DNA of 64,000 nt, taken from the NCBI GenBank assembly GCA_006212045.1, contig PZPK01000004.1, positions 1 through 64,000 on the forward strand, given 5' to 3'. Source of the DNA: Oleiphilus sp. (lineage in GTDB: Bacteria; Pseudomonadota; Gammaproteobacteria; Pseudomonadales; Oleiphilaceae). Both the position numbers and the translations under genes were made by a program. The notes below the pieces were generated by a model. It ran no database searches, was not told the origin of the DNA, and saw only the letters and a program-made list of their open reading frames with translations. Below, in pieces: positions 1-64,000 of this stretch; the stretch's first letter is position 1; each line of letters begins with the position of its first letter.

Positions 1-393
1 TGAGGGAGAAGCAGACTGAAAATCCGGTGCGTCATCGCTTCAGCTGCCACACCAAAGCAGACCTTTTGAATTCAAGAAATCACACTGACTGCTACCCGAA
101 ACCAGGCATATTTAAATTACAACTCGGGGTACTGATTTTAATGATTCGTCGACCTTATTGTGCTTGGTTATTCAGCTAAAAAATGTCTAAGATACCCGTG
201 GTGATTCACACACTGTTTTCTTCCTGGAGAAGCTCGATCTGTAGTTCCTGTTGAGCTCTCAAAAACGTACAAATGTATGAAAACTGAAAAAGTATGGGGG
301 AAGATGAAGCGCGGGCACTAAGCCTAAGAATTTATGCCAATAGCGCGTATCCAGCAACATGCTGTACTCGTTTAATGTATAGCAGCTCAAGAG
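1..393. other. non-coding or unassigned stretch at window start
   Basis: I see no open reading frame with coding character here. The base composition is AT-rich compared with the rest of the window. It lies downstream of the lipoprotein gene on the minus strand and belongs to the sparse segment that ends at tRNA-Leu. A gene cut by the window edge cannot be excluded. Confidence 0.4.
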
Positions 394-1071
394 TTAGCGT
401 CGCTCCTCGAAATCCGAGACTATTTGATCCGTTTCGCATGAGATTGGTGTCGTTATAGTCGACAAAGACGTTTCAGAGTCAAAATGTCCCCCGGCAGAGG
501 TTAAAATCAAAGACTGACTGTTTTCACGGGAGAAAACGACTCTGTCTATCCATATCCAATCTAGTGCACTAGCCACTTCTGTAGTGGATTCCAGTCTTAC
601 TGTATAGATTTCGCTTAGTAGAGGTACGTGCGAGACTGCCTGAACACTCAAGGACGCTAACTCAATTCGGCTACGTAGGTGCTTATTTACTTGGCTAGCG
701 ATCTCTATTCGTTGGTCCAAGTGCGCAGAACCAAGGCCGTTAAAAATACTATCAAGCAAGCCTATCCCGGTAGGCCTAGCGCTATGTGCTGCAAGAAGTT
801 CTTTCTGAAGTCGGCTAAGGCTCTCATCTGACTCGCTTAGTTTCCTAACTAATGCAAGATAAGATTCAGGCCATAAAAAATTTGACAGTTCCTTTGCATT
901 TTCGGGTAGATGCCCTTCCTTACAGAAATAAATAGAGGAAAGCATCGCTATTGCGGCATGTTGTTCAAGCGCAAGATCCATTCCGCTTTTTGGCGGAGCA
1001 GTTCTTTTGTCTTTCGCAGCACAACCGATTAAAAGCGCCAAAGCGAGCATGAGTAGAAGAGATCTCATCAC
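394..1071 (-). CDS. putative lipoprotein of unknown function
   Basis: This 225-residue protein starts with a short hydrophobic signal that ends in a lipobox (LIGC, Cys17), so it is predicted to be a lipid-anchored envelope protein. The mature part is helical in appearance, with several Leu/Glu-rich stretches, and I recognise no domain in it. Nothing beside it helps: downstream is unassigned DNA and upstream is a transposase fragment. The gene sits in the sparse stretch next to tRNA-Leu, so it may be cargo of an integrated element. That it is a lipoprotein is fairly secure; its role is unknown. Confidence 0.6.
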   Translation of the reverse strand: MMRSLLLMLALALLIGCAAKDKRTAPPKSGMDLALEQHAAIAMLSSIYFCKEGHLPENAKELSNFLWPESYLALVRKLSESDESLSRLQKELLAAHSARPTGIGLLDSIFNGLGSAHLDQRIEIASQVNKHLRSRIELASLSVQAVSHVPLLSEIYTVRLESTTEVASALDWIWIDRVVFSRENSQSLILTSAGGHFDSETSLSTITTPISCETDQIVSDFEERR

Positions 1072-1116
1072 GAATAGGGACCCAAAAAGTGTGTTAAATT
1101 GTAGTAGTTCAGACTT

Positions 1117-1159
1117 GATCTGACAGTTACCGATTTCTCAAGAAGGTGTCTGTCAGGTC
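1117..1159. repeat. short imperfect inverted repeat at the 3' side of the IS fragment
   Basis: GATCTGACAG (1117-1126) faces CTGTCAGGTC (1150-1159), matching at 9 of 10 positions. The second arm ends 5 bp beyond the stop codon of the transposase fragment. It may be part of the insertion-sequence terminal repeat, because the element's other end is missing. The assignment is inferred from position only. Confidence 0.35.
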
Positions 1160-1163
1160 AGAT

Positions 1164-1670
1164 TCAGTTTACGAACTTTTCCTTCCAGATGCTTTTCCCA
1201 TCTCGCAAAGTTTCCATTGGTGTTCTGCCACAACAACGTTTGCCCTGATGGGTGCGCTCATTATTGTAGTATTCCAGCCATTCGTCCAGATCTGCTTGCA
1301 GTTCCTCAACAGAACCGAAGATCTTTCTGCGTAAAGCAGGCTGATAAAACCCCTGCAAGATGGTCTTATGAAAGCGCTCGTAGATGCCATTGGTTTGAGG
1401 ATGTCGCGCTTTCGTTTTCGTGTGCTCAATGTCGTTCACAGCAATATAAAGCTGGTAGTCATTACTATCCGCTTTACCGCAGTATTCCGTGCCACGGTCA
1501 GTCAGAATTCTCAGCACTGGGAGCTGCCCTGAAGCATAGAACGGGAGCACTCGATCATTAAGCAAGTCTGCCGCTGTAATCGGTGTCTTCGTTGTATAAA
1601 GCTTGCAGTGAGCGACACGGGAATAAGTGTCGACATAGGTTTGCTGATAAACACGACCCACACCTTTAAT
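1164..1670 (-). pseudogene. IS481-family transposase, 5'-truncated
   Basis: This is the catalytic half of an IS481-type DDE transposase (rve integrase core). The three acidic positions are visible: Asp in YVDTYSR, Asp in LTDRGTEY, and Glu in the PQTNGIYERFH block. The characteristic C-terminal YYNNERTH motif follows. Family members are usually around 300-350 residues with an N-terminal helix-turn-helix. Here only about 165 residues remain and the DNA-binding half is absent. The ORF track starts it at an internal GTG (1661), but family-like sequence (KGVGRVY) continues upstream to about 1670, where a short tandem repeat begins. The element is therefore truncated and almost certainly inactive. 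Confidence 0.85.
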
Positions 1671-1700
1671 TAAAAGGGGTCGAGCAATTAAAAGGGGTCG
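1668..1700. repeat. 15-bp direct repeat at the truncated end of the IS
   Basis: AATTAAAAGGGGTCG occurs twice, at 1668-1682 and 1686-1700, with an 18-bp period. The first copy begins where transposase homology stops, so the repeat may mark the recombination or deletion point that removed the 5' half of the element. Confidence 0.7.
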
Positions 1701-2263
1701 GGTCGAATAAAAAACGTACTACAACAAGCAATGCAAACAATAGGGTTAGGCGCTCACTAGAAATACATTAATCCTGGTTTTTTATTCGCGTCTTGCCTGC
1801 CTCAAGAAAAGGGGAAGCACCTATTTTTTGCTCGCGTTCATTGGAGATTCCAGAAGTCCGCTTTCGGTCAGGAGCGAATGTAACTAGGTCTCGTTAGACA
1901 GGGTCTGCCTTACTTTTCAGAAGCTGCCATCTTTTAAAAGCGTTTCCTGCGTCTCCTTTGCCCAGCGCCAGCCCTAATTTTTAGTAGGAGCGCAATATCT
2001 GCTATTGTCTCATGCGAAAGTTAGGCAACTCTAGTTGCGATTGCCCGAGCAACCTATATGGTTACATTATGGTTTCGTCACCAAGGTCAGCTATCTCAAA
2101 GCCATCTTCAAGCACCCTGTTGAGCCACGGCGCCGTGTGAGGAACGAAAAATGTTGCGGTCTTTGATGAAGTTTTGTGGTGAAATGAGCGTTGGGAGCTC
2201 CCGAAAGTATTTTTTAATTTTTTACCGTTGGGCGCAGCTTGGGCACAATTTGGGCACAGAAAT
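1701..2263. other. gene-poor stretch between IS fragment and tRNA-Leu terminator
   Basis: No ATG-started frame of useful length is present. Near its right end lie two tandem TTGGGCACA units (about 2239-2258). They resemble the last bases of the tRNA-Leu gene (CTGGGCACCA) and could be a worn attachment site, though the orientation is opposite. I otherwise see nothing in this stretch. Confidence 0.4.
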
Positions 2264-2301
2264 AAAAAAGGCCGATATCATCCGAAGACGAATCGACCTT
2301 T
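2264..2301 (-). terminator. Rho-independent terminator of tRNA-Leu
   Basis: On the minus strand, AAAGGTCGAT...ATCGGCCTTT form a long stem closed by a C(TTCG)G tetraloop and followed by a T-rich tail. It lies about 40 bp past the 3' end of tRNA-Leu, in the right orientation to end that transcript. Confidence 0.8.
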
Positions 2302-2340
2302 CTTAAGAACTAATTGTTATTAAAAACAACTAGTTGAAAT

Positions 2341-2428
2341 TGGTGCCCAGGAGAGGACTTGAACCTCCACGGGGTTACCCCCACTAGCACCTGAAGCTAG
2401 CGTGTCTACCAATTTTCACCACCTGGGC
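2341..2428 (-). tRNA. tRNA-Leu (CAG)
   Basis: The minus strand reads GCCCAGGTGG at the 5' end and pairs with the CTGGGC acceptor 3' strand, followed by an encoded CCA. The anticodon loop TTCAGGT is closed by a CTAGC/GCTAG stem, giving anticodon CAG (leucine, CUG codons). The long variable arm (GGGGGTAACCCC) and the T-arm GGTTCAAGTCC fit a class II tRNA. Length is 88 nt including CCA. Its 3' end faces the gene-poor, IS-containing segment, a common layout where mobile elements integrate into tRNA genes. Confidence 0.95.
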
Positions 2429-2558
2429 ATTGCAACGTGGCACTTTTCACCACCTTTGCTCGACCACATTTGTGTCGAGGCCGCGAATTATCAACATCGG
2501 AATGCCTGCTGTCAACCGCAAATATCGGCTTCTTTCAACACTCCGCTGTTCGCACCTG

Positions 2559-4259
2559 TCACGCCTCTTCAATCCGCCTGCCTGAAGCACCTGCTGAAGC
2601 AGACAGAACCTTACCCGCCTCATTGAGTACAGTGTAATCTGAAGACTTCACAGAACTGACGAAGATCCATTCAGCAGTCACTTTTTGATGTGTCAGCTCG
2701 ACTGTCATAAAGCCACGGTCACCTGTATTTGCGAATTTCAACGGCTCTACAAGCTGAGTAACACCGGCCGCTACAGCCAAGGGATCTTCAGGCAGATACG
2801 TCTCCAACCCTGGAGAGGATACTCCGGGAGTCGCAAATTCAACGCCTACAGCGCTTCCATCCAAGGCTTCCAGATTGTTAGCCCAGGCATTATGTGTATC
2901 ACCCGCGAGACAAACCATGTTTTTGTTGAGAGCCTGTACCGTGCCAAACAGGACTTCCCGCTCATAGGCGTAACCATCCCAGGCATCCAGATTGTAAGGA
3001 ATAGAAGGCAGCTGAAGAATGGCCAACTGTTCGGGCGTCAACAACTCAGGGTTCGTTTGGGCCAGTTCTGCCAGCGCCGCATAGTCTCCCAGCGAGATCT
3101 GCTGGGTAGCCACCGCTGCCGGCAAAAGCATACGCCCCATCAGAACCTGCTGCCCCAGCACTTGCCAAGTTGCGCCGGATGTCGCCATGCCATTGGACAA
3201 CCAGTTCAATTGTTCCTGCCCCAGTAGCTGACGTGATGGATTTGATACATCGGCAACAAATGCTTCACCGTTGAATCCTCCCGTTAAGGGATCAATATAA
3301 TCTGCGTAATCGAGCTGCTTGTCACGCGCCACTAATCGGGTGTCCAACATATACAAACTGAGTAAGTCACCTACTTCAAACTGCCGATATACCTGATCAC
3401 TCACCTCTCCTTCCCGCACAGGCATCCACTCATAGTAGGCTTTCAAGGCCGCCGCTTTACGATCCGAAAACAGGCCCTCTCCTTCATTGTGATTCTCTGC
3501 GCCATCTTTGTACGCATCATTGGTAATTTCATGATCGTCCCAAACACAGATAAAAGGCTTTTTCTTGTGTAAACGCTGCAGAGCTTTATCAGATCGATAC
3601 TGGGCATAGCGGGTTCGATAGTCTTGCAAACTTATTATTTCCGTCAGGGGATTTGGAATTCGTCCCATTGCCTCGGCATCTTCCGTTGCATAGCCCCCCA
3701 TCCCGTATTCGTAAATATAATCACCAAGATGCAGCACAGCATCTACATCCCGTTGCTTTGCGGCCTCCTCGTAGGCGTGAAAAAAACCGGCCGGATAATT
3801 TGAGCAGGAGAAAACTGCCAGCTTGAAAGACTCCACATGCCCTTCGGGAAGTGTTCTGGTTTTACCTGTCGGTGAATCTATCAAACGCCCTTGCTTGTTC
3901 AGGGCAATAAACTTGTAGAAATATTTTCTTCCGGGCTGTAAACCTTCAACGTCGACCTTCATAGTAAAGTCTTTGCCTGCATCGGTTTTCACAAAGCCAT
4001 ACCGCACCACATGTCGAAAATGCCGATCTTTCGCTACCAGCCAAAGAGCCCGGGGAGAACTGGCTTCATCACTGGGAGTGACGCGAGTCCAGATAATTAC
4101 CTGCGTCTGGGTCGGATCACCGCTGGCAACACCATGCTTGAATTTTACGGGCGCAAATCCCCCCCAAAATCCCGCGTTTGCGCTCATTGCCAAAGCGCTG
4201 CCACCGGCTAGCAACCCACCTTTCAGAAGTGCACGCCTACCTATGGTTAATTGACTCAT
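2559..4259 (-). CDS. PhoD-type alkaline phosphatase/phosphodiesterase, Tat-exported
   Basis: This 566-residue protein belongs to the PhoD metallophosphatase family, which releases phosphate from mono- and diesters outside the cytoplasm. The N-terminus carries a twin-arginine signal (IGRRALLKGG followed by a hydrophobic stretch and ANA cleavage site), so it should be exported folded. Next come a PhoD N-terminal beta domain (about residues 35-140) and the metal-binding catalytic domain, with HLGDYIYEYG, VWDDHEITND and AGDTHN as the metal-ligand motifs. All catalytic motifs look intact. It stands alone, with rlmG upstream and tRNA-Leu downstream. Phosphate-starvation control is plausible, but I see no clear Pho box. 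Confidence 0.9.
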   Translation of the reverse strand: MSQLTIGRRALLKGGLLAGGSALAMSANAGFWGGFAPVKFKHGVASGDPTQTQVIIWTRVTPSDEASSPRALWLVAKDRHFRHVVRYGFVKTDAGKDFTMKVDVEGLQPGRKYFYKFIALNKQGRLIDSPTGKTRTLPEGHVESFKLAVFSCSNYPAGFFHAYEEAAKQRDVDAVLHLGDYIYEYGMGGYATEDAEAMGRIPNPLTEIISLQDYRTRYAQYRSDKALQRLHKKKPFICVWDDHEITNDAYKDGAENHNEGEGLFSDRKAAALKAYYEWMPVREGEVSDQVYRQFEVGDLLSLYMLDTRLVARDKQLDYADYIDPLTGGFNGEAFVADVSNPSRQLLGQEQLNWLSNGMATSGATWQVLGQQVLMGRMLLPAAVATQQISLGDYAALAELAQTNPELLTPEQLAILQLPSIPYNLDAWDGYAYEREVLFGTVQALNKNMVCLAGDTHNAWANNLEALDGSAVGVEFATPGVSSPGLETYLPEDPLAVAAGVTQLVEPLKFANTGDRGFMTVELTHQKVTAEWIFVSSVKSSDYTVLNEAGKVLSASAGASGRRIEEA

Positions 4260-4443
4260 ACTGATTCCCCCGTCGTTATATTTGTAGTGACTTCAGCACT
4301 CGGACCAAAACTTGCATTACCGATGCACAAGTCCAAGAATGCGTTTACCAGTTCAGGAATTCTGCGCCAATGCTTTGACAGCAATGTGACAAGCACAACA
4401 CTTTTTAGCCAGGCTTCACCGGACAGCATTCAGCTCGCACGTT

Positions 4444-5592
4444 TCAATTTATACTTTGGAGGAGAACAAATTTGTGATCTGAAGCCAAAACCCTGCAATT
4501 GCCAAACAATGACTTCAGCACTTTGTGGTACCCAAGGTGCCGGTTTGCAACAACCCACAATTCGCCTTGCCGTACAAGCGCCTTGAGACAATCAGAAAAA
4601 AGGCCGCGCGCAATCTCGGTACTGACGGTGGTTTGCTGGTGAAAAGGAGGATTACACAGAATCAGCTCATAGCCGTCGATCAGCGCGTTTTTCAAACCAT
4701 CTCCTGCCTGGACATGCGCTTTACGACCGACAAAATTCTTCTTAAGGTTACGCTCAGTACTGTCAATCGCCTGAAACGATTCATCATAAAAGTGCACAAC
4801 GGCTTCAGCGTGCTGCCTCATATAGGCCAGGCCCAAGACCCCATTACCACAGGCCAGATCCGCAACCAGATGTCGTTCGGGTATCAGATTCATGTTCTGG
4901 AGCATAAAGCGGCTACCGATATCCAGGCGTTCTCGGCTAAATACATTGGGAGCACTGACGAGTTTTAATTCATACCCGCTGAGCTCCACCGGATTGTCCT
5001 TCGGTAAACATGCGGTGAGGGATGAATCTGCCTGCGCACGCCAAATGCGTGCTTTTTTGACTCCAGGATAAAATTCAGCCGGGCCAAAGTATTCTGATAA
5101 CAGTTCGAACTGCCCGCGACTGAGATGTTTGTCCATTCCCGCCAGTAACAACTCACAACCTTGCGGAACCCATTGTCTTAGTGCAACAAGCAATGCGGCC
5201 AGTTGGGACTTCATTTTGGGGACTCTGCCGATTACCAAATCGGGACGCGGCATCGCACTCAGAAGGTCAAATGACGTTTGACTTACCAAATGCGAGTTGT
5301 CCAGACAATTGTCATCCATGTTTCGCCGAATGGCTTCAAAAGACAACCAGGAATCGCCATAAACGATCGGACGATAATTGAATAGCGGTAAGGTCAGTGC
5401 GCCAAACTGATCGTGCACTATGCAAAGCCCCGCTTCCGCCCCAGAACCTTCGAGACGTTGTTTCGCCTCAGACAGAAGATAAAGATCTGCGGCATCCCAG
5501 GCCCTTAACTGGCTGTTCGCGTAGAAAGGGTATCGCTTAAGCTTGAGCGATTGATCCGCATGAACAAATTGCTGGGTTTCGGATTCTGACAC
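4444..5592 (-). CDS. rlmG: 23S rRNA (guanine1835-N2)-methyltransferase RlmG
   Basis: This 382-residue protein is close in length and architecture to E. coli RlmG (YgjO, 378 aa). That enzyme methylates N2 of G1835 in 23S rRNA using S-adenosylmethionine. The N-terminal half is a degenerate methyltransferase-like domain and the C-terminal half is the catalytic one. The AdoMet motif ADLACGNGVLG is near residue 235, and the N2-guanine catalytic signature NPPFHQQ is near residue 315. It is a single gene, separated from phoD by about 185 bp and from the DUF1566 gene by about 155 bp. Confidence is high from the NPPF motif plus the two-domain layout. Confidence 0.88.
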   Translation of the reverse strand: MSESETQQFVHADQSLKLKRYPFYANSQLRAWDAADLYLLSEAKQRLEGSGAEAGLCIVHDQFGALTLPLFNYRPIVYGDSWLSFEAIRRNMDDNCLDNSHLVSQTSFDLLSAMPRPDLVIGRVPKMKSQLAALLVALRQWVPQGCELLLAGMDKHLSRGQFELLSEYFGPAEFYPGVKKARIWRAQADSSLTACLPKDNPVELSGYELKLVSAPNVFSRERLDIGSRFMLQNMNLIPERHLVADLACGNGVLGLAYMRQHAEAVVHFYDESFQAIDSTERNLKKNFVGRKAHVQAGDGLKNALIDGYELILCNPPFHQQTTVSTEIARGLFSDCLKALVRQGELWVVANRHLGYHKVLKSLFGNCRVLASDHKFVLLQSIN

Positions 5593-5746
5593 CGATCAAT
5601 TTCCTTAAAACTGCATTTATCAGCGCATCTTACACAATGATGTTTCCGGCCACGAATCCAACATTGGATTCTCCCTTTCCAATCACGCAATGCCGAACCT
5701 ACTGAATGGCACAACAAGAAAAACCACGAGTTATCCCGGCAATTGG

Positions 5747-6526
5747 TCACATGGGGGCGACAGCACGCAAATGGCAACTCAATCGCTTTTCCCGCACGTA
5801 GGATATCCCGTTGGAAAAATCTACTGACCAGGCTAACTCTCTGGAGAATTTGTTTTCCGAACCGCTCCAGTACTGTCCCGAACGGGTAAAAGGGAAATAC
5901 TCGCGATCGATGTCCGGACTGAAATTGACAGGGTGGTCGAGTGACTGCAACTCCAGTTGCGTCGGCAATCTCCAGCCGTTCAAACCGCAATGCCGGCTCC
6001 GATTCATCTCGGCCACGTAACTGCGGGTGTCGCAACTGATAAACAGGCAGTCGCCACTGTCTGCCAGGCCACTCTGTAGACCCTCTGCATCAACACTAAA
6101 CCAGCTGTAGGTGTGTTCGGCATCCCGCCAACTACCGTCATTCGTTTTGACTTCCCAGACCACCCGTTTCTGGCGATCAAGCACACAGCTCCATTGCGGC
6201 GCCTCCGCCGGTAGCTGTTCACCATGCGCATCGATTTTGACAAAGCGATCATCGAACTGTTCGACTGCTCTCGACTCGAGACCTGACACAACGGTCACAT
6301 GTGTAGTCTCCGGGTCTTCAGATAAGGTCAGCGGTACAGTATCAAGTGCCGAAGTGCTTTGTTCTGCTTTGACAACCTGATCACGCTTCGACTCTGGATA
6401 AAGCAACCAGACAAATACAAACGCGAGTAAGGCCAGCAACATCAGATCCACTAGCGCCAGAAAGAGGGCTCCCGGCTTTATAAGACCTGCAACACCTCGC
6501 TTACGACCATCATTGTCCAGTTTCAT
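5747..6526 (-). CDS. membrane-anchored DUF1566 (Lcl C-terminal-like) protein
   Basis: The 259-residue protein has a single N-terminal transmembrane helix (about residues 17-45, LFLALVDLMLLALLAFVFVWLL), with most of the chain on the far side of the membrane. The C-terminal 120 residues match the DUF1566/Lcl_C fold: a paired-Cys stretch (CLFISC), the GWRLPTQLEL signature, a YWSGSE motif and a final CHLRAVAP. Such domains occur on surface or periplasmic proteins, often near adhesion or motility genes, but no biochemical role is established. It is transcribed alone. The fold assignment is good and the function is open. Confidence 0.7.
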   Translation of the reverse strand: MKLDNDGRKRGVAGLIKPGALFLALVDLMLLALLAFVFVWLLYPESKRDQVVKAEQSTSALDTVPLTLSEDPETTHVTVVSGLESRAVEQFDDRFVKIDAHGEQLPAEAPQWSCVLDRQKRVVWEVKTNDGSWRDAEHTYSWFSVDAEGLQSGLADSGDCLFISCDTRSYVAEMNRSRHCGLNGWRLPTQLELQSLDHPVNFSPDIDREYFPFTRSGQYWSGSENKFSRELAWSVDFSNGISYVREKRLSCHLRAVAPM

Positions 6527-6762
6527 TGAGCGATACCCGGCAACGGCTTACCCAACAGTTTAACCCGATTTTAGCGCTTCCTATTAGTGCGCTTTGATAC
6601 GCCGATTTTAGTCTGGCTAAAGTCCCTTAGTGCAGATCATGAAAAGCGTGAACGAAAATTAATTCTGGGAACTTTGCCGGCTTCGGGTTGTCCGTTATAG
6701 TAACTTGCAAGTCTGGCATAGCTCCAATAATAACAATGTTTTGCTGAAAAGGATGACGCAAT

Positions 6763-7161
6763 ATGAGCCTGATCGAACACCGCAACCTGTCACGCATAGA
6801 CTGTTTCCACGTAAAGCTGCATCAGGGCTTTGAACCCGAGTGGAACATTCCCATCAATGATCCGAGTCGTACTGCCGCTATCGTGGTTGATATCAGCCCG
6901 GAAGGCTGTTGCATCATTTTGAACAAAGCCGTTTCAATCGATGAGCTGCCCTGTCTGGAAATCGGCCTGAACCAGCAGTCGGTCACATTTAAAGTCGAAA
7001 CACGTTGGCAGGATTTAAGTTACTCGGTGGCCTGTAAGCGGGTCGGGCTGAAATTTATTGACCCACCTCAAATAATCAACGACCAGATTAAAGGTATTCA
7101 CGCGATCACAAATGATAAAAGCAGCGGATTCTTAACCGGGCGCGTTCTCAGCCACCAGTAG
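6763..7161 (+). CDS. PilZ-domain protein, putative cyclic-di-GMP receptor
   Basis: A 132-residue single-domain protein. PilZ domains bind cyclic-di-GMP through an N-terminal Arg-rich loop and a later [D/N]xSxxG motif. Here the second motif is clear (DISPEGCC, about residues 44-51), while the first is reduced to a region around HRNLSRID rather than a full RxxxR, so ligand binding is uncertain. A good ribosome site (AAAAGGATG) precedes the ATG. It is convergent with the GGDEF-EAL gene immediately downstream, which could supply or remove its ligand. Confidence 0.7.
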   Translation: MSLIEHRNLSRIDCFHVKLHQGFEPEWNIPINDPSRTAAIVVDISPEGCCIILNKAVSIDELPCLEIGLNQQSVTFKVETRWQDLSYSVACKRVGLKFIDPPQIINDQIKGIHAITNDKSSGFLTGRVLSHQ

Positions 7162-7208
7162 CCTGCATACACTGCCATACCCGATATCGGAATAAGGTGA
7201 GCTAAAGG

Positions 7209-7237
7209 TGTAAGACCCGGACGCCTTACATTTTTTT
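7209..7237 (+). terminator. probable Rho-independent terminator after the PilZ gene
   Basis: TGTAAG (7209-7214) pairs with CTTACA (7225-7230), and seven T residues follow directly. It lies 48 bp past the PilZ stop codon and touches the stop of the convergent GGDEF-EAL gene. Confidence 0.6.
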
Positions 7238-9614
7238 AGCTGGCTACACGGTTTTGGCCGTCTCCTGACTCCCACCTGGCAGAGGTAGAGTCAGCCAGAC
7301 GGTGATCTGATAACCATTCAACAAATGAGTCGGCCGGCATGGGGCGTGCGATCAGATAACCCTGTATCATTTGACAGTTTAGACGCTTGAGAAATTGATA
7401 TTGCCCGGATGTTTCAACCCCTTCAGCAATCAACTCCAGACCGAGCGTCGATGATAAGCCGATCAGGGCAGCCGTAATCACATCCTTGTCGCTATCCTGG
7501 CGCGCATCGGAGATAAAGGATGGATCCATTTTCAAACGATCAATACCGGAATCTCGCAAACCGCCCAGAGAAGAATATCCGGAACCGAAGTCATCGATTG
7601 CCACAAGAACTCCCATACCTTTGAGGAGCTTGAGATTTTCGGCAATCACATCGCTATCAATCAATGTGCTTTCCGTAATTTCCAGCTCAAGCAAGGCCGC
7701 TGGCAGTCCGGTACTGTTCAGAATGGCCTGAACCCTGTCGGCCATATCACCTTGTCGAAGTTGGCGTACAGACATATTCACCGCAACTCGCAAATCTGTG
7801 AACCCCCTATCCTGCCAACGCATTGCATCTTCACAGGCGCGCTTCAGCACCCACTCCCCAACGCCCCTGATCAGACCAGTGTCCTCGAGCGAGGGAACAA
7901 ACTCGGAAGGGCCAATAATGTCTCCGCTACTGAACCAGCGTAAAAGTGCTTCAGCCGAGACGACTCGACCCGATTCCAGATCTACCACCGGCTGATAAAA
8001 CAGCTGAAACTCTCCTTTATCCAGCGCCGATCGCAAATGATTCTCCATTACCAAACGCCGTTGCGCTCTGTGATCCAGCTCTTTGGTGAAAAATTCGAAT
8101 CCCTGACGCCCTTTTTCCTTCGCGAGATACATGGCCGAATCTGCATTTTTCAGTAATCCCTGCGCGTCCTGAGCATCCTCTGGAAAGAGGGTTACCCCCA
8201 TGCTGGTTGAGACATGAATCGACTCTCCTGTAATCAGATAGGTGCCATTGATCGCCTTCAGTAGCTGATCAACGACACGCTCCAGATCTTCTGCGGATTG
8301 GACACGCTCCATTATCACAGTAAATTCGTCGCCGCCCAGCCGGGCCGCTGTATCGGCTTCACGCACCGTACTTTTCAAGCGGTTCGCAACCTGCATAAGA
8401 AGCGCATCGCCTGCCGCATGCCCCATCGCATCATTGATAGCCTTGAACTGATCTAGATCCAGGAAGATCAGTCCAACTTTTTGCTCATTGCGCTTGGCGA
8501 TATAGATGGCATGTTCGAGTCGATCAAGAAACAGCGCACGGTTTGGCAAACCCGTTAACGAATCGTAGCTAGCCAAATAACTGAGCTTTTCTTCCGCTGC
8601 CTTAAGCTCAGATATGTCATAGATCAAACTGGTCATACGCGATTTACCGGCCGTTACTCGCTTCACCTCACCTCGCTGAAGAATATCCTTATAGCCGCCA
8701 TCCGGCAGGCGAACACGTGCTTCGAATTCAAACCGGGAAGCATTCTGATTCGCTTTGTCAAATATCTCCCTGACACGCTGTCGCTCACTTTCGTCCAGAG
8801 CATCCAGAAAACATTCTGTTGACGGGTTGGTTTCCGGGTCAATTCCCAGAATTTCAAAGACACCCCGCGACCAACGATGCAAATTTTTGCGCGAATCCCA
8901 ATCCCATGTCCCAAAGCGCGCAATCGATTGCACATTCTCAATCACTTCCGCCAGATAAGCGGCCTGCTGAGCTGGCTTGGCAATATTTTTATCCACAATC
9001 CACGAGGTCGCACCAACAGAACCAAATACAAACAGCGCAATCAGGGTAAACACAAACTGCTCTTTTTCAGCGCGCTGGATCTGCAAACGCGACAACTGTA
9101 AGGTACGCCGCTCAGCCAGCATATTGGTAATTCTTTTCAGCAAGGCAATGGGTTGGTCTTGGAGACCCGATAGAAAATCAATCGGAACCTGAGTGAAACC
9201 TTCATCAGAATCATTCTGTCGCTGCACCGACCTCCGCAAGACTCTTCCCATCTCAAGGTGCAAAGTCTGGAGGTCGTCCACCAGAACTGACAGCAGAGGG
9301 TCGCTGCTAGTCGCTTCAGCCAATGCGCGGATGCCCAAGTGTGTGAGTTTTTCAGTACGATAAAACGCGCTCAGAAACTGATGGTAGCGACGGGGTTCAT
9401 CTCCTCTCAGCAACACATTTTTCCATTCGTTGAGCTGGTTCTGAAACAGGCCTTTTACCTCGTGACTCTGCTCCAGCATGGCATTGGATTTCAGAAGCAG
9501 ATCTTCTTCAGATTCAATCGAGTCCCTGTAAAAGTTGATGATATAGCCGCAAACTCCTAACCACATCATCAGGGTCAAGACGATGAGTAACAGGAGCTTC
9601 AAACGAACGTTCAT
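7236..9614 (-). CDS. membrane PAS-GGDEF-EAL cyclic-di-GMP enzyme
   Basis: I place the start at the ATG at 9614 (792 aa), because the N-terminal hydrophobic helix begins there; the ORF-track start adds 22 non-hydrophobic residues. Order: TM1 (about 5-27), a helical periplasmic sensor segment, TM2 (about 190-210), a PAS domain (about 230-345), GGDEF (about 350-515) and EAL (about 525-770). The GGDEF active site is intact (RLGGDEF) and is preceded by an inhibitory RxxD site (READ). The EAL domain keeps EALLRW, NMS, EITES, DDFGSGYSS and AEGVET, so both synthesis and hydrolysis of cyclic-di-GMP are possible. It is convergent with a PilZ gene and divergent from the DUF2452 gene. Confidence 0.9.
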   Translation of the reverse strand: MNVRLKLLLLIVLTLMMWLGVCGYIINFYRDSIESEEDLLLKSNAMLEQSHEVKGLFQNQLNEWKNVLLRGDEPRRYHQFLSAFYRTEKLTHLGIRALAEATSSDPLLSVLVDDLQTLHLEMGRVLRRSVQRQNDSDEGFTQVPIDFLSGLQDQPIALLKRITNMLAERRTLQLSRLQIQRAEKEQFVFTLIALFVFGSVGATSWIVDKNIAKPAQQAAYLAEVIENVQSIARFGTWDWDSRKNLHRWSRGVFEILGIDPETNPSTECFLDALDESERQRVREIFDKANQNASRFEFEARVRLPDGGYKDILQRGEVKRVTAGKSRMTSLIYDISELKAAEEKLSYLASYDSLTGLPNRALFLDRLEHAIYIAKRNEQKVGLIFLDLDQFKAINDAMGHAAGDALLMQVANRLKSTVREADTAARLGGDEFTVIMERVQSAEDLERVVDQLLKAINGTYLITGESIHVSTSMGVTLFPEDAQDAQGLLKNADSAMYLAKEKGRQGFEFFTKELDHRAQRRLVMENHLRSALDKGEFQLFYQPVVDLESGRVVSAEALLRWFSSGDIIGPSEFVPSLEDTGLIRGVGEWVLKRACEDAMRWQDRGFTDLRVAVNMSVRQLRQGDMADRVQAILNSTGLPAALLELEITESTLIDSDVIAENLKLLKGMGVLVAIDDFGSGYSSLGGLRDSGIDRLKMDPSFISDARQDSDKDVITAALIGLSSTLGLELIAEGVETSGQYQFLKRLNCQMIQGYLIARPMPADSFVEWLSDHRLADSTSARWESGDGQNRVAS

Positions 9615-10077
9615 TGACACATCCGCCCGAAAGCTGAAGTGCCAATCCACTTCATGGCAGCTCGGTTCAAAGCCCGCCAAATCGCCTTGCCGACCCGTAA
9701 ATTTCGCGTCATCCGCGGCAGGCAGTTGTTGAAAAGCAACTCATTTGGGCATGCGAGCAAACGGGAGAAGTAAACTGTTTTCTTCCCTTGCACGTATGGA
9801 CTGTTGGTGACTACAGGCTTCTGTGCAACCGGATAACTGAGACATGACGCCATAAAAGAACCTCTTATCTGGCTCATACCAGCGCTGCAGTACAAGCATT
9901 GCCCGGCAGCGTTCAATCAGAAATATCATTGAGGCGCTCATGCTGTGGCCTGAACCTAAAGAGACAGGCTTCGGACGACACAGCATCACAGGGTGTATTA
10001 AAGGTAGGCGTCCGCAAGAGAAAATTCAAACCCCGTTCGAACACCTCTTCGACAACGCAGCAACCACAAGAGAAACA
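9615..10077. other. intergenic region between divergent GGDEF-EAL and DUF2452 genes
   Basis: The ORF track lists several overlapping frames here, but none shows a recognisable domain or convincing codon bias, and they overlap each other on both strands. It should hold the divergent promoters. I see no strong hairpin or repeat apart from a small AGTTG/CAACT stem near 9725-9745. Confidence 0.35.
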
Positions 10078-10716
10078 ATGTTCATGCAACAGAGCAAAGC
10101 AAATGACACTCCCAAGGGGATTGCGGCGAACCCTCAGGGGAAAGGGCGAGTGCCAGTGCTGGACTCCCTGAATGAATTCAGGGCACCCCGGACAAGCGCC
10201 AATCAAAACCCGGTCAGCACTGTCGAGGCACTCAGCGCCTATCTTGTTTCGCGCATTGTGTTATGCGCCTCATTCCGGTTTCGCGTCAACCCTGGGCGCA
10301 GTTACTATCTCTATTCGAAGCACCACCAACTCAGACTCAGTCTGATTGCTCCGGAAGAGTGGGGAACTCAAGACTTTGGCGAACCTTTGGGAAAGTGTTT
10401 TATGCGCAAGGACAATACCTGGCAAATAGAATTGGCATCCAGCCCCGAGGTGTTTGACATACTCCGGGAGACCTTAAAGCGCGAACGCACCCGCCTGCTG
10501 AAAGACCTTACTCCCGATGCCACTCTGGATAGCACTTTGCCGGATTACGATGTACGCCTGCCATTCAATCGCAGAGTATTGGCCAATGGTCTCGCCCAGA
10601 CCACGCGTGCCGCGCTAAAACGCGATGTGAAACGGCCTCTTTCCGAAATGTTTAAGCAAGCCGCTTTGACGTCCGGAGACAACAGCTTACTGTCTCTGGC
10701 TGCGTATCTTGAATAA
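10078..10716 (+). CDS. DUF2452 family protein
   Basis: From the ATG at 10078 this is a 212-residue protein. The ORF-track start at 9940 adds 46 residues without family character. The NPQGKG motif, followed by a short linker and PVLD, is the start of the DUF2452 domain, and the SLIAPEEWG block in the middle is another family hallmark. No enzymatic residues are known for the family. The C-terminus is basic and helical. It precedes a response-regulator gene by about 135 bp on the same strand, but there is no evidence of a shared operon. The family call is moderately secure and the function is unknown. Confidence 0.65.
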   Translation: MFMQQSKANDTPKGIAANPQGKGRVPVLDSLNEFRAPRTSANQNPVSTVEALSAYLVSRIVLCASFRFRVNPGRSYYLYSKHHQLRLSLIAPEEWGTQDFGEPLGKCFMRKDNTWQIELASSPEVFDILRETLKRERTRLLKDLTPDATLDSTLPDYDVRLPFNRRVLANGLAQTTRAALKRDVKRPLSEMFKQAALTSGDNSLLSLAAYLE

Positions 10717-10851
10717 CGCCTTCGGTAACGACTGGCACACAGAATACACTCGCCCTCAAGATTCGACTTTTTGCCAATCACTCCTAAACTTCCCTTCAGA
10801 GAATAAACCATTTCGCGATTTCGTAGTACGCAGCGACCCAAGGCGAGCATT

Positions 10852-13062
10852 GTGACCGAAGACGAACTGAACTTTGCGGAAGAAAGCGTCTCTGAACCCC
10901 GAAAACCCAAGCCACGCGAGTGGCTCGTTCTGATCGTAGATGATGAACGGGACGTGCATGAATCTACGGTACTGGCTCTCGGAAGGGAAAAGGTATGCGG
11001 CAGGGAGCTAAGATTTTTCCATGCCTATTCATCGACGGAAGCCCGGGAAATCCTTTCGGCAAAACGTGATTTCGCCATTATCCTGCTGGACGTGGTCATG
11101 GAGAACGAACATGCAGGACTGGACCTGGTCAAACATATTCGTGACGACCTCAAAATCCTCGACTCTCGCATCATTCTGCGTACAGGGCAACCCGGCTATG
11201 CCCCGGAACTTGATACCATCACGCGCTACGAAATCAATGACTACAAATCAAAATCGGAACTTACGCGCAACAAACTGTTCACAACCCTGACGGCAGCAAT
11301 TCGTTCCTACGCACAGGTGCGGGCGCTGGAACTGAGCAAACGCGGACTGGAAACCATCATCAAAGCCTCCAAAGAGCTACTGTATCTGCGGGGATATCAA
11401 GAGTTTGCCAGTGGTGTAATCACACAGATTGCGGCGCTTTTGCACCTGCCCGAGGAAGGTTTGGTGTTAGTCAAACGATTAGAAGCGCTGGATGACAGCG
11501 CCGCTGGCCTTCAGATTATTGCCGCAGCCGGGCGTTATAGCCATCTGATCATGAAACCGCTTTCAACGCTAAAGGACGAACTTTCAATTGCAGCGCTTGA
11601 GCAGGCTGCAGAACAAAAACAGAATATTCTTCTGGACGAAGAAACCTGCCTCTATTTCGATACACCGGACGGGACAGAGATGATTGTCTATCTCGCTGCA
11701 GGCATCGAAAAAAGCCGGGAAGAAATGCAATTGATAGAGTTGTTTTCGACTAACATTGCCGCCTGCATCGACAATATCACTTTGCTTGAACAACGACACG
11801 AGTATGCCTATCAGGATCAATTGTTAGGCATTCCCAACCGCCTTTCTTTTTTACAGGCGATTGACCACCATTTGCAGTGTCACAGCCCCAGTCTGCAGAT
11901 CGTGCTGATTGATATCGACCAGTTCGGAGCGCTCAACGATACCATCGGTACCGAGAACGGGGATCTTCTGCTGCAGGAGATCTCCTACCGACTAAGAAAC
12001 AAACATCCGCATCAACTGGTTGCACGCATTTCAGGTGATACCTTTGCATTGCTGGGCCCCTGCCAGACTCTCTCCCCGGAAAAGGTCAAAGCGGTTTTTT
12101 CTAAGCCCTTCGAAATTTCCGGCACGTCGCACACGCTGAGTGCCACTCAGGGTCGTGTGGTACTCGACAACCAGAAATCTGCAACGGAGGTACTGGCTCA
12201 GGCCAATGTCGCCCTCAAACGAGCCAAACAAACTTTGCGAGGAGGCTTTCAGGATTTTCACACTGACATGCTCAAGGAAACCGAAAGCCGGGTGCACCTT
12301 TTGCAGAACCTTAGACAGGCATTTGATCAGGAACGACTGTTCATGGCTTACCAGCCCAAAATTGAGCTGGCGACAGGCAAGCTGATCGGGTTTGAAGCAC
12401 TGATGCGCTGGAAGGCCGACACGGGCGGTTATGTGGCGCCATTGGAATTCATCCCGATTGCAGAAACATCCGGTTTAATCGTACCACTTGGAGAGTGGGC
12501 CCTGCGCGCTTCCCTGGTTAAAATTCGACAAATGCGAAAACGCTTTGGTAGCGATCTGACAATGGCCGTTAATGTGTCGATGGTGCAATTCGCGCAACCG
12601 GAATTTCTCTCCATGGTCGACGCAGCATTGGCGTTCGCCGAGGCAGAACCGGAAAGCCTTGAACTCGAGATCACTGAGTCGTTCGCCATGCATGATTTTG
12701 AAACGGTATGTGAATTAATCAACGACATTCATGCAAGGGGTATTCGCATTGCGATTGACGACTTTGGAACTGGCTTTTCCTCCCTTTCTTACCTGGAAAA
12801 ACTGCGTGTCCATAGCCTTAAAATAGATAAAACCTTTGTCGACCGGATCAATGAGAACGATCTGGACACCCGCATACCGGAAACCATTCTTCGCCTGGGG
12901 CACAGCCTTGGTCTCTCTGTTGTTGCCGAAGGTATCGAAACACAGTTTCAGGCAGACTGGCTAAAAAGCAACCAATGCGACTTCGGTCAAGGCTACCTGT
13001 TTGCCAAGCCGCTTTCGGCGGTCGAACTGGAACAATGGACCCGCAGCTATGCTTCCGATTAA
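10852..13062 (+). CDS. response regulator with DUF3369, degenerate GGDEF and EAL output
   Basis: The 736-residue protein starts at GTG. Order: receiver domain (about 24-150) with acidic pair Asp30/Asp31, phospho-acceptor Asp80 and the switch Thr in RTGQP; DUF3369 (about 155-320); a GGDEF-like domain (about 325-460); and EAL (about 470-720). The GGDEF site reads SGDTF and has no RxxD site upstream, so it cannot be expected to make cyclic-di-GMP. The EAL part keeps EALMRW, NVS, EITES, DDFGTGFSS, the catalytic-region KIDK and AEGIET, and should hydrolyse it. The likely role is phosphorylation-controlled cyclic-di-GMP breakdown. A binding-protein lipoprotein and a kinase follow on the same strand, very closely spaced. 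Confidence 0.9.
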   Translation: MTEDELNFAEESVSEPRKPKPREWLVLIVDDERDVHESTVLALGREKVCGRELRFFHAYSSTEAREILSAKRDFAIILLDVVMENEHAGLDLVKHIRDDLKILDSRIILRTGQPGYAPELDTITRYEINDYKSKSELTRNKLFTTLTAAIRSYAQVRALELSKRGLETIIKASKELLYLRGYQEFASGVITQIAALLHLPEEGLVLVKRLEALDDSAAGLQIIAAAGRYSHLIMKPLSTLKDELSIAALEQAAEQKQNILLDEETCLYFDTPDGTEMIVYLAAGIEKSREEMQLIELFSTNIAACIDNITLLEQRHEYAYQDQLLGIPNRLSFLQAIDHHLQCHSPSLQIVLIDIDQFGALNDTIGTENGDLLLQEISYRLRNKHPHQLVARISGDTFALLGPCQTLSPEKVKAVFSKPFEISGTSHTLSATQGRVVLDNQKSATEVLAQANVALKRAKQTLRGGFQDFHTDMLKETESRVHLLQNLRQAFDQERLFMAYQPKIELATGKLIGFEALMRWKADTGGYVAPLEFIPIAETSGLIVPLGEWALRASLVKIRQMRKRFGSDLTMAVNVSMVQFAQPEFLSMVDAALAFAEAEPESLELEITESFAMHDFETVCELINDIHARGIRIAIDDFGTGFSSLSYLEKLRVHSLKIDKTFVDRINENDLDTRIPETILRLGHSLGLSVVAEGIETQFQADWLKSNQCDFGQGYLFAKPLSAVELEQWTRSYASD

Positions 13063-13113
13063 CACATACCATCCACTGTGGACCGATACCACCATCAGCA
13101 AAAGGTAGTAAGC

Positions 13114-14256
13114 ATGCCGTTGTTCAGACAACAAACAACCTCCCTCCGTCATATCGTGCTGTACACTTCCCTGTTGGCGATGACGGGCTTGCTTGCGGCA
13201 TGTGGGGAAACCAGTCCGTGGAAATTCGGTTTTGTGGGCGGGCTTTCAGGCAGTATTTCAGATCTGGGAGGACCTTCGAGAAACGCAATGCTGCTGGCAA
13301 TCGAGGAAGCCAATGCCTCGGGAGGCATTGATGGGCGTCAGATTACTGCCCTCGTCAAGGATGATCAACAACACCCCGAACATGCAGTGGCCGCGGTCAG
13401 GGAACTGATCAAGGAGCAGGTCGATGTCATTATCGGGCCCGTCACCAGTGCAATGGCGAAACAGGTAGTGCCCCTGGCGAATATCCACCGCAAGCTGATG
13501 GTAGGCACCACTGTCACCACAAATGAACTCAGTGACCTGGACGACTATTTTATCCGTACAATATCGCCAACGAGCAAAAATGTTTCAAAGATTGCCCGGT
13601 TCCTGTATCGGGAAAAAAGCTTGCGCCGGTATGCCGGCCTTTATGATTTAAGAAACAAATCTTTTACCCAAAGCTGGATCGAAGACTTTGACCAGCAGTT
13701 TACAGAACTTGGAGGCCAGTCTACACAGCTGCTGACCTTCGCATCTGGAAATCAACAGGCCCTCGTCAGTCTGGCAGAACAGCTCCTGGAGAACGACCCG
13801 GACCTGATTGTCCTGGTTACCAATGCGCTTGATGCGGCACTGTTGTCCAAGCTAATCAGATCACTCAATAAACGGGTCGTAATTGCAACATCCGAGTGGG
13901 CAGGCACCGAACGACTAATTCAACTTGGCGGAAAACATGTCGAGAACATTATTCTACCGCAGTTTATTGACCGCGAAAGCAAGCAACCGTCCTATCTGAA
14001 ATTTCGCGCCAACTACAAGCGCCGCTTTAATTCCGAACCGGGATTCCCGGGCTTCATTGCTTACAACGCCACCAATGTGGTGGTCGAAGCGCTAAGGGAA
14101 AATCCGGCAGCTGAGGAGCTCAAAAAAACCATACTTTCCCGAAAGCGTTTCCCTGGCCTGCAAGGTGACATCCTGATAAACGAGTATGGAGATGGCAGAA
14201 CCGAAATGTATATCTGCCAAGTGATTAATGGTCATATCATCGTGGTAAGCCGCTGA
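13114..14256 (+). CDS. periplasmic-binding-protein-type lipoprotein (Peripla_BP_6/Leu-Ile-Val family)
   Basis: I chose the ATG at 13114 over the upstream GTG (13078) because AAAGG lies just before it and the signal peptide then begins properly; the product is 380 aa. The signal ends in a lipobox (LLAAC, Cys30), so the protein is membrane-tethered. The mature part follows the branched-chain amino-acid/amide binding fold, including the motifs GGLSGSISDLGGPSRNA and VIIGPVTSAMA. No ABC permease or ATPase gene is nearby. It sits between an EAL response regulator and a sensor kinase, whose start overlaps its stop (TGATG), so it may serve as the ligand-sensing subunit of a signalling system rather than in transport. 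Confidence 0.85.
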   Translation: MPLFRQQTTSLRHIVLYTSLLAMTGLLAACGETSPWKFGFVGGLSGSISDLGGPSRNAMLLAIEEANASGGIDGRQITALVKDDQQHPEHAVAAVRELIKEQVDVIIGPVTSAMAKQVVPLANIHRKLMVGTTVTTNELSDLDDYFIRTISPTSKNVSKIARFLYREKSLRRYAGLYDLRNKSFTQSWIEDFDQQFTELGGQSTQLLTFASGNQQALVSLAEQLLENDPDLIVLVTNALDAALLSKLIRSLNKRVVIATSEWAGTERLIQLGGKHVENIILPQFIDRESKQPSYLKFRANYKRRFNSEPGFPGFIAYNATNVVVEALRENPAAEELKKTILSRKRFPGLQGDILINEYGDGRTEMYICQVINGHIIVVSR

Positions 14257-16607
14257 TGGCGAGCAAACAAACGCTACGCCGTGAACTGCTCAAGCAACTG
14301 GGGCTGGTCGCAACAATACCGGCCCTGGTGACCTCCCTGTTTTTGTTATGGGGGCTTTATCCGCAGTTAAGCAAAAATATTTATGAAGAGCAGCAATCGA
14401 TCGCCCAGCTTGTCGCTCTGGAAACCAGAGAACGCATTATTGCCTCCGAAGAGCAGGTTCAACTGCTGTTGGAAATGGCTCGCTTATCGGGAAAAGACTA
14501 CCTCCGATCATTAATGGCCCGTTTCACTGAAAAGAACAACTACTTCGATACGCTTTACATCCTGGATGAATTCGGAAGCATTGAGTACATTACAATTCGT
14601 GGATTTACGGAGTTTTCCGGAAATGAGCTCTATCAGGGCATAGACATGTCCAAGTCCTCATTGTTTGTAGAACATGACCATCAGCTCGAATCTACCTGGT
14701 CCAGCGTTTTCCTGTCCGTTGTCACGGGGCGCCCATCCATCGCCTATATGGTCCATGCCGGCACTCAATACCTGGTGGCCGAACTCGCCATTGACCGGCT
14801 TCCCAAACTTAGTGAAGAGCTGATGCAGCATGACATCCTGCTGGTACTGTTCGACCAACATTCCCAAATTATTGCTCACCCGAGCTCCGGGGTCAGCCAG
14901 CAACTCGTCAACATGAGCCGTCTCCCTTTATTGCGAGAGGCTGTCGCCGGGGGAAAAGAGATTATTTTTGGCGAGTTTAATATGGATCAGCAAACTTACG
15001 TTGGCACGATGGTCAGTGTAGACAATCCCCCCTGGCACATTCTGGTTGCGGAAAACAAGGACAACCTGCTGGCCCCGCTTTATAACGCATTACAAACATG
15101 GCTAATCGCCATGCTGATTATTTTCGTCATTAGCCTGATGATTGCTGAGCGCAGAGCCCGAAACCTGATCGAGCGGATAGATATTCTGAATGATCATGCC
15201 CGCGACATTACTCGCGGCTACTATGACCGCACCTACGACAAGCAGGATATCGTCGAGTTCAAAGAGTTATCGGGTAATCTGGTCAAAATGGCCAAAGCGA
15301 TCTCTGACCGTGAACGTGAATTGAAGATGCAGGAACAGCAGTTACGCAACACGCTCGAAAGTGCGCCCAACATCGCCATTCAGTGGTATGACGAAAATGG
15401 CAAGGTCTTCTACTGGAATCCGGCCTCTGAACATATCTTTGGCATCGGCCAGCATGAGGCTTCCGAGGTCAGTATCAACCTTCTGATGTTTCCTCCTGCC
15501 GCAGCTGCAGACTTTGTAAAAATCCTGAAAAGGGTTGCTCAAAAACATGTCAGCAGTGAAGAGTTTGAGCTTCCCTTCACACACAAATCCGGCGACAAGG
15601 GTTTTGTGCATGGTACCGTTTTCAGTGTTCCTTCCGGACAGGGGGAGGACTTATGTGTTTGCATGATGACAGACGTGACAAAACAGCGTCAGGCCGAAGC
15701 CAGCATCCTGAAACTGAATCAGGATCTGGAATCCCGTGTCGAAGAACGCACGCAGGAACTCAAGCACAGCAATCAGGAGTTGGAGGAAACGATTGCCACG
15801 CTCAACCGAACCATGAACCAGCTGGTGCATTCCGAGAAACTGGCGGCACTGGGCAGCCTGGTCGCAGGCGTTTCGCATGAGCTCAACACGCCGATAGGCA
15901 ATGCCCTGATGGCTTCCTCCAGCCTGCGAGACTTTACACTGGAGATCCAGGCTCAGTTGCAGCAAGGCAATATGAAAAAATCATCACTGGAACGCTTCCT
16001 CGAAGATACCATCGCCGCCAGTGGTATCACGGAACGCAACCTTGAGAAAGCCTCGGAATTAATCACGAGTTTCAAGCAAGTGGCGACAGATCAAAGCAGC
16101 TCTCAACGACGCGAGTTCTCATTGCAGCATCTGACCGAGGAAATCCTACTGACACTGCACCCGCAAACCAAGAAGGTACCGGTGGAGATCGAAACAGAAA
16201 TTCCGGAAGACATTGTGCTGGATAGCTACCCGGGGCCCTTGGGGCAAATCCTGAACAACCTGGTGCTTAACGCGATTGTGCACGCCTTCCCTGATGAACA
16301 GCCCGGCACCATTCGTATTAGTGGCACCAATTTCGGAGGCATGGTCAGTATCTTCGTCAGGGACGATGGCGTCGGAATCGAAAAATCTGCCATCAAACGC
16401 CTGTTTGACCCCTTCTATACCACACGACTTGGACAGGGAGGCTGCGGGCTGGGTTTGCATATCGTCCATAACCTGGCGACAGATGTACTCGGCGGCTCAA
16501 TCAAAGTCAGCTCACTTCCGGGAGAAGGAACCACTTTTACGCTGACCATTCCGGAGTCTGCCCCGATAGGGCCGGTGCAAACCAATGAATCACAGAAATC
16601 CGGTTAG
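14256..16607 (+). CDS. membrane sensor histidine kinase with dCache, PAS and HisKA domains
   Basis: The 783-residue kinase has TM1 (about 12-34), a periplasmic dCache-like sensor (about 35-275), TM2 (about 283-303), a HAMP-like linker, a PAS domain (about 365-485), a coiled coil, HisKA and the ATPase domain. The phospho-acceptor is His541 in GVSHELNTP. The ATPase keeps the N box (NNLVLNAIVHAF), G1 (DDGVGI) and G2 (GQGGCGLGLHIV). The start overlaps the stop of the binding-protein gene by one base, so translation is probably coupled. The obvious partner is the EAL response regulator two genes upstream. This HisKA type is often seen with DUF3369 regulators; specificity here is inferred from position. 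Confidence 0.9.
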   Translation: MASKQTLRRELLKQLGLVATIPALVTSLFLLWGLYPQLSKNIYEEQQSIAQLVALETRERIIASEEQVQLLLEMARLSGKDYLRSLMARFTEKNNYFDTLYILDEFGSIEYITIRGFTEFSGNELYQGIDMSKSSLFVEHDHQLESTWSSVFLSVVTGRPSIAYMVHAGTQYLVAELAIDRLPKLSEELMQHDILLVLFDQHSQIIAHPSSGVSQQLVNMSRLPLLREAVAGGKEIIFGEFNMDQQTYVGTMVSVDNPPWHILVAENKDNLLAPLYNALQTWLIAMLIIFVISLMIAERRARNLIERIDILNDHARDITRGYYDRTYDKQDIVEFKELSGNLVKMAKAISDRERELKMQEQQLRNTLESAPNIAIQWYDENGKVFYWNPASEHIFGIGQHEASEVSINLLMFPPAAAADFVKILKRVAQKHVSSEEFELPFTHKSGDKGFVHGTVFSVPSGQGEDLCVCMMTDVTKQRQAEASILKLNQDLESRVEERTQELKHSNQELEETIATLNRTMNQLVHSEKLAALGSLVAGVSHELNTPIGNALMASSSLRDFTLEIQAQLQQGNMKKSSLERFLEDTIAASGITERNLEKASELITSFKQVATDQSSSQRREFSLQHLTEEILLTLHPQTKKVPVEIETEIPEDIVLDSYPGPLGQILNNLVLNAIVHAFPDEQPGTIRISGTNFGGMVSIFVRDDGVGIEKSAIKRLFDPFYTTRLGQGGCGLGLHIVHNLATDVLGGSIKVSSLPGEGTTFTLTIPESAPIGPVQTNESQKSG

Positions 16608-16802
16608 CCTTACCGGATTCGAATGCAAACAAACTTAACCAGCCCAAATGACTCAGGCCAGAACCTTCCCGATGGGGAAAAATAACCAGGTGCGAACATC
16701 TCGGCAACGCTCTCCGAGTAGACTGCTGCTGTGACGCAGGTACGCGCAATCGTCATAATTTGGGCTAGGCTATAGATACCTTTGTTTTTTCAGGACCGGC
16801 AT

Positions 16803-17084
16803 ATGCAGGTATCTCGAAAATCGAACAGGCGCAAATTGCGCTATCAGGTGCCGCGGTCAGATTTTGATCACTTCATTGAAGGACTGGAATGGCAACTGGA
16901 GCAGTCCGGGAACTGTTTAGAAACACTGTATGACGTGATTGCCATGCAATTGCAGTCATTTGAATCCCCCCGTGCGCAGCAAGAGTTTGCAACGCGAATA
17001 CGCCATTGGCTGCAAAATACCGGCTGGCTCGGCTGGTTAAAGGAAACTGACCAGGCACAGCCCTTTTTGTCGCTCCTTTTCTAA
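16803..17084 (+). CDS. small hypothetical protein
   Basis: From the ATG at 16803 (AGGACC just upstream) this gives 93 residues; the track begins at an upstream TTG. The N-terminus is strongly basic (SRKSNRRKLRY) and the rest is amphipathic helix ending in an aromatic stretch with GWLGWL. I recognise no family. It lies alone between the sensor kinase and the crotonase gene. It could be a small DNA- or membrane-associated protein, or a chance frame; the composition favours a real gene. Confidence 0.45.
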   Translation: MQVSRKSNRRKLRYQVPRSDFDHFIEGLEWQLEQSGNCLETLYDVIAMQLQSFESPRAQQEFATRIRHWLQNTGWLGWLKETDQAQPFLSLLF

Positions 17085-17211
17085 GTGACTTCAGATCCCG
17101 TCGGGCAGTATCAGACAAGCGCCCAGGCATGCCCACCTTGTCAATTCTGAGTGCTGCCGTTTAACATGCTGCTTCCAGGAAATACCCATCATCACTAATA
17201 AGGAGTAAGAC

Positions 17212-18018
17212 ATGACCCGCGCAGACGATGTATTGATCGAACGCGAGGATCATATCCTCATAGCCACGCTGAACCGCCCGGAAACTCACAATGCGATGTC
17301 GCATTCCAGCATGATAGATGCGCTGGTGGCCGTTTGTGAGGAGGCCAACTCAGACGCTTCGGTGCGCGCACTGGTTTTGACCGGAGCAGGCAAAAGTTTC
17401 TGTGCCGGGGGAAATATCAAAGACATGCTGGAAAAAAATGACATGTTTGCCGGATCGCCTTCGGATATTGAAGCGGCTTACAAGGAGGGCATTCAAAGAA
17501 TTCCGCTGGCTTTGTGGAATGTTCAGGTACCGGTCATTGCGGCAGTCAATGGCGCAGCCGTAGGCGCCGGTTGCGATATCGCCATGATGTGCGATATTCG
17601 CATTGCATCAGAGAAAGCGAGGTTTGCAGAAAGCTTCGTCAAACTGGGGATTATTCCGGGTGATGGAGGTGCCTGGTTTCTGCCCCGGGTTATCGGCCCT
17701 GCTCGCGCAGCACAAATGTCACTCACCGGTGCCATGATTGACGCTCGCACTGCGCTTGAATGGGGGATGGTATCGGAAGTCACCACACCTGAAGGGATGC
17801 TGACGCGCGCTCTTGAGATGGCACGTGACATTGCCGCGAATCCTCCATTGGCTGTGCGGAAGACAAAGCTTTTACTTCGACAATCCTCAGCGCTGGAATT
17901 GCCGGAAATGCTCTCCACGTGTGCCCGGATCCAGGCAGATTTGCATGGAACAGAAGACCATAAAGAAGCCCTAACAGCCTTTATGGAAAAGAGACCCGGA
18001 CATTATCTCGGACGCTAG
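17212..18018 (+). CDS. enoyl-CoA hydratase/isomerase (crotonase) family protein
   Basis: A 268-residue crotonase-fold protein, the usual family length. The oxyanion-hole segments are present: GAGKSFCAGGNIKDM (about 58-72) and NGAAVGAGCD (about 113-122). However, the two catalytic glutamates of classical hydratases are replaced: the CE position reads CD, and the PEI position reads SFV. An Asp in IPGDGGAW is present instead. It may therefore be an isomerase or a hydrolase-like member rather than a beta-oxidation hydratase. A strong ribosome site (AAGGAG) precedes the ATG. It is a single gene. Confidence 0.85.
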   Translation: MTRADDVLIEREDHILIATLNRPETHNAMSHSSMIDALVAVCEEANSDASVRALVLTGAGKSFCAGGNIKDMLEKNDMFAGSPSDIEAAYKEGIQRIPLALWNVQVPVIAAVNGAAVGAGCDIAMMCDIRIASEKARFAESFVKLGIIPGDGGAWFLPRVIGPARAAQMSLTGAMIDARTALEWGMVSEVTTPEGMLTRALEMARDIAANPPLAVRKTKLLLRQSSALELPEMLSTCARIQADLHGTEDHKEALTAFMEKRPGHYLGR

Positions 18019-18137
18019 TCAGCCAGGCAAAAGTCTGGCGCGGCCATTTATGACGTACTCAAGCAGTTGACCCTTTCAGCCGCCTTCATTCAAAAAAGCC
18101 CTTGATCACTGTCACCCTGTATTCAATGCCAAAGGTT

Positions 18138-18175
18138 CTATTTTTTAGGATATAACACCCTATTTTTAGAAATAT
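18138..18175 (+). promoter_or_regulatory. two copies of an AT-rich motif upstream of the DoxX gene
   Basis: CTATTTTTTAGGATAT (18138-18153) and CTATTTTTAGAAATAT (18160-18175) are near-identical and spaced 22 bp apart, about two helical turns. A -10-like TATACT follows at 18195. A third copy lies in front of the pirin gene (20730). The spacing and location fit binding sites for the LysR-type regulator encoded within the locus; this is inference. Confidence 0.5.
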
Positions 18176-18244
18176 CATTCTTTTTTGTTCTCATTATACT
18201 TTCCCGTGTCGTAGCACAATGACCCCAGACAAGAGGACAAAAGC

Positions 18245-18685
18245 ATGAACACATCGATACATCATCAAGCATCTTCACATCCGCAGACAAGCCGACGTGA
18301 ATCCGTACTAATACCAGCCGCCGATCTGCTGGCACGCACTGCCCTTGCTGCCATTTTCCTCCTCGCTGGCTTCAACAAAACGCAGTATTACGAGGCCAAT
18401 GCCCAGTATCTGGCATCAGGAGGTCTACCTGAATTTTTATTGGTGCCGGTTATCCTGTTTGAGATTGCAGGCGCTTTGGCGTTGATCGCGGGATTTCATA
18501 CACGCCTGGTCGCATTGGCATTCGCCGGATTCAGCATTCTGACGGCCCTTCTGTATCACCTACAGCTGTCCGATCAGATGCAATTCATTATGTTCTTCAA
18601 AAACATTGCCATGGCAGGCGGGTTCCTGATGGTCGCTATTCATGGCGCGGGTAAACTGAGTCTGGACTTTCACCGTATTAAATAG
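18245..18685 (+). CDS. DoxX family membrane protein (YqjF-like)
   Basis: The 146-residue protein has four predicted membrane helices typical of DoxX: LLARTALAAIFLLAGFNK, a second around FLLVPVILFEIAGALALIAG, a third at LVALAFAGFSILTALLYHL and a last at FFKNIAMAGGFLMVAIHG. The family is linked to redox or quinone handling, but its chemistry is unclear. AAGAGGAC precedes the ATG. It is followed by yqjG, then a LysR gene and a pirin gene, the order seen around E. coli yqjF/yqjG/yhaJ/yhaK. That supports a YqjF-like role in handling reactive aromatics. Confidence 0.8.
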   Translation: MNTSIHHQASSHPQTSRRESVLIPAADLLARTALAAIFLLAGFNKTQYYEANAQYLASGGLPEFLLVPVILFEIAGALALIAGFHTRLVALAFAGFSILTALLYHLQLSDQMQFIMFFKNIAMAGGFLMVAIHGAGKLSLDFHRIK

Positions 18686-18821
18686 GGAGCGGTTGGAACG
18701 CTGTCAGGCGGGGCAAGCCACAAATGTTGAACCTTGCTTACCCCCCGTCTGGCCAAGGCCCCCGGCGCAAAAGCCTCAAAAGGGCAATGTATTTCAAGAT
18801 CAACTGATAAGGAGTCTGAGA

Positions 18822-19793
18822 ATGGGTCTGCTCGTAAATGGTAAATGGCAGGACAAATGGTACGACACCGATGCTTCGGATGGGGAGTTCGTGCGTGAAG
18901 CGGCACAGCTGCGCAATTGGGTCACCCCGGACGGAACTCCTGGCCCTTCCGGATCAGGGGGCTTCGCGGCCGAGTCCGGACGCTATCACTTATACGTATC
19001 ACTGGCTTGTCCATGGGCGCACAGGACCCTGATATTCCGCAGCCTCAAGTCGCTTGACGCACATATCAGTGTATCCGTTGTCAGTCCGGACATGCTGGAT
19101 CAGGGCTGGTCCTTTGATCTTTCGGAAGGCAGTAGCGGTGACGCTCTGTATCAGTCAGATTATCTGCATCAGCTGTACACAAGAAACAAAAAAGACTACA
19201 CAGGTCGAGTGACAGTGCCTCTGCTTTGGGACAAAAAATCGGAGTGCGTGGTCAGCAATGAATCTTCAGAGATCATTCGCATGTTCAATTCCGCGTTTAA
19301 TGGCATCACCGGAAATACCGATGATTATTACCCACAAAAACTCCGACTGGAAATCGACGACATTAATCAAAAAATCTATCACGACATCAATAATGGCGTA
19401 TATCGCTGCGGTTTCGCCACCAGCCAAAAAGCGTACGAAGACGCCTATCACGCCTTGTTCAAACGCCTTGATGAAATAGAACAATTGCTGTCGACCCGTC
19501 AATACCTGACAGGAAACAAACCAACAGAAGCAGACTGGCGTCTGTTCACCACCCTCATTCGCTTTGACGCCGTGTATCACGGGCATTTCAAATGCAACCG
19601 ACAACGGCTGGAAGATTTTCCTCATCTCTCCGGTTACGTGCGCGAGCTTTACCAATGGCCGGGCGTTGCGCAAACGGTCGATTTTGGTCATATCAAACGT
19701 CATTACTACTTTAGTCATATCATGATCAATCCAAGTCAGGTAGTGCCTGCTGGCCCTGATATCGACTACACTTCCGTTCATTATCGAGCTTAG
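18822..19793 (+). CDS. yqjG: glutathionyl-hydroquinone reductase (Xi-class GST)
   Basis: I place the start at the ATG at 18822, just after a good AAGGAG site, giving 323 residues, which matches the family length; the ORF track adds 43 spurious residues. The enzyme uses glutathione to reduce glutathionyl-hydroquinones, regenerating hydroquinones from GSH adducts. The catalytic cysteine lies in LACPWAHR (about residue 63), the hallmark of this class, and an all-alpha GST C-terminal domain follows (about 155-300). It follows the DoxX gene on the same strand and probably shares its promoter. The family call is strong. Confidence 0.92.
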   Translation: MGLLVNGKWQDKWYDTDASDGEFVREAAQLRNWVTPDGTPGPSGSGGFAAESGRYHLYVSLACPWAHRTLIFRSLKSLDAHISVSVVSPDMLDQGWSFDLSEGSSGDALYQSDYLHQLYTRNKKDYTGRVTVPLLWDKKSECVVSNESSEIIRMFNSAFNGITGNTDDYYPQKLRLEIDDINQKIYHDINNGVYRCGFATSQKAYEDAYHALFKRLDEIEQLLSTRQYLTGNKPTEADWRLFTTLIRFDAVYHGHFKCNRQRLEDFPHLSGYVRELYQWPGVAQTVDFGHIKRHYYFSHIMINPSQVVPAGPDIDYTSVHYRA

Positions 19794-19809
19794 CCAGGAT
19801 TCAATTCAC

Positions 19810-20691
19810 GTGCAGAAGACCACCCTTGAACAATGGCGAATGTTTAAAGCGGTTGCTGATCACGGCGGCTTTAACCAGGCCGCTGAGGCCGTGCACAAAA
19901 GCCAGTCGAGCATCCACCATGCGGTGCGCAAACTCGAACATGCGCTTGGCACTCCCCTGTTCGTGATTCGGGGCCGCAAGGCCCTTCTGACGGCACAAGG
20001 GGAGCTACTGTTACGCAGAGGCTGCTTTCTGCTTGATGAAGTGGAGCGCATTGAATCTGTCGCCGATATGCTGAGTGCAGGCGCCGAAACAGAACTGGTC
20101 ATCGCCGTGGATGAGGCGTTTCCGCAAACGATGATTTACGGCGTAATGGAACAGGTCTCCCAAACATTTCCACTGCTTAAGATCGAGCTGCTAGAAACCG
20201 TGCTGGCCGGCGCAAATGAAGCCATCGAGCAGGGAAAGGCGACCTTGGCGCTTTCCCCCATTCCGATGCAGCAAGGCCTGAATGAAGAAATTTGCTCAGT
20301 TGTATTTGTGGCTGTGGCAACACCGGACCATCCCCTGCATCAATGCAACCGGACATTATGCCTCGAAGACCTTAAGGGGGTACGTCAGATTGTGGTTCGC
20401 GATTCCGGAGCTCAGCGTCTGGCCAATAGTGGATGGCTGGGATCAGAACAGCGCTGGACGGTCAGTCATATCCACACTTCGATCGACCTGGTTACTCGGG
20501 GAATGGGGTTTGCCTGGCTCCCATTGCCGGCAATTAGCCACCTTCTAGATCAGGGCTTGCTGCAGGAACTGAATGTCGAACGCGAACAACGCCGACAGGC
20601 GGGCTTTTTTCTTAACTATAAAGATATCGATAGCCTTGGACCGGCGGCTCGTGAGTTTATGGCCCGGCTACGATTGCAAGGCCCTGAATAA
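19810..20691 (+). CDS. LysR-type transcriptional regulator (YhaJ-like)
   Basis: A 293-residue LysR regulator starting at GTG with AGGA upstream. The winged helix-turn-helix covers about residues 5-65 (FNQAAEAVHKSQSSIHHAVRKLE) and the substrate-binding domain about 90-290. Its effector domain shares phrases with E. coli YhaJ as I remember it, such as VLAGA..EAIEQG and ATPDHPLHQ. YhaJ is known as an activator of yqjF in response to aromatic compounds. The gene lies between yqjG and the pirin gene, 16 bp after yqjG. I infer that it controls both flanking transcription units through the repeated AT-rich motif. Confidence 0.85.
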   Translation: MQKTTLEQWRMFKAVADHGGFNQAAEAVHKSQSSIHHAVRKLEHALGTPLFVIRGRKALLTAQGELLLRRGCFLLDEVERIESVADMLSAGAETELVIAVDEAFPQTMIYGVMEQVSQTFPLLKIELLETVLAGANEAIEQGKATLALSPIPMQQGLNEEICSVVFVAVATPDHPLHQCNRTLCLEDLKGVRQIVVRDSGAQRLANSGWLGSEQRWTVSHIHTSIDLVTRGMGFAWLPLPAISHLLDQGLLQELNVEREQRRQAGFFLNYKDIDSLGPAAREFMARLRLQGPE

Positions 20692-20729
20692 CCCAGCCGG
20701 GAATCATTCGTCTTTTTCGATAAAAATAG

Positions 20730-20747
20730 CTGTTTTTTAGAAATTTT
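20730..20747 (+). promoter_or_regulatory. third copy of the AT-rich motif, upstream of the pirin gene
   Basis: CTGTTTTTTAGAAATTTT (followed by CAT) matches the two copies at 18138 and 18160. It lies 61 bp before the pirin start codon and overlaps a symmetric AAAAATA-GC-TGTTTTT. It is a candidate operator for the neighbouring LysR regulator. Confidence 0.45.
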
Positions 20748-20807
20748 CATCCGCTGCTACGGACCATAGACTGTCCAGATCGTTTAGCCCAGACAGGAGA
20801 CACCAAG

Positions 20808-21506
20808 ATGTATATCCGACGCGCTGAAGATCGAGGCCATGCCCGCTTTTCCTGGCTTAACAGCAGGCACTCCTTCTCGTTCGGCCACTATTACGACCCC
20901 GAGCATATGGGTTTCTCGGTATTACGCGTGATCAATGATGACCGCGTTGCACCTGGTGCTGGATTTGATACACATGGCCACAGAGACATGGAAATCATTT
21001 CTTATGTGCTTGAAGGCAGCATCGAACATCAGGATAGTCTGGGAAACCGCTTTATTGTGCGTGCCGGTGAAATACAGCGCATGACGGCAGGCACTGGCGT
21101 GGCACATTCCGAGTTCAATCATGCAAAGGATAAGCCTCTTAAATTTCTGCAGATATGGATCAGCCCTGACCAAAAGGGACTGACACCAGGTTATGAGCAA
21201 AAAGAAATCCTCCAAACCGGCCCTCTGACACCACTCTTAACGCCCACTGGTGAGTCGGGCACACTGCGCATTCATCAGGATGCCACGATATACCGACTCG
21301 TGCTTAGCGGAGAAGAATGTCACACGCTGCGAGCCCCGTCACGCTCAGGCTACCTGCATGTGCTGGAAGGAGCCGCTGATATAGCGGGCACTACTCTGTT
21401 CCAGGGCGATGCCATTGGCGTAAGCAACCAGGATGTGACTGTGCTTGCCGCCCCTGAGGGCATGACCGCCCTATGGTTTGACCTGCCGGAGGTACAAGTG
21501 CCATGA
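20808..21506 (+). CDS. pirin family protein (YhaK-like)
   Basis: A 232-residue bicupin of the bacterial pirin/YhaK type. The metal-ligand set of pirins is present in the N-terminal cupin: the two His in THGHRDME (about 57-62) and the His/Glu in GVAHSE (about 101-104). Some pirins have quercetin dioxygenase activity and YhaK has been described as a redox-sensitive protein; which applies here is unknown. The gene has its own upstream motif and is followed by a coupled small ORF and a TauE/SafE permease. Its position beside a YhaJ-like regulator supports the YhaK comparison. Confidence 0.88.
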   Translation: MYIRRAEDRGHARFSWLNSRHSFSFGHYYDPEHMGFSVLRVINDDRVAPGAGFDTHGHRDMEIISYVLEGSIEHQDSLGNRFIVRAGEIQRMTAGTGVAHSEFNHAKDKPLKFLQIWISPDQKGLTPGYEQKEILQTGPLTPLLTPTGESGTLRIHQDATIYRLVLSGEECHTLRAPSRSGYLHVLEGAADIAGTTLFQGDAIGVSNQDVTVLAAPEGMTALWFDLPEVQVP

Positions 21507-21664
21507 CAAAACAGCACCTGCGCAGACTCCGGTTTGAAGTCAACGACCTAAAGCAGCAGGCAATCAGGGAACGACAAGAGATCAGGTCCGTAGCAAGTGT
21601 TTTGTACCAGAGGTATAACGGACTTGCAGAACTTTGGTTTCAACGAACCCCCATATCATGGTGA
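21503..21664 (+). CDS. small ORF (53 aa) coupled between pirin and TauE/SafE genes
   Basis: This frame is too short for the ORF track. Its ATG overlaps the pirin stop (ATGA), and its TGA lies inside the first codons of the next gene (overlap 21658-21664), the pattern of translational coupling. The 53-residue product starts MTKQHLRRLRFEV, is rich in Arg/Gln and helical, and has no obvious membrane segment or known domain. It lies at the place of E. coli yhaL (54 aa, after yhaK), but I see no sequence similarity. It may be real, or it may only carry ribosomes through to the permease gene. Confidence 0.5.
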   Translation: MTKQHLRRLRFEVNDLKQQAIRERQEIRSVASVLYQRYNGLAELWFQRTPISW

Positions 21665-22404
21665 TCGAAAGCGCTCTTCTGTTCTGGTTTCTTGCCTGCA
21701 TCGGAGTGGTCCTTACCGGCATCTCAAAATCCGGCTTTGCAGGAGGAGCCGGGGTACTTGCAGTTCCATTGATGGCCCTTGTCATTCCGGTCTCGGATGC
21801 CATCGTGATCACGCTGCCTCTATTGCTGATGATGGACATCAAGATGATCCATTACTTTGCCCGCTCGGCCAATTGGAGCCTGCTTCGACTGATTATTCCC
21901 GGAGCCATGCTGGGAATTGCACTGGCCGGATTGCTATTGGGCGCCTTCAGTGACCGCACGCTTGAATTTGCCCTGGGATTAATCAGTCTGCTCTTTGCCG
22001 GTTGGCAACGCCTCACGCCCCTGCTTTCCGGCATTCCGGGCAGCGCCATCGTCTGGAGTACATTATCAGGCTTTTCAAGTACATTGATTCACGCCGGTGG
22101 CCCGCCTATCCATTTATATCTCCTTAGTCAGAATTTGAAGAAGCTCACGTGGCTCGCCACCACAGCCTTTTTTTTCGGAGCCATGAATCTGTTCAAACTC
22201 GTCCCCTATACCCTGAATAATCAGTGGAGCGCTGACAACCTGACTGTAACGGTGTTGCTGCTTCCCGCGGCGCTAACAGGAATCTGGCTTGGCAAACAGC
22301 TACAGTCGCGTTTACCGGAGCGCCTTTTTCTGGATATTATTCGTTGCTTGCTGTTGCTGACAGGTTCCATCCTGCTTCTCAAGGCGATACTGGCGCCGTC
22401 TTGA
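21658..22404 (+). CDS. TauE/SafE (TSUP) family sulfite/organic anion exporter
   Basis: I use the ATG at 21658 (248 aa) because it overlaps the preceding small ORF; the track's TTG at 21634 adds eight polar residues. The protein has about seven or eight membrane helices in two repeats, with the family signature GISKSGFAGGAGVLAVPLM in the first helix pair. TSUP proteins export sulfite, sulfoacetate or related anions; the substrate here is unknown. Through the small ORF it appears to belong to the pirin transcription unit, so it may carry a product of that pathway. Confidence 0.85.
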   Translation: MVIESALLFWFLACIGVVLTGISKSGFAGGAGVLAVPLMALVIPVSDAIVITLPLLLMMDIKMIHYFARSANWSLLRLIIPGAMLGIALAGLLLGAFSDRTLEFALGLISLLFAGWQRLTPLLSGIPGSAIVWSTLSGFSSTLIHAGGPPIHLYLLSQNLKKLTWLATTAFFFGAMNLFKLVPYTLNNQWSADNLTVTVLLLPAALTGIWLGKQLQSRLPERLFLDIIRCLLLLTGSILLLKAILAPS

Positions 22405-22496
22405 GGTCAACTTTTCTCCGGCTGCAGCTGGCATTCAATCAGCATTGATCTATAGTAGTTAGGACTTTTCCCTGACAAACAAAGTTTGCAACTACC

Positions 22497-23339
22497 ATGA
22501 ACCAAACTCATCGATCCGGATCTGTTGCCGCATTAGCTCATCTTTTTCCTGCACGTCAAATAGTCGCTCTGGTTCTGTTTTGTTTGCTGGGTGCCATCGC
22601 AAGCACTGCAAGTGCGCGCGACTGTAGCCGTCTGGTTGCTACGGGAAATCCGGAATATCCGCCTTATCTGTTCCGCCAAAGCATCGAGAACAATAATTTG
22701 GTAGGGGCCAACACCGAGATCTTTCAAAAGATTGCCAAACAACTGGATATCGACATTGAAGTCATTTATACCGGCCCTTGGTCGCGTGCGCAGAAAGAAG
22801 TCAGAGAAGGCCGCATCGACCTGATCGCTGGCGCTTTTTTCACGGTTCCACGCGCGCAGTACATGGATTACATTTATCCGGCGTTTCTAACCACTCAAAG
22901 TGTGGTTTGGAACAGCATCAAAAAACCTATCCAGTTTGAGCGCAGGGAAGACCTGATCGGCAAAAAAGGGGTCACCGTCATCCACAACAGTTTCGGGCAG
23001 GAGTTCGATTCCTTTGCCAAAGAAAAGCTCGATATTGATACCGTTCCGAGTCTGGAACAGGCATTCACCAGACTGGACAGAGGGCGAGCTGATTACCTGT
23101 TGTATGAACGCAGCCCTGCTCTGGCCTACACCAGCATCTGGGGCATTGATGATCAACATCAGGTCGCGGGCCCGGCCATCAGTGCCGAAGGCCTGTATCT
23201 GACCATTTCGCACAAGTCAGAATGTAATACAGGTGAACTGCGCGGCAGGCTGACGCAAGCGGTTCGCGAAATCGTCGAATCAGGTCAGGCCGAAAAAGCA
23301 CTGAAGGATGGCCTGGAAACCTGGCGTTCAATGCACTAG
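22497..23339 (+). CDS. extracellular solute-binding protein, family 3 (SBP_bac_3)
   Basis: A 280-residue exported protein. The signal peptide spans about residues 22-42 (QIVALVLFCLLGAIASTASA). The mature part follows the amino-acid binding protein fold: ATGNPEYPPYLF near the start, a REGRIDLIAGAFFT motif, and a hinge region with TRLDRGRADYLLYE. No ABC permease genes are adjacent, so it may be an orphan receptor or deliver to a transporter elsewhere. It is convergent with the Lrp gene; the two stop codons overlap by four bases. Confidence 0.8.
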   Translation: MNQTHRSGSVAALAHLFPARQIVALVLFCLLGAIASTASARDCSRLVATGNPEYPPYLFRQSIENNNLVGANTEIFQKIAKQLDIDIEVIYTGPWSRAQKEVREGRIDLIAGAFFTVPRAQYMDYIYPAFLTTQSVVWNSIKKPIQFERREDLIGKKGVTVIHNSFGQEFDSFAKEKLDIDTVPSLEQAFTRLDRGRADYLLYERSPALAYTSIWGIDDQHQVAGPAISAEGLYLTISHKSECNTGELRGRLTQAVREIVESGQAEKALKDGLETWRSMH

Positions 23340-23782
23340 GGACGTGCATTTTTAGGCGAATCCATCACCACATAAGTGGTAATTGAATTCACTTGTGGCA
23401 GCGTACCCAGCACGTCAGTATGAAAGACCTTGTACGCGGCCAAGTCTTCTGTTTCAACCCTCAGTAAATACTCGAATGACCCGGTAATATTGTGACACTC
23501 GATCACTTCCTCTGAGCGCACAATGGCTTCCTGAAAGGCTTCCTGTGAGTTTTTTGTATGATCAGACAAGCCTACCGCAATATAAGCGGTAAACCCCACC
23601 CCCATGGCCGTAGGATTCAGCACAGCGCGGTAGCCTTTGATGACTTCACTGCGCTCCAGTTCCTGAACCCGGCGCAAACAGGCTGACGGTGACAGACCTA
23701 CGCGTTCGGCCAGCTCCGCATTGCTGATTCTCCCTTCTTCAGAAAGAATACGCAATATTCTTTCGTTATACCGATCAAACAT
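23336..23782 (-). CDS. Lrp/AsnC family transcriptional regulator
   Basis: A 148-residue regulator with an N-terminal winged helix (ISNAELAERVGLSPSACLRRVQELE, about 18-42) and a C-terminal RAM/AsnC ligand domain. These proteins bind amino acids and usually control amino-acid uptake or export. It is divergent from a LysE-family exporter 136 bp away, and the AT-rich gap between them is a probable binding region. I infer control of the exporter. Confidence 0.92.
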   Translation of the reverse strand: MFDRYNERILRILSEEGRISNAELAERVGLSPSACLRRVQELERSEVIKGYRAVLNPTAMGVGFTAYIAVGLSDHTKNSQEAFQEAIVRSEEVIECHNITGSFEYLLRVETEDLAAYKVFHTDVLGTLPQVNSITTYVVMDSPKNARP

Positions 23783-23918
23783 AATATTTATTGCTGTTAA
23801 TAGCCATTTATGACTTATTTTATCAATTATATTTCTTAAAACTTCGAGTATAGTTGCTGATGTTTTTTATCGCCATGCCTGCATGACGATTTGTCGTAAA
23901 CACATTGCAAGGTCACAC
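23783..23918. promoter_or_regulatory. AT-rich divergent promoter region of the Lrp/LysE pair
   Basis: The 136 bp between the two start codons are strongly AT-rich near the lrp side (AATATTTATTGCTGTTAATAG and ATCAATTATATTTCT), as is common for Lrp-family binding sites. No exact operator can be named. Confidence 0.4.
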
Positions 23919-24527
23919 ATGGAACTGATCACCGCCCTCTTACTCTTCGCATTTGTCGCCTCTGCCACACCAGGGCCCAATAACCTGATGCTGATGGCCT
24001 CCGCGGCGAATTTTGGAATTCGCCGCACATTGCCACACATGATGGGCGTCTGCATTGGAGTCATTATGTTGATCCCTTTGGTCGGGACAGGTCTGATGCA
24101 GGCCTTCGACCAGATCACCTGGAGCTATGATCTACTCAAGATACTGAGCATACTCTATATGGGTTATCTGGCGATCAAACTGGTCAGAACGCAAACCGAA
24201 GACCTGAACCATGACAGCCAAGGCCAGCCACTTGGCTTCTTTCAGGCGGTGCTGTTTCAATGGGTCAATCCAAAAGTGTGGAGCATGGCACTCGCTGCCA
24301 TTACCCTTTTTTCCCCGCAGCGCAATTTCGACAACATACTGCTCATAACGACCGCTTTTGCCCTCGTGAATCTGCCCTCTATCGGCATCTGGGTATTGCT
24401 GGGCCAGCAGGTACGCATTTACCTCAAAAGCGCCGCTCGTTTGCAGGCATTCAATCTGGCCATGGTGATTCTGCTTCTGGGCTCGCTTTATCCAATGCTT
24501 GATATCAGAGGCGGGGCATGGTTTTAA
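23919..24527 (+). CDS. LysE/RhtB family amino-acid exporter
   Basis: I use the ATG at 23919 (202 aa), preceded by AAGG; the ORF-track start adds 12 residues before the true first helix. The family signature ATPGPNNLMLMASAANFG is in place after the first membrane segment, and about six hydrophobic helices follow. LysE/RhtB proteins export amino acids such as lysine, homoserine or threonine. The divergent Lrp-type gene is its likely regulator. The substrate cannot be read from the sequence. Confidence 0.9.
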   Translation: MELITALLLFAFVASATPGPNNLMLMASAANFGIRRTLPHMMGVCIGVIMLIPLVGTGLMQAFDQITWSYDLLKILSILYMGYLAIKLVRTQTEDLNHDSQGQPLGFFQAVLFQWVNPKVWSMALAAITLFSPQRNFDNILLITTAFALVNLPSIGIWVLLGQQVRIYLKSAARLQAFNLAMVILLLGSLYPMLDIRGGAWF

Positions 24528-24723
24528 AGACGTGGGTATTGCCGTACTGCGCTGACAACGATTCGAAAAACGGCATTGCGGTAGAAACGTGGCCAATGGA
24601 TAAAGAAAATTGGAATGCATAAGCCATCTCTTTCCTATCTCAGCACCGGCTATGCAACAAGAGTCGGGCTGGCAAAACAGTAAGTTCTGCCAGCCCTCAG
24701 GCTTTCCCGCAGGTACTGCGGCG

Positions 24724-26799
24724 CTAGTTAACCGAGAATGTGCGCGACTTTCCTGAGTAGGATTTCACTCTTCCGGTCCAGCCATTCTTCCAGTCGCCCT
24801 GATGAACAATGCGATAACTACCCGGTTCTGCATCAGACGGAATATTCCATGTAATCTCGATCAATGATCGGTCAGATCCTTCACGATTCCACTTGTACAA
24901 GGTATCCCAATCCCAGTCATTTGAAATGGTTTCCCAGCCGCTACCCACTTTCTTCTGAACTTTCAGGAAAGTATCTTGCGTACGAAGGTTGTTTTTGGGA
25001 TGCCCACCACGGAAACTGACCATAACCGACTGACCGCGTTGATAGCTCGCATTTGCGTCGCTCTTCACATCACCAAATTTTTCGTTTGAGTATTTGCCAT
25101 CCCAAACCACTCCCGGCCTTTCATTGCGCCATTCTGCCAACCAGTCCAGAGGCTGCCGGTCATCAGTGACGGCATAGCCCTGACCTATGGCGTCCGCGAG
25201 ATCGCTGAATTCCTGACGATAGGCAGCGAGTGTATACGGACCAAACGCGGTCGAAGCTCCCTCATAATGTTGAAGAGCATATTCTTCTTTGGTCGCGACA
25301 TAACCGCTGTAAGTATTGGAGAGGCCCGCAATCAGAACGGTGGTAACACCCTTGGACGCGAGACGAGACTTTACATCCGCACGAATTCGGCGGCCTGCCT
25401 GTGTCGTCAGTTCTGCCGGAGCTCCAACGATCGCAAGCTCACCAAGTACAAATACCTGAAATGGTAGCGTTTCCGGCACCCAGCCCCATTCGCCCGTAGA
25501 CAGTAAAACAGGCTTCGGATGCTGACAGGGATCATCTTGCGCCAAATTCAAACCGCCAAAGGCCAGACGAATCAACCCGCCCAAAGCTGAATCTTCGAAG
25601 GATCTCAGGGCATCAACAACACTGGTATTATCAACCGTCATCCCTTCAACGATCCCATCAAGGTCAGAGGGGCCGTTCTCACCACCCGCTGTAAATGAGA
25701 AACCACGCGCAGCACGGCAAAGGGTCTGTTCTCCAGCATTGGTAAATGCATTACTTACGGAATAGCCGTTCATATCGGCCCATCGATGACGATACTCTAC
25801 ACTGCCATTTAGAACCGTACCGGGTTGGTTATACAGCTCCCACCCCTTGCCAAACAATCGCATGCCGGCACTCTGAACATTGAACAATTCGTTTGTGCTT
25901 CCCTGAAAACCGGGCCTGGAATTGGCATTGCCATCAACAAATAATGCATCCCCCAAATCAGATGATGCAAAGGAGGCAACAAAGGTCTCGTTCTCCGAAA
26001 AGTCAGTCCCTTTCTCTTTCTCAAATCGTTGTTGGGCGTAGCCGGAAATATCGGCACTCAACAGCGTCCACTGATTACTAAACCCCGTTGGGTGACCAGA
26101 AAACCAGCTGATCATCCCGACTTCCTTACCGTTTTCTTTTCGCAGTTTGAGGAGTGTCATTTTGTCATTTGTTTTGCTGTCAGCCGGATCAAAGTCCACG
26201 TTATTTTCATACGCTGGCAAAGAGCGATTGACCGTTGCATTATCCAACCGACCTTCAACAAGCTCTATCGAACCCGGCGCTAAATTGTTATGGGCCCGCT
26301 GAATAGCCTGCACAATCCCATTGACAATGGCTTCAAAGTTTTCAGAGCTGTATCCGCCTAACACCATTGCTTCGCTAGCAGAAGCAATTTCAAAAAGCGA
26401 ATAGTGCGACGAGCCACCCGCTGCGACATGTGTATGTGTCGCAGAGAGCATGACATTGTCATCGGTATAAGTGGAGCCATGGATAGCTGCCAAACGCTTG
26501 ATGACTTCGATTTTGACGCTCTGAAAGATGCTTCCCAAGTCGGCGCTGACAAAAACAATCCGATTGTTGGACTGAGGGCTTTCTACAATATAGGCGTGTG
26601 CCCGAGAACGCGTATGGATACCCTCTGTCTGCTGATCCCAGTTCGAATAACCAAAAAAACCATTCTCGGCTGCCGGACCGGTAATGTCATAAACCCCAGT
26701 GCCAATATGATATTGCGCGGCATGCGCATGAATACTAAAACTCAGGCAAACACTGGCCGCGAGTTTAAAGGTTTGACGTACTGCTTTTCTTATTTTCAT
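24724..26799 (-). CDS. neutral/alkaline ceramidase family protein
   Basis: The 691-residue protein has a signal peptide (about 1-27, ending HAHA) and the neutral ceramidase layout, with a large catalytic domain and a C-terminal immunoglobulin-like domain (about 550-691). These enzymes hydrolyse ceramide to sphingosine and fatty acid, using a zinc ion and a serine nucleophile. The zinc-ligand region SATHTHVAAGG is present. The usual nucleophile motif GDVSPN is not: the matching stretch reads SSDLGDALFVDGN. The enzyme may therefore use another serine or have changed specificity. A divergent AraC regulator lies next to it. Confidence 0.82.
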   Translation of the reverse strand: MKIRKAVRQTFKLAASVCLSFSIHAHAAQYHIGTGVYDITGPAAENGFFGYSNWDQQTEGIHTRSRAHAYIVESPQSNNRIVFVSADLGSIFQSVKIEVIKRLAAIHGSTYTDDNVMLSATHTHVAAGGSSHYSLFEIASASEAMVLGGYSSENFEAIVNGIVQAIQRAHNNLAPGSIELVEGRLDNATVNRSLPAYENNVDFDPADSKTNDKMTLLKLRKENGKEVGMISWFSGHPTGFSNQWTLLSADISGYAQQRFEKEKGTDFSENETFVASFASSDLGDALFVDGNANSRPGFQGSTNELFNVQSAGMRLFGKGWELYNQPGTVLNGSVEYRHRWADMNGYSVSNAFTNAGEQTLCRAARGFSFTAGGENGPSDLDGIVEGMTVDNTSVVDALRSFEDSALGGLIRLAFGGLNLAQDDPCQHPKPVLLSTGEWGWVPETLPFQVFVLGELAIVGAPAELTTQAGRRIRADVKSRLASKGVTTVLIAGLSNTYSGYVATKEEYALQHYEGASTAFGPYTLAAYRQEFSDLADAIGQGYAVTDDRQPLDWLAEWRNERPGVVWDGKYSNEKFGDVKSDANASYQRGQSVMVSFRGGHPKNNLRTQDTFLKVQKKVGSGWETISNDWDWDTLYKWNREGSDRSLIEITWNIPSDAEPGSYRIVHQGDWKNGWTGRVKSYSGKSRTFSVN

Positions 26800-26934
26800 A
26801 GTTCGATCCTATAGAGAAACTGGATAATTCCTCACGTATAGAACTACATAAGAATCGCGCCGTATTGTTCCATTCGGACACTCCGCCAATAAATCCAGAC
26901 GCCTTGTGAGGAGCATCTCAAATTCACTATTTTT

Positions 26935-26952
26935 AACCGGTTCTGGCCGGTT
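26935..26952. promoter_or_regulatory. CCGGTT repeat between ceramidase and AraC genes
   Basis: The sequence AACCGGTTCTGGCCGGTT contains CCGGTT twice in the same orientation, 10 bp apart (26937 and 26947), and is also an AACCGG/CCGGTT inverted repeat. It lies in the divergent promoter region, so it is a candidate binding site for the AraC-family regulator. Confidence 0.45.
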
Positions 26953-26996
26953 AGGACATTTGTTAAACAACCACGCCGTGCAAAACTCGGGGTTTA

Positions 26997-28094
26997 ATGC
27001 CTTTTACAACTATGATCAAGCACAGAAAATTGATGAATACACCCCCACCAAAACCAGAACTTTTGGTTGAACTCAACCAGGCTGCCAGTTTGGGCGATCA
27101 AAAATACCCCAGCTTTGAGTTACGTGTAATATTGAATTTTTTACGTGCGCAAGGGAACTCCGCTTGGTGCGATCAGCTATTGAGCGATATCGGGCTGACC
27201 GAAGGCGACCTGGAGAAACCTTTCATTACGGCGCACCAGGCCCTGAATGCGCTGACGAATATCATGGACGCCTTCTACAGACCTGGTTTGGGCCATGATG
27301 TTGCACTGACCTATCGATTGGAAGACCTGGGCGCCATCGGCTCTTGTATCAGTTGCGCTGCCACACTGGGGGAAGCCCTGGGTATCGCCAATACCTATTA
27401 TGATTTGATTGGCAGCTTCAACGATATTGCCAATATCTCCAATAGTGAAACATACACACAACGATTGGTTAACGTCGCGCGCATTGATCCTCGCATCATG
27501 CGGTTTCTGTTCGAATTGACCGTCAGCGGATGTAGCTCATTGGGCGAAAAGCTCACTGGTAAAAAACTGCCTTTGATCCGCGTAAACTTTGAAGACGAAC
27601 TCTCCGAGCAAGAAAAGACATTCTATACATCGCTGTACTGCACCGAGATTCGCGATCGGTCCAGATTCAACGAGTGGGTCGTTGGACAAAAAATTCTGAG
27701 TTCTCCGCTGTTAGGGGCAGGAGTGACGCCGTATCAGTTTGCATCTGATTTGAAATCATTACTCCATCATCTCAGAGAAGATCAGGGGCTCGTCGATGAT
27801 ATCGATTGCATCCTGAAAGGCTCGGCCGGAGACTTTCCGGACCCGGAAATGCTATCTAACGCTCTTGGTATCAGTCCAAGAACCCTGAGGCGCAGATTAA
27901 ATAAAATTGGTACCAGCTACTCTGCCCTGATTGACAAGGTGCGTTGCCAATTAGCCATTACACTGATCCAAAACGAAAACCTTTCAAACGAAGAACTCGC
28001 TGAAGAGCTTGGCTATTCGGACGCTGCAAACTTTTGCAACGCCTTCAAAAAATGGACCGGGCGCACTCCAAGTCACTATCGAATGCTGCAATAG
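26997..28094 (+). CDS. AraC-family transcriptional regulator (arabinose-binding-type N domain)
   Basis: The 365-residue regulator has the N-terminal ligand domain seen in the OruR/ArgR-like branch of AraC proteins (about 30-215) and a C-terminal double helix-turn-helix (about 265-362; PRTLRRRLNKIGTSYSALIDKVR, then SDAANFCNAFKKWTGRTPSHYR). It is divergent from the ceramidase gene. In Pseudomonas aeruginosa an AraC-type protein, SphR, activates the ceramidase gene in response to sphingosine, so a comparable role is plausible here but is inferred from context. The start may be the ATG at 26997 or at 27033. Confidence 0.85.
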   Translation: MPFTTMIKHRKLMNTPPPKPELLVELNQAASLGDQKYPSFELRVILNFLRAQGNSAWCDQLLSDIGLTEGDLEKPFITAHQALNALTNIMDAFYRPGLGHDVALTYRLEDLGAIGSCISCAATLGEALGIANTYYDLIGSFNDIANISNSETYTQRLVNVARIDPRIMRFLFELTVSGCSSLGEKLTGKKLPLIRVNFEDELSEQEKTFYTSLYCTEIRDRSRFNEWVVGQKILSSPLLGAGVTPYQFASDLKSLLHHLREDQGLVDDIDCILKGSAGDFPDPEMLSNALGISPRTLRRRLNKIGTSYSALIDKVRCQLAITLIQNENLSNEELAEELGYSDAANFCNAFKKWTGRTPSHYRMLQ

Positions 28095-28203
28095 TGGTAT
28101 CAAAATCACTTTGGCAAGCGGCTTATGGACATCTCAGTTCCATGTTAGGGCTTGACTGATCGCCAGTACAATCGGATGCTCCGGGTTTTATTCGCCAAAC
28201 CTT

Positions 28204-28974
28204 ATGACCCATATGCCAGAAAAATCATCACAAAAAAAACTGACCTCCCGTATCATCAAAGCCGAAAAAGCGTCTGACATTCTGCTGCAAGAGATGTGGC
28301 GATTACGTCTGGATTACCTTGAGCTGAAAATAGAACGCGACGATGACTGGGAGCGTTTTTGCAGCAATTTACGACAACCACGCACTTTGCTAATTACCTT
28401 TAGAGACAGCCGAGGCGATCTGCAGGGCTACTTCACATTCGCATTTAATCCGGTAGAACACGAACAGCGTCGCGCGCTGCTAATCCTTTCGAAATACTAC
28501 TATGTAGCCAAGGATTTTAGGGGACACCCAAAAATTACCAGTGCCGCATTTCGCCTCTTACCAAAGATTTTCCTGCGTTATGGATTCCGACAAATCTACT
28601 TCATTGCGTTTTCATTTCCGACCAGCTTTGTTTCTCTGTCACGCACCTTTGGAAAAGCGATGACCTTGCAAAGTCCGGACACCCCGGATTGGGAAAAGCA
28701 CGTACTGGAAGAATTTGTCATTTCCCAGAACGGAAGCAACTGGGACAAACAGGCCAAGGTCATCCGTCACCAGAATGTCCCAATCGGTGAAGACAGGGAA
28801 GACTCCAAAAGCGTATCGAAACTACGCGAGGAGTATCTGCAAGCCAATCCGGACTGGGCCGAGGGCAACTCCCTCCCGATCATGATGAAATTTGACTGGC
28901 CCACAATCAAGGCCGTGTTGAAAACCAATCTCAGACGCCGAAAACGGATTCAGGGTTCCAATAAGGCCAAATAG
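28204..28974 (+). CDS. uncharacterised protein, possibly an acyltransferase fold
   Basis: A 256-residue protein without signal or membrane segments. The region of about residues 18-150 has the rhythm of a GNAT-like fold: an N-terminal helix (MWRLRLDYLELK), strands around LLITFRDSRGDLQGYFTF, and a central RALLILSKYYYVAKDFRGHPKITSAAF block resembling strand 4 and the acetyl-CoA loop. I do not see a clear acetyl-CoA motif. The C-terminus is very basic. Its last 25 bp overlap the convergent DUF4345 gene. The function is unknown. Confidence 0.6.
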   Translation: MTHMPEKSSQKKLTSRIIKAEKASDILLQEMWRLRLDYLELKIERDDDWERFCSNLRQPRTLLITFRDSRGDLQGYFTFAFNPVEHEQRRALLILSKYYYVAKDFRGHPKITSAAFRLLPKIFLRYGFRQIYFIAFSFPTSFVSLSRTFGKAMTLQSPDTPDWEKHVLEEFVISQNGSNWDKQAKVIRHQNVPIGEDREDSKSVSKLREEYLQANPDWAEGNSLPIMMKFDWPTIKAVLKTNLRRRKRIQGSNKAK

Positions 28975-29321
28975 AAAAGACAGGCAGCAGCCACGGCTTC
29001 AAAGATTAAATAAGCCAGGGCTTTTGCGCCCGGCCATTCGAGCAGCAATGACATGACACGTCCGAATGCCATGCCTGCAAGTGCAACACCGACGGCCAGA
29101 TATATGCCGGCCTGCCAGGGCTGATTTGCCTCAAACGCCGCCCAGATCAGCAGCGCTGAAAACGCCAACCCAAAACCGCCATATACCGCCCGGATTTCAT
29201 TTCGAAATCCGGGCGTCGTTGCCTCTGCATCTACCATTTGGATGAATCGCGCGGGCCTGACCATCGCCATTACCCCCATGCCGGCAAATAGAAAGGCGAT
29301 GATAATGGGTGAATTGCTCAT
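28950..29321 (-). CDS. DUF4345-type small membrane protein
   Basis: I choose the ATG at 29321 (123 aa), with GGAG upstream, over the track's start seven codons earlier. Four hydrophobic helices cover nearly the whole chain, and the NEIRAVYGGFGLAF motif in the second loop fits the DUF4345 family. Nothing is known of its role. It overlaps the convergent upstream gene at the 3' end. Confidence 0.7.
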   Translation of the reverse strand: MSNSPIIIAFLFAGMGVMAMVRPARFIQMVDAEATTPGFRNEIRAVYGGFGLAFSALLIWAAFEANQPWQAGIYLAVGVALAGMAFGRVMSLLLEWPGAKALAYLIFEAVAAACLFYLALLEP

Positions 29322-29540
29322 CAGGAGACTCCGTTTAAACAAGTAAATGAGCCATCAATTTACCGCCCCGTACCTCACACAATCAATTACCTTACGGGTT
29401 ATGGTTGTCTGAAACACTAAAGAAGCCTTTTCCCCATCTGATATCGCTACTGACTTTAACGCGACAAAACTTTAGTATTGCGCAAGGCAAGTTCGCAGTA
29501 TGCTCGGTAATATTCGCGATCTACTCACCGGGAGTGCGTC

Positions 29541-30497
29541 ATGTTCAACAAAAAATCTACCGCAGAAGAAGTCACCGGAGAGCTGGATCTCTCTGAGCTT
29601 AACATTCTGATTACCGGGGTTAATTCCGGGCTCGGCTACGAAACGATGCGCGTTCTGGCCGAACGGGGCGCGCATGTCATTGGTGCCGCGCGGACTATTG
29701 AAAAAGCGCGGGACGCCTGCCGCAGCGTACAAGGTAAGACGACGCCGGTAGCATGTGAATTAAGCGATCTGGATTCCGTCGCCTCGTGTGCCGAGACGGT
29801 GACAGGGCTGGACCTTCCTATTGACCGGATTATTTGCAACGCCGGCATTATGGCTTTGCCTGAACTGCAAGTTAAAGATGGTCTTGAGCTTCAGTTTCTA
29901 ACAAACCATATGGGACACTTTTTGCTGCTTTTTTTGTTGCAGGAAGCGGTCAAGCGCTCAGACGATGCCCGTATTGTTGTGCTTTCCAGCGCTGCCCATC
30001 AGTTGACCGTCAAAGGAGGCATCAATTTCAGTAACCTGGATGGCGAACAAGGCTACAGCCCCTGGCAGTTTTACGGGCAGTCCAAGCTCGCAAATCTGCT
30101 GACGGCGCGCACGCTCAATGACAGGCTGTCTGAGTATGGTGTGTGTGTCAACGCGGTCCACCCTGGTGTGATCCGAACTAATCTTGGCCGCGACCTTAAG
30201 GGACTCGCCGGCCTCCTGATGTCACAACCTTTTTTTGGAAAACTACTTGAGTGGACCGGGGGCAAAAGTGTCGCTCAGGGCGCGGCCACACAATGCTTTG
30301 TAGCCACCCATAACAGCGTCAGAAGTGTTGGAGGCAGATATTTCTCGGATTGTCAGGAGGCGCGCCCTTCCTGGCATGGCCGCAACGATGCCTTGGCCGA
30401 GCGCTTGTGGCAGTATTCTGTGGATTACCTATCCAATTATATCGATCCGCAGAGCATGACATCAAAACATGTTCTGACCGATCTGACGGAAGCCTGA
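29541..30497 (+). CDS. short-chain dehydrogenase/reductase (retinol dehydrogenase-like)
   Basis: The 318-residue SDR has the Rossmann motif TGVNSGLG near residue 31, NAG near 109 and the catalytic YGQSK (Tyr-x-x-x-Lys) near 180, with a Ser about 12 residues before it. Length and the NHMGHFLL motif fit the WWOX/retinol-dehydrogenase-like SDR branch. The substrate is unknown; long-chain alcohols or aldehydes are typical. It is a single gene with a GGGAG site before the ATG. Confidence 0.88.
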   Translation: MFNKKSTAEEVTGELDLSELNILITGVNSGLGYETMRVLAERGAHVIGAARTIEKARDACRSVQGKTTPVACELSDLDSVASCAETVTGLDLPIDRIICNAGIMALPELQVKDGLELQFLTNHMGHFLLLFLLQEAVKRSDDARIVVLSSAAHQLTVKGGINFSNLDGEQGYSPWQFYGQSKLANLLTARTLNDRLSEYGVCVNAVHPGVIRTNLGRDLKGLAGLLMSQPFFGKLLEWTGGKSVAQGAATQCFVATHNSVRSVGGRYFSDCQEARPSWHGRNDALAERLWQYSVDYLSNYIDPQSMTSKHVLTDLTEA

Positions 30498-30602
30498 GAC
30501 ATCAGGCAGCACAAGGTGCTGACTATTGAACGTAGGGTCTGGCCTCATGAGCCCGGCCCGTCCAATGAACCTTTCACATCACTCATATGTATGCGGAATT
30601 AA

Positions 30603-31820
30603 ATGGAACTGACTGAATTCTTGCGCCTGGCCAGCATCCCGCTGGTGGCTGGCCTGGTTGGCTGGAGTACCAACTGGATAGCGATCAAACTCACCTTTTA
30701 CCCCACGCGCTTTAAAGGATTTCCGCCCTTTCTCGGCTGGCAGGGAATTATTCCGTCCAAGGCCAGAAAGATGGCCGAGATATGCGTTGATTCGACCTTA
30801 AGCCGAATCGGCACGGTTACAGAGATTGTCGAACAAATGGACCCTCATTCCATTGGCGAGCATGTGCTTCGCACTCTGGAGCCTCGTATCGATGAGCTCG
30901 TCGATGAGATCATGCTTAACAGACATCCGACACTTTGGCAGAACATGCCTCGTTCTCTCAAGTCCATCGCTTATGAGCGCGTGCGCCAAGAATTGCCGGA
31001 GACCGTGGATGCCCTGGTAGATGAAATAGGCCCAAAGATCGAGACCCTATTCGACCTCAAAGAAATGATCGTCACCAAACTGGAACGAGAAAAGCATCTG
31101 CTCAACAGAATTTTCCTCGAATGTGGAACGCAGGAGTTTAGATTCATCGTCAAGAGTGGCCTGTGGTTTGGTACGCTTTTCGGACTCCTGCAACTGGCAA
31201 TGTGGCTGCTCTACCCCGAACCCTGGATACTCCCGGTTTGTGGCTTTCTTGTCGGTTGGGCAACCAACTGGTTTGCACTGAATATGATCTTTCGTCCGGT
31301 GAAAGAACACCAGCTGATGGGACTTAAATTTCAGGGTCTGTTTCTTAAACGCCAGGCTGAAGTTTCGGAAACATTCTGCCAGATCATCACCAACGAAATC
31401 CTGACCGTGAGTGCCATCACCGATGCCATGCTTTCCGGCCCACAAGCAGAACGTACACGCGGTATTATTCAACGCCATTTTGAGAATCTTGTAGACGAGG
31501 CGGCCGGAGTCCTGCGCCCTGTGACACAGGTTGCCCTGGGCCCCGAAAACTTTGCACAACTGAAAACCGATACTGGCATGAAAGCCATTAACCTGTCCCG
31601 CGAGACCCTTCAGGACCCTTTGTTCAATCAGGAACGCGCCTCCGTGGTGAGGGCAATTATGGCATCACGGATGAAAGCATTACCGTCGGAAGAATTCCAG
31701 GACCTTCTGCGCCCCTGCTTTCAGGAGGATGAATTAAAACTGATCATTATTGGAGGCGTATTGGGCGCTGGCGCGGGACTGGCTCAACTTGTTTACGTAT
31801 TCGGCCAGCAGTTTATTTAG
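30603..31820 (+). CDS. DUF445 family membrane protein
   Basis: A 405-residue protein of the DUF445 family. A first membrane segment with the GWSTNWIAIKLTFYP signature is near the start. A long helical stretch follows, then a second copy of the signature (GWATNWFALNMIFRPV) near residue 215 and a final hydrophobic helix at the C-terminus (LIIIGGVLGAGAGLAQLVYVF). The internal duplication is evident. The family role is unknown; some members are linked to the envelope. The convergent CheX-like gene begins ten bases beyond its stop. Confidence 0.85.
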   Translation: MELTEFLRLASIPLVAGLVGWSTNWIAIKLTFYPTRFKGFPPFLGWQGIIPSKARKMAEICVDSTLSRIGTVTEIVEQMDPHSIGEHVLRTLEPRIDELVDEIMLNRHPTLWQNMPRSLKSIAYERVRQELPETVDALVDEIGPKIETLFDLKEMIVTKLEREKHLLNRIFLECGTQEFRFIVKSGLWFGTLFGLLQLAMWLLYPEPWILPVCGFLVGWATNWFALNMIFRPVKEHQLMGLKFQGLFLKRQAEVSETFCQIITNEILTVSAITDAMLSGPQAERTRGIIQRHFENLVDEAAGVLRPVTQVALGPENFAQLKTDTGMKAINLSRETLQDPLFNQERASVVRAIMASRMKALPSEEFQDLLRPCFQEDELKLIIIGGVLGAGAGLAQLVYVFGQQFI

Positions 31821-31829
31821 TAAAGAAGC

Positions 31830-32372
31830 CTACAGCATCTCTAATCCACCACCGCCGGAAGAATCATAGCGTTCCGGGCTGTGGTAGATGAAGGTGACCA
31901 TTTCCACCAGAATTTTTGCATGCAGACTGCACTCAAGCACCTCTGCTCCACTTTGAAAAAACAGCCTGCGCGACACATCCCCCCGGCTTTGAAATTCATG
32001 GAGATCAAGCGCCTGACAACTTTGGGGCACTCCGATCTTCAGTCGATGATCATACACCAGCAATTTGTTTTTGAGCTGCCCCATAAACCGGTTAGCGAGT
32101 TCAGCGATCCAGTCATCCAGGTCAGCCTGCATAATACTGGCACCACGGTGGCTGGCAGGGTGCGTTTGCTCAATGATGGAAACTGGACCTCGCAAACACA
32201 GCGTCATTTGCAGCTCTTCCGAGGCTGAATCAATCCAGGCACAAGGCGCGTTGGTCTTGGGTATAAACTGTTCAACCTTAACGGCCTGACAACCGAGACT
32301 CTCAAAGGCCTCCAGACAGGAGTGTTCGAACAGTTCAAACAGTGGCTGCAATTGTACTTCAGGGCTCAGCAT
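31830..32372 (-). CDS. CheX-like chemotaxis phosphatase-family protein
   Basis: The 180-residue protein carries the CheC/CheX-type helix motif, here written DWIAELANRFMGQLKNKLL (about 88-106). In CheX the Glu and Asn of E-x-x-N positions help remove phosphate from CheY. The topology of the flanking segments fits CheX rather than FliN or CheC. No other chemotaxis gene is adjacent, which is unusual but seen in proteobacteria with several orphan CheX proteins. It may act on a receiver domain elsewhere. Confidence 0.7.
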   Translation of the reverse strand: MLSPEVQLQPLFELFEHSCLEAFESLGCQAVKVEQFIPKTNAPCAWIDSASEELQMTLCLRGPVSIIEQTHPASHRGASIMQADLDDWIAELANRFMGQLKNKLLVYDHRLKIGVPQSCQALDLHEFQSRGDVSRRLFFQSGAEVLECSLHAKILVEMVTFIYHSPERYDSSGGGGLEML

Positions 32373-32495
32373 GTCAGATCTCGTGCGTTGGGTTGAAAGT
32401 CTAGTCTAAGTTTAGAAGCAAAACCGGGGCATGTTATGTTATTTTGCTCTGAACAAGTGCTGAAACCAACCAGGAGGCTTTTAAGCGCGCCACGC

Positions 32496-32885
32496 ATGTA
32501 TGAGTTCATTAAAACCGGACATATGACTCTGGCTGCGATTTCACTGGCAGGCTTTGTATTCAGGGCTGGGCTGCACTCAGTCCAACACCCCTGGTGCCGG
32601 AGCCTGGCTATAAAAACTGTACCGCATATCAACGACTCCCTGTTGCTTGCAGCAGCGATATGGCTGGCATGGTCGCTTGGCGTGCACCCTGGCAACAGCC
32701 CCTGGTTGCTGGCAAAGGTTCTGGGACTGGCGTTATATATTTTTGCCGCCAACCGGGTTATCAAGGGCCGAGGATCTGTCGCAGGCCGACTGTTGTACTT
32801 TTCACTTGCCCTACTGAGTTTTGCCTACATAGCGGCAGTGGCCATCACCAAGCAGGTGATCCCTATGCAGCTGACAGGCCTGTAA
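32496..32885 (+). CDS. SirB2 family membrane protein
   Basis: Starting at the ATG at 32496 gives 129 residues, the usual SirB2 length; the ORF track extends it by 20. Four membrane helices are visible, with the early GHMTLAAISLAGFVFRAG and the KTVPHINDSLLLAAAI motifs characteristic of the family. SirB2 was first tied to invasion gene regulation in Salmonella, but its biochemical role is unknown. An AGGAGG lies about 19 bp upstream, a little far, so the start is not certain. Confidence 0.85.
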   Translation: MYEFIKTGHMTLAAISLAGFVFRAGLHSVQHPWCRSLAIKTVPHINDSLLLAAAIWLAWSLGVHPGNSPWLLAKVLGLALYIFAANRVIKGRGSVAGRLLYFSLALLSFAYIAAVAITKQVIPMQLTGL

Positions 32886-32889
32886 TAGG

Positions 32890-33444
32890 CTAGTTCAGTC
32901 GCATCTGCTGATGCTTGAAACCCTTTTCAAGATAAGCCATTTGGTCGGCCCTGACATGGTGATTGGCCAAGGCCAGGAACTCACTGAAGGTTGGCCGAAA
33001 AGGTACCGCCAATAGTGGCATTCCGGCTTCTTCGGGAGTCCGGTCACCTTTTCGGTTATTGCAGCATTTGCAGGCGATGACCAGATTTTCATATACGTCC
33101 TGCCCACCCCGGGATTTGGGCAAAACATGATCTCTTGTTAATTGGTTCAAAGGATATTTTTGTCCACAATACATGCAGATATGGCGATCACGGCGAGCCA
33201 AAAGACGATTACTGAGCGGGACACGATAACTGCGAGCTGATACCCGTCCTTCTACCGCAAGTATTGGATGCAATTTCAGTATCGACCGTTCACCAGAGCG
33301 GTTGATTCCCCCTCTGATTTCGATCACATCTTCCCCGAAAGACCAGATCACCTTGTTGTTGCACAGCAGTGTGGCCGCTTCCTGCTTGGTCATCCAGTTG
33401 ATGGGTTGTCCAGCTTTATCTATTTTCAGTACGCAATGATTCAT
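32890..33444 (-). CDS. HNH endonuclease family protein
   Basis: The 184-residue protein has a zinc-knuckle HNH nuclease domain (about 85-145): CMYCGQ, then RDHVLPKSRGGQDVYENLVIACKCCNNRKGD, with catalytic His-Asn-His/Arg positions in place. Such stand-alone HNH proteins are widely conserved in gammaproteobacteria and have no fixed role. It is convergent with sirB2, with only four bases between their stops. Confidence 0.88.
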   Translation of the reverse strand: MNHCVLKIDKAGQPINWMTKQEAATLLCNNKVIWSFGEDVIEIRGGINRSGERSILKLHPILAVEGRVSARSYRVPLSNRLLARRDRHICMYCGQKYPLNQLTRDHVLPKSRGGQDVYENLVIACKCCNNRKGDRTPEEAGMPLLAVPFRPTFSEFLALANHHVRADQMAYLEKGFKHQQMRLN

Positions 33445-33732
33445 TTTCCTTTTTCCTTGGTTTAGCGCTTCATAAACTTCAGGGGCGAACCATTACCATA
33501 ACGACAAAGAATTCTTTATATGGTCATGACAACTTTACTCTAATGACGAATCTTTTCATAAGCATTTCAGTCATCAGGCTTTTTTGCTCTTCTTAGAAGC
33601 AGTATAGCGCGTTGCCGACAGGCAGCAGCAACTCATACCTGAACATATTTCACATTTAAACATCAAACCACTTCTCTTCTCCCGACATAAACGTCATGCT
33701 TATACCTTCTTTACGGAATATCGGCAGACATT

Positions 33733-34950
33733 GTGGACTCCTCATATTTTTCACAACTGGCGAAGGCGATTCACGAGACCGGAATTGCCCACCCAGTGCT
33801 CGTCATTGACAAAGAACGCCTCGACAAAAACAGTTCCTGCCTTGCAAACGTCAAAAGCCAGAACAAGGCGGTTCGTCTGGTTGCAAAATCTCTACCTTCT
33901 GTCCCCGTGTTACGTCATCTGATGCAGCGTCTCGAAACAACACGGTTGATGTGCTTTCATCTACCGTTTCTGATGCACCTGACCGAGGAGATACCGGAAG
34001 CCGATATTCTGATAGGCAAACCAATGCCGCAACGTGCCGTGGAGAGTTTCTATCAATGGCAATCCCAAAAAGATACGACTTTCGAACCGGAGCAGCAATT
34101 GCAATGGCTGGTCGATTCTGAACAACGGCTGTTCGATTACGAAGCACTCGCCCGACGCCTGGGACTAAAGCTACGCATCAACCTTGAGGTTGATATCGGG
34201 CTGCATCGTGGCGGCTTTGCAAACCTCGAAGCCTTCGAGAGAAGCCTTAGATTGCTGAAGCAATCTCAACACCTGTGCTTTTCGGGCATTATGGGATATG
34301 AAGCCCACATCACGAAAATTCCGTGGTATCTGGGCGGCCCACAGCGGGCTGAGCAACAAGCCAAGTCCAGCTACGCTGCATTTGTTTCAGTGATCGAAAC
34401 AGTATTCGGGGACCCGCAACAGTACTGCCTTAATGCCGGAGGGAGCACAACCTACCCACTCTACACCTCGCAAGACCTTTGCAATGAAATCGCTTGCGCT
34501 TCTGCCCTGGTAAAACCCTCGGACTTCGACGTTTATACCTTGCAATCCCACCTGCCCGCCGCGTTTATCGCCACACCGGTGCTAAAGACCGTTGCCCGGC
34601 CCGAGCTGCCCATGGCACGGGGCCTTTCACGTCTACTGCGCATTACCGGGCTGCTGCATCATCAGGCTGTTTTTATCTATGGCGGAAACTGGCTGGCCCG
34701 CCCCTGCTTCCCTGAGGGCATGCGAAAAGTGCGATATTTCGGTGCTTCCAGTAACCAGGAAATGTATTCCCTTAAAGAAGGTACTCCGCTCAAATCGGAT
34801 CACTGGGTATTCTTCAGGCCAACACAGAGTGAAGCGGTCATGCTTCAATTCGGAAAGATTGCGATTTACGAAAACGGTCGCATTGTCGACTGGTGGCAGA
34901 GTTTCGAGTATCCGGACACACTGTACCCCCTTGCCTCACACTCAGATTAG
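33733..34950 (+). CDS. fold-type III PLP enzyme (D-threonine aldolase/alanine racemase-like)
   Basis: A 405-residue protein starting at GTG. The N-terminal TIM barrel resembles the alanine racemase-like family: the cofactor lysine fits VRLVAKSLPSVPVL (Lys about residue 52), and NLEVDIGLHRGG and LNAGGSTTYP are further PLP-pocket motifs. The C-terminal D-serine dehydratase-like domain carries a metal-site type H-x-x-C variant, which I cannot assign confidently (LLHHQAVFIYGGNW region). Likely reactions are D-amino-acid aldol cleavage or dehydration. The DUF819 gene starts 27 bp downstream, so the two may be co-expressed. Confidence 0.78.
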   Translation: MDSSYFSQLAKAIHETGIAHPVLVIDKERLDKNSSCLANVKSQNKAVRLVAKSLPSVPVLRHLMQRLETTRLMCFHLPFLMHLTEEIPEADILIGKPMPQRAVESFYQWQSQKDTTFEPEQQLQWLVDSEQRLFDYEALARRLGLKLRINLEVDIGLHRGGFANLEAFERSLRLLKQSQHLCFSGIMGYEAHITKIPWYLGGPQRAEQQAKSSYAAFVSVIETVFGDPQQYCLNAGGSTTYPLYTSQDLCNEIACASALVKPSDFDVYTLQSHLPAAFIATPVLKTVARPELPMARGLSRLLRITGLLHHQAVFIYGGNWLARPCFPEGMRKVRYFGASSNQEMYSLKEGTPLKSDHWVFFRPTQSEAVMLQFGKIAIYENGRIVDWWQSFEYPDTLYPLASHSD

Positions 34951-34976
34951 TAACCCAACCACATCGAGCTCCGTAT

Positions 34977-36158
34977 ATGTCTGCACTCGCGATTGTTTTC
35001 TTCCTGTTGACACCAGCCCTTCTGGTGTACCTTTGCCAGAGATTTCCGAGGCTGGATAAAGTCGGCACCGTCGTTTTGGCCTTTGCAGCAGGTATTTTAC
35101 TCGCCACGACAGGCGGACTGACAAGTCTGTTTCCGGGCCTGGACCTTATCTCGCTACAAACAGAAATTTCTGAAATCGCTATCGCGCTGGCGATTCCCAT
35201 GCTTGTATTCTCCATCAATGTCAAAAGCACTCTGGGGCTGGCAGGACAGACCATGAAATCCATGTGCATTGCACTGATAACAGTCGTCGCGACGAGTACG
35301 ACGCTGGCCTGGCTATTTCAGGACAAACTCACACATATCTGGCAAATTGCCGGCATGTCTGTTGGCGCATATACCGGCGGTGGCCCAAATATGGCCGCTA
35401 TCAAAACAGCCATTGAAGGCGATCAGGCGATCTTTGTGACCATGACCACCTACGACATCCTGCTATCGGCCATCTATTTATTGTTTGTCATGACACTCGC
35501 CAAACCCATATTCGGAAGATTTCTGCGCCCTTACCAGGCACCAATGAAAAACGAGACTGATCGGACAAGCGAGTTTGAACACATGGCGGATGAGAGCGCC
35601 CAAGCCTATCGCAAGCTGCTTCAGGCCGAAGGCATCAGGCAGTCGCTCAAGTCCTTGCTGGTTGCAGCGCTCGTGGTCGCGGCAAGTCTGGGTTTGGCCA
35701 GTCTTTTACCGCCCGGCATCCGCTCGGCGGCAACGATTATACTGATCACATCTATTGGCGTTGCCTGTTCATTCGTTCCGGGGATTCGCGCGTTGACGCA
35801 TAGCTTTCAGGTGGGAATGTATCTGATTCTGGTATTCTGCTTCACCATGGGCGCGCTAACTGACACATCCATTCTGACGAGCCTGAATCCCTATCTTTTT
35901 TACTATATTCTGCTGATCCTTTTGGGTTCAATGCTCATTCACGCGCTGTTGTGTCGTTTTTTCAACATTGATACGGACACCTTTCTGATTACCGTATCAG
36001 CCGCCATCATGTCAGTACCTTTTATACCGGTCATCGCCAGCGCACTCAAAAACAGGGCTCTTATTCTGCCCGGTTTCGCCGCCGCCATTCTGGGCTATGT
36101 GATGGGAAACTACCTGGGTATATTGACGGCCTACACGGTGCGCTGGTTATTGGCCTAG
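34977..36158 (+). CDS. DUF819 family membrane carrier
   Basis: From the ATG at 34977 the product has 393 residues; the ORF-track start lies inside the upstream gene. It has about ten hydrophobic helices in two halves, with a GAYTGGGPNMAAIKTAIEG motif near residue 140 characteristic of DUF819 carriers, and a polar cytoplasmic loop near 190-225. The substrate is unknown. It follows the PLP enzyme by 26 bp, so it may move an amino acid or product related to that enzyme. Confidence 0.82.
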   Translation: MSALAIVFFLLTPALLVYLCQRFPRLDKVGTVVLAFAAGILLATTGGLTSLFPGLDLISLQTEISEIAIALAIPMLVFSINVKSTLGLAGQTMKSMCIALITVVATSTTLAWLFQDKLTHIWQIAGMSVGAYTGGGPNMAAIKTAIEGDQAIFVTMTTYDILLSAIYLLFVMTLAKPIFGRFLRPYQAPMKNETDRTSEFEHMADESAQAYRKLLQAEGIRQSLKSLLVAALVVAASLGLASLLPPGIRSAATIILITSIGVACSFVPGIRALTHSFQVGMYLILVFCFTMGALTDTSILTSLNPYLFYYILLILLGSMLIHALLCRFFNIDTDTFLITVSAAIMSVPFIPVIASALKNRALILPGFAAAILGYVMGNYLGILTAYTVRWLLA

Positions 36159-36169
36159 CCGTCATTCAG

Positions 36170-38842
36170 TTACTGGTCCGTCATCTGAGGACGAAGAAAC
36201 TGGTACTCGGAAACCGTTGTTACTTCTGGAGTCGAGGACGCCGGGTTTTCAATATGCACTTGCAGACCTTCACTGACCGGAGAGAATGCTGCCGAGCCTA
36301 TCTGCACCACGTCAGAAGCAATCAGGTCGATCCAGGCCACATCGGCTGAGTCAGTTCGACCGGAAACGACATGCTCGACACTGCCCGTCAAACTCGCTCT
36401 TGCTTCCAGGTTTTCGCTCGTGTCGTTGTAAAACAACAGATCCGGGTCGTGAATCACACCTTCGTCACTGACATCGGCGCTGGAATCAACGGCCAGCATG
36501 TACATTTGATCTTCACCTGCTGCACGCGCAACATAATCGGTAACGCGCACCCATTTACCAAAAGGCGCAAGACTTTCATCTGCCAACAGGTGAAAGACAG
36601 GAACCAGTGAGGCCGGACAAGCACCCGAGGCAATATCTGCGGCAGAACAGCCCGGCGCACAATCGCCATCGTCGATCTGTTGCTGCGTGCATTCTTCGGT
36701 ACAGGCACCCGCGTCAATTTGGGACTGACTGCAGTACAGAGGGAAGGACACATACTCCTTGTATTCGTTCACACATGAGCCCTCTGCAAGATCAAGTGCA
36801 GTGCATGCCAACAAGCCCCCGGACTCCTGATCATCCGCCAAGTCACACGCCACTTTCTGGAAATTCTTATAGCATTCGTTTGCCCGGGTCGCACTTTCAC
36901 GCAAGAGTGTGGCAAAAAGATTTCCTTCCTTGAAAATGGCTTCGATACCCTGGTGCTCGAAACGGGCTCCCAGCATCACCTGCTCGCGAGACGATTTCGC
37001 CGCGCTGAGTGGCACCTCATACAAATAGCGAAGCAACAGGTCCCGTTCTTTCATCCTGGCCAGAATAAACAGAGTATTGTCTATCAAGGTGAACTCCATA
37101 GACCGGATATGATCGCTTGCATACTGCATAAAGCCTATCAGTTCTGCATCGTTGGCCGGCGTATCAAGCTCATTGAAATGACTGGCAACAGAGGGCACAC
37201 AAGGATTGTCCAGATCCGCCAGGGACGGATTTATAAGCAATTCGGTTTCGGTCACGCAATAGTCTGTCGTATCCGTAACAACACTGCAGCCAAAAGTATC
37301 GGAGCATTCTGTCACAAACTGCCAGGGCGCCCCGGGGGATGGCAGTTGTGTATCGTTAACATCATGAGCGTTCACACAAGCATCGACCAGAGCGTCTATT
37401 TCCGCTTGAGTGAGTTCGTCATTTCCTTGTCCCTCATTGCTGCAAGACTGGATATCAAACTGCGAAAAGACCGGCTTTTCCTCAAACCCGGGTTTCGGCA
37501 TGACATCATTCAGGTAGAGCACCTCATAATCCGCCAACTGAGTGGCCGGATTCGGCGTAAAATCACCACCGGAATAGTCATACCGAACGATTTTTGCCTG
37601 ATCAAAGATCAAGAGATCGTCCTCGTTGAACGCGACAACCGCCTCCGAAATCACTGAAATGTTGGTATTGCCCTGTAGCTGTTCGTCCAGTCGGTAGATA
37701 CGATCCGTCAGGATGTCATCCACATCGTTGAAATCCAGACTAAAAAGATCAGCGCTGTTGAATACAAACAGATCACGCCCAAACTGGTACAGGAAATTAA
37801 AATTATCAAGCGCCTGCAGCTGCGCGACGTAGATAGGAGACTGGCCATCGCCACTGGAAACCGAAAAGCGCTCTATTCCCCTGTCCTGTGTCCAAAGCAG
37901 TTCTCGTGATTCGTCATACATCCGGAGTTTATTTTCGGCGGTTCCGTAACCCAGATAACGGAACCCCAGCCTAAAATCTCCCACTGCTGGCGTGTCTGCG
38001 TCATCGACCCAACCGAAAAGAACACGAGCACGCGCTTCAGATTCAAGCACGACATCAAACTGTCGGGTTTTGCAGGATTCGGTGTTCGTATTGGTACCTA
38101 CAATATCGCCAAAGACTTCACCGGCACACAATTCAAACTGATCGGCATTTATCTTGTAGTTAATCGGCAGGCGATAGTACTGTATCGAGGCATTGCTGTA
38201 GTCCGTATCAGAACCGTTACACAGTCCATCTGCGGTTTTAACATAGACCCAGGGCGCGTTGATCACGCGCAGTTGATAATCGCCATCCGTATCCACCAAC
38301 GTTTCCACGTGATCTGCGGGAATAATTTCGCATACCGTTGTAGCGAAATGACGCAACCCCCTGATTTCTCCGGTCTCATGATTGACCGAGAATAGCGTAT
38401 CGTTGCGAGAGAATATCGTGAACTCCGCCTCACGATCCGGGCCATCATTGGTATTTAGAGAAACCAGTAAACCGGTATCTGCAACGACAATCTGGTCCGG
38501 ATTGCTGCCGGCATAGTTCAGCGGCTCTTCAACCGTGAGTTCGGGGTGGTAGCTCAGCAAAGACAGGGCATGATCGAATGTCCCGTCGTTACGCTCTTCA
38601 TACAAACGGACATTGCTGACCGGGCTTCCGTCATCGTCAAACTGACTGTTCGAGGTACGCAGAAATCCCCAATACGGTAAATCAATCTCCTTAAACACCG
38701 GAGGATCAAACGGGGCGGGTTCTTGCGTTAAAGACGCTACGGCCTCTTCGGGAACACTGCCTTCCTTACTCGGACATGCCACCAACAGCACGGAAAGCAA
38801 AATAACGGAGAGTCTGGCACACAGACGAATCACCACAAACAA
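36170..38842 (-). CDS. large lipoprotein with four cysteine-motif repeats
   Basis: The 890-residue protein begins with a signal and lipobox (LLVAC, Cys23). The body is rich in Asp, Asn and Tyr with many short beta-like segments and recalls a propeller or beta-sandwich scaffold, but I recognise no family. Near residue 680-750 an 11-residue motif C[ST]xx[DQ][IL]xxGxC appears four times (CTALDLAEGSC, CSQSQIDAGAC, CTQQQIDDGDC, CSAADIASGAC), three of them in tandem. These eight cysteines may form disulfides or bind metal. It stands alone, convergent with the DUF819 gene. Confidence 0.7.
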   Translation of the reverse strand: MFVVIRLCARLSVILLSVLLVACPSKEGSVPEEAVASLTQEPAPFDPPVFKEIDLPYWGFLRTSNSQFDDDGSPVSNVRLYEERNDGTFDHALSLLSYHPELTVEEPLNYAGSNPDQIVVADTGLLVSLNTNDGPDREAEFTIFSRNDTLFSVNHETGEIRGLRHFATTVCEIIPADHVETLVDTDGDYQLRVINAPWVYVKTADGLCNGSDTDYSNASIQYYRLPINYKINADQFELCAGEVFGDIVGTNTNTESCKTRQFDVVLESEARARVLFGWVDDADTPAVGDFRLGFRYLGYGTAENKLRMYDESRELLWTQDRGIERFSVSSGDGQSPIYVAQLQALDNFNFLYQFGRDLFVFNSADLFSLDFNDVDDILTDRIYRLDEQLQGNTNISVISEAVVAFNEDDLLIFDQAKIVRYDYSGGDFTPNPATQLADYEVLYLNDVMPKPGFEEKPVFSQFDIQSCSNEGQGNDELTQAEIDALVDACVNAHDVNDTQLPSPGAPWQFVTECSDTFGCSVVTDTTDYCVTETELLINPSLADLDNPCVPSVASHFNELDTPANDAELIGFMQYASDHIRSMEFTLIDNTLFILARMKERDLLLRYLYEVPLSAAKSSREQVMLGARFEHQGIEAIFKEGNLFATLLRESATRANECYKNFQKVACDLADDQESGGLLACTALDLAEGSCVNEYKEYVSFPLYCSQSQIDAGACTEECTQQQIDDGDCAPGCSAADIASGACPASLVPVFHLLADESLAPFGKWVRVTDYVARAAGEDQMYMLAVDSSADVSDEGVIHDPDLLFYNDTSENLEARASLTGSVEHVVSGRTDSADVAWIDLIASDVVQIGSAAFSPVSEGLQVHIENPASSTPEVTTVSEYQFLRPQMTDQ

Positions 38843-39017
38843 GCCCTTTTTTTGGATGAATCAAACGAAGCACTGCATTATATCTGGCTTGGCAGCCGAA
38901 TTAAGGAAAGCGAGTGTTGATTGGGAGCCGGTTCACAATAATAACGGCGGTGCCCCTACTTGATTTACCCGCTTGCGATACTTCGCCTCTCTGAAAAAAT
39001 CCTTTATAGTCGGAACT

Positions 39018-40964
39018 ATGGATATCATGCCTCCCAATGGCGGGCGCTTGGATAGGGCCTCGCCTGATCTGACACCTCTGACAAATATCAGACTCAGCCC
39101 GATAGAAACACTCAATCTGAGCCTTGGCCAAGCATACAATGCCAAGGTCCTGGGGCGGTATTCACCCGCAGATACGGCGCCGAACAACACCCCTAACACC
39201 GAAACAAAACCCTCTGTGACGACACAGGCCCCGGAAAGCGGCAGCAATCCGGCGAGTAGAAACCCTCCGGCCCAATGGGTTCTGTTGATTCAAAACAAAG
39301 CCGTGCTTATTGAGACGCTGGCCTTACTGAATGCAGGTCAACTTCTGAATGTACGCCTGCAGAGCGCTGGCCCGAATAACGATCTGTCATTGGTTCTGAA
39401 CGGCACTCGGGCACCAGGACAGTTGCATGGCTCAGTTGGCTCGAACGCAGCCTACCCAACAACGACGTCAGTCGCAGCCAATGTCGAACATCTGATTCGG
39501 AGCATGAGCCAGAGTCTTCCCCGTCAGATCTCACTCGCCTCCGGCATTGAGGCTCTGCAATATATTGCCGATTCTGCCAAACCGCCGAGTACGGCAGGGC
39601 CAGCGAACCAAATGGCAGGGCCATCTGCCAGTAATGTCGGAACCTTGCCCCCACTTCCGGTGGCTAGCCAGGACGTGGCAAATTTCGCCGCATCCTTGCT
39701 GGGCAAACTTCAGCAGGCTTTCCCCAGGGCCGATCAGCTCCTGGCACCAGGTTACCCTGACCGGCCAGCACCGCCGGCGTCTTCATCAAACCCAGCAAGC
39801 ACATCAAACAGCCGCGGTGAAAGCCCGACCGGCTCTGGCGACACCATCCATGCTGCACTCAAGTCTGCCATGCAGTCGAGTGGCATGATGCTCGAAAACA
39901 CTTTAGTGAACTCCCGACAGCAACTCGACCTTTTTCAAAGCAATCTGTTGCTGCAAAAAGCGGGGGCGACTCTTTCGGAGGTGATAAGCCGCATGGCTTC
40001 TGCGCCCGAGAATGCACGCCCAGGCCAGAAACAGACGTCCGAAGCTGTGAACCGCTTAGTACCGGTGCTGGATGACCTTGCTCGCGTGACCGCTCGCAGC
40101 TCGGCAGATGAATCAACCGCAAAAATGGCAAACGCATTGCTGTCTCAGACCAGGGGCCTGATCAATTCGCCTTACACGGAACGCATGCAGGCCCTGGCAG
40201 AAATGCAAAAGCAGATCCAGAGAATGTCCTCACAAACTCAGACTGTGGCATTGGACGCGTCCGCCGGTAAAGACCTGAAGGCAAGTTTGATAACGCTTGT
40301 CGCAGCACTTGCACCAGCTCCGAAGCCTGGCTCAGCTGCCATCGTGGACGGACTGGTCCAGCAAGACCTTCTGCGGTCTCCATTTCAGTTCCCGCACCCT
40401 GGCGGGATCATCGAACATTCAACTGCGTTTGCCAAAGTCGAGGCGGTATTGGCCGGACAGGAGCTTTCCACGGGACAAGTGTTGAAGCTCCTGGCAGGCA
40501 TGTTGAATCGCCTGCAATTCAATCAGCTGAACAGCCTCTATCAGGGCCAGTCCGGCAATTCAGAAGGCAATCAGAATCAATCCCTGTTTTTCGAACTGCC
40601 CATTAACAATACCAATTCGACTACCAGCGTCCTTCAGCTCAGGATAGACAGCGAAGACAAGACTCAGCAGCAACAAGAGCAAAAGAAAAAACAAACCAGG
40701 CGAGAATGGAAACTCCGCCTGTCATTCGATCTGGAGGGCCTCGGCAAGCTGCACATACACGCCAATCTCAGCCCTCCCAACATCTCTACGCATATCTGGA
40801 GTGAACAACAGGACACGCTCGCATTGATACGAAGTGAGCAGAACAAGTTCAGAGAACGATTGAGCCAACTGGGCCTTGAAGTCAATGACATACATTGCTA
40901 TCCGGGCCGCCCGAAAACCGAGCAAACCCCGATTCAACAAGGACTGGTGGACACACGCGCATGA
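39018..40964 (+). CDS. FliK-like flagellar hook-length control protein
   Basis: I use the ATG at 39018 (648 aa); the track's TTG start lies in the promoter zone. The middle is long, Pro/Ser/Gln-rich and unstructured, as in FliK molecular rulers. The C-terminal about 110 residues carry the Flg_hook domain (WKLRLSFDLEGLGKLHIHANLSPPNISTHIW, then RERLSQLGLEVNDIHCYPG), which switches export specificity at FlhB. Other flagellar genes are not adjacent. The next gene, overlapping by four bases, encodes a lone FlhB C-terminal domain, so the two proteins probably act together. Confidence 0.82.
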   Translation: MDIMPPNGGRLDRASPDLTPLTNIRLSPIETLNLSLGQAYNAKVLGRYSPADTAPNNTPNTETKPSVTTQAPESGSNPASRNPPAQWVLLIQNKAVLIETLALLNAGQLLNVRLQSAGPNNDLSLVLNGTRAPGQLHGSVGSNAAYPTTTSVAANVEHLIRSMSQSLPRQISLASGIEALQYIADSAKPPSTAGPANQMAGPSASNVGTLPPLPVASQDVANFAASLLGKLQQAFPRADQLLAPGYPDRPAPPASSSNPASTSNSRGESPTGSGDTIHAALKSAMQSSGMMLENTLVNSRQQLDLFQSNLLLQKAGATLSEVISRMASAPENARPGQKQTSEAVNRLVPVLDDLARVTARSSADESTAKMANALLSQTRGLINSPYTERMQALAEMQKQIQRMSSQTQTVALDASAGKDLKASLITLVAALAPAPKPGSAAIVDGLVQQDLLRSPFQFPHPGGIIEHSTAFAKVEAVLAGQELSTGQVLKLLAGMLNRLQFNQLNSLYQGQSGNSEGNQNQSLFFELPINNTNSTTSVLQLRIDSEDKTQQQQEQKKKQTRREWKLRLSFDLEGLGKLHIHANLSPPNISTHIWSEQQDTLALIRSEQNKFRERLSQLGLEVNDIHCYPGRPKTEQTPIQQGLVDTRA

Positions 40965-41242
40965 ACAAACACCCTAAAGCGGTCGCATTACACTATGACG
41001 AAGTCCGGGCGCCAACAGTGAGCGCAAAGGGCACGGCCTCCCTGGCGGAAGAAATTATCGAAATAGCCCGGGCGCACAATGTGCCGCTATATGAGAACTC
41101 GGAGCTGGTTGAAATGCTGGCAACGCTTGAACTGGGAGAAGAGATCCCCGAAATACTTTATCGGGTAATTGCCGAGATCATCGCGTTCGCCTACTATCTG
41201 CAGGGTAAGGCCCCGTCAGGATTCCACCAGGAAGACCCCTGA
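40961..41242 (+). CDS. FlhB C-terminal-domain protein (EscU/YscU/FlhB family)
   Basis: The start at 40961 overlaps the FliK stop (ATGA), giving 93 residues; the track's start lies inside fliK. The sequence AVALHYD...APTVSAKG matches the FlhB cytoplasmic domain directly after its NPTH self-cleavage site, and EIARAHNVPLYEN and ILYRVIAEIIAFAY complete the domain. There are no membrane helices, so this is a free-standing specificity-switch domain. Such proteins can replace or modulate the FlhB C-terminal fragment, but the role here is inferred. Confidence 0.85.
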   Translation: MNKHPKAVALHYDEVRAPTVSAKGTASLAEEIIEIARAHNVPLYENSELVEMLATLELGEEIPEILYRVIAEIIAFAYYLQGKAPSGFHQEDP

Positions 41243-41382
41243 TGACCCAAAGCAATGCCATCCAATCTTTGCAAACAAAAGCAGGCAGCGTGAACAAAAA
41301 ACACTATGCTTACATATATACTTTATGAAACAGCCCGTCGCATGCTTTCAGTGATGCTTCCAACCAACAAAAATGAATCAAC

Positions 41383-42390
41383 ATGGCACAATCTGATCAC
41401 CAGTTACTGATCCAATCCAAACCTTACTTTGTATCGGCCCTGTTATCTGGCTTTCTTTGTGTGAGCGCGCTCTTCACGGGGCAAATATTACTTTCACTCC
41501 TGAGCCTGTCACTTTGCGCTCTGCTGGTATCAGGTAAACTGAAAGGCGCGCACAGTAAAGATCACCAAGGCTCACGAAACTGGCTGAAGTGGATGTCCCT
41601 GGGACTCGGCGCCATCGCTTTAATCGGAGTTTTCTCGGGATTAAGCATGGTGAAGGTATGGCTATACGCGGTTCCCCTTCTGATCTTCTTCTTTTTCGAT
41701 TTCAAACCCGCGATGGCGGTGATTGCGCTGGTCTCTGTAGTGACAGCGATTCTTCTGCACCTTCTGGAATCTCCACTGGCAAATATCCAGTTTCTGGCAA
41801 GCTATGTCTTCTATCTGGGCATCAGCTGCGCTCTGGTCTATCTGCGGGAGGTTCGCCGCAAGCAGCTCAAGCCCTTGAGGCGCACCGACAACCTGACCCA
41901 GGCAGCGACCCGGGAACACCTGGAAGACGACCTGACCAAGGAAATACAACGCAGTGAACGCGAAGGTAGCGAGCTGGCTGTCATGGCCTTAGGTATTGAT
42001 CATAACTGCTTGTCTAAATTAACGACCAAGCAGAAAGCGGCCGTCATCATCGAACTCGGGCGCCTGCTCCACAATAATCTTCGTGTTTTTGACAGCTATT
42101 ATCTTTGGAATCAGGATGAATTCCTGATCGTATTGCCACACACCAGTTCAGCTCAGGCAAACAAAATCGCCAATGAATTGCGTGTCAAAGCGCGTAAAGA
42201 AATCCAGATCAAGGACGAAAAAATTACCATTAGCGTCGGCATTGCAGGCCTGAATGTCGGCGATGACAGCAAGGCACTGCCGGAAAAAGCCTCGGAGGCC
42301 CTAAGCTATGCCCAACGCAAAGGCAGTAACAGAACACAGCTGTACCGAGAAGATGCGGAACCTTCTGCTGAAGTCAGGGGAGAAGCATGA
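41383..42390 (+). CDS. membrane GGDEF-family protein, degenerate active site
   Basis: The 335-residue protein has several N-terminal membrane helices (to about residue 150) and a C-terminal GGDEF-family domain. The signature reads WNQDEF in place of GGDEF, losing both glycines, but an RxxD inhibitory-site motif is in register (RVFDSYYLWNQDEF). It may therefore bind cyclic-di-GMP without making it, though residual activity cannot be excluded. Its stop overlaps the start of the next gene (ATGA), and the next product is the same type of protein. Confidence 0.8.
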   Translation: MAQSDHQLLIQSKPYFVSALLSGFLCVSALFTGQILLSLLSLSLCALLVSGKLKGAHSKDHQGSRNWLKWMSLGLGAIALIGVFSGLSMVKVWLYAVPLLIFFFFDFKPAMAVIALVSVVTAILLHLLESPLANIQFLASYVFYLGISCALVYLREVRRKQLKPLRRTDNLTQAATREHLEDDLTKEIQRSEREGSELAVMALGIDHNCLSKLTTKQKAAVIIELGRLLHNNLRVFDSYYLWNQDEFLIVLPHTSSAQANKIANELRVKARKEIQIKDEKITISVGIAGLNVGDDSKALPEKASEALSYAQRKGSNRTQLYREDAEPSAEVRGEA

Positions 42391-43370
42391 GAGCGGATGA
42401 CCAACTCCAACCCAAAGTTGTGACCACACTGTATCTGCTGGGGGCGGCTGTTATGCTGCTTGTTTGTATACAGAATTATCGCTACGGACTTTATCCCCTT
42501 GTATACAGCGGCAGCATTATCATGACTGTTCTGGCCGGGATTGCCATTTACTTCCGCCTGATGAGCAAAGCACCACGATTCAATCAAGCCAGTCTTTGGA
42601 GCATCGGTGCCTGCCTGGTGATCGTCGCATACGCAGGCCTGGAGCAGGCTATTGAAGTAAAACACTGGGCCTTCGCCCTGGGATTACTGGCCTTTGTAGC
42701 ACTGAAACATCAACAGGCTATGGTAATGACCAGCCTGACAGCCTTGGCATTGGCGATATGCCTTCTGTTTCAGGATGGCATCGTCAGCGCGCTTTCCTTT
42801 GCCACCAGTTATGCTCTTCTGATTGCTTTGGCCAGTACTTACGCAAAATTGCAACAACAGCGAAATCGCACCTTAGTGGAACTGGAAATTCACGACCCGA
42901 TGACCCGAGCCTATAACTTTCGGCATATGGAAGACACGCTGGAGAAAGAGATATGCCGTACCGACCGTACCAGCAAGGCCTTGTCTCTGGTGAGCCTGGA
43001 AGTCGATTACTTTCCCCAACTGCTGGACCTGCACGGCTCCAGTACCAGCCAGGATTTATTACGCCAGCTATCCGAATCCCTGCGCTCCATGATACGGGCC
43101 GGGGATAGCCAGTATTTTGATGGCGAACACACCTTCTATTTACTGCTGCCATGCACCCCATCCGAAGGTGTCGTTGTCATCGCAGAACGGATTCGCAGAA
43201 GCATTGAAGAGAGTCACTGGCCAGTCGTCGATAGCATCACCATCAGCCTCGGCTGCACAACCTATGTCCCTAACGACGAAGAAGGCAGTGCACAGGTACT
43301 GATACACAACGCCCGAATTGCGCTGATCGAGGCCCAGAAAAATGGCCATAACCGGGTCTGTCATCACTAG
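42387..43370 (+). CDS. membrane GGDEF-family protein, degenerate active site (second copy)
   Basis: The 327-residue protein parallels its neighbour: several membrane helices (to about residue 155) then a GGDEF-like domain. The active-site loop reads DGEHT instead of GGDEF, while RxxD is retained in register (RAGDSQYFDGEHT). The same gain and loss pattern in both genes suggests a shared, non-catalytic role as cyclic-di-GMP sensors or heterodimer partners. The start overlaps the previous stop, so translation is coupled. The DedA-PAP2 gene begins ten bases after its stop. Confidence 0.8.
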   Translation: MRADDQLQPKVVTTLYLLGAAVMLLVCIQNYRYGLYPLVYSGSIIMTVLAGIAIYFRLMSKAPRFNQASLWSIGACLVIVAYAGLEQAIEVKHWAFALGLLAFVALKHQQAMVMTSLTALALAICLLFQDGIVSALSFATSYALLIALASTYAKLQQQRNRTLVELEIHDPMTRAYNFRHMEDTLEKEICRTDRTSKALSLVSLEVDYFPQLLDLHGSSTSQDLLRQLSESLRSMIRAGDSQYFDGEHTFYLLLPCTPSEGVVVIAERIRRSIEESHWPVVDSITISLGCTTYVPNDEEGSAQVLIHNARIALIEAQKNGHNRVCHH

Positions 43371-43379
43371 CCCTCAACC

Positions 43380-44807
43380 GTGAACGAATTCTCTCTGGAC
43401 AGCTACATTCTTTGGTTGAATCAACATCCCGCACTGATTCTGGGAAGCCTCCTGTTGATGGCGTTTGTCGAGTCTCTCGCCATTGCAGGCATTATTGTAC
43501 CGGGCGTGGCCATTCTGTTTGCAATCGCCGTGGTCGCGGGTGGCGCAGGAATTCCGGTCTTAATGGCCTTATCGGCCGCAATGATTGGCGCCGTAATGGG
43601 CGATGTACTCAGCTTTTATCTTGGGCGACATTACAGTGACAGGCTGACATCCATGTGGCCATTTTCTCGCTACCCGGATGCCATCGAAAGCGGCTCACGC
43701 TTCTTTCACCGGTATGGCGGATACAGCGTCGTCATTGGTCGCTTCGTCGGCCCGATCAGACCCATATTGCCGCTGGTCGCCGGCGCTTTGGGAATGCGAC
43801 CGGTACGCTTTGTTTCCATCAACGTGCTGTCCGCTATCGCATGGGCACCGGCCTATGTCCTGCCTGGGTATCTGGTTGGCGCAGCCGTCAATATTAGCCC
43901 TCCTGCCCACTGGCCCATACTTTTGGGCGGCATGGCTATCTGCCTGCTACTGCTGGCACTGGTGTTTCGTCATGCCAGCAGGCAGTTACAAGAAGGTCAA
44001 AGCTGGTATGCCTTTCTGCACAGTCGAGGATGGATTAGCGTACTATCAGAGCTTGAAAAGCCCTATGCGTCATGGCTGCTTCTAATTATCAGCCTGGGCA
44101 GTGTATGCCTCTGGACCTGGTTGAGTTTGTACACTCCCCATCTTGAGTTCGTTAACACGCTCTGGCTGGAGTTTGCGCTGAGCTTTGAAGTGGACCTGTT
44201 GCGCAAGGCCTTTATTTTTATCACCGCACTTGGTGACGAACTTTTTCTTCAGATCAGCTTTACCATCGCGGTAATCACGCTGCTAATCAGCCGACAGACA
44301 GCTGCGTGCCTTTTACTCGTTTTTTCAGGTCTCACCACCAGTTTGCTGACACATGGCATGAAAGCCTTTTTCGAAATTCCCCGCCCTGATGTGTTTGTGC
44401 TGCCACTAGACAGTTTTGCCTATCCCAGCGGACACAGCAGCGGCGCCATGGTGCTTTACGGTCTGATTGCCACATTGGTTGCCGAACGTATCACGCCACA
44501 TTCTCGCTGGAGAATTTACCTGCTGTTTTTTATTCCGGCAATGCTGATTGGATTAAGTCGTGTCGTGCTGGGCGCACACTGGTTCAGTGACGTTGTGGCA
44601 GGGCTCTTGATTGGCGCGGCGATCTGCGCCGCTGCTCGGATCGCATACTGGTACATCCATCGTCGTTCCATGTGCAATGCTCCCGTAACAACAATCGGTC
44701 AAAGAAGGGTTCGTCTTTACGGCTTGATGGCCTGGTTAATCTCGCTGGGCCTGTATCAATACTGGATGTGGGAGCAGCAGGTGCTGAAGTATGCGCTGCT
44801 GAATTAA
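43380..44807 (+). CDS. DedA-type membrane protein fused to PAP2 phosphatase
   Basis: The 475-residue protein starts at GTG. The N-terminal half (about 1-200) is a DedA domain with the motif FHRYGGYSVVIGRFVGPIRPILPLVAG, as in undecaprenyl-phosphate or lipid translocators. The C-terminal half (about 235-440) is a PAP2-type phosphatase, with KAFFEIPRP, the PSGHSSG motif and SRVVLGAHWFSDVVAG. A single polypeptide may thus move and dephosphorylate a lipid carrier, for example undecaprenyl pyrophosphate; this is inference. Membrane helices number about twelve. It follows the two GGDEF-like genes closely. Confidence 0.88.
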   Translation: MNEFSLDSYILWLNQHPALILGSLLLMAFVESLAIAGIIVPGVAILFAIAVVAGGAGIPVLMALSAAMIGAVMGDVLSFYLGRHYSDRLTSMWPFSRYPDAIESGSRFFHRYGGYSVVIGRFVGPIRPILPLVAGALGMRPVRFVSINVLSAIAWAPAYVLPGYLVGAAVNISPPAHWPILLGGMAICLLLLALVFRHASRQLQEGQSWYAFLHSRGWISVLSELEKPYASWLLLIISLGSVCLWTWLSLYTPHLEFVNTLWLEFALSFEVDLLRKAFIFITALGDELFLQISFTIAVITLLISRQTAACLLLVFSGLTTSLLTHGMKAFFEIPRPDVFVLPLDSFAYPSGHSSGAMVLYGLIATLVAERITPHSRWRIYLLFFIPAMLIGLSRVVLGAHWFSDVVAGLLIGAAICAAARIAYWYIHRRSMCNAPVTTIGQRRVRLYGLMAWLISLGLYQYWMWEQQVLKYALLN

Positions 44808-44859
44808 GTCGGTTATTTTATAACAGGGTCGAGTCAACGGTGTTTGGGGTCCGAAACCG

Positions 44860-45456
44860 TCAGGAAATCATGTAGTCAAGCTGGTCAGAGATTTTTTCCA
44901 AACGATACAGTGGATCTTCCAACTCATATAGATACTGTTTCTGGGAATTATCCAAAGGCAGTAGCTCAGTCAGACGCCACCCGACCTGTCGCCCATCCCG
45001 GTAGTCGATATCCATATTGAGCTCTTTAACCACTGGATGCTGCACCAGCGCCTGCAAAACCGATTTCAACTCAACGAACTCATCCGGCAGTGCAAAGAAT
45101 GCCTCTTCCGCCAGCGTTTCAACATCACCGACCCACAAACCATCCGGACGACGCTCGGGACGTGACAAGCGAACCCGACTCATACCCTGAGCAACGACAC
45201 ATAATATGCCATCTTCATCCTGGTCAAAATCGATGATTCTGGCCATCGTACCAACACGATATATCTGACTGGAAGAACGACCATCACTATCGGCCTCACT
45301 CCCATTCTCATCGGTTTTCATCATGACCACGACGAAACCCGTGTCCTGTTTCAGGCAGTGCTTCACCATATCCAGATAACGCTGCTCAAACACGCGCAAA
45401 GGCAGTTTTCCACCCGGGCAGACCAGCGTATTCAAGGGGAACAGGGGCGTTTTCAT
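44860..45456 (-). CDS. LON peptidase substrate-binding-domain protein
   Basis: The 198-residue protein consists of the Lon N-terminal (substrate-binding) domain alone, without the ATPase or protease. FPLNTLVCPGGKLPLRVFEQRYLDMV at the start and LCVVAQGMSRVRLSR in the middle are its usual signatures. Such proteins are widespread in proteobacteria but have no firmly assigned role. It is convergent with the DedA-PAP2 gene and divergent from ilvD. Confidence 0.85.
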   Translation of the reverse strand: MKTPLFPLNTLVCPGGKLPLRVFEQRYLDMVKHCLKQDTGFVVVMMKTDENGSEADSDGRSSSQIYRVGTMARIIDFDQDEDGILCVVAQGMSRVRLSRPERRPDGLWVGDVETLAEEAFFALPDEFVELKSVLQALVQHPVVKELNMDIDYRDGRQVGWRLTELLPLDNSQKQYLYELEDPLYRLEKISDQLDYMIS

Positions 45457-45573
45457 GATAACACTCCCAACATCAATTCCAGAACATTCTTCAGTATTAG
45501 GATAGGGTCATTCTAAAGATTCGTCACTCAATTTTTCGTACTTTTTCCTACTCATGCGGAAGCCATTATTTTC

Positions 45574-45582
45574 TGTTATTCT
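45574..45582 (+). promoter_or_regulatory. candidate extended -10 promoter of ilvD
   Basis: TGTTATTCT fits an extended -10 (TGnTATTCT), with a weak -35. It would start a transcript about 200 nt before the ilvD ATG. This is read from the sequence only and needs mapping. Confidence 0.35.
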
Positions 45583-45589
45583 ACACGGT

Positions 45590-45794
45590 CTGATTTTTCG
45601 ATTTACCCCTGTGACCTGCTGGCGCTGAAGGCTTGCATGCGAGCGCCATATTCAGTCGAATCAGCGCCGAAAAAGGGGCCTGGCTGAATCTACGGTCACG
45701 GGAACAAGAGAAGGGTCTGTCAGACACCAGACGTAGTCGTACACTCAGTAGAGTCGAGCGACAGAAGATTTACTGCTTGAGCAAGAGAACCACA
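45590..45794 (+). other. long 5' leader region of ilvD with a 7-bp stem
   Basis: About 205 bp separate the proposed ilvD promoter and start codon. A stem TGGCGCT/AGCGCCA (45620-45648) lies near its start. One short frame inside it encodes only 16 residues, with no run of branched-chain codons, so a classical ilv attenuator is not supported. The start codon chosen in the ORF track (45633) falls inside this leader. Confidence 0.3.
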
Positions 45795-47639
45795 ATGCCC
45801 ACTTATCGTTCCAAAACCTCCACCCATGGTCGAAATATGGCGGGCGCTCGCGCCCTTTGGCGAGCAACCGGCATGAGCACAGAAGATTTCGACAAGCCGA
45901 TCATTGCCATCGCCAACTCCTTCACCCAGTTTGTCCCGGGCCACGTGCACCTTAAGGATATGGGCCAGCTGGTAGCGCGAGAAATCGAGAAGGCTGGAGG
46001 TGTGGCCAAGGAATTCAACACCATTGCGGTCGATGACGGCATAGCGATGGGACATGATGGCATGCTCTACAGCCTTCCCTCACGTGAACTGATTGCGGAC
46101 TCCGTCGAGTATATGGTCAATGCCCACTGTGCTGATGCACTGGTCTGCATCTCAAATTGCGACAAGATCACACCGGGAATGCTGATGGCCGCCTTGCGGC
46201 TCAACATTCCCGTCGTGTTTGTCTCAGGCGGCCCAATGGAGGCTGGCAAGACCAAACTGGCCGACCATAAACTCGACCTGGTCGATGCCATGGTTATCGC
46301 CGCTGATGACACGGTAGACGATGCAACCGTGGAAGAGATTGAGCGCAGCGCCTGCCCTACCTGCGGCTCTTGCTCCGGGATGTTCACCGCAAATTCGATG
46401 AACTGCCTGACAGAAGCTATCGGCCTGTCATTGCCCGGCAACGGCACCACACTTGCCACGCATTCTGACAGAGAGCAACTGTTTCTCCGGGCTGCCAACG
46501 TCATTGTCGACATTGCCAAGCGCTACTATGAACAAGACGACACCTCGGTTTTGCCGCGCAGCATTGCGAACGAAAAAGCCTTCGAGAATGCCGTGATGCT
46601 GGATGTTGCGATGGGCGGCTCCACCAATACCATTTTGCACTTGCTGGCGGCGGCACAGGAAGCCGAACTGGATTTTGATCTATCCAGAATCGACGAAATA
46701 AGCCGCAGAGTGCCGCAGCTCTGTAAAGTTGCTCCTAACTCACAGCAATACCACATTGAAGACGTGCATCGTGCAGGTGGCATCATGGGCATTCTGGGCG
46801 AGCTTGATCGCGCTGGCATCCTGCACGGAGAGATACCCACCGTTCACAGTGCAAGCATGAAAGATGCATTGGACCAATGGGACATCATGCGAACGAATGA
46901 CGCAAAAGTAGCAGAGTTCTTCAAGGCTGGCCCCGCCGGCATCCCCACCCAAACCGCGTTCAGCCAGTCAACCCGCTGGCCAACGCTCGATGGTGACCGC
47001 AAGCAGGGCTGCATTCGATCAATTGAACATGCTTTCTCACTTGAAGGCGGCCTGGCTGTACTTTACGGCAACATCGCGGTAGATGGCTGTGTCGTGAAAA
47101 CCGCAGGCGTAGACGAGTCAATTCATACCTTTACCGGAAAAGCCAAAATTTTCGAAAGTCAGGACGCCGCGGTCAAAGGCATTCTGAATGACGAGGTTGT
47201 CGAAGGCGATGTGGTCATCATTCGCTACGAGGGCCCTAAAGGAGGTCCGGGTATGCAGGAAATGCTGTATCCAACCAGCTACCTGAAATCAAAAGGTCTG
47301 GGTAAAGCCTGCGCATTGTTAACCGATGGCCGGTTCTCCGGGGGAACTTCCGGGCTATCTATTGGACATGCCTCACCGGAAGCAGCTTCAGGAGGCGCCA
47401 TTGGCCTGATCGAAGAAGGTGACACTATTATCATCGACATTCCTAACCGCAGCATCAACGTCGATCTGAGCGATGAAGCGCTGGCCCAACGCCGTAAAGC
47501 CATGGAAGCCAAGGGAAAAGACGCCTGGAAACCTGCCTTGCCGCGCAAACGTAAAGTATCCGGCGCCCTCAAAGCCTATGCGCTTTTAGCAACCAGTGCC
47601 GACAAAGGCGGCGTGCGCAATCTGGAAATGCTGGAGTAA
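45795..47639 (+). CDS. ilvD: dihydroxy-acid dehydratase IlvD
   Basis: From the ATG at 45795 this gives 614 residues, matching the usual 616; the ORF track adds 54 residues. IlvD dehydrates 2,3-dihydroxy acids in isoleucine, valine and leucine synthesis, using an iron-sulfur cluster. Cluster-type cysteines are visible ([12 protein letters not shown] and [17 protein letters not shown]). The C-terminal motif [11 protein letters not shown] is intact. AAGAG precedes the ATG. It is a single gene with a strong hairpin downstream. Confidence 0.95.
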
Positions 47640-47677
47640 TTTTGCATTTGGCATACAAGCAATAACAGTATGATTCA

Positions 47678-47711
47678 CCGGCGTCACACGGTTACACCAG
47701 TGTGACGCCGG
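47678..47711 (+). terminator. strong hairpin downstream of ilvD
   Basis: CCGGCGTCACAC and GTGTGACGCCGG form a perfect 12-bp stem with a 10-nt loop. No T-run follows, so it may end transcription with Rho or protect the transcript, rather than be a textbook intrinsic terminator. Confidence 0.5.
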
Positions 47712-47852
47712 CACCCGCTTTGCCCTTCGGTAAACCAACCCGTCCCTTAATTTACGCAAACTCAGTCACAGCCTTTCGTCATCTGCATTGCATAGGCTCT
47801 TCCATGTTCTCTAAACTGGCCTGCCCGGTAACCGTTAAATAGACAGCGAACA

Positions 47853-50800
47853 ATGCGAACCTGGAATATGCGTAGCACCTTATGGGCATTGGCACTGGCC
47901 ATCCTGCCCCTGAATTTTGCTGCCGCGGAAGTGGCGACGCTTGACCTGCGCGATCATCACTGGGGGCAAGGACTTTCGTTTAAGCTGGATGGAAACTGGG
48001 ATAGCTACTGGCACCAATTGATCGCACCAGGGCAATTGGTATCCGACGACCATACGCCAAGTCGTTACCCGGTTCCTGGGGTGTGGGGACACAAGGCCGA
48101 CACTGAAAACCCGCCCCCGGCCCAGGGCTATATGACCTATCATGCCAAAGTTCTGGTTCCCGCAGGAATCAAAAACTTCTATTTGTATCTCCCGGATATG
48201 CCAAGCGCCTACAAGGCATGGGCTAACGGGCGCCTGATTTCACAGAACGGCGAGATCGGCCAAAACCGGCAACAGGAAGTCCCGGCATTTCTTCCGAAAG
48301 TTGCCGAAATTTCGAACGTTGATGGCGTCATCGACCTGGTATTGCATATATCCAATTACCATTACCGGGAGGGTGGAATCTGGTTCAGTCTGAAACTAAC
48401 CGATGACTCCGGCGTCAGTGACCTTTACCTGAAACCGGCGCTTTGGGCGGTTTTCTTTGGCGCCACACTGATCGCCATCGGGCTATACAATCTGGCAATG
48501 TTCGCCTTTCGCCGCCAAGAGATAACTGCTTTGTATTTCGGCCTGCTTTGTATGGCCGTTGGGCTGCGTCGTTTGCTCATCGATGAGCGCGTATTATACC
48601 AGTTTGAGTTACTTGACTGGGCAACGCTTCAGCGCCTCGAACATCTGTGTTTCTATGCTTCCCTGCCACTGTTCATGGGCTATTTTCACTCTTTGTATCG
48701 ACAACATGTACCGCACTGGAGCACTCGGATTTCATGGTTGCTGATTGCGCCATTTGTATTGCTTTGCCTGTTTTTCAGCGTGCGTGTTTACACCGAACTC
48801 AATGTTGCATTCCAGATGGTGGTTCTGATTTCGCTGGCGTTTGCGGTCGCATTTTACTTTAAAGCGGTTGTTGCCCGCGCTGCCAACACTCGCTCTTTTG
48901 GCCTGGGTTTGTTAGTACTCGCTATCACTGTAGTAAACGATGTTCTGAAAGCAAACGACTACATCGAAACACCAAACATAGTCCATTTCGGCATTCTTGC
49001 CTTCGTAATCACACAAGCACTATCGCTTCAAAAGCGCTATCTCCGCAGCCTGTCCCTCGTCGAGGATATGTCCTTGCAACTCGAAAAAAGAAACGAAGAA
49101 CTGCTGCGTTTGGACGAATTCAAAGACGAGTTTCTCGCGACTACCTCTCATGAGCTAAGGACACCTCTGCAGGGTATTTCGGGGCTCGCCAAAATTCTTC
49201 AGGAAGACAGTCACGACAACCTGCGGCAGGAGCAGAAAGATAAAGTGGAACTGATTAGCAATACGGCGCAAAGGCTAAGCGTGCTGGTCAATGACATACT
49301 GGATTTTTCAAGCATCAAGCACGGGAAGTTGCGATTGCATACAAGCGTCGTTGACCTCAATGCAATGGCAGATCTGGTGCTATCCACGCTCAGGCCCACA
49401 TTGGGTGGTAAAGCGGTACACCTCATCGCAAAAATTGACCCCGCAGCACGCTATATCAAAGCCGACACCTTTCGTATTCAGCAGATTCTGTTCAATCTGC
49501 TTGGAAATGCGGCAAAGTATACCGAACAGGGTCATATCACCCTGGCGGCATTTCTGCAGGACACGCAACTGGTTTTATCCGTGACAGATACCGGTGTAGG
49601 CATTCCGGAAGAAAAACGGGATACCCTGTTTCAACCATTCGAACAAGCCCACGCCGATAGCCATTTCAGCGCTGGCGGAACAGGCCTTGGACTTTCCATC
49701 AGCCGCAAACTGGTGGAACTGCACGGTGGCAATCTTGAGCTTAGCAGTGAGGTCAATCGGGGCACCATCGTCGCTCTCAGGTTTCCGGCAGCACACCTGC
49801 TGGCCAACGTGGCTCCGTCAGACACCGGACAGGCATGTTTCGAGCTGAATCTTCCGGCTTCCACACAACCCGACAGCGCTACTGACGCAGACTCGGGCAA
49901 AGACATGTCTGTTGACCAGACCGCTCATACCATCTATATCGTTGATGACGAGGCCATTAACTGTGAACTTCTGGCAAGCCTCCTGGTTGGTGAAGGCTAT
50001 CGGATTGAGATCTTTCAAGATGGTATTTCCGTCCTCAAACGTCTTACTGAACAGCAACCTGACCTGATTCTGCTTGACTATATGATGCCGAGCATGAACG
50101 GTGTTGAAGCCTGCCGATCCATCAGACAACAATTTGACCACTGTGAACTTCCGGTCATGATGCTTACCGCACGCCATCAGGTTGGCGATATCGTCTCCGC
50201 CTTTGGCGCTGGCGCCAATGACTATGTAATAAAACCCTATCAGGACAGGGAGTTGCTGGCACGTGTCCACAGCCAGTTGAGCATACGCAAATACTGGCTG
50301 GCCAGTCAGGAAAATGAACGCCTGAAACTGGAGATCGAGCGACGACAAGCCCTGGAAGACGAATTAAGCGAATTGAATAACCGATTGCTCGACATCCTGG
50401 ATATCTGCCCTGATTACGTTTTGCTGATCGATTTGGACTTTCGAATTCATTATGCCAATCAATGTGTCCAGGAACGTTTTCTTGAGGTTCCGGGAGGCAT
50501 GACAGGCCAGCCTTTGGCGCATTACTTCGAGCCAAAGCTGTGCCAAACGCTGGAACAAAGAATTCGTTCGGCGCACCTCCAGTCCAGCCTGGATTCACAA
50601 AGCTTCCTGTTTGAGATTGATGGCGCTGACGAGCACTGGCAAATATTGTTTAAGGCCATTCCTCAGGATTCCAGAGGTTTTGTCACGTTATTGATCGCAC
50701 CGTATTCAAAAGAAATCAAGGCGGGAAAAGAGTCACAGGACGCACTACACGAACTGCAGTCTGAACTGGCCAAAAGCCGTAGGCGCATGGAAGAAATTGA

Positions 50801-51200
50801 AGGCGCTCTGCGTCAGGTCATCTGTCCATCAACCGAAATGCTTACGATTGATGCCTCGTCGACAGGAGAAGACACCCACCCTGCCGGGCAAGCGCTAGAC
50901 CCCAAAGAGGCGATTTCAGGACTGTTGCGACACTCTCTGAATCTATGGGAACGCTATACCAGCAAAAGCAAAGTGGATCTGGCTGAATCAAGCCGGTGCT
51001 GGCGCGTCTATATTGATGGCACCACCGTAAAAACCAGAACTTTCGACAAGTATCTGAGCGCCCGCTCTGTCCCGGATCATCCTCGCTGGCGGGCTGTGGT
51101 GCGCACCGCAAATTACGTTCAGGCAAGCTGTGCACTGGACGAAAACGACAGACAAATGTTGAGCGAGCAGATTGAGCAAGTTGAAGCCCATTTCGCTTAA
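47853..51200 (+). CDS. 7TMR-DISM hybrid histidine kinase with receiver and PAS domains
   Basis: The 1115-residue protein has a signal segment, an extracellular 7TMR-DISMED2-like sensor (about 30-175), seven membrane helices (about 190-390), HisKA with His433 (TSHELRTP), and an ATPase domain with DTGVGI and GTGLGLSI motifs. A receiver domain (about 688-810, Asp742 in LILLDYMM) and a PAS-like domain (about 840-960) follow. The last about 90 residues form an unusual tail (LWERYTSKSKVDLAE, TRTFDKYLS, WRAVVRTANYV) that I do not assign to a known domain. It stands alone; the output is unknown. Confidence 0.88.
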   Translation: MRTWNMRSTLWALALAILPLNFAAAEVATLDLRDHHWGQGLSFKLDGNWDSYWHQLIAPGQLVSDDHTPSRYPVPGVWGHKADTENPPPAQGYMTYHAKVLVPAGIKNFYLYLPDMPSAYKAWANGRLISQNGEIGQNRQQEVPAFLPKVAEISNVDGVIDLVLHISNYHYREGGIWFSLKLTDDSGVSDLYLKPALWAVFFGATLIAIGLYNLAMFAFRRQEITALYFGLLCMAVGLRRLLIDERVLYQFELLDWATLQRLEHLCFYASLPLFMGYFHSLYRQHVPHWSTRISWLLIAPFVLLCLFFSVRVYTELNVAFQMVVLISLAFAVAFYFKAVVARAANTRSFGLGLLVLAITVVNDVLKANDYIETPNIVHFGILAFVITQALSLQKRYLRSLSLVEDMSLQLEKRNEELLRLDEFKDEFLATTSHELRTPLQGISGLAKILQEDSHDNLRQEQKDKVELISNTAQRLSVLVNDILDFSSIKHGKLRLHTSVVDLNAMADLVLSTLRPTLGGKAVHLIAKIDPAARYIKADTFRIQQILFNLLGNAAKYTEQGHITLAAFLQDTQLVLSVTDTGVGIPEEKRDTLFQPFEQAHADSHFSAGGTGLGLSISRKLVELHGGNLELSSEVNRGTIVALRFPAAHLLANVAPSDTGQACFELNLPASTQPDSATDADSGKDMSVDQTAHTIYIVDDEAINCELLASLLVGEGYRIEIFQDGISVLKRLTEQQPDLILLDYMMPSMNGVEACRSIRQQFDHCELPVMMLTARHQVGDIVSAFGAGANDYVIKPYQDRELLARVHSQLSIRKYWLASQENERLKLEIERRQALEDELSELNNRLLDILDICPDYVLLIDLDFRIHYANQCVQERFLEVPGGMTGQPLAHYFEPKLCQTLEQRIRSAHLQSSLDSQSFLFEIDGADEHWQILFKAIPQDSRGFVTLLIAPYSKEIKAGKESQDALHELQSELAKSRRRMEEIEGALRQVICPSTEMLTIDASSTGEDTHPAGQALDPKEAISGLLRHSLNLWERYTSKSKVDLAESSRCWRVYIDGTTVKTRTFDKYLSARSVPDHPRWRAVVRTANYVQASCALDENDRQMLSEQIEQVEAHFA

Positions 51201-51427
51201 AGCACCATGCTCTGTCCCCTTGCAAATACAAGGCTTTCCTGATTTTTGAACCAACTCTCACTTTTTATCGCTAAATTAACCCAATCAACCCGTTTTGTCC
51301 GTAATTGCCCAATCCCGCAGCCCCGCGATTGCTTAAAGTGGCGATCCTTCTCCCCTGAAGGTTCTGTAACGCGCCTTCGTTTGCACGCAGGCGCGCAACA
51401 ATAACAAGTAACGATTGGAGTCTTAGT

Positions 51428-52453
51428 ATGAAACTGACACGTTTTACATTTTTCGCGGCAGCCGCGCTGCTGATCAGCAGCATGAGCGCGCACGCCCAGA
51501 TTTACAGCAACGTCTACGTCTTTGGCGATAGCCTGTCTGACAACGGCAACCTGAGCATGGCTCCGGGGGCGCCTGCCGGCACACCTGATCGCTTTACCAA
51601 TGGCGCAGTAGCCGCCGAAGTCATCGCCGGTGCACTCGGCTTTGCCCTGACACCTTCCGACCACCTTAATGGCGGCTTCAGCGGAAATAACTTTGCCGTG
51701 GCCGGTGCCAAGGCAATCGATGAAGACGGTAACGAGTTGACGCCTGATATTAACCTGCCAACCCAGGTCAATGCCTTTCTTCAAATCAATGCGGGATCTG
51801 CTCCTTCAGACGCACTTTACATTGTATTGATTGGTGGCAACGATATTCGCGCGGCTCGTGAAATTCGTTCGGCAGCCGTCTTCGCAGAAACGGCTCAAGA
51901 ACGTCAGGCCATTCGTCAGGCAGCGCGTGATTCAATTAAGGCCGCTGTTGAGTCACAACAGGCACAGATCGAAAAATTGATCGCAGCAGGCGCGCAATCC
52001 CTGCTCGTCATCAACGCTCCTGATATTGGTGCGATTCCGGAAACAGACCTGGTCGCAGCAGGACTTTTGGCGAACGCGCAAACCAAAGCGCAAGAGCGCA
52101 GAGCGCAACGCATCGTGAAAGCTGCAACCAAACTTTCAGCCAAGTACAACCGCCAACTGGCCAGAAAAGTAGGCCGTCTGGAGCACAAATATGATCTGGA
52201 TATCGCCGAATTTGATCTGTTTGGTTTCCTGACTGAGCAAATCGATGGTGCAGAAGAATTTGGCTACACCAACACGGACGACGCCTGTATCTTCATCTTC
52301 TCTCAGGGCGGTACTCCAAACCCCGAGTGCGTGGTTTCCGACCCTGCTTTCCCGGCCAAAACCACCTTCCTGTTCTGGGACGAAATTCACCCGACCCAGA
52401 CAGCACACTTCAACGCTGGCATGGCGGTTCTTGAAACATTGCTGAACCCTTAA
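51428..52453 (+). CDS. secreted SGNH/GDSL hydrolase
   Basis: The 341-residue esterase/lipase-type protein has a signal peptide (cleavage after AHA, about residue 23), block I FGDSLSDNGN near residue 32, block III GGNDIR near residue 137 and block V DEIHPTQ (catalytic Asp/His) near 318. The catalytic Ser-Asp-His set is complete. Members of this branch often have a C-terminal autotransporter barrel; here the chain ends right after the catalytic domain. It is a lone gene with a clear terminator. Confidence 0.88.
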   Translation: MKLTRFTFFAAAALLISSMSAHAQIYSNVYVFGDSLSDNGNLSMAPGAPAGTPDRFTNGAVAAEVIAGALGFALTPSDHLNGGFSGNNFAVAGAKAIDEDGNELTPDINLPTQVNAFLQINAGSAPSDALYIVLIGGNDIRAAREIRSAAVFAETAQERQAIRQAARDSIKAAVESQQAQIEKLIAAGAQSLLVINAPDIGAIPETDLVAAGLLANAQTKAQERRAQRIVKAATKLSAKYNRQLARKVGRLEHKYDLDIAEFDLFGFLTEQIDGAEEFGYTNTDDACIFIFSQGGTPNPECVVSDPAFPAKTTFLFWDEIHPTQTAHFNAGMAVLETLLNP

Positions 52454-52471
52454 TTCGGACAATGTTCAACG

Positions 52472-52509
52472 AAAGGGAAGCGGCGTCAGCCCCTTCCCTT
52501 TTGTGTTTC
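52472..52509 (+). terminator. Rho-independent terminator after the SGNH hydrolase gene
   Basis: AAAGGGAAG (52472-52480) pairs perfectly with CTTCCCTTT (52493-52501), and a T-rich tail (TTGTGTTT) follows. It lies 19 bp after the stop codon. Confidence 0.8.
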
Positions 52510-52543
52510 AGCCACATCCAAACAGCGAGCATTCCGTAACGGG

Positions 52544-53680
52544 TCAAACTGGCTTGATGACGTATATCTCACCGGTATCTGTCGAAAGGTAAATCCACCC
52601 TTCGGGACTCTGGCATAACGCCCTTATCCGCTTGTTCATGCCTTCCAGAAGCCTGGACTCAAAAACAGCCTTCCCCTGTGCATCCAGCGTGATGACATTG
52701 AGGTGCTGGAGCTTGAGTGCACCTGCAAACAATAAACCCTGCCACTTCGGAAAGGCCCTCCCTTGGTAAACCATGAGGCTTCCCGGTGCAATCGAAGGCA
52801 CATACACCTTGACCGGCTGTTCCATCCCCCGCCGATGGGTTCCTTCTCCAACGTCGAATGGCCCCCAATATTCCTTGCCATAGGAAATCACTGGCCAGCC
52901 ATAGTTTTTCCCGGCCTGAATCAGGTTAATTTCATCGCCACCCCGGGGACCATGCTCGATAGACCATAGCCGTCCATGCACGTTGTCATAGGCTAGGCCC
53001 TGAGGATTTCGGTGCCCGAAGCTCCAGATTTCGGGCAAGCTGTCGTCATCATCCACGAAAGGGTTATCTCCGGGAACAGTGCCGTCCCGATTGAGGCGCA
53101 AAATGGTTCCCGCATGGTTTGTCCGGTCCTGCGCATTGTCCCGTTCTCCGCGGTCGCCTACCGAAAAATAAAGATGCCCACGTTCATCAAACGCAATTCT
53201 GCTGCCATAATGCCGCCCGGTATCGCTGCGGGATTGAGTCACAATCAGGTCCTGCCATTGCTCCAGGCGTTCTCCTGCCAAACGCGCACGCGCAAGGGCC
53301 GTCGCGCCCTCGCCTTTTACATTCTTGCTGTAAGTAAAATACAGCAGCCCGCTTTTGTTATAGTCAGGTGCAAGCGCGATATCCAGCAGACCGCCCTGCC
53401 CTTCTGCCATTACTTTTGGAACAGCGGCGATGGATTTGACCTGTCCGGATGTCGGCGTCAAATGCTTCAGAACGCCTGAGCGCTCTGTGAGTAGGATGTT
53501 TCCATCCGGAAGCACAACCATACCCCATGGCACACCCAAGCCTGACACGACCTGCTCCACTTTGTAGGCATGCCCTTGAAAGGGTTCCGAAACCTGCGCG
53601 ACCGCGCGCGTTAACGGAAGCAACAATAATAAAATACAGACGCCACGGGCGGCGTTTATGTGCAGACTGGCGTGATTCAT
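52544..53680 (-). CDS. PQQ-dependent aldose sugar dehydrogenase family protein
   Basis: The 378-residue protein has a signal peptide (about 1-27) and the glucose/sorbosone dehydrogenase six-bladed propeller seen in E. coli YliI. Motifs include GLGVPWGMVVLPDGNILLTERSG, GHRNPQGLAYD and EHGPRGGDEIN, which hold the PQQ/calcium site. It should oxidise sugars in the periplasm, passing electrons to quinone, if PQQ is available; no pqq genes are in the window. It is divergent from the GNAT-nitrilase gene 166 bp away. Confidence 0.88.
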   Translation of the reverse strand: MNHASLHINAARGVCILLLLLPLTRAVAQVSEPFQGHAYKVEQVVSGLGVPWGMVVLPDGNILLTERSGVLKHLTPTSGQVKSIAAVPKVMAEGQGGLLDIALAPDYNKSGLLYFTYSKNVKGEGATALARARLAGERLEQWQDLIVTQSRSDTGRHYGSRIAFDERGHLYFSVGDRGERDNAQDRTNHAGTILRLNRDGTVPGDNPFVDDDDSLPEIWSFGHRNPQGLAYDNVHGRLWSIEHGPRGGDEINLIQAGKNYGWPVISYGKEYWGPFDVGEGTHRRGMEQPVKVYVPSIAPGSLMVYQGRAFPKWQGLLFAGALKLQHLNVITLDAQGKAVFESRLLEGMNKRIRALCQSPEGWIYLSTDTGEIYVIKPV

Positions 53681-53846
53681 TTCAATCCTCCTGACAACGC
53701 TGCATGAAAGTTGCGTTCAAATTCATGGTAAAGCGCCGAATGCAAAAAATACAGGCCGTGAAAAGCGCGATGAGGTGTAATCTGTCCTTGCGTGTCACTT
53801 TACTCTGGTTAAACTGAGCTGAGTATTTTGTTGCGGTGGAACAACC

Positions 53847-55379
53847 ATGTCTCTCGAAAAAGCACGTATCGAAATCTGCAATCTGACGCTGGACCAGTAT
53901 CTTCAGATCAAGTCCCTGATGGACGATGCTTACCCGGATTTGGGAGGCGCCTGGCCACGACATACGATTGAATCGCTGATCAAGGAATTTCCCGAGGGCC
54001 AATTGGGGATCCTGGATGATGGCGAACTGGTTGGCCTGGCGTTAAGTGTCCGGGTTTCCTATCGACGGTTTGCCAATCCGCATACCTACGATGACATTGT
54101 CGGTCCAAATGATCGCATTAAGAGTGACAGCACGGGTGATGCGCTTTACGGACTGGATGTTGTGATCAGCAAGACTCACCGCGGGCTTCGGCTGGGAAGG
54201 CGGCTTTATGATGCCCGCAAGGAGTTATGTCGACAATACAACTTGAAAGCCATCCTGGCAGGAGGACGGATTCCTCAATATCACACCCACCAGCAGGAAA
54301 TGTCTCCGGCAGAATACATTGAAAAGGTCGATAGAAACGAACTGTATGATCCCATCCTCAGCTTCCAGTTATCCAACGACTTTCAGGTAAAACGGCTGTT
54401 GAAAAAGTATCTGCCCGAAGATCAGGATTCGGTAGGTTACGCCACTCTTCTTGAGTGGAACAACATCCTGTATGAGCCAACCGATACGGTGCTTGAGTCC
54501 AGAAAAAGTGTGGTGCGGGTTGGCTCTGTGCAATGGCAAATGCGCATGGTTACCAGTGTCGATGAGCTCTTGTCCCAGGTCGAATATTTCGTTGATACGG
54601 TGTCCGACTACAAAAGCGACTTCATCGTGTTCCCCGAGTTTTTTAATGCCCCGCTCATGGGACTTGAACAACACAGAGGTCAGACCGAGGCGATTCGTGC
54701 GTTGGCGGAGTTTACCCCTCGCTTCCGGGACGAAATGTCCAGGATGGCAATTGAATACAATGCCAATATCATCACCGGATCGATGCCTTTAGCGGAAGGC
54801 GAAACCATCTACAACGTTTCGTATCTGTGTCACCGCAGCGGTCAGGTAGACCAACAGAAAAAAATCCATATTACGCCCCACGAAAAAAATGACTGGGTGA
54901 TTGCAGGGGGTGACCACCTTCAGGTCTTTGAAACAGATGCCGGGCGTGTCGGCATCCTGATCTGTTACGACGTTGAGTTTCCTGAGTTGGGTCGTGCGCT
55001 GGCGAAAGAAGGGCTGGAAATTCTGTTCGTTCCGTTTTGGACGGATACCAAAAACAGCTATCTGCGTGTGCGCCATTGTGCTCAGGCCAGAGCGGTTGAA
55101 AATGAATGCTACGTGGTGTTGGCAGGCAGTGTAGGCAATCTTCCGCAAGTCGATCCACTGGATGTCCAGTACGGCCAGTCTGCGGTGCTTTCTCCCTCAG
55201 ATTTTGCTTTTCCCCATGATGCCATTCTGTCGGAAGCAACACCCAACACGGAAATGCTGTTATTTTCAGACCTGGATATGGACAAACTCAAGCTTTTGCA
55301 CAGCGAGGGCTCCGTGCGCAATCTTCAGGACCGGCGGGAAGACCTCTATGAAGTACGATTCAAAAACAAAGACGCCTAG
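53847..55379 (+). CDS. GNAT acetyltransferase fused to nitrilase-family amidohydrolase
   Basis: The 510-residue protein joins a GNAT-like N-terminal domain (about 1-205; YGLDVVISKTHRGLRLGRRLY is the acetyl-CoA-type helix) to a carbon-nitrogen hydrolase (about 225-505). The nitrilase triad is in place: Glu in FIVFPEFFN, Lys in QKKIHITPHE and Cys in GILICYDVEFPE. It probably hydrolyses an amide or nitrile while the N-domain acylates something, but the substrate is unknown. The fusion is a known, rather conserved arrangement; I infer a single-gene unit. Confidence 0.85.
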   Translation: MSLEKARIEICNLTLDQYLQIKSLMDDAYPDLGGAWPRHTIESLIKEFPEGQLGILDDGELVGLALSVRVSYRRFANPHTYDDIVGPNDRIKSDSTGDALYGLDVVISKTHRGLRLGRRLYDARKELCRQYNLKAILAGGRIPQYHTHQQEMSPAEYIEKVDRNELYDPILSFQLSNDFQVKRLLKKYLPEDQDSVGYATLLEWNNILYEPTDTVLESRKSVVRVGSVQWQMRMVTSVDELLSQVEYFVDTVSDYKSDFIVFPEFFNAPLMGLEQHRGQTEAIRALAEFTPRFRDEMSRMAIEYNANIITGSMPLAEGETIYNVSYLCHRSGQVDQQKKIHITPHEKNDWVIAGGDHLQVFETDAGRVGILICYDVEFPELGRALAKEGLEILFVPFWTDTKNSYLRVRHCAQARAVENECYVVLAGSVGNLPQVDPLDVQYGQSAVLSPSDFAFPHDAILSEATPNTEMLLFSDLDMDKLKLLHSEGSVRNLQDRREDLYEVRFKNKDA

Positions 55380-55456
55380 ACCTGTGCTACTTGTTGAACC
55401 GCGGATTGCCCAGTTTTTTCGGGACTTTGGGGGCTTCGCCCCTCGCACGATTATGG

Positions 55457-55969
55457 CTAATGGACCCTGCGATCCAGCACCACAAAGCTGTAATTATAAG
55501 GGTTTGGACCTTCGGCGGCGAAGTCCTCTCTGCCAATTTCAGCCCAGCCTCCCCGGTCAAAATCAGGGAAATAGGTATCGCCTTCGACTTCGGCATGCAC
55601 CTCGGTCAGGTATATCCGGTCTACCCTGGGTAGCGCGGACTGGTATATCTGGTCACCACCAATAATCATCAGTTCCTGCTGACCATCAATTTCTGCAATA
55701 GACTTCGCCAGATTCATCGCTTCTTCCAGTGAATGGACCGTCTTGACACCTTCAGTTTTCCAGTCCGGATCGCGCGTCATGACAATATTTGTGCGCCCGG
55801 GCAAGGGCCTGCCGATTGACTCATAGGTTTTTCTTCCCATCAGTATCGGCTTGCCCATAGTCACCTGCTTGAAGTATTGAAGGTCCTTGGGGAGATACCA
55901 GGGAAGTTTGTTGTTTCGTCCGATCACACGGTTTTCTGCCATGGCGACAATCATCGCGACTTTCATCAA
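55457..55969 (-). CDS. folA: dihydrofolate reductase
   Basis: The 170-residue enzyme reduces dihydrofolate with NADPH for thymidylate and purine synthesis. The start VAMAENRVIGRNNKLPW, catalytic Asp in LPKDLQYFK, and cofactor motif ILMGRKTYESIGRPLPGR are all standard. It lies 33 bp downstream of thyA on the minus strand, so lgt-thyA-folA can be read as one unit. The length is usual for gammaproteobacteria. A TMP-sensitive, chromosomal type is expected. Confidence 0.97.
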   Translation of the reverse strand: MMKVAMIVAMAENRVIGRNNKLPWYLPKDLQYFKQVTMGKPILMGRKTYESIGRPLPGRTNIVMTRDPDWKTEGVKTVHSLEEAMNLAKSIAEIDGQQELMIIGGDQIYQSALPRVDRIYLTEVHAEVEGDTYFPDFDRGGWAEIGREDFAAEGPNPYNYSFVVLDRRVH

Positions 55970-56002
55970 ATATCCTCAATTTCCGAATTCAAACCAAGCG
56001 CC

Positions 56003-56842
56003 TCAAATGGCAATGGGAGCCCGAATAGCAGGGTCACTCTCATAGCCCTGCACCTCAAAATCTTCCAGTTCGTAATCGAAGATAGAGGCCGGCCGGCGGC
56101 TGATTCTGAGCGAAGGTAAGGCCTTGGGTGTCCTTTTAAGTTGTTCAAATACAATGTCTTCGGTCAGATGATTGGTATACAAATGACAGTCACCGAAAGT
56201 ATGAATAAATTCACCGACCTCCAGATCACATTGCTGCGCAATCATATGTGTCAGCAGTGCATAACTTGCGATATTGAACGGTACTCCGAGGAACAGATCA
56301 GCACTGCGCTGATACAACTGGCAGGACAGCTTGCCATTCTGTACATAGAACTGGAACAGACAATGGCATGGCGCCAGCGCCATTCTGCCCTGTTTGACGT
56401 TTTCCTGCGGTGCCATTGACTCATCAGGCAACTCCACCGGGTTCCAGGCAGACACGATCAGACGCCGGGAATGTGGTTTGTTTCTGATCTGATCAATGAC
56501 CTCGGAAATCTGGTCTACCACTTGGCCATCCGGCCCCGCCCAACTGCGCCACTGCTTACCGTAAATAGGACCCAGATCCCCGGTTTCCGTGGCCCATTCA
56601 TCCCAAATGGATACGCCTCGCTCTTTCAACCAGCTGTTGTCGGTTGAGCCTTTCAGAAACCAGAGTAACTCAACAATAATACTCTTGAGATGCACCTTTT
56701 TAGTGGTCACCAAGGGAAAGCCCTTGCCCAAATCGAAGCGGATCTGCCGTCCGAATACGGAGCGCGTTCCCACACCCGTGCGGTCTTCCCTGTCTACACC
56801 GTTATCGACCACATCCTGCATCAAATCCAAATACGCTTTCAT
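56003..56842 (-). CDS. thyA: thymidylate synthase
   Basis: The 279-residue ThyA converts dUMP to dTMP using methylene-tetrahydrofolate. The catalytic Cys is in [12 protein letters not shown] (about residue 160), with the [16 protein letters not shown] block and the folate site C-terminal sequence present. Its start is directly after the lgt stop and folA follows, so dihydrofolate produced here can be recycled at once. The length is slightly above the 264 of E. coli. Confidence 0.97.
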
Positions 56843-57652
56843 TTACTTACCTTCAACTGCTTTAAGCGGGTATTTTTTATAGCCATACACCATACCAATA
56901 ATTCCGATCAGGATCATGGGTGTCGAGAGGATCTGCCCCATGGTTAACCAGTTCCATGCGACGAACCCGATATGTGCATCCGGTTCACGGACAAATTCAA
57001 CAATAAAACGGAACGCTCCATAGCACACCATGAACAAGCCGGCGGTTGCGTACATCGGCCTTGGCCGGGAGGAAAACCACCATAGGATGGCAAAAAAGAG
57101 CACGCCTTCCAACGCAAACTGGTATAGCTGGGACGGATGACGCACCAGCTGTTCAGGGTCTCCGGGAAACACCATGCCCCAGGAAACATCGGTTGCCCTG
57201 CCCCAAAGCTCTCCTCCGATAAAGTTTCCGATACGTCCCAGCCCAAGTCCTATCGGCACCAGAGGGGCCAGAAAATCGACCAGGCGAATATACTTCACGC
57301 CCAGTTTACGGGCATAGAGATACAAGGCGAACAGCACGCCAATCAGGCCTCCGTGAAAGGACATCCCGCCTTCCCAGACCCGGAACAACCAGACCGGGTC
57401 CTCCAGAAATTTCCCGAAATTGTAGAAAAAGACATAGCCCAGACGACCGCCGAGGACGACACCGAGCGCGCCATAATAAATCATGTCTCCGACCTGCCCT
57501 GGAGACAAAGGCGAGTCGGGCCTTTTTGCACGATGCTGGCCCAGCACGTAAGCTGCCAGAAAACCAAACAAATACATCAATCCGTACCAGTGGATCTGAA
57601 TCACACCCAGATCCAGCGCAACCGGATCAATTTCCGGATACTTCAAGGCCAT
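56843..57652 (-). CDS. lgt: prolipoprotein diacylglyceryl transferase
   Basis: The 269-residue inner-membrane enzyme attaches diacylglycerol to the lipobox cysteine of lipoproteins, including those in this window. It has seven membrane helices, with GGLIGVLFALYLYARK, the Lgt signature GRIGNFIGGELWGR (about 140-153) and conserved WYGLMY near the start. It abuts thyA with no gap, and the TSUP gene ends 13 bp upstream. Confidence 0.97.
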   Translation of the reverse strand: MALKYPEIDPVALDLGVIQIHWYGLMYLFGFLAAYVLGQHRAKRPDSPLSPGQVGDMIYYGALGVVLGGRLGYVFFYNFGKFLEDPVWLFRVWEGGMSFHGGLIGVLFALYLYARKLGVKYIRLVDFLAPLVPIGLGLGRIGNFIGGELWGRATDVSWGMVFPGDPEQLVRHPSQLYQFALEGVLFFAILWWFSSRPRPMYATAGLFMVCYGAFRFIVEFVREPDAHIGFVAWNWLTMGQILSTPMILIGIIGMVYGYKKYPLKAVEGK

Positions 57653-57664
57653 GCCATTGCTCCT

Positions 57665-58450
57665 TCAAAAAAATAAAAACCGTAAGCCGACTATCATCAA
57701 TGCCAGAGCAAACAACTTTTTGAGACGCTCAGCGGGCAAACGATGCGCCAGCCCGGCACCCAATTTGGCGAAATACACGCTCGAAATAACGATCCCTGCC
57801 ACAGCAGGAATATAAATGTAACCGACACTCCATTCCGGCCTTCCGGATAGTCCAAGTCCCATCGCCACGTTAGTTGCTGTGCCGGCTATGGCGATCGGAA
57901 GTCCGCATGCGGCTGCGGTTCCAACCACCCGTTTCATTATCACTGCATAGCGGGAAAGAAAGGGAACCGACAAGGTGCCACCACCAATACCAAATATTGC
58001 TGATACCCAGCCAATGACCAGTCCCGCAGGCACCAGTATGTTTGATCCGGGTAGCGGCCTGGATGATTCATGCGTTGCCTGAAGAAACATCTTCAACGAT
58101 ACAAAAACGGCAAAGCCGCCAATCAGTTTTTTGACTAATTCACCATCCAGTTGAAGTACCGTCAGAACACCAAGCGTGGAACCCAGTACAATTCCGGCAC
58201 TTAATGGCCTGAACAGGCGCCAATCCACCGAACCCAGCCGATGATGATTCCAGACCGAACTGAGTGAGGTAAACAGAATCGTGGCTAACGAGGTTCCAAC
58301 TGCCATATGCGTCAGTAATTCAGGGGGAAAATGTTGCGCCTCGAACACGACTATCAGCACAGGAACCACAATGACCCCGCCCCCTACGCCAAAAAGTCCG
58401 GCAATCAGGCCCGCACAGGCTCCGGCAAGCATATAGACGGCTAATACCAT
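57665..58450 (-). CDS. TauE/SafE (TSUP) family permease
   Basis: A 261-residue membrane protein with about eight helices and the TSUP motif GLIAGLFGVGGGVIVVPVL at the N-terminus, repeated in the second half as SAIFGIGGGTLSVPFL. It probably exports sulfite or an organic anion. It is the first gene of the minus-strand block with lgt, thyA and folA, an order also familiar from pseudomonads. The substrate is unknown. Confidence 0.88.
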   Translation of the reverse strand: MVLAVYMLAGACAGLIAGLFGVGGGVIVVPVLIVVFEAQHFPPELLTHMAVGTSLATILFTSLSSVWNHHRLGSVDWRLFRPLSAGIVLGSTLGVLTVLQLDGELVKKLIGGFAVFVSLKMFLQATHESSRPLPGSNILVPAGLVIGWVSAIFGIGGGTLSVPFLSRYAVIMKRVVGTAAACGLPIAIAGTATNVAMGLGLSGRPEWSVGYIYIPAVAGIVISSVYFAKLGAGLAHRLPAERLKKLFALALMIVGLRFLFF

Positions 58451-58517
58451 TAATTTTTATTCCGTAATAAGAAACGCGGTCTGTACACAAGTGGCTGGCG
58501 TTGCATTTTCGGGTGCG

Positions 58518-58526
58518 TGCTATGAT
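58518..58526 (+). promoter_or_regulatory. candidate extended -10 promoter of the NRDE gene
   Basis: TGCTATGAT matches an extended -10 (TGnTATGAT), 38 bp before the start codon. The -35 is weak. Read from sequence only. Confidence 0.4.
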
Positions 58527-58563
58527 ACAAGAAAGCACCTCGACCTGACCACGAGAAGACACT

Positions 58564-59349
58564 ATGTGCCTGATTATTTTTCGCTGGCAACCACACCACA
58601 CCAATCCGCTTACCCTGCTTTCAAATCGGGACGAATTCTATGCCCGTGCAAGTCAATCAGCACATTTCTGGGAAGACAGCCCCGGTGTTTATGGTGGACG
58701 TGACCATGAAAAAGGCGGTACCTGGCTGGCAGTTTCGCGCTCGGGGAGACTGGCCTGCGTGACCAATTACCGAGAACCCATCCCCAGGAACCAGACACGC
58801 TCCAGAGGGGAGATTCCTACCGATTTTCTACGTCAGAGCCTCAGCGCGATGGCATTTGCACATAGCTTGCAGCCTCACCACGAAGCGTTTCCGGGGTTTA
58901 ATGCGCTGCTATTTGACGGAGTTTCTCTGGTCTATACCAGCAACCGAATGAAGACGAAGCCAGTTGCATTGCGCCCCGGAATTTACGGAATCAGCAACCA
59001 CCTTCTGGATACACCATGGCCCAAGGTCAGCAAGGCAAAATCTGCCGTTGTCAGATGCCTGGAACAATTCCCATCGCCTGAACCCGCCCGTACAAATCAA
59101 CTACTGGCAATCATGCAGGATGAAACACTTGCTCCCGATGATCAGCTACCGGACACTGGGGTCGGACCAGAACTGGAACGGCTGTTGTCCGCGATTTTTA
59201 TCAGAAGCCCCGCCTACGGCACCCGAACCACCAGCTTGATAGAAGTGTTTGAGGATAGCCCTCTTGAATTTACGGAACAGAACTATGAACAGGGAAGGCC
59301 CTTGCCGAACATGACAACAGCACTTATTGACAAGGGGTCAGCCAAATAG
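58564..59349 (+). CDS. NRDE (TANGO2-like) family protein
   Basis: The 261-residue protein starts with MCLIIF, with the conserved Cys2, and contains the family's name motif in NRDEFYARAS (about 21-30) and GGTWLAV (about 50). The fold resembles Ntn hydrolases, which use the N-terminal Cys, but the family's substrate is unknown; the human relative TANGO2 is tied to metabolism. It is a single gene convergent with a PilZ gene. Confidence 0.88.
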   Translation: MCLIIFRWQPHHTNPLTLLSNRDEFYARASQSAHFWEDSPGVYGGRDHEKGGTWLAVSRSGRLACVTNYREPIPRNQTRSRGEIPTDFLRQSLSAMAFAHSLQPHHEAFPGFNALLFDGVSLVYTSNRMKTKPVALRPGIYGISNHLLDTPWPKVSKAKSAVVRCLEQFPSPEPARTNQLLAIMQDETLAPDDQLPDTGVGPELERLLSAIFIRSPAYGTRTTSLIEVFEDSPLEFTEQNYEQGRPLPNMTTALIDKGSAK

Positions 59350-59354
59350 ACTCC

Positions 59355-59391
59355 AAGGCACCGGAATCCAAAGACCGGTTAATGCTGCCTT
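59355..59391 (+). terminator. possible shared hairpin between convergent NRDE and PilZ genes
   Basis: AAGGCA (59355-59360) pairs with TGCCTT (59386-59391), with inner CCGG/CCGG arms and a T-rich end. It overlaps the stop region of the PilZ gene. Confidence 0.4.
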
Positions 59392-59951
59392 TGATCTTTA
59401 AGCTGCTGGGCCTGCCGCTTGATCACATGCTGAACCAGCAACTCCTGGTCATTGTCGCCCAGACTTTCAAAATCGGCGCGTATGATATAGGGCTCTTCAA
59501 CGCCATCAAAGTCACTGCGTTCGCACGAAATCACGGTCGCCAACAGCTGCAATCTTATATTGCTCGGATACAGGGTAAGATCCAGCCCCAGGGTTTTTCC
59601 CAGTCCAGTCTCTTGTGCGGCAGGGAACGCAATACCGCAAGCACTGATACTGACCTGACAAGCTCTCATTGCATTGGCATTCTCAATACCATGGCTAGCC
59701 ATGCCATGGCCAAAAGCCAGATTGATCTTTTCGTTGAACAATTCCATCAGGCGATGCAATTCTGCATTTTTTTGCTTGATGGAATGCAGAATCACCGTAA
59801 TTTCATCTTCCATGGTCGCCAATAGACTATTCAATGACGCCGGCTTGGAGGCCATTGCGAGATTCCGCTCACCATCCGACAGCACGCGATAATTGAGCCC
59901 AACCAGGTCGGTCACTCTGAAATATCGTCGTCTTTCGCTTTGTGATTGCAA
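59379..59951 (-). CDS. PilZ-domain protein next to the flagellar stator genes
   Basis: The 190-residue protein begins with an RRRYFRV motif (about residues 7-13), the usual PilZ N-terminal arginine motif, and has SISACG (about 106-111) in place of the [D/N]xSxxG motif. The middle is a long helix (about 45-80), so it is a helix-inserted PilZ. It lies 47 bp downstream of pomB on the same strand. It may act as a stator brake or modulator responding to cyclic-di-GMP; this is an inference from position. Confidence 0.72.
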   Translation of the reverse strand: MQSQSERRRYFRVTDLVGLNYRVLSDGERNLAMASKPASLNSLLATMEDEITVILHSIKQKNAELHRLMELFNEKINLAFGHGMASHGIENANAMRACQVSISACGIAFPAAQETGLGKTLGLDLTLYPSNIRLQLLATVISCERSDFDGVEEPYIIRADFESLGDNDQELLVQHVIKRQAQQLKDQRQH

Positions 59952-59998
59952 TGCCCTAACCCTCTACTTATTTTCCAACCAAGAATATATGCATAACT

Positions 59999-60994
59999 TC
60001 AGAATATTTCCGCCGGATCGAGCTCAAAAAAGGTTTTTCTTTGCTCTGGTGTGCTCTGCTCGAAGGCATCTCGAACATCGATAACCTCCTGCTTCACCTG
60101 CTCGTCCGTTTTTTCCTGTAACACAATTTCTACCCGGCGATTCTGAGCCCGGGATTCCGGCGTCTCATTGGGAACTAAAGGACGCGTATCCGCGAAACCT
60201 GTGATAGAAAACCTGTCTTCCTCCACCCCTCCAAATTCAAGCAACCCGGTCGCCACTTGCAGAGCCCTCGCGGTAGAAAGGTGCCAATTGGAAGGAAACT
60301 GCGCCGTTTTTATCGGCACGTCATCGGTGTGCCCTTCAACGGATATTTGCCCTTTGATCGCACTCAAAATCCCGGTCAGTTTTTCGAGCACCGGAATAAA
60401 ATCCGATTCAAGCTGCGCCGAGCCCGAACGAAACGAGCCTTTTTCCTGGACACGAATGATAATCTTGCGGCCGCGCGTTTCTATCTCAATAACTTCTTCG
60501 GCCACTTCTTCCTGTAATTTATCGGCGATATCGATGGCCTGCGATTCCGCTTCATCCTTCATCTCCTGGATCATTTCGGCAACAATTACCTGAACCGGCT
60601 CTCCTTCCGTGGCCGAATCTTCCTTCGCACATTCCTCGGCAACTGCTTTCTTGACCTCGGCTTCACACAGAATTTCAAGAGATTGATAGTCGGTTTGCGT
60701 CGTATGCTGCATCACGGTTTGCAGGGGCGTAGGCTCAGGCTTACCCGGAGAAAAGTTTTGTGCAATTACGCTGGTACCTTTGGGGATAGCGTTGACATCG
60801 ACCTGGTTCTGCACCCCGAAAGCATCGCGCATGTTGCCGGCCAGCCGTTTGAATTTCAGCACGTCCATCTCGGAGAACGACAACAGCAAGACGAAAAAAC
60901 ACATCAACAGCGACATCAAATCCGCAAAGGTACCCATCCAAGCGGGCAACCCGGGAATACATTCTTCGCACTGGACTTCTTCTTCGTCACTCAT
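59999..60994 (-). CDS. pomB: PomB/MotB-type flagellar stator protein
   Basis: The 331-residue protein has a short cytoplasmic tail, one membrane helix (WMGTFADLMSLLMCFFVLLLSF) with the ion-binding Asp25, a plug and linker segment, and a C-terminal OmpA-type peptidoglycan-binding domain (about 185-300; SVEGHTDDVPI, NRRVEI). The N-terminus resembles Vibrio PomB closely, including the EMDVLKFKRLAGNMR stretch, so sodium use is likely but not proved. It lies 55 bp downstream of pomA. Confidence 0.93.
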   Translation of the reverse strand: MSDEEEVQCEECIPGLPAWMGTFADLMSLLMCFFVLLLSFSEMDVLKFKRLAGNMRDAFGVQNQVDVNAIPKGTSVIAQNFSPGKPEPTPLQTVMQHTTQTDYQSLEILCEAEVKKAVAEECAKEDSATEGEPVQVIVAEMIQEMKDEAESQAIDIADKLQEEVAEEVIEIETRGRKIIIRVQEKGSFRSGSAQLESDFIPVLEKLTGILSAIKGQISVEGHTDDVPIKTAQFPSNWHLSTARALQVATGLLEFGGVEEDRFSITGFADTRPLVPNETPESRAQNRRVEIVLQEKTDEQVKQEVIDVRDAFEQSTPEQRKTFFELDPAEIF

Positions 60995-61049
60995 CCCTTC
61001 ATTCCATCAAGGCAATTGGTGCATGGCGCAGATACAATAAAGAGAAGCA

Positions 61050-61808
61050 TTATTCTTCAGCGGTCTCACGCTTGCCTTCCGGCAGATAGGTACGGAGCAT
61101 CCCTTCGATCACCCTGGGATTCTGCCCCGCTTGTATTGCCAGTACTGCGTCAAGTGCCATGGATTTGATCAATTCTTCTTCGGCTGCGCGCACCTTGAGT
61201 TTATCTGCGAAAGGAATGGCGACCATGTTCGCCAGCATCGCGCCATAAAGCGTGGTCAGCAAGGCTACTGCCATGGCGGGGCCGATAGATTTGGGGTCAT
61301 CCATGTTCGATAGCATCGCTACCAAGCCAATCAAGGTGCCGATCATGCCCATGGCTGGGCCGATATCCCCCAGTGAACCCCAAACACCGGCACCATTCTT
61401 ATGGCGTTCAACGGCCAGGTTCTTGTCCTTGGTCAGAACGCTGCGCACAACATCGGCGTCATGTCCATCAATTAGCATTCCAATGCCTTTTTTCAAAAAG
61501 TCATTTGGTATTTCCTTGCCTTCCAGAGACAAGAGCCCGCCTTTGCGCGCTGCATCTGCCAGTTCAATAACGCTGGCAATCAGCTCTTCCGGGCTGTCCA
61601 GCTTGAACATAAACGCCTTACCAACCGTCTTCCCGGCACCCAGAAACTGACCCAAGGGGAACTTCATCAGACAGACCAGCGTCGACCCCACCAATACAAT
61701 CAAAACGGAGGGAACATCTACAAACATGCCTACCGAACCGCCCAGTACCATTGCAAACACAATAATACCGAACGCACCTAACATGCCGATGAGGGTTGCT
61801 AAATCCAC
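61050..61808 (-). CDS. pomA: PomA/MotA-type flagellar stator protein
   Basis: The 252-residue protein has four membrane helices and is close to Vibrio PomA in length and in blocks such as ADAARKGGLLSLE, GMIGTLIGLVAMLSNMDDPKSIGPAMAVALLTTLYG and the cytoplasmic charged loop. It forms the ion channel with PomB and drives the rotor. Together with the genes that follow (xseB-ispA-dxs, divergent) it recalls the arrangement seen in Vibrio. The cell should carry a flagellum, although the main flagellar cluster is outside this window. Confidence 0.94.
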   Translation of the reverse strand: MDLATLIGMLGAFGIIVFAMVLGGSVGMFVDVPSVLIVLVGSTLVCLMKFPLGQFLGAGKTVGKAFMFKLDSPEELIASVIELADAARKGGLLSLEGKEIPNDFLKKGIGMLIDGHDADVVRSVLTKDKNLAVERHKNGAGVWGSLGDIGPAMGMIGTLIGLVAMLSNMDDPKSIGPAMAVALLTTLYGAMLANMVAIPFADKLKVRAAEEELIKSMALDAVLAIQAGQNPRVIEGMLRTYLPEGKRETAEE

Positions 61809-61997
61809 CGATTACTCCTGTAACGAGCCTATTATGTACGTGACGAAATTGCCCATGGCCTTCGAAAATAAGATGTGAACACTTTTTTTATCAATGATTT
61901 GAGAGCGCGCCAGATGATACACCCAACGCCCATTAGACTCAGTTTAGCTTCAATTAAGGAAACTTCATGCTTTTTAGTATAGAAAAAGTATACAATC

Positions 61998-62027
61998 TTG
62001 ACGGATATTTTTTCACACTCCTAACAT
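61998..62027 (+). promoter_or_regulatory. candidate promoter of the xseB-ispA unit
   Basis: TTGACG (61998-62003), an 18-bp spacer and TAACAT (62022-62027) fit a sigma-70 promoter 20 bp before the xseB start. An alternative -10 (TACAAT) lies at 61991. Read from sequence only. Confidence 0.4.
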
Positions 62028-62046
62028 GTGGCAGAACGGGTAAAGC

Positions 62047-62295
62047 ATGGCGGCAACAAGCGAAAAATCCCTCAGCGAATTCGAAAAATCTCTCGAACAG
62101 CTGGAACAGATTGTAACCCGAATGGAGCAAGGGGAATTATCTCTGGAGCAATCATTAAGTGCGTTCGAGGAAGGTGTTCGATTAACGCGATCCTGCCAGG
62201 AAACGCTTAAGGAAGCGGAGCAGCGTGTTTCCAAACTGATCCGTGAAGGCGGCACTCTCGATCAGAAACCGTTTGAAAATCCGGAACAGGATTAG
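62047..62295 (+). CDS. xseB: exodeoxyribonuclease VII small subunit
   Basis: The 82-residue XseB is helical, with the family block FEKSLEQLEQIVTRMEQGELSLEQSLSAFEEGVRLTRSCQ. It joins several copies per XseA to degrade single-stranded DNA into short pieces. The gene precedes ispA, whose ATG is 25 bp past its stop. XseA is not in this window, as in most gammaproteobacteria. Confidence 0.95.
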   Translation: MAATSEKSLSEFEKSLEQLEQIVTRMEQGELSLEQSLSAFEEGVRLTRSCQETLKEAEQRVSKLIREGGTLDQKPFENPEQD

Positions 62296-62320
62296 ACTTC
62301 CTCAGGCACTTCACTCTTTT

Positions 62321-63226
62321 ATGTCAAGCATTCCCGCCGCCCCCGCTTCATTCATTGAAACCTATCGCCAGCAAATTGACCAAGCGCTGAATCGCATTCT
62401 GTGCGACAGTGACGGCATACCTGAACGACTATTCAAGGCCATGCAGCACAGCACTTTATCTGGCGGCAAACGCATTCGCCCGATATTGACCTTATGCAGT
62501 GCACGTTGCCTTGGAGGGTCTGTGGACAAGGCAATGCCGGCAGCCTGTGCGGTAGAAATGATACATGCCTATTCTTTGGTGCATGATGACCTTCCCGCAA
62601 TGGATGACGATGATCTTCGAAGGGGTCAACCCACCTGCCATATCGCATTTGACGAGGCGACAGCCATACTGGCCGGAGATGCCTTACAGGCGCTGGCCTT
62701 TGATGTCATTGCACGCAAAAACACAGACCTGGACCCTGAACAGCAACTCGGCATGACGCGTTTGCTGGCCAAAGCTGCCGGCGCACGTGGAATGGTGGCG
62801 GGTCAATCGATCGATCTTGATTCGGTTGGCCAGACACTGACAAGCGAGGCCTTATCAGGAATGCATGCCTTAAAAACAGGCGCGCTCATCCAGTGCGCGG
62901 TTGAACTCGGCGCATTATGTTCCGATCAGGCAGATCCGCAGGAGCACACACATCTGTCCGGATATGCCAAAGCCATTGGCCTCGGCTTTCAGGTGCAGGA
63001 CGATATTCTGGATATTACCAGCGCGACAGCAGTACTCGGCAAACAGCAGGGGGCAGACAAAGAGCTGAATAAGCCCACCTTTCCTGCTTTATTGGGCCTG
63101 GAGGGTTCCAAACAAAAATTGAAAGGCCTGCATGAAGAAGCTTATTCAGCGCTCGCCAGGCTAAATCATCGCGACACCAGCGAACTTCGGCAGATAGCCG
63201 ATTACATTGTAACGCGCGTTTTTTGA
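62321..63226 (+). CDS. ispA: farnesyl diphosphate synthase (geranyltranstransferase)
   Basis: The ATG at 62321 gives 301 residues, the usual IspA length; the ORF track begins inside xseB. It makes farnesyl diphosphate from IPP and GPP/DMAPP. The first Asp-rich motif [14 protein letters not shown] (about 92) and the second DDILDI (about 233) bind magnesium-diphosphate. It is followed by dxs, so isoprenoid precursors and chain elongation are made from one locus. Confidence 0.96.
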
Positions 63227-63235
63227 CGTCCTTTC

Positions 63236-63244
63236 TGCTATACT
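63236..63244 (+). promoter_or_regulatory. candidate extended -10 promoter of dxs
   Basis: TGCTATACT is an extended -10 (TGnTATACT), 52 bp before the dxs start. It would allow dxs to be transcribed separately from ispA. Confidence 0.4.
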
Positions 63245-63296
63245 CGCGCCCCTCAAATTAAAAACCCAAGCTTTTGACCCATACCGTGTATTAGAG

Positions 63297-64000
63297 ATGC
63301 CAGAGCAAGCCATTTTTCATGAGATCCCTCTGCAGAGACCCAGCACTCCGTTGCTGGACCGCATCTCATCACCACACCAGTTACGGTTGCTGTCGGAAGA
63401 GCAGCTGAGCCAGCTAAGCTACGAGTTACGTGCGTTTATGCTGTACAGCGTTGGGCAATCCGGCGGACACTTCGGGGCAGGCTTGGGCGTCGTGGAACTG
63501 ACCATCGCCTTGCACTTCGTATTTAACACGCCCGAAGATCGTCTGGTGTGGGACGTCGGACACCAAGCCTATCCTCACAAGATACTGACTGGTCGTCGCG
63601 AAGACCTGCTCAAAATTCGGCAGCAGGATGGTCCGGCCGCCTTTCCCTGCCGCGAAGAAAGTGACTATGACGCCTTTGGTGTAGGCCACTCAAGCACATC
63701 GATCAGCGCTGCGCTGGGTATGGCTCTGGCGGCGCAACAGAAAGGCGAAACACGAAGGGCGATTGCAGTCATCGGTGATGGCGCACTTACGGCCGGCATG
63801 GCCTTTGAAGCAATGAGTCACGCCGGCGATATCGCACCGGATATGCTGGTAGTCCTGAATGACAACGACATGTCCATTTCCAACAATGTTGGCGGCTTGA
63901 AAAACCACCTTGCACGCATACTCTCAGGCAAAACCTACAATCAGGTGCGCGATAGTGGCAAGCACCTGCTGAGTGGTACACCGGGGCTGATGGAGTTTGC
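63297..64000 (+). CDS. dxs: 1-deoxy-D-xylulose-5-phosphate synthase, N-terminal part (cut by window end)
   Basis: The gene starts at the ATG at 63297 and runs off the window after 234 codons. Dxs condenses pyruvate and glyceraldehyde phosphate with thiamine diphosphate, the first step of the MEP pathway. The visible part holds the ThDP-binding region, with the [16 protein letters not shown] and [11 protein letters not shown] motifs and [18 protein letters not shown] near the start. The full protein is usually about 620 residues. Confidence 0.96.

Follow-up and report, generated by a model that had tools for sequence, protein, structure and literature searches.

A predicted binding-protein-gated histidine kinase controlling a cyclic-di-GMP phosphodiesterase in Oleiphilus

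What might a ligand-binding lipoprotein with no transporter be doing between a cyclic-di-GMP (c-di-GMP) response regulator and a sensor kinase? The question is raised by three same-strand genes (10852-16607) in the window, the 64,000-nucleotide stretch of Oleiphilus DNA analysed here, which encode a REC-DUF3369-degenerate GGDEF-EAL regulator, a Peripla_BP_6 lipoprotein (a solute-binding protein, SBP) and a dCache-PAS histidine kinase (Table 1). Here, we propose that the best reading of the locus, and a probable one, is a binding-protein-gated kinase that controls a c-di-GMP phosphodiesterase. The membrane-anchored lipoprotein, a Venus flytrap of the Peripla_BP_6 family, would catch a small molecule in the periplasm and, once loaded, contact the dCache domain of the neighbouring kinase. 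The kinase would then alter its autophosphorylation and phosphorylate Asp80 of the regulator, and the phosphoryl state of Asp80 would set the regulator's hydrolysis of c-di-GMP. Sequence and comparison establish the parts, their pairings and the catalytic sites; docking, phosphotransfer, the class of ligand and the direction of the response are what we infer. Activation of the phosphodiesterase by the signal, as opposed to its inhibition, is a guess.

Table 1. Positions in the window of the three genes and of their domains, motifs and key residues
Feature	Position	Strand	Details	Basis
Response regulator REC-DUF3369-degenerate GGDEF-EAL	10852..13062	+	736 aa; GTG start; predicted c-di-GMP phosphodiesterase	Pfam, catalytic residues
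REC domain	10927..11256	+	phospho-acceptor Asp80 (codon 11089-11091), Thr111, Lys132	active-site residues
DUF3369 domain	11287..11793	+		Pfam E 4e-47
Degenerate GGDEF domain	11806..12237	+	SGDTF at residues 394-398; predicted cyclase-inactive	Pfam E 2.5e-21
EAL domain	12304..13011	+	EAL, N, E, DDFGTG, K, E, Q residues intact	Pfam E 4e-68
Peripla_BP_6 solute-binding lipoprotein	13114..14256	+	380 aa; ATG 13114; GTG 13078 alternative	Pfam, model
Lipobox L-L-A-A-C	13189..13203	+	lipidated Cys30 at 13201-13203	sequence, homologue alignment
Histidine kinase TM-dCache-TM-linker-PAS-HisKA-HATPase	14256..16607	+	783 aa	ORF, Pfam, model
Periplasmic dCache sensor	14364..15089	+	residues 37-278; predicted partner surface for lipoprotein	model, Foldseek, homologues' Pfam dCache_1
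Cytoplasmic PAS domain	15339..15674	+	residues 362-473	Pfam
Phospho-accepting His541 codon	15876..15878	+	in GVSHELNTP	Pfam, residue check
HATPase_c domain	16236..16556	+	residues 661-767	Pfam E 3e-25

The genes lie as the original prediction had it, on one strand and tightly spaced, with the kinase starting at the last base of the lipoprotein's TGA stop codon and so overlapping it by one base. For the lipoprotein we prefer the ATG start, which gives a good lipobox and leaves 51 nt after the regulator gene; with the alternative GTG this gap would be 15 nt. Such spacing is the basis on which the three genes are presumed to be co-transcribed; a scan of the locus for promoters and terminators gave counts equal to those in shuffled sequences and nothing above them. 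No ABC ATPase ORF was returned by a scan of the 64-kb window for Walker A plus signature motifs, in keeping with the claim that no ABC transporter stands beside the lipoprotein. Upstream, on the opposite strand, the window encodes a membrane PAS-GGDEF-EAL protein (7236-9680, minus), and locus L015, also from a member of the genus, has one that is 52% identical (122-2485, minus).

Is the regulator a phosphodiesterase? Its REC match falls below the Pfam cut-off, but the active-site residues D80, T111 and K132 are nonetheless intact, and the succession of phospho-Asp, Thr and Lys and then DUF3369 is that of a REC-DUF3369 regulator. These REC residues and the EAL catalytic residues are intact in the window regulator and in 11 orthologues. 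By contrast with the GG(D/E)EF motif of diguanylate cyclases, the window has SGDTF and the motif is degenerate in 11 of 11 orthologues; hence the regulator is expected to degrade, not make, c-di-GMP. The residues named earlier, a degenerate GGDEF, an intact EAL and Asp80 as the phospho-acceptor, have thus been confirmed, with DUF3369 as a domain that had gone unnamed, and c-di-GMP hydrolysis as the output is supported by the state of both motifs in the whole clade. A search of its own genome for DUF3369 gave this protein as the single match.

The kinase ends after its HATPase domain and, unlike a hybrid kinase, has no receiver domain of its own. Its dCache match is below the Pfam cut-off, and homologues in the same position pass dCache_1. 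The structure model of the sensor (mean pLDDT 87) matches dCache crystal structures with Foldseek E-values of about 1e-10 (best 4e-12), and two TM helices flank the domain, so that the predicted periplasmic sensor and His541 are borne out by model and residue check. In PctA, the ligand carboxylate is bound by Arg126 (PMC10104139). Arg131 of KinD, identified from an R131A mutant chain, was taken as the equivalent residue; by sequence alignment only, this column holds Arg in two of 28 sensors and Ser134 in the window, and the carboxylate-binding Arg that marks dCache_1AA domains is absent from the window sensor. Because this usual Arg is missing from the dCache, the lipoprotein is the likelier ligand-binding part.

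The lipoprotein is a clear Peripla_BP_6 member (Pfam E 9e-46), and its model (mean pLDDT 94.9) has a TM-score of 0.83 to 3td9 and resembles leucine-binding proteins; together with LLAAC and Cys30, this upholds the Leu/Ile/Val-binding-protein fold and lipobox first read from the sequence. The lipidated Cys lines up in 30 of 31 homologues and is one residue off in the remaining one. The fold is that of the LivJ/LivK-type transporter proteins, but cognate permease and ATPase genes do not lie nearby, and in none of the inspected homologous neighbourhoods does an ABC ATPase gene adjoin the SBP. Two other Peripla_BP_6 genes in the window's genome do have ABC genes. An orphan ABC subunit is disfavoured, the SBP standing without an adjoining transporter ATPase gene in every locus. 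A further Peripla_BP_6 gene of the same genome (L066, G000 contig 14, 9000-21000; gene at 5281-6453, minus) stands immediately before the gene for a membrane hybrid kinase (1936-5217, minus) with a weak dCache match, not before a transporter, and the two make a second, different SBP-sensor pair.

One feature of the lipoprotein sits uneasily with docking. The lipid Cys is followed by Gly-Glu, not Asp, and the tether is very short (13201-13215), with about 5 residues between the Cys and the first beta-strand. In E. coli, lipoproteins without Asp after the lipid Cys are sorted to the outer membrane. An SBP held there could hardly touch an inner-membrane dCache domain, as a tether of this length is too short for the periplasm. 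The predicted sorting thus conflicts with the proposed contact, and either the sorting rule of this clade would differ or our model would be wrong.

How widely are the three genes kept together? A lack of conserved co-occurrence would have counted against the original prediction, but the three-gene order was found in the window and in 11 other loci, with the regulator directly upstream of the lipoprotein in L015 to L022, L024, L031 and L037 (the contig of L024 ends inside the lipoprotein gene, with the kinase beyond view). Of the named isolates Reinekea blandensis and Motiliproteus coralliicola, the second alone has the three genes side by side. The nearest relative, in the same genus, is the metagenomic Oleiphilus G157 (contig CAJWBE010000001.1). 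More broadly, the SBP lies directly upstream of a same-strand dCache receptor in 30 of the 31 loci with sequence beyond the SBP gene, the exception being G019 (L023), where it stands alone. In a scan of named genomes, such SBP-dCache loci cover Gamma- and Betaproteobacteria, Geobacter and other Desulfobacterota, Myxococcota and one spirochaete, and SBP identity across them falls to 31%. SBP-kinase junctions are mostly 4-nt overlaps or gaps of less than 35 nt, and the genes flanking the cassette mostly differ between genera. Conserved adjacency and an SBP not dedicated to an adjacent transporter are the marks of an SBP-stimulated kinase couple, and both are seen here. The cassette is nevertheless rare and patchy: the lipoprotein was found in 11 of 163 genomes in a family-wide search, in 6 of 392 in an order-wide search, and in 2 of 369 sampled genomes of the class, the window's own included.

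The outputs behind this sensor are not fixed, though many of them bear on c-di-GMP. The same dCache domain is followed by plain kinases, by hybrid kinases that carry receivers, by a GGDEF-EAL fusion, and by a hybrid kinase with a REC-GGDEF protein; in L056 and L057 the hybrid kinase has an Hpt domain and a separate REC-GGDEF regulator adjoins. In a Competibacteraceae genome, a dCache-PAS-PAS-GGDEF-EAL protein with both motifs intact (L038, 2483-5671) comes directly after the lipoprotein gene and is apparently a one-step version of the circuit. The lipoprotein-dCache pair is, as far as these comparisons reach, a seemingly portable front end that is plugged into different outputs in different bacteria.

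Do the lipoprotein and the sensor evolve together? The distances among SBPs and those among sensors rise together, with r = 0.86 across 29 loci and 0.92 across 18 well-aligned kinases, whereas the values are 0.42 and 0.64 when the SBPs are set against the catalytic core of those polypeptides; the difference between sensor and core is positive in every 70% subsample, a contrast that rests on partly saturated distances. Vertical descent adds to such correlations, and what carries information is the difference between sensor and core within a single protein. Supported clades of the SBP and sensor trees also agree, as for the window with L015 and L031, and for L056 with L057. The contig of L031 is labelled Xanthomonadaceae DHS20C11, and the grouping of its cassette with the window's genus in both trees suggests horizontal transfer or a mis-binned contig. 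The two modules also occur joined: PDB 5ERE (Dret_0059 of Desulfohalobium retbaense) is matched by the lipoprotein profile at residues 16-321 and is matched by the dCache model too, its dCache lying at residues 322-562 (PMC8694187), so that Peripla_BP_6 and dCache occur in one natural polypeptide. Unlike the cassette, 5ERE is a fusion and not a separate lipoprotein, and its ligand is listed as cytosine in the dCache part.

On the other side of the kinase, the distances among regulators are correlated with those among kinase cores (r = 0.955, n = 11). DUF3369-GGDEF-EAL regulators adjoin kinases of the same core family with unrelated sensors at 8 loci in the family and order, and kinases with this dCache sensor at 2 additional loci. 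One Hahella genome carries a second cassette (L118) that keeps this order with an SBP_bac_8 binding protein encoded by its middle gene; the layout of regulator, binding protein and kinase therefore uses at least two binding-protein families.

Hahella also provides a natural experiment. In G007 (L110, 2735-6965) and G008 (L109, 2662-6962), the regulator and the dCache kinase abut, the lipoprotein gene is missing from the junction, and neither genome yielded a close family member elsewhere. A hidden SBP was rejected, the best matches checked being LivK-like proteins beside liv-type permease genes. Since these kinases group with that of the SBP-bearing Hahella locus L020 (support 100/99), loss of the lipoprotein gene is the simplest account. 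Of 21 positions that SBP-linked sensors conserve, 10 are altered in these two sensors, more than in any other sequence, compared with 2 in L020; and L109 and L110 are 55% alike in the sensor and 84% in the core, while an SBP-bearing pair whose cores are equally similar is 78% alike in the sensor. The lost positions D130, S132, F152-L153, G158 and Q216-Q217-x-N219 are candidates for reading the binding protein, and as candidate contact residues they make the SBP-reading surface of the sensor directly testable. As a single event, this loss with its sensor decay suggests a dependence of sensor on SBP and is not proof; that Hahella keeps kinase and regulator afterwards implies that the kinase may act without the SBP. 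Taken with conserved adjacency, co-divergence and the natural fusion, the decay lends weight to the predicted partnership of the lipoprotein with the kinase's periplasmic sensor, and the predicted pairing of the kinase with the EAL regulator is likewise supported.

In light of these findings, what else might the locus be? A kinase that senses its own ligand through dCache, with the lipoprotein an accessory scavenger or orphan transporter subunit sharing the operon, would accord with the direct ligand binding common among dCache domains, with the two Hahella genomes that do without the SBP, and with reports that sbp and kinase genes can lie side by side without a link (PMC11113362). It fits poorly, however, with a dCache domain that is missing the carboxylate-binding Arg, with SBP-sensor adjacency and co-divergence that persist across phyla while outputs change, with the decay of conserved sensor positions upon SBP loss, and with an SBP that no transporter ATPase gene adjoins in the inspected neighbourhoods, and we think it unlikely. 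It is distinctly improbable that the lipoprotein gates a kinase which acts mainly through a partner other than the adjacent EAL regulator, the regulator then being under another kinase or working independently of phosphorylation. Although Reinekea and two related genomes have the same kind of kinase without a DUF3369 regulator alongside, DUF3369-EAL regulators adjoin kinases of this core family even where the sensors differ, regulator and core distances are closely correlated, and the genome yields no other DUF3369 protein. That the three genes are neighbours by chance, with no functional link, is barely credible: a rare and patchy distribution would allow it, but the same order recurs in 12 divergent loci with mostly different surroundings and overlapping junctions. 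A binding-protein-gated kinase acting on the adjacent phosphodiesterase is the reading that we retain.

How does this proposed circuit compare with known systems? In LuxP-LuxQ of Vibrio AI-2 sensing, a soluble binding protein likewise gates a dCache histidine kinase, but LuxP belongs to a different PBP family and LuxQ is a hybrid kinase that feeds LuxU-LuxO, not an EAL regulator. To our knowledge, LuxP is not a lipoprotein. For the Cache domain of LuxQ, the published list gives no ligand (PMC8694187). A binding protein also governs the turnover of c-di-GMP in NspS-MbaA (Vibrio cholerae) and ScrB-ScrC (V. parahaemolyticus), as proposed here, but with no kinase or response regulator step. Their topology of an SBP and a transmembrane GGDEF-EAL protein is shared by L038, whereas the window interposes a kinase and a soluble regulator. 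The SBPs NspS and ScrB belong to families different from Peripla_BP_6, and ArtI of Salmonella is an ABC-transporter SBP. TorT-TorS, BctC-BctE, XylFII-LytS and other couples also have adjacent SBP and kinase genes, but their SBP families and outputs differ. We know of no EAL regulator in any of these couples. ArtI-STM1987 resembles the cassette in combining an amino-acid SBP with a dCache_1 receptor acting on c-di-GMP (PMC8846402), and differs in that STM1987, a diguanylate cyclase, is a single protein. Precedents for c-di-GMP enzymes under the control of an SBP are thus NspS-MbaA, ScrB-ScrC and ArtI-STM1987 (PMC8846402, PMC9602780). Genes are adjacent in 10 of 11 characterised SBP-sensor-kinase couples, and in two P. 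aeruginosa cases neighbouring sbp and kinase genes gave no detectable interaction (PMC11113362). DUF3369 is known with REC and HD-GYP (PMC4212101, PMC9756655); the REC-DUF3369-HD-GYP regulators, such as V. cholerae VCA0210 (PMC4212101), likewise place a REC-DUF3369 input on a c-di-GMP phosphodiesterase, but with HD-GYP in place of GGDEF-EAL and with no binding-protein gene described.

The principle is thus already known, as the original prediction recognised in citing precedents, which now number about ten SBP-sensor-kinase couples plus the SBP-controlled c-di-GMP enzymes; the combination of parts would be new. In the literature searched, with subscription journals mostly outside it, we came across neither a Peripla_BP_6 lipoprotein described together with a dCache kinase and a DUF3369-EAL regulator, in agreement with the earlier view, nor an exchangeable front end. 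A wider claim is that an inner-membrane Leu/Ile/Val-class lipoprotein would be the obligate ligand-binding subunit of a non-binding dCache receptor, a widespread and undescribed two-protein front end that would have been fitted to EAL and GGDEF regulators, hybrid kinases and GGDEF-EAL enzymes alike; we hold this to be evenly poised between right and wrong. For most sensor kinases and c-di-GMP enzymes no signal is known, and stimulation by binding proteins has been proposed as a reason why ligand screens with isolated sensor domains fail. In this family there are many natural couples with several types of output, and one SBP loss with matching sensor decay.

What, finally, might the ligand be? 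In an alignment with E. coli LivK and LivJ, the columns of LivK Ser79, Thr102 and Glu226 hold Ser in 31 of 31 SBPs, Thr or Ser in 28 and Glu in 26. We take these to be the residues that hold the amino-acid backbone. In the branched-chain pocket, Trp/Tyr18, Tyr202 and Tyr/Phe276 align with Leu, Asn and Pro. Branched-chain amino acids were rejected as the ligand, as the fold fits but the side-chain pocket differs. With the backbone positions kept and side-chain positions 18, 202 and 276 changed, an alpha-amino-acid-like, non-branched-chain ligand is favoured, and the alignment makes an alpha-amino-acid-like ligand the most likely class for this SBP. The cassette would then link a probable amino-acid-like signal to c-di-GMP breakdown. 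Neighbouring genes were set aside as a clue to the ligand, there being no consistent neighbour and speD being near two loci only. These S-adenosylmethionine decarboxylase genes, for polyamine synthesis, lie at L024 3626-4447 and L050 2682-3506 in two unrelated genomes, possibly by chance, or possibly as a hint at a polyamine-related ligand.
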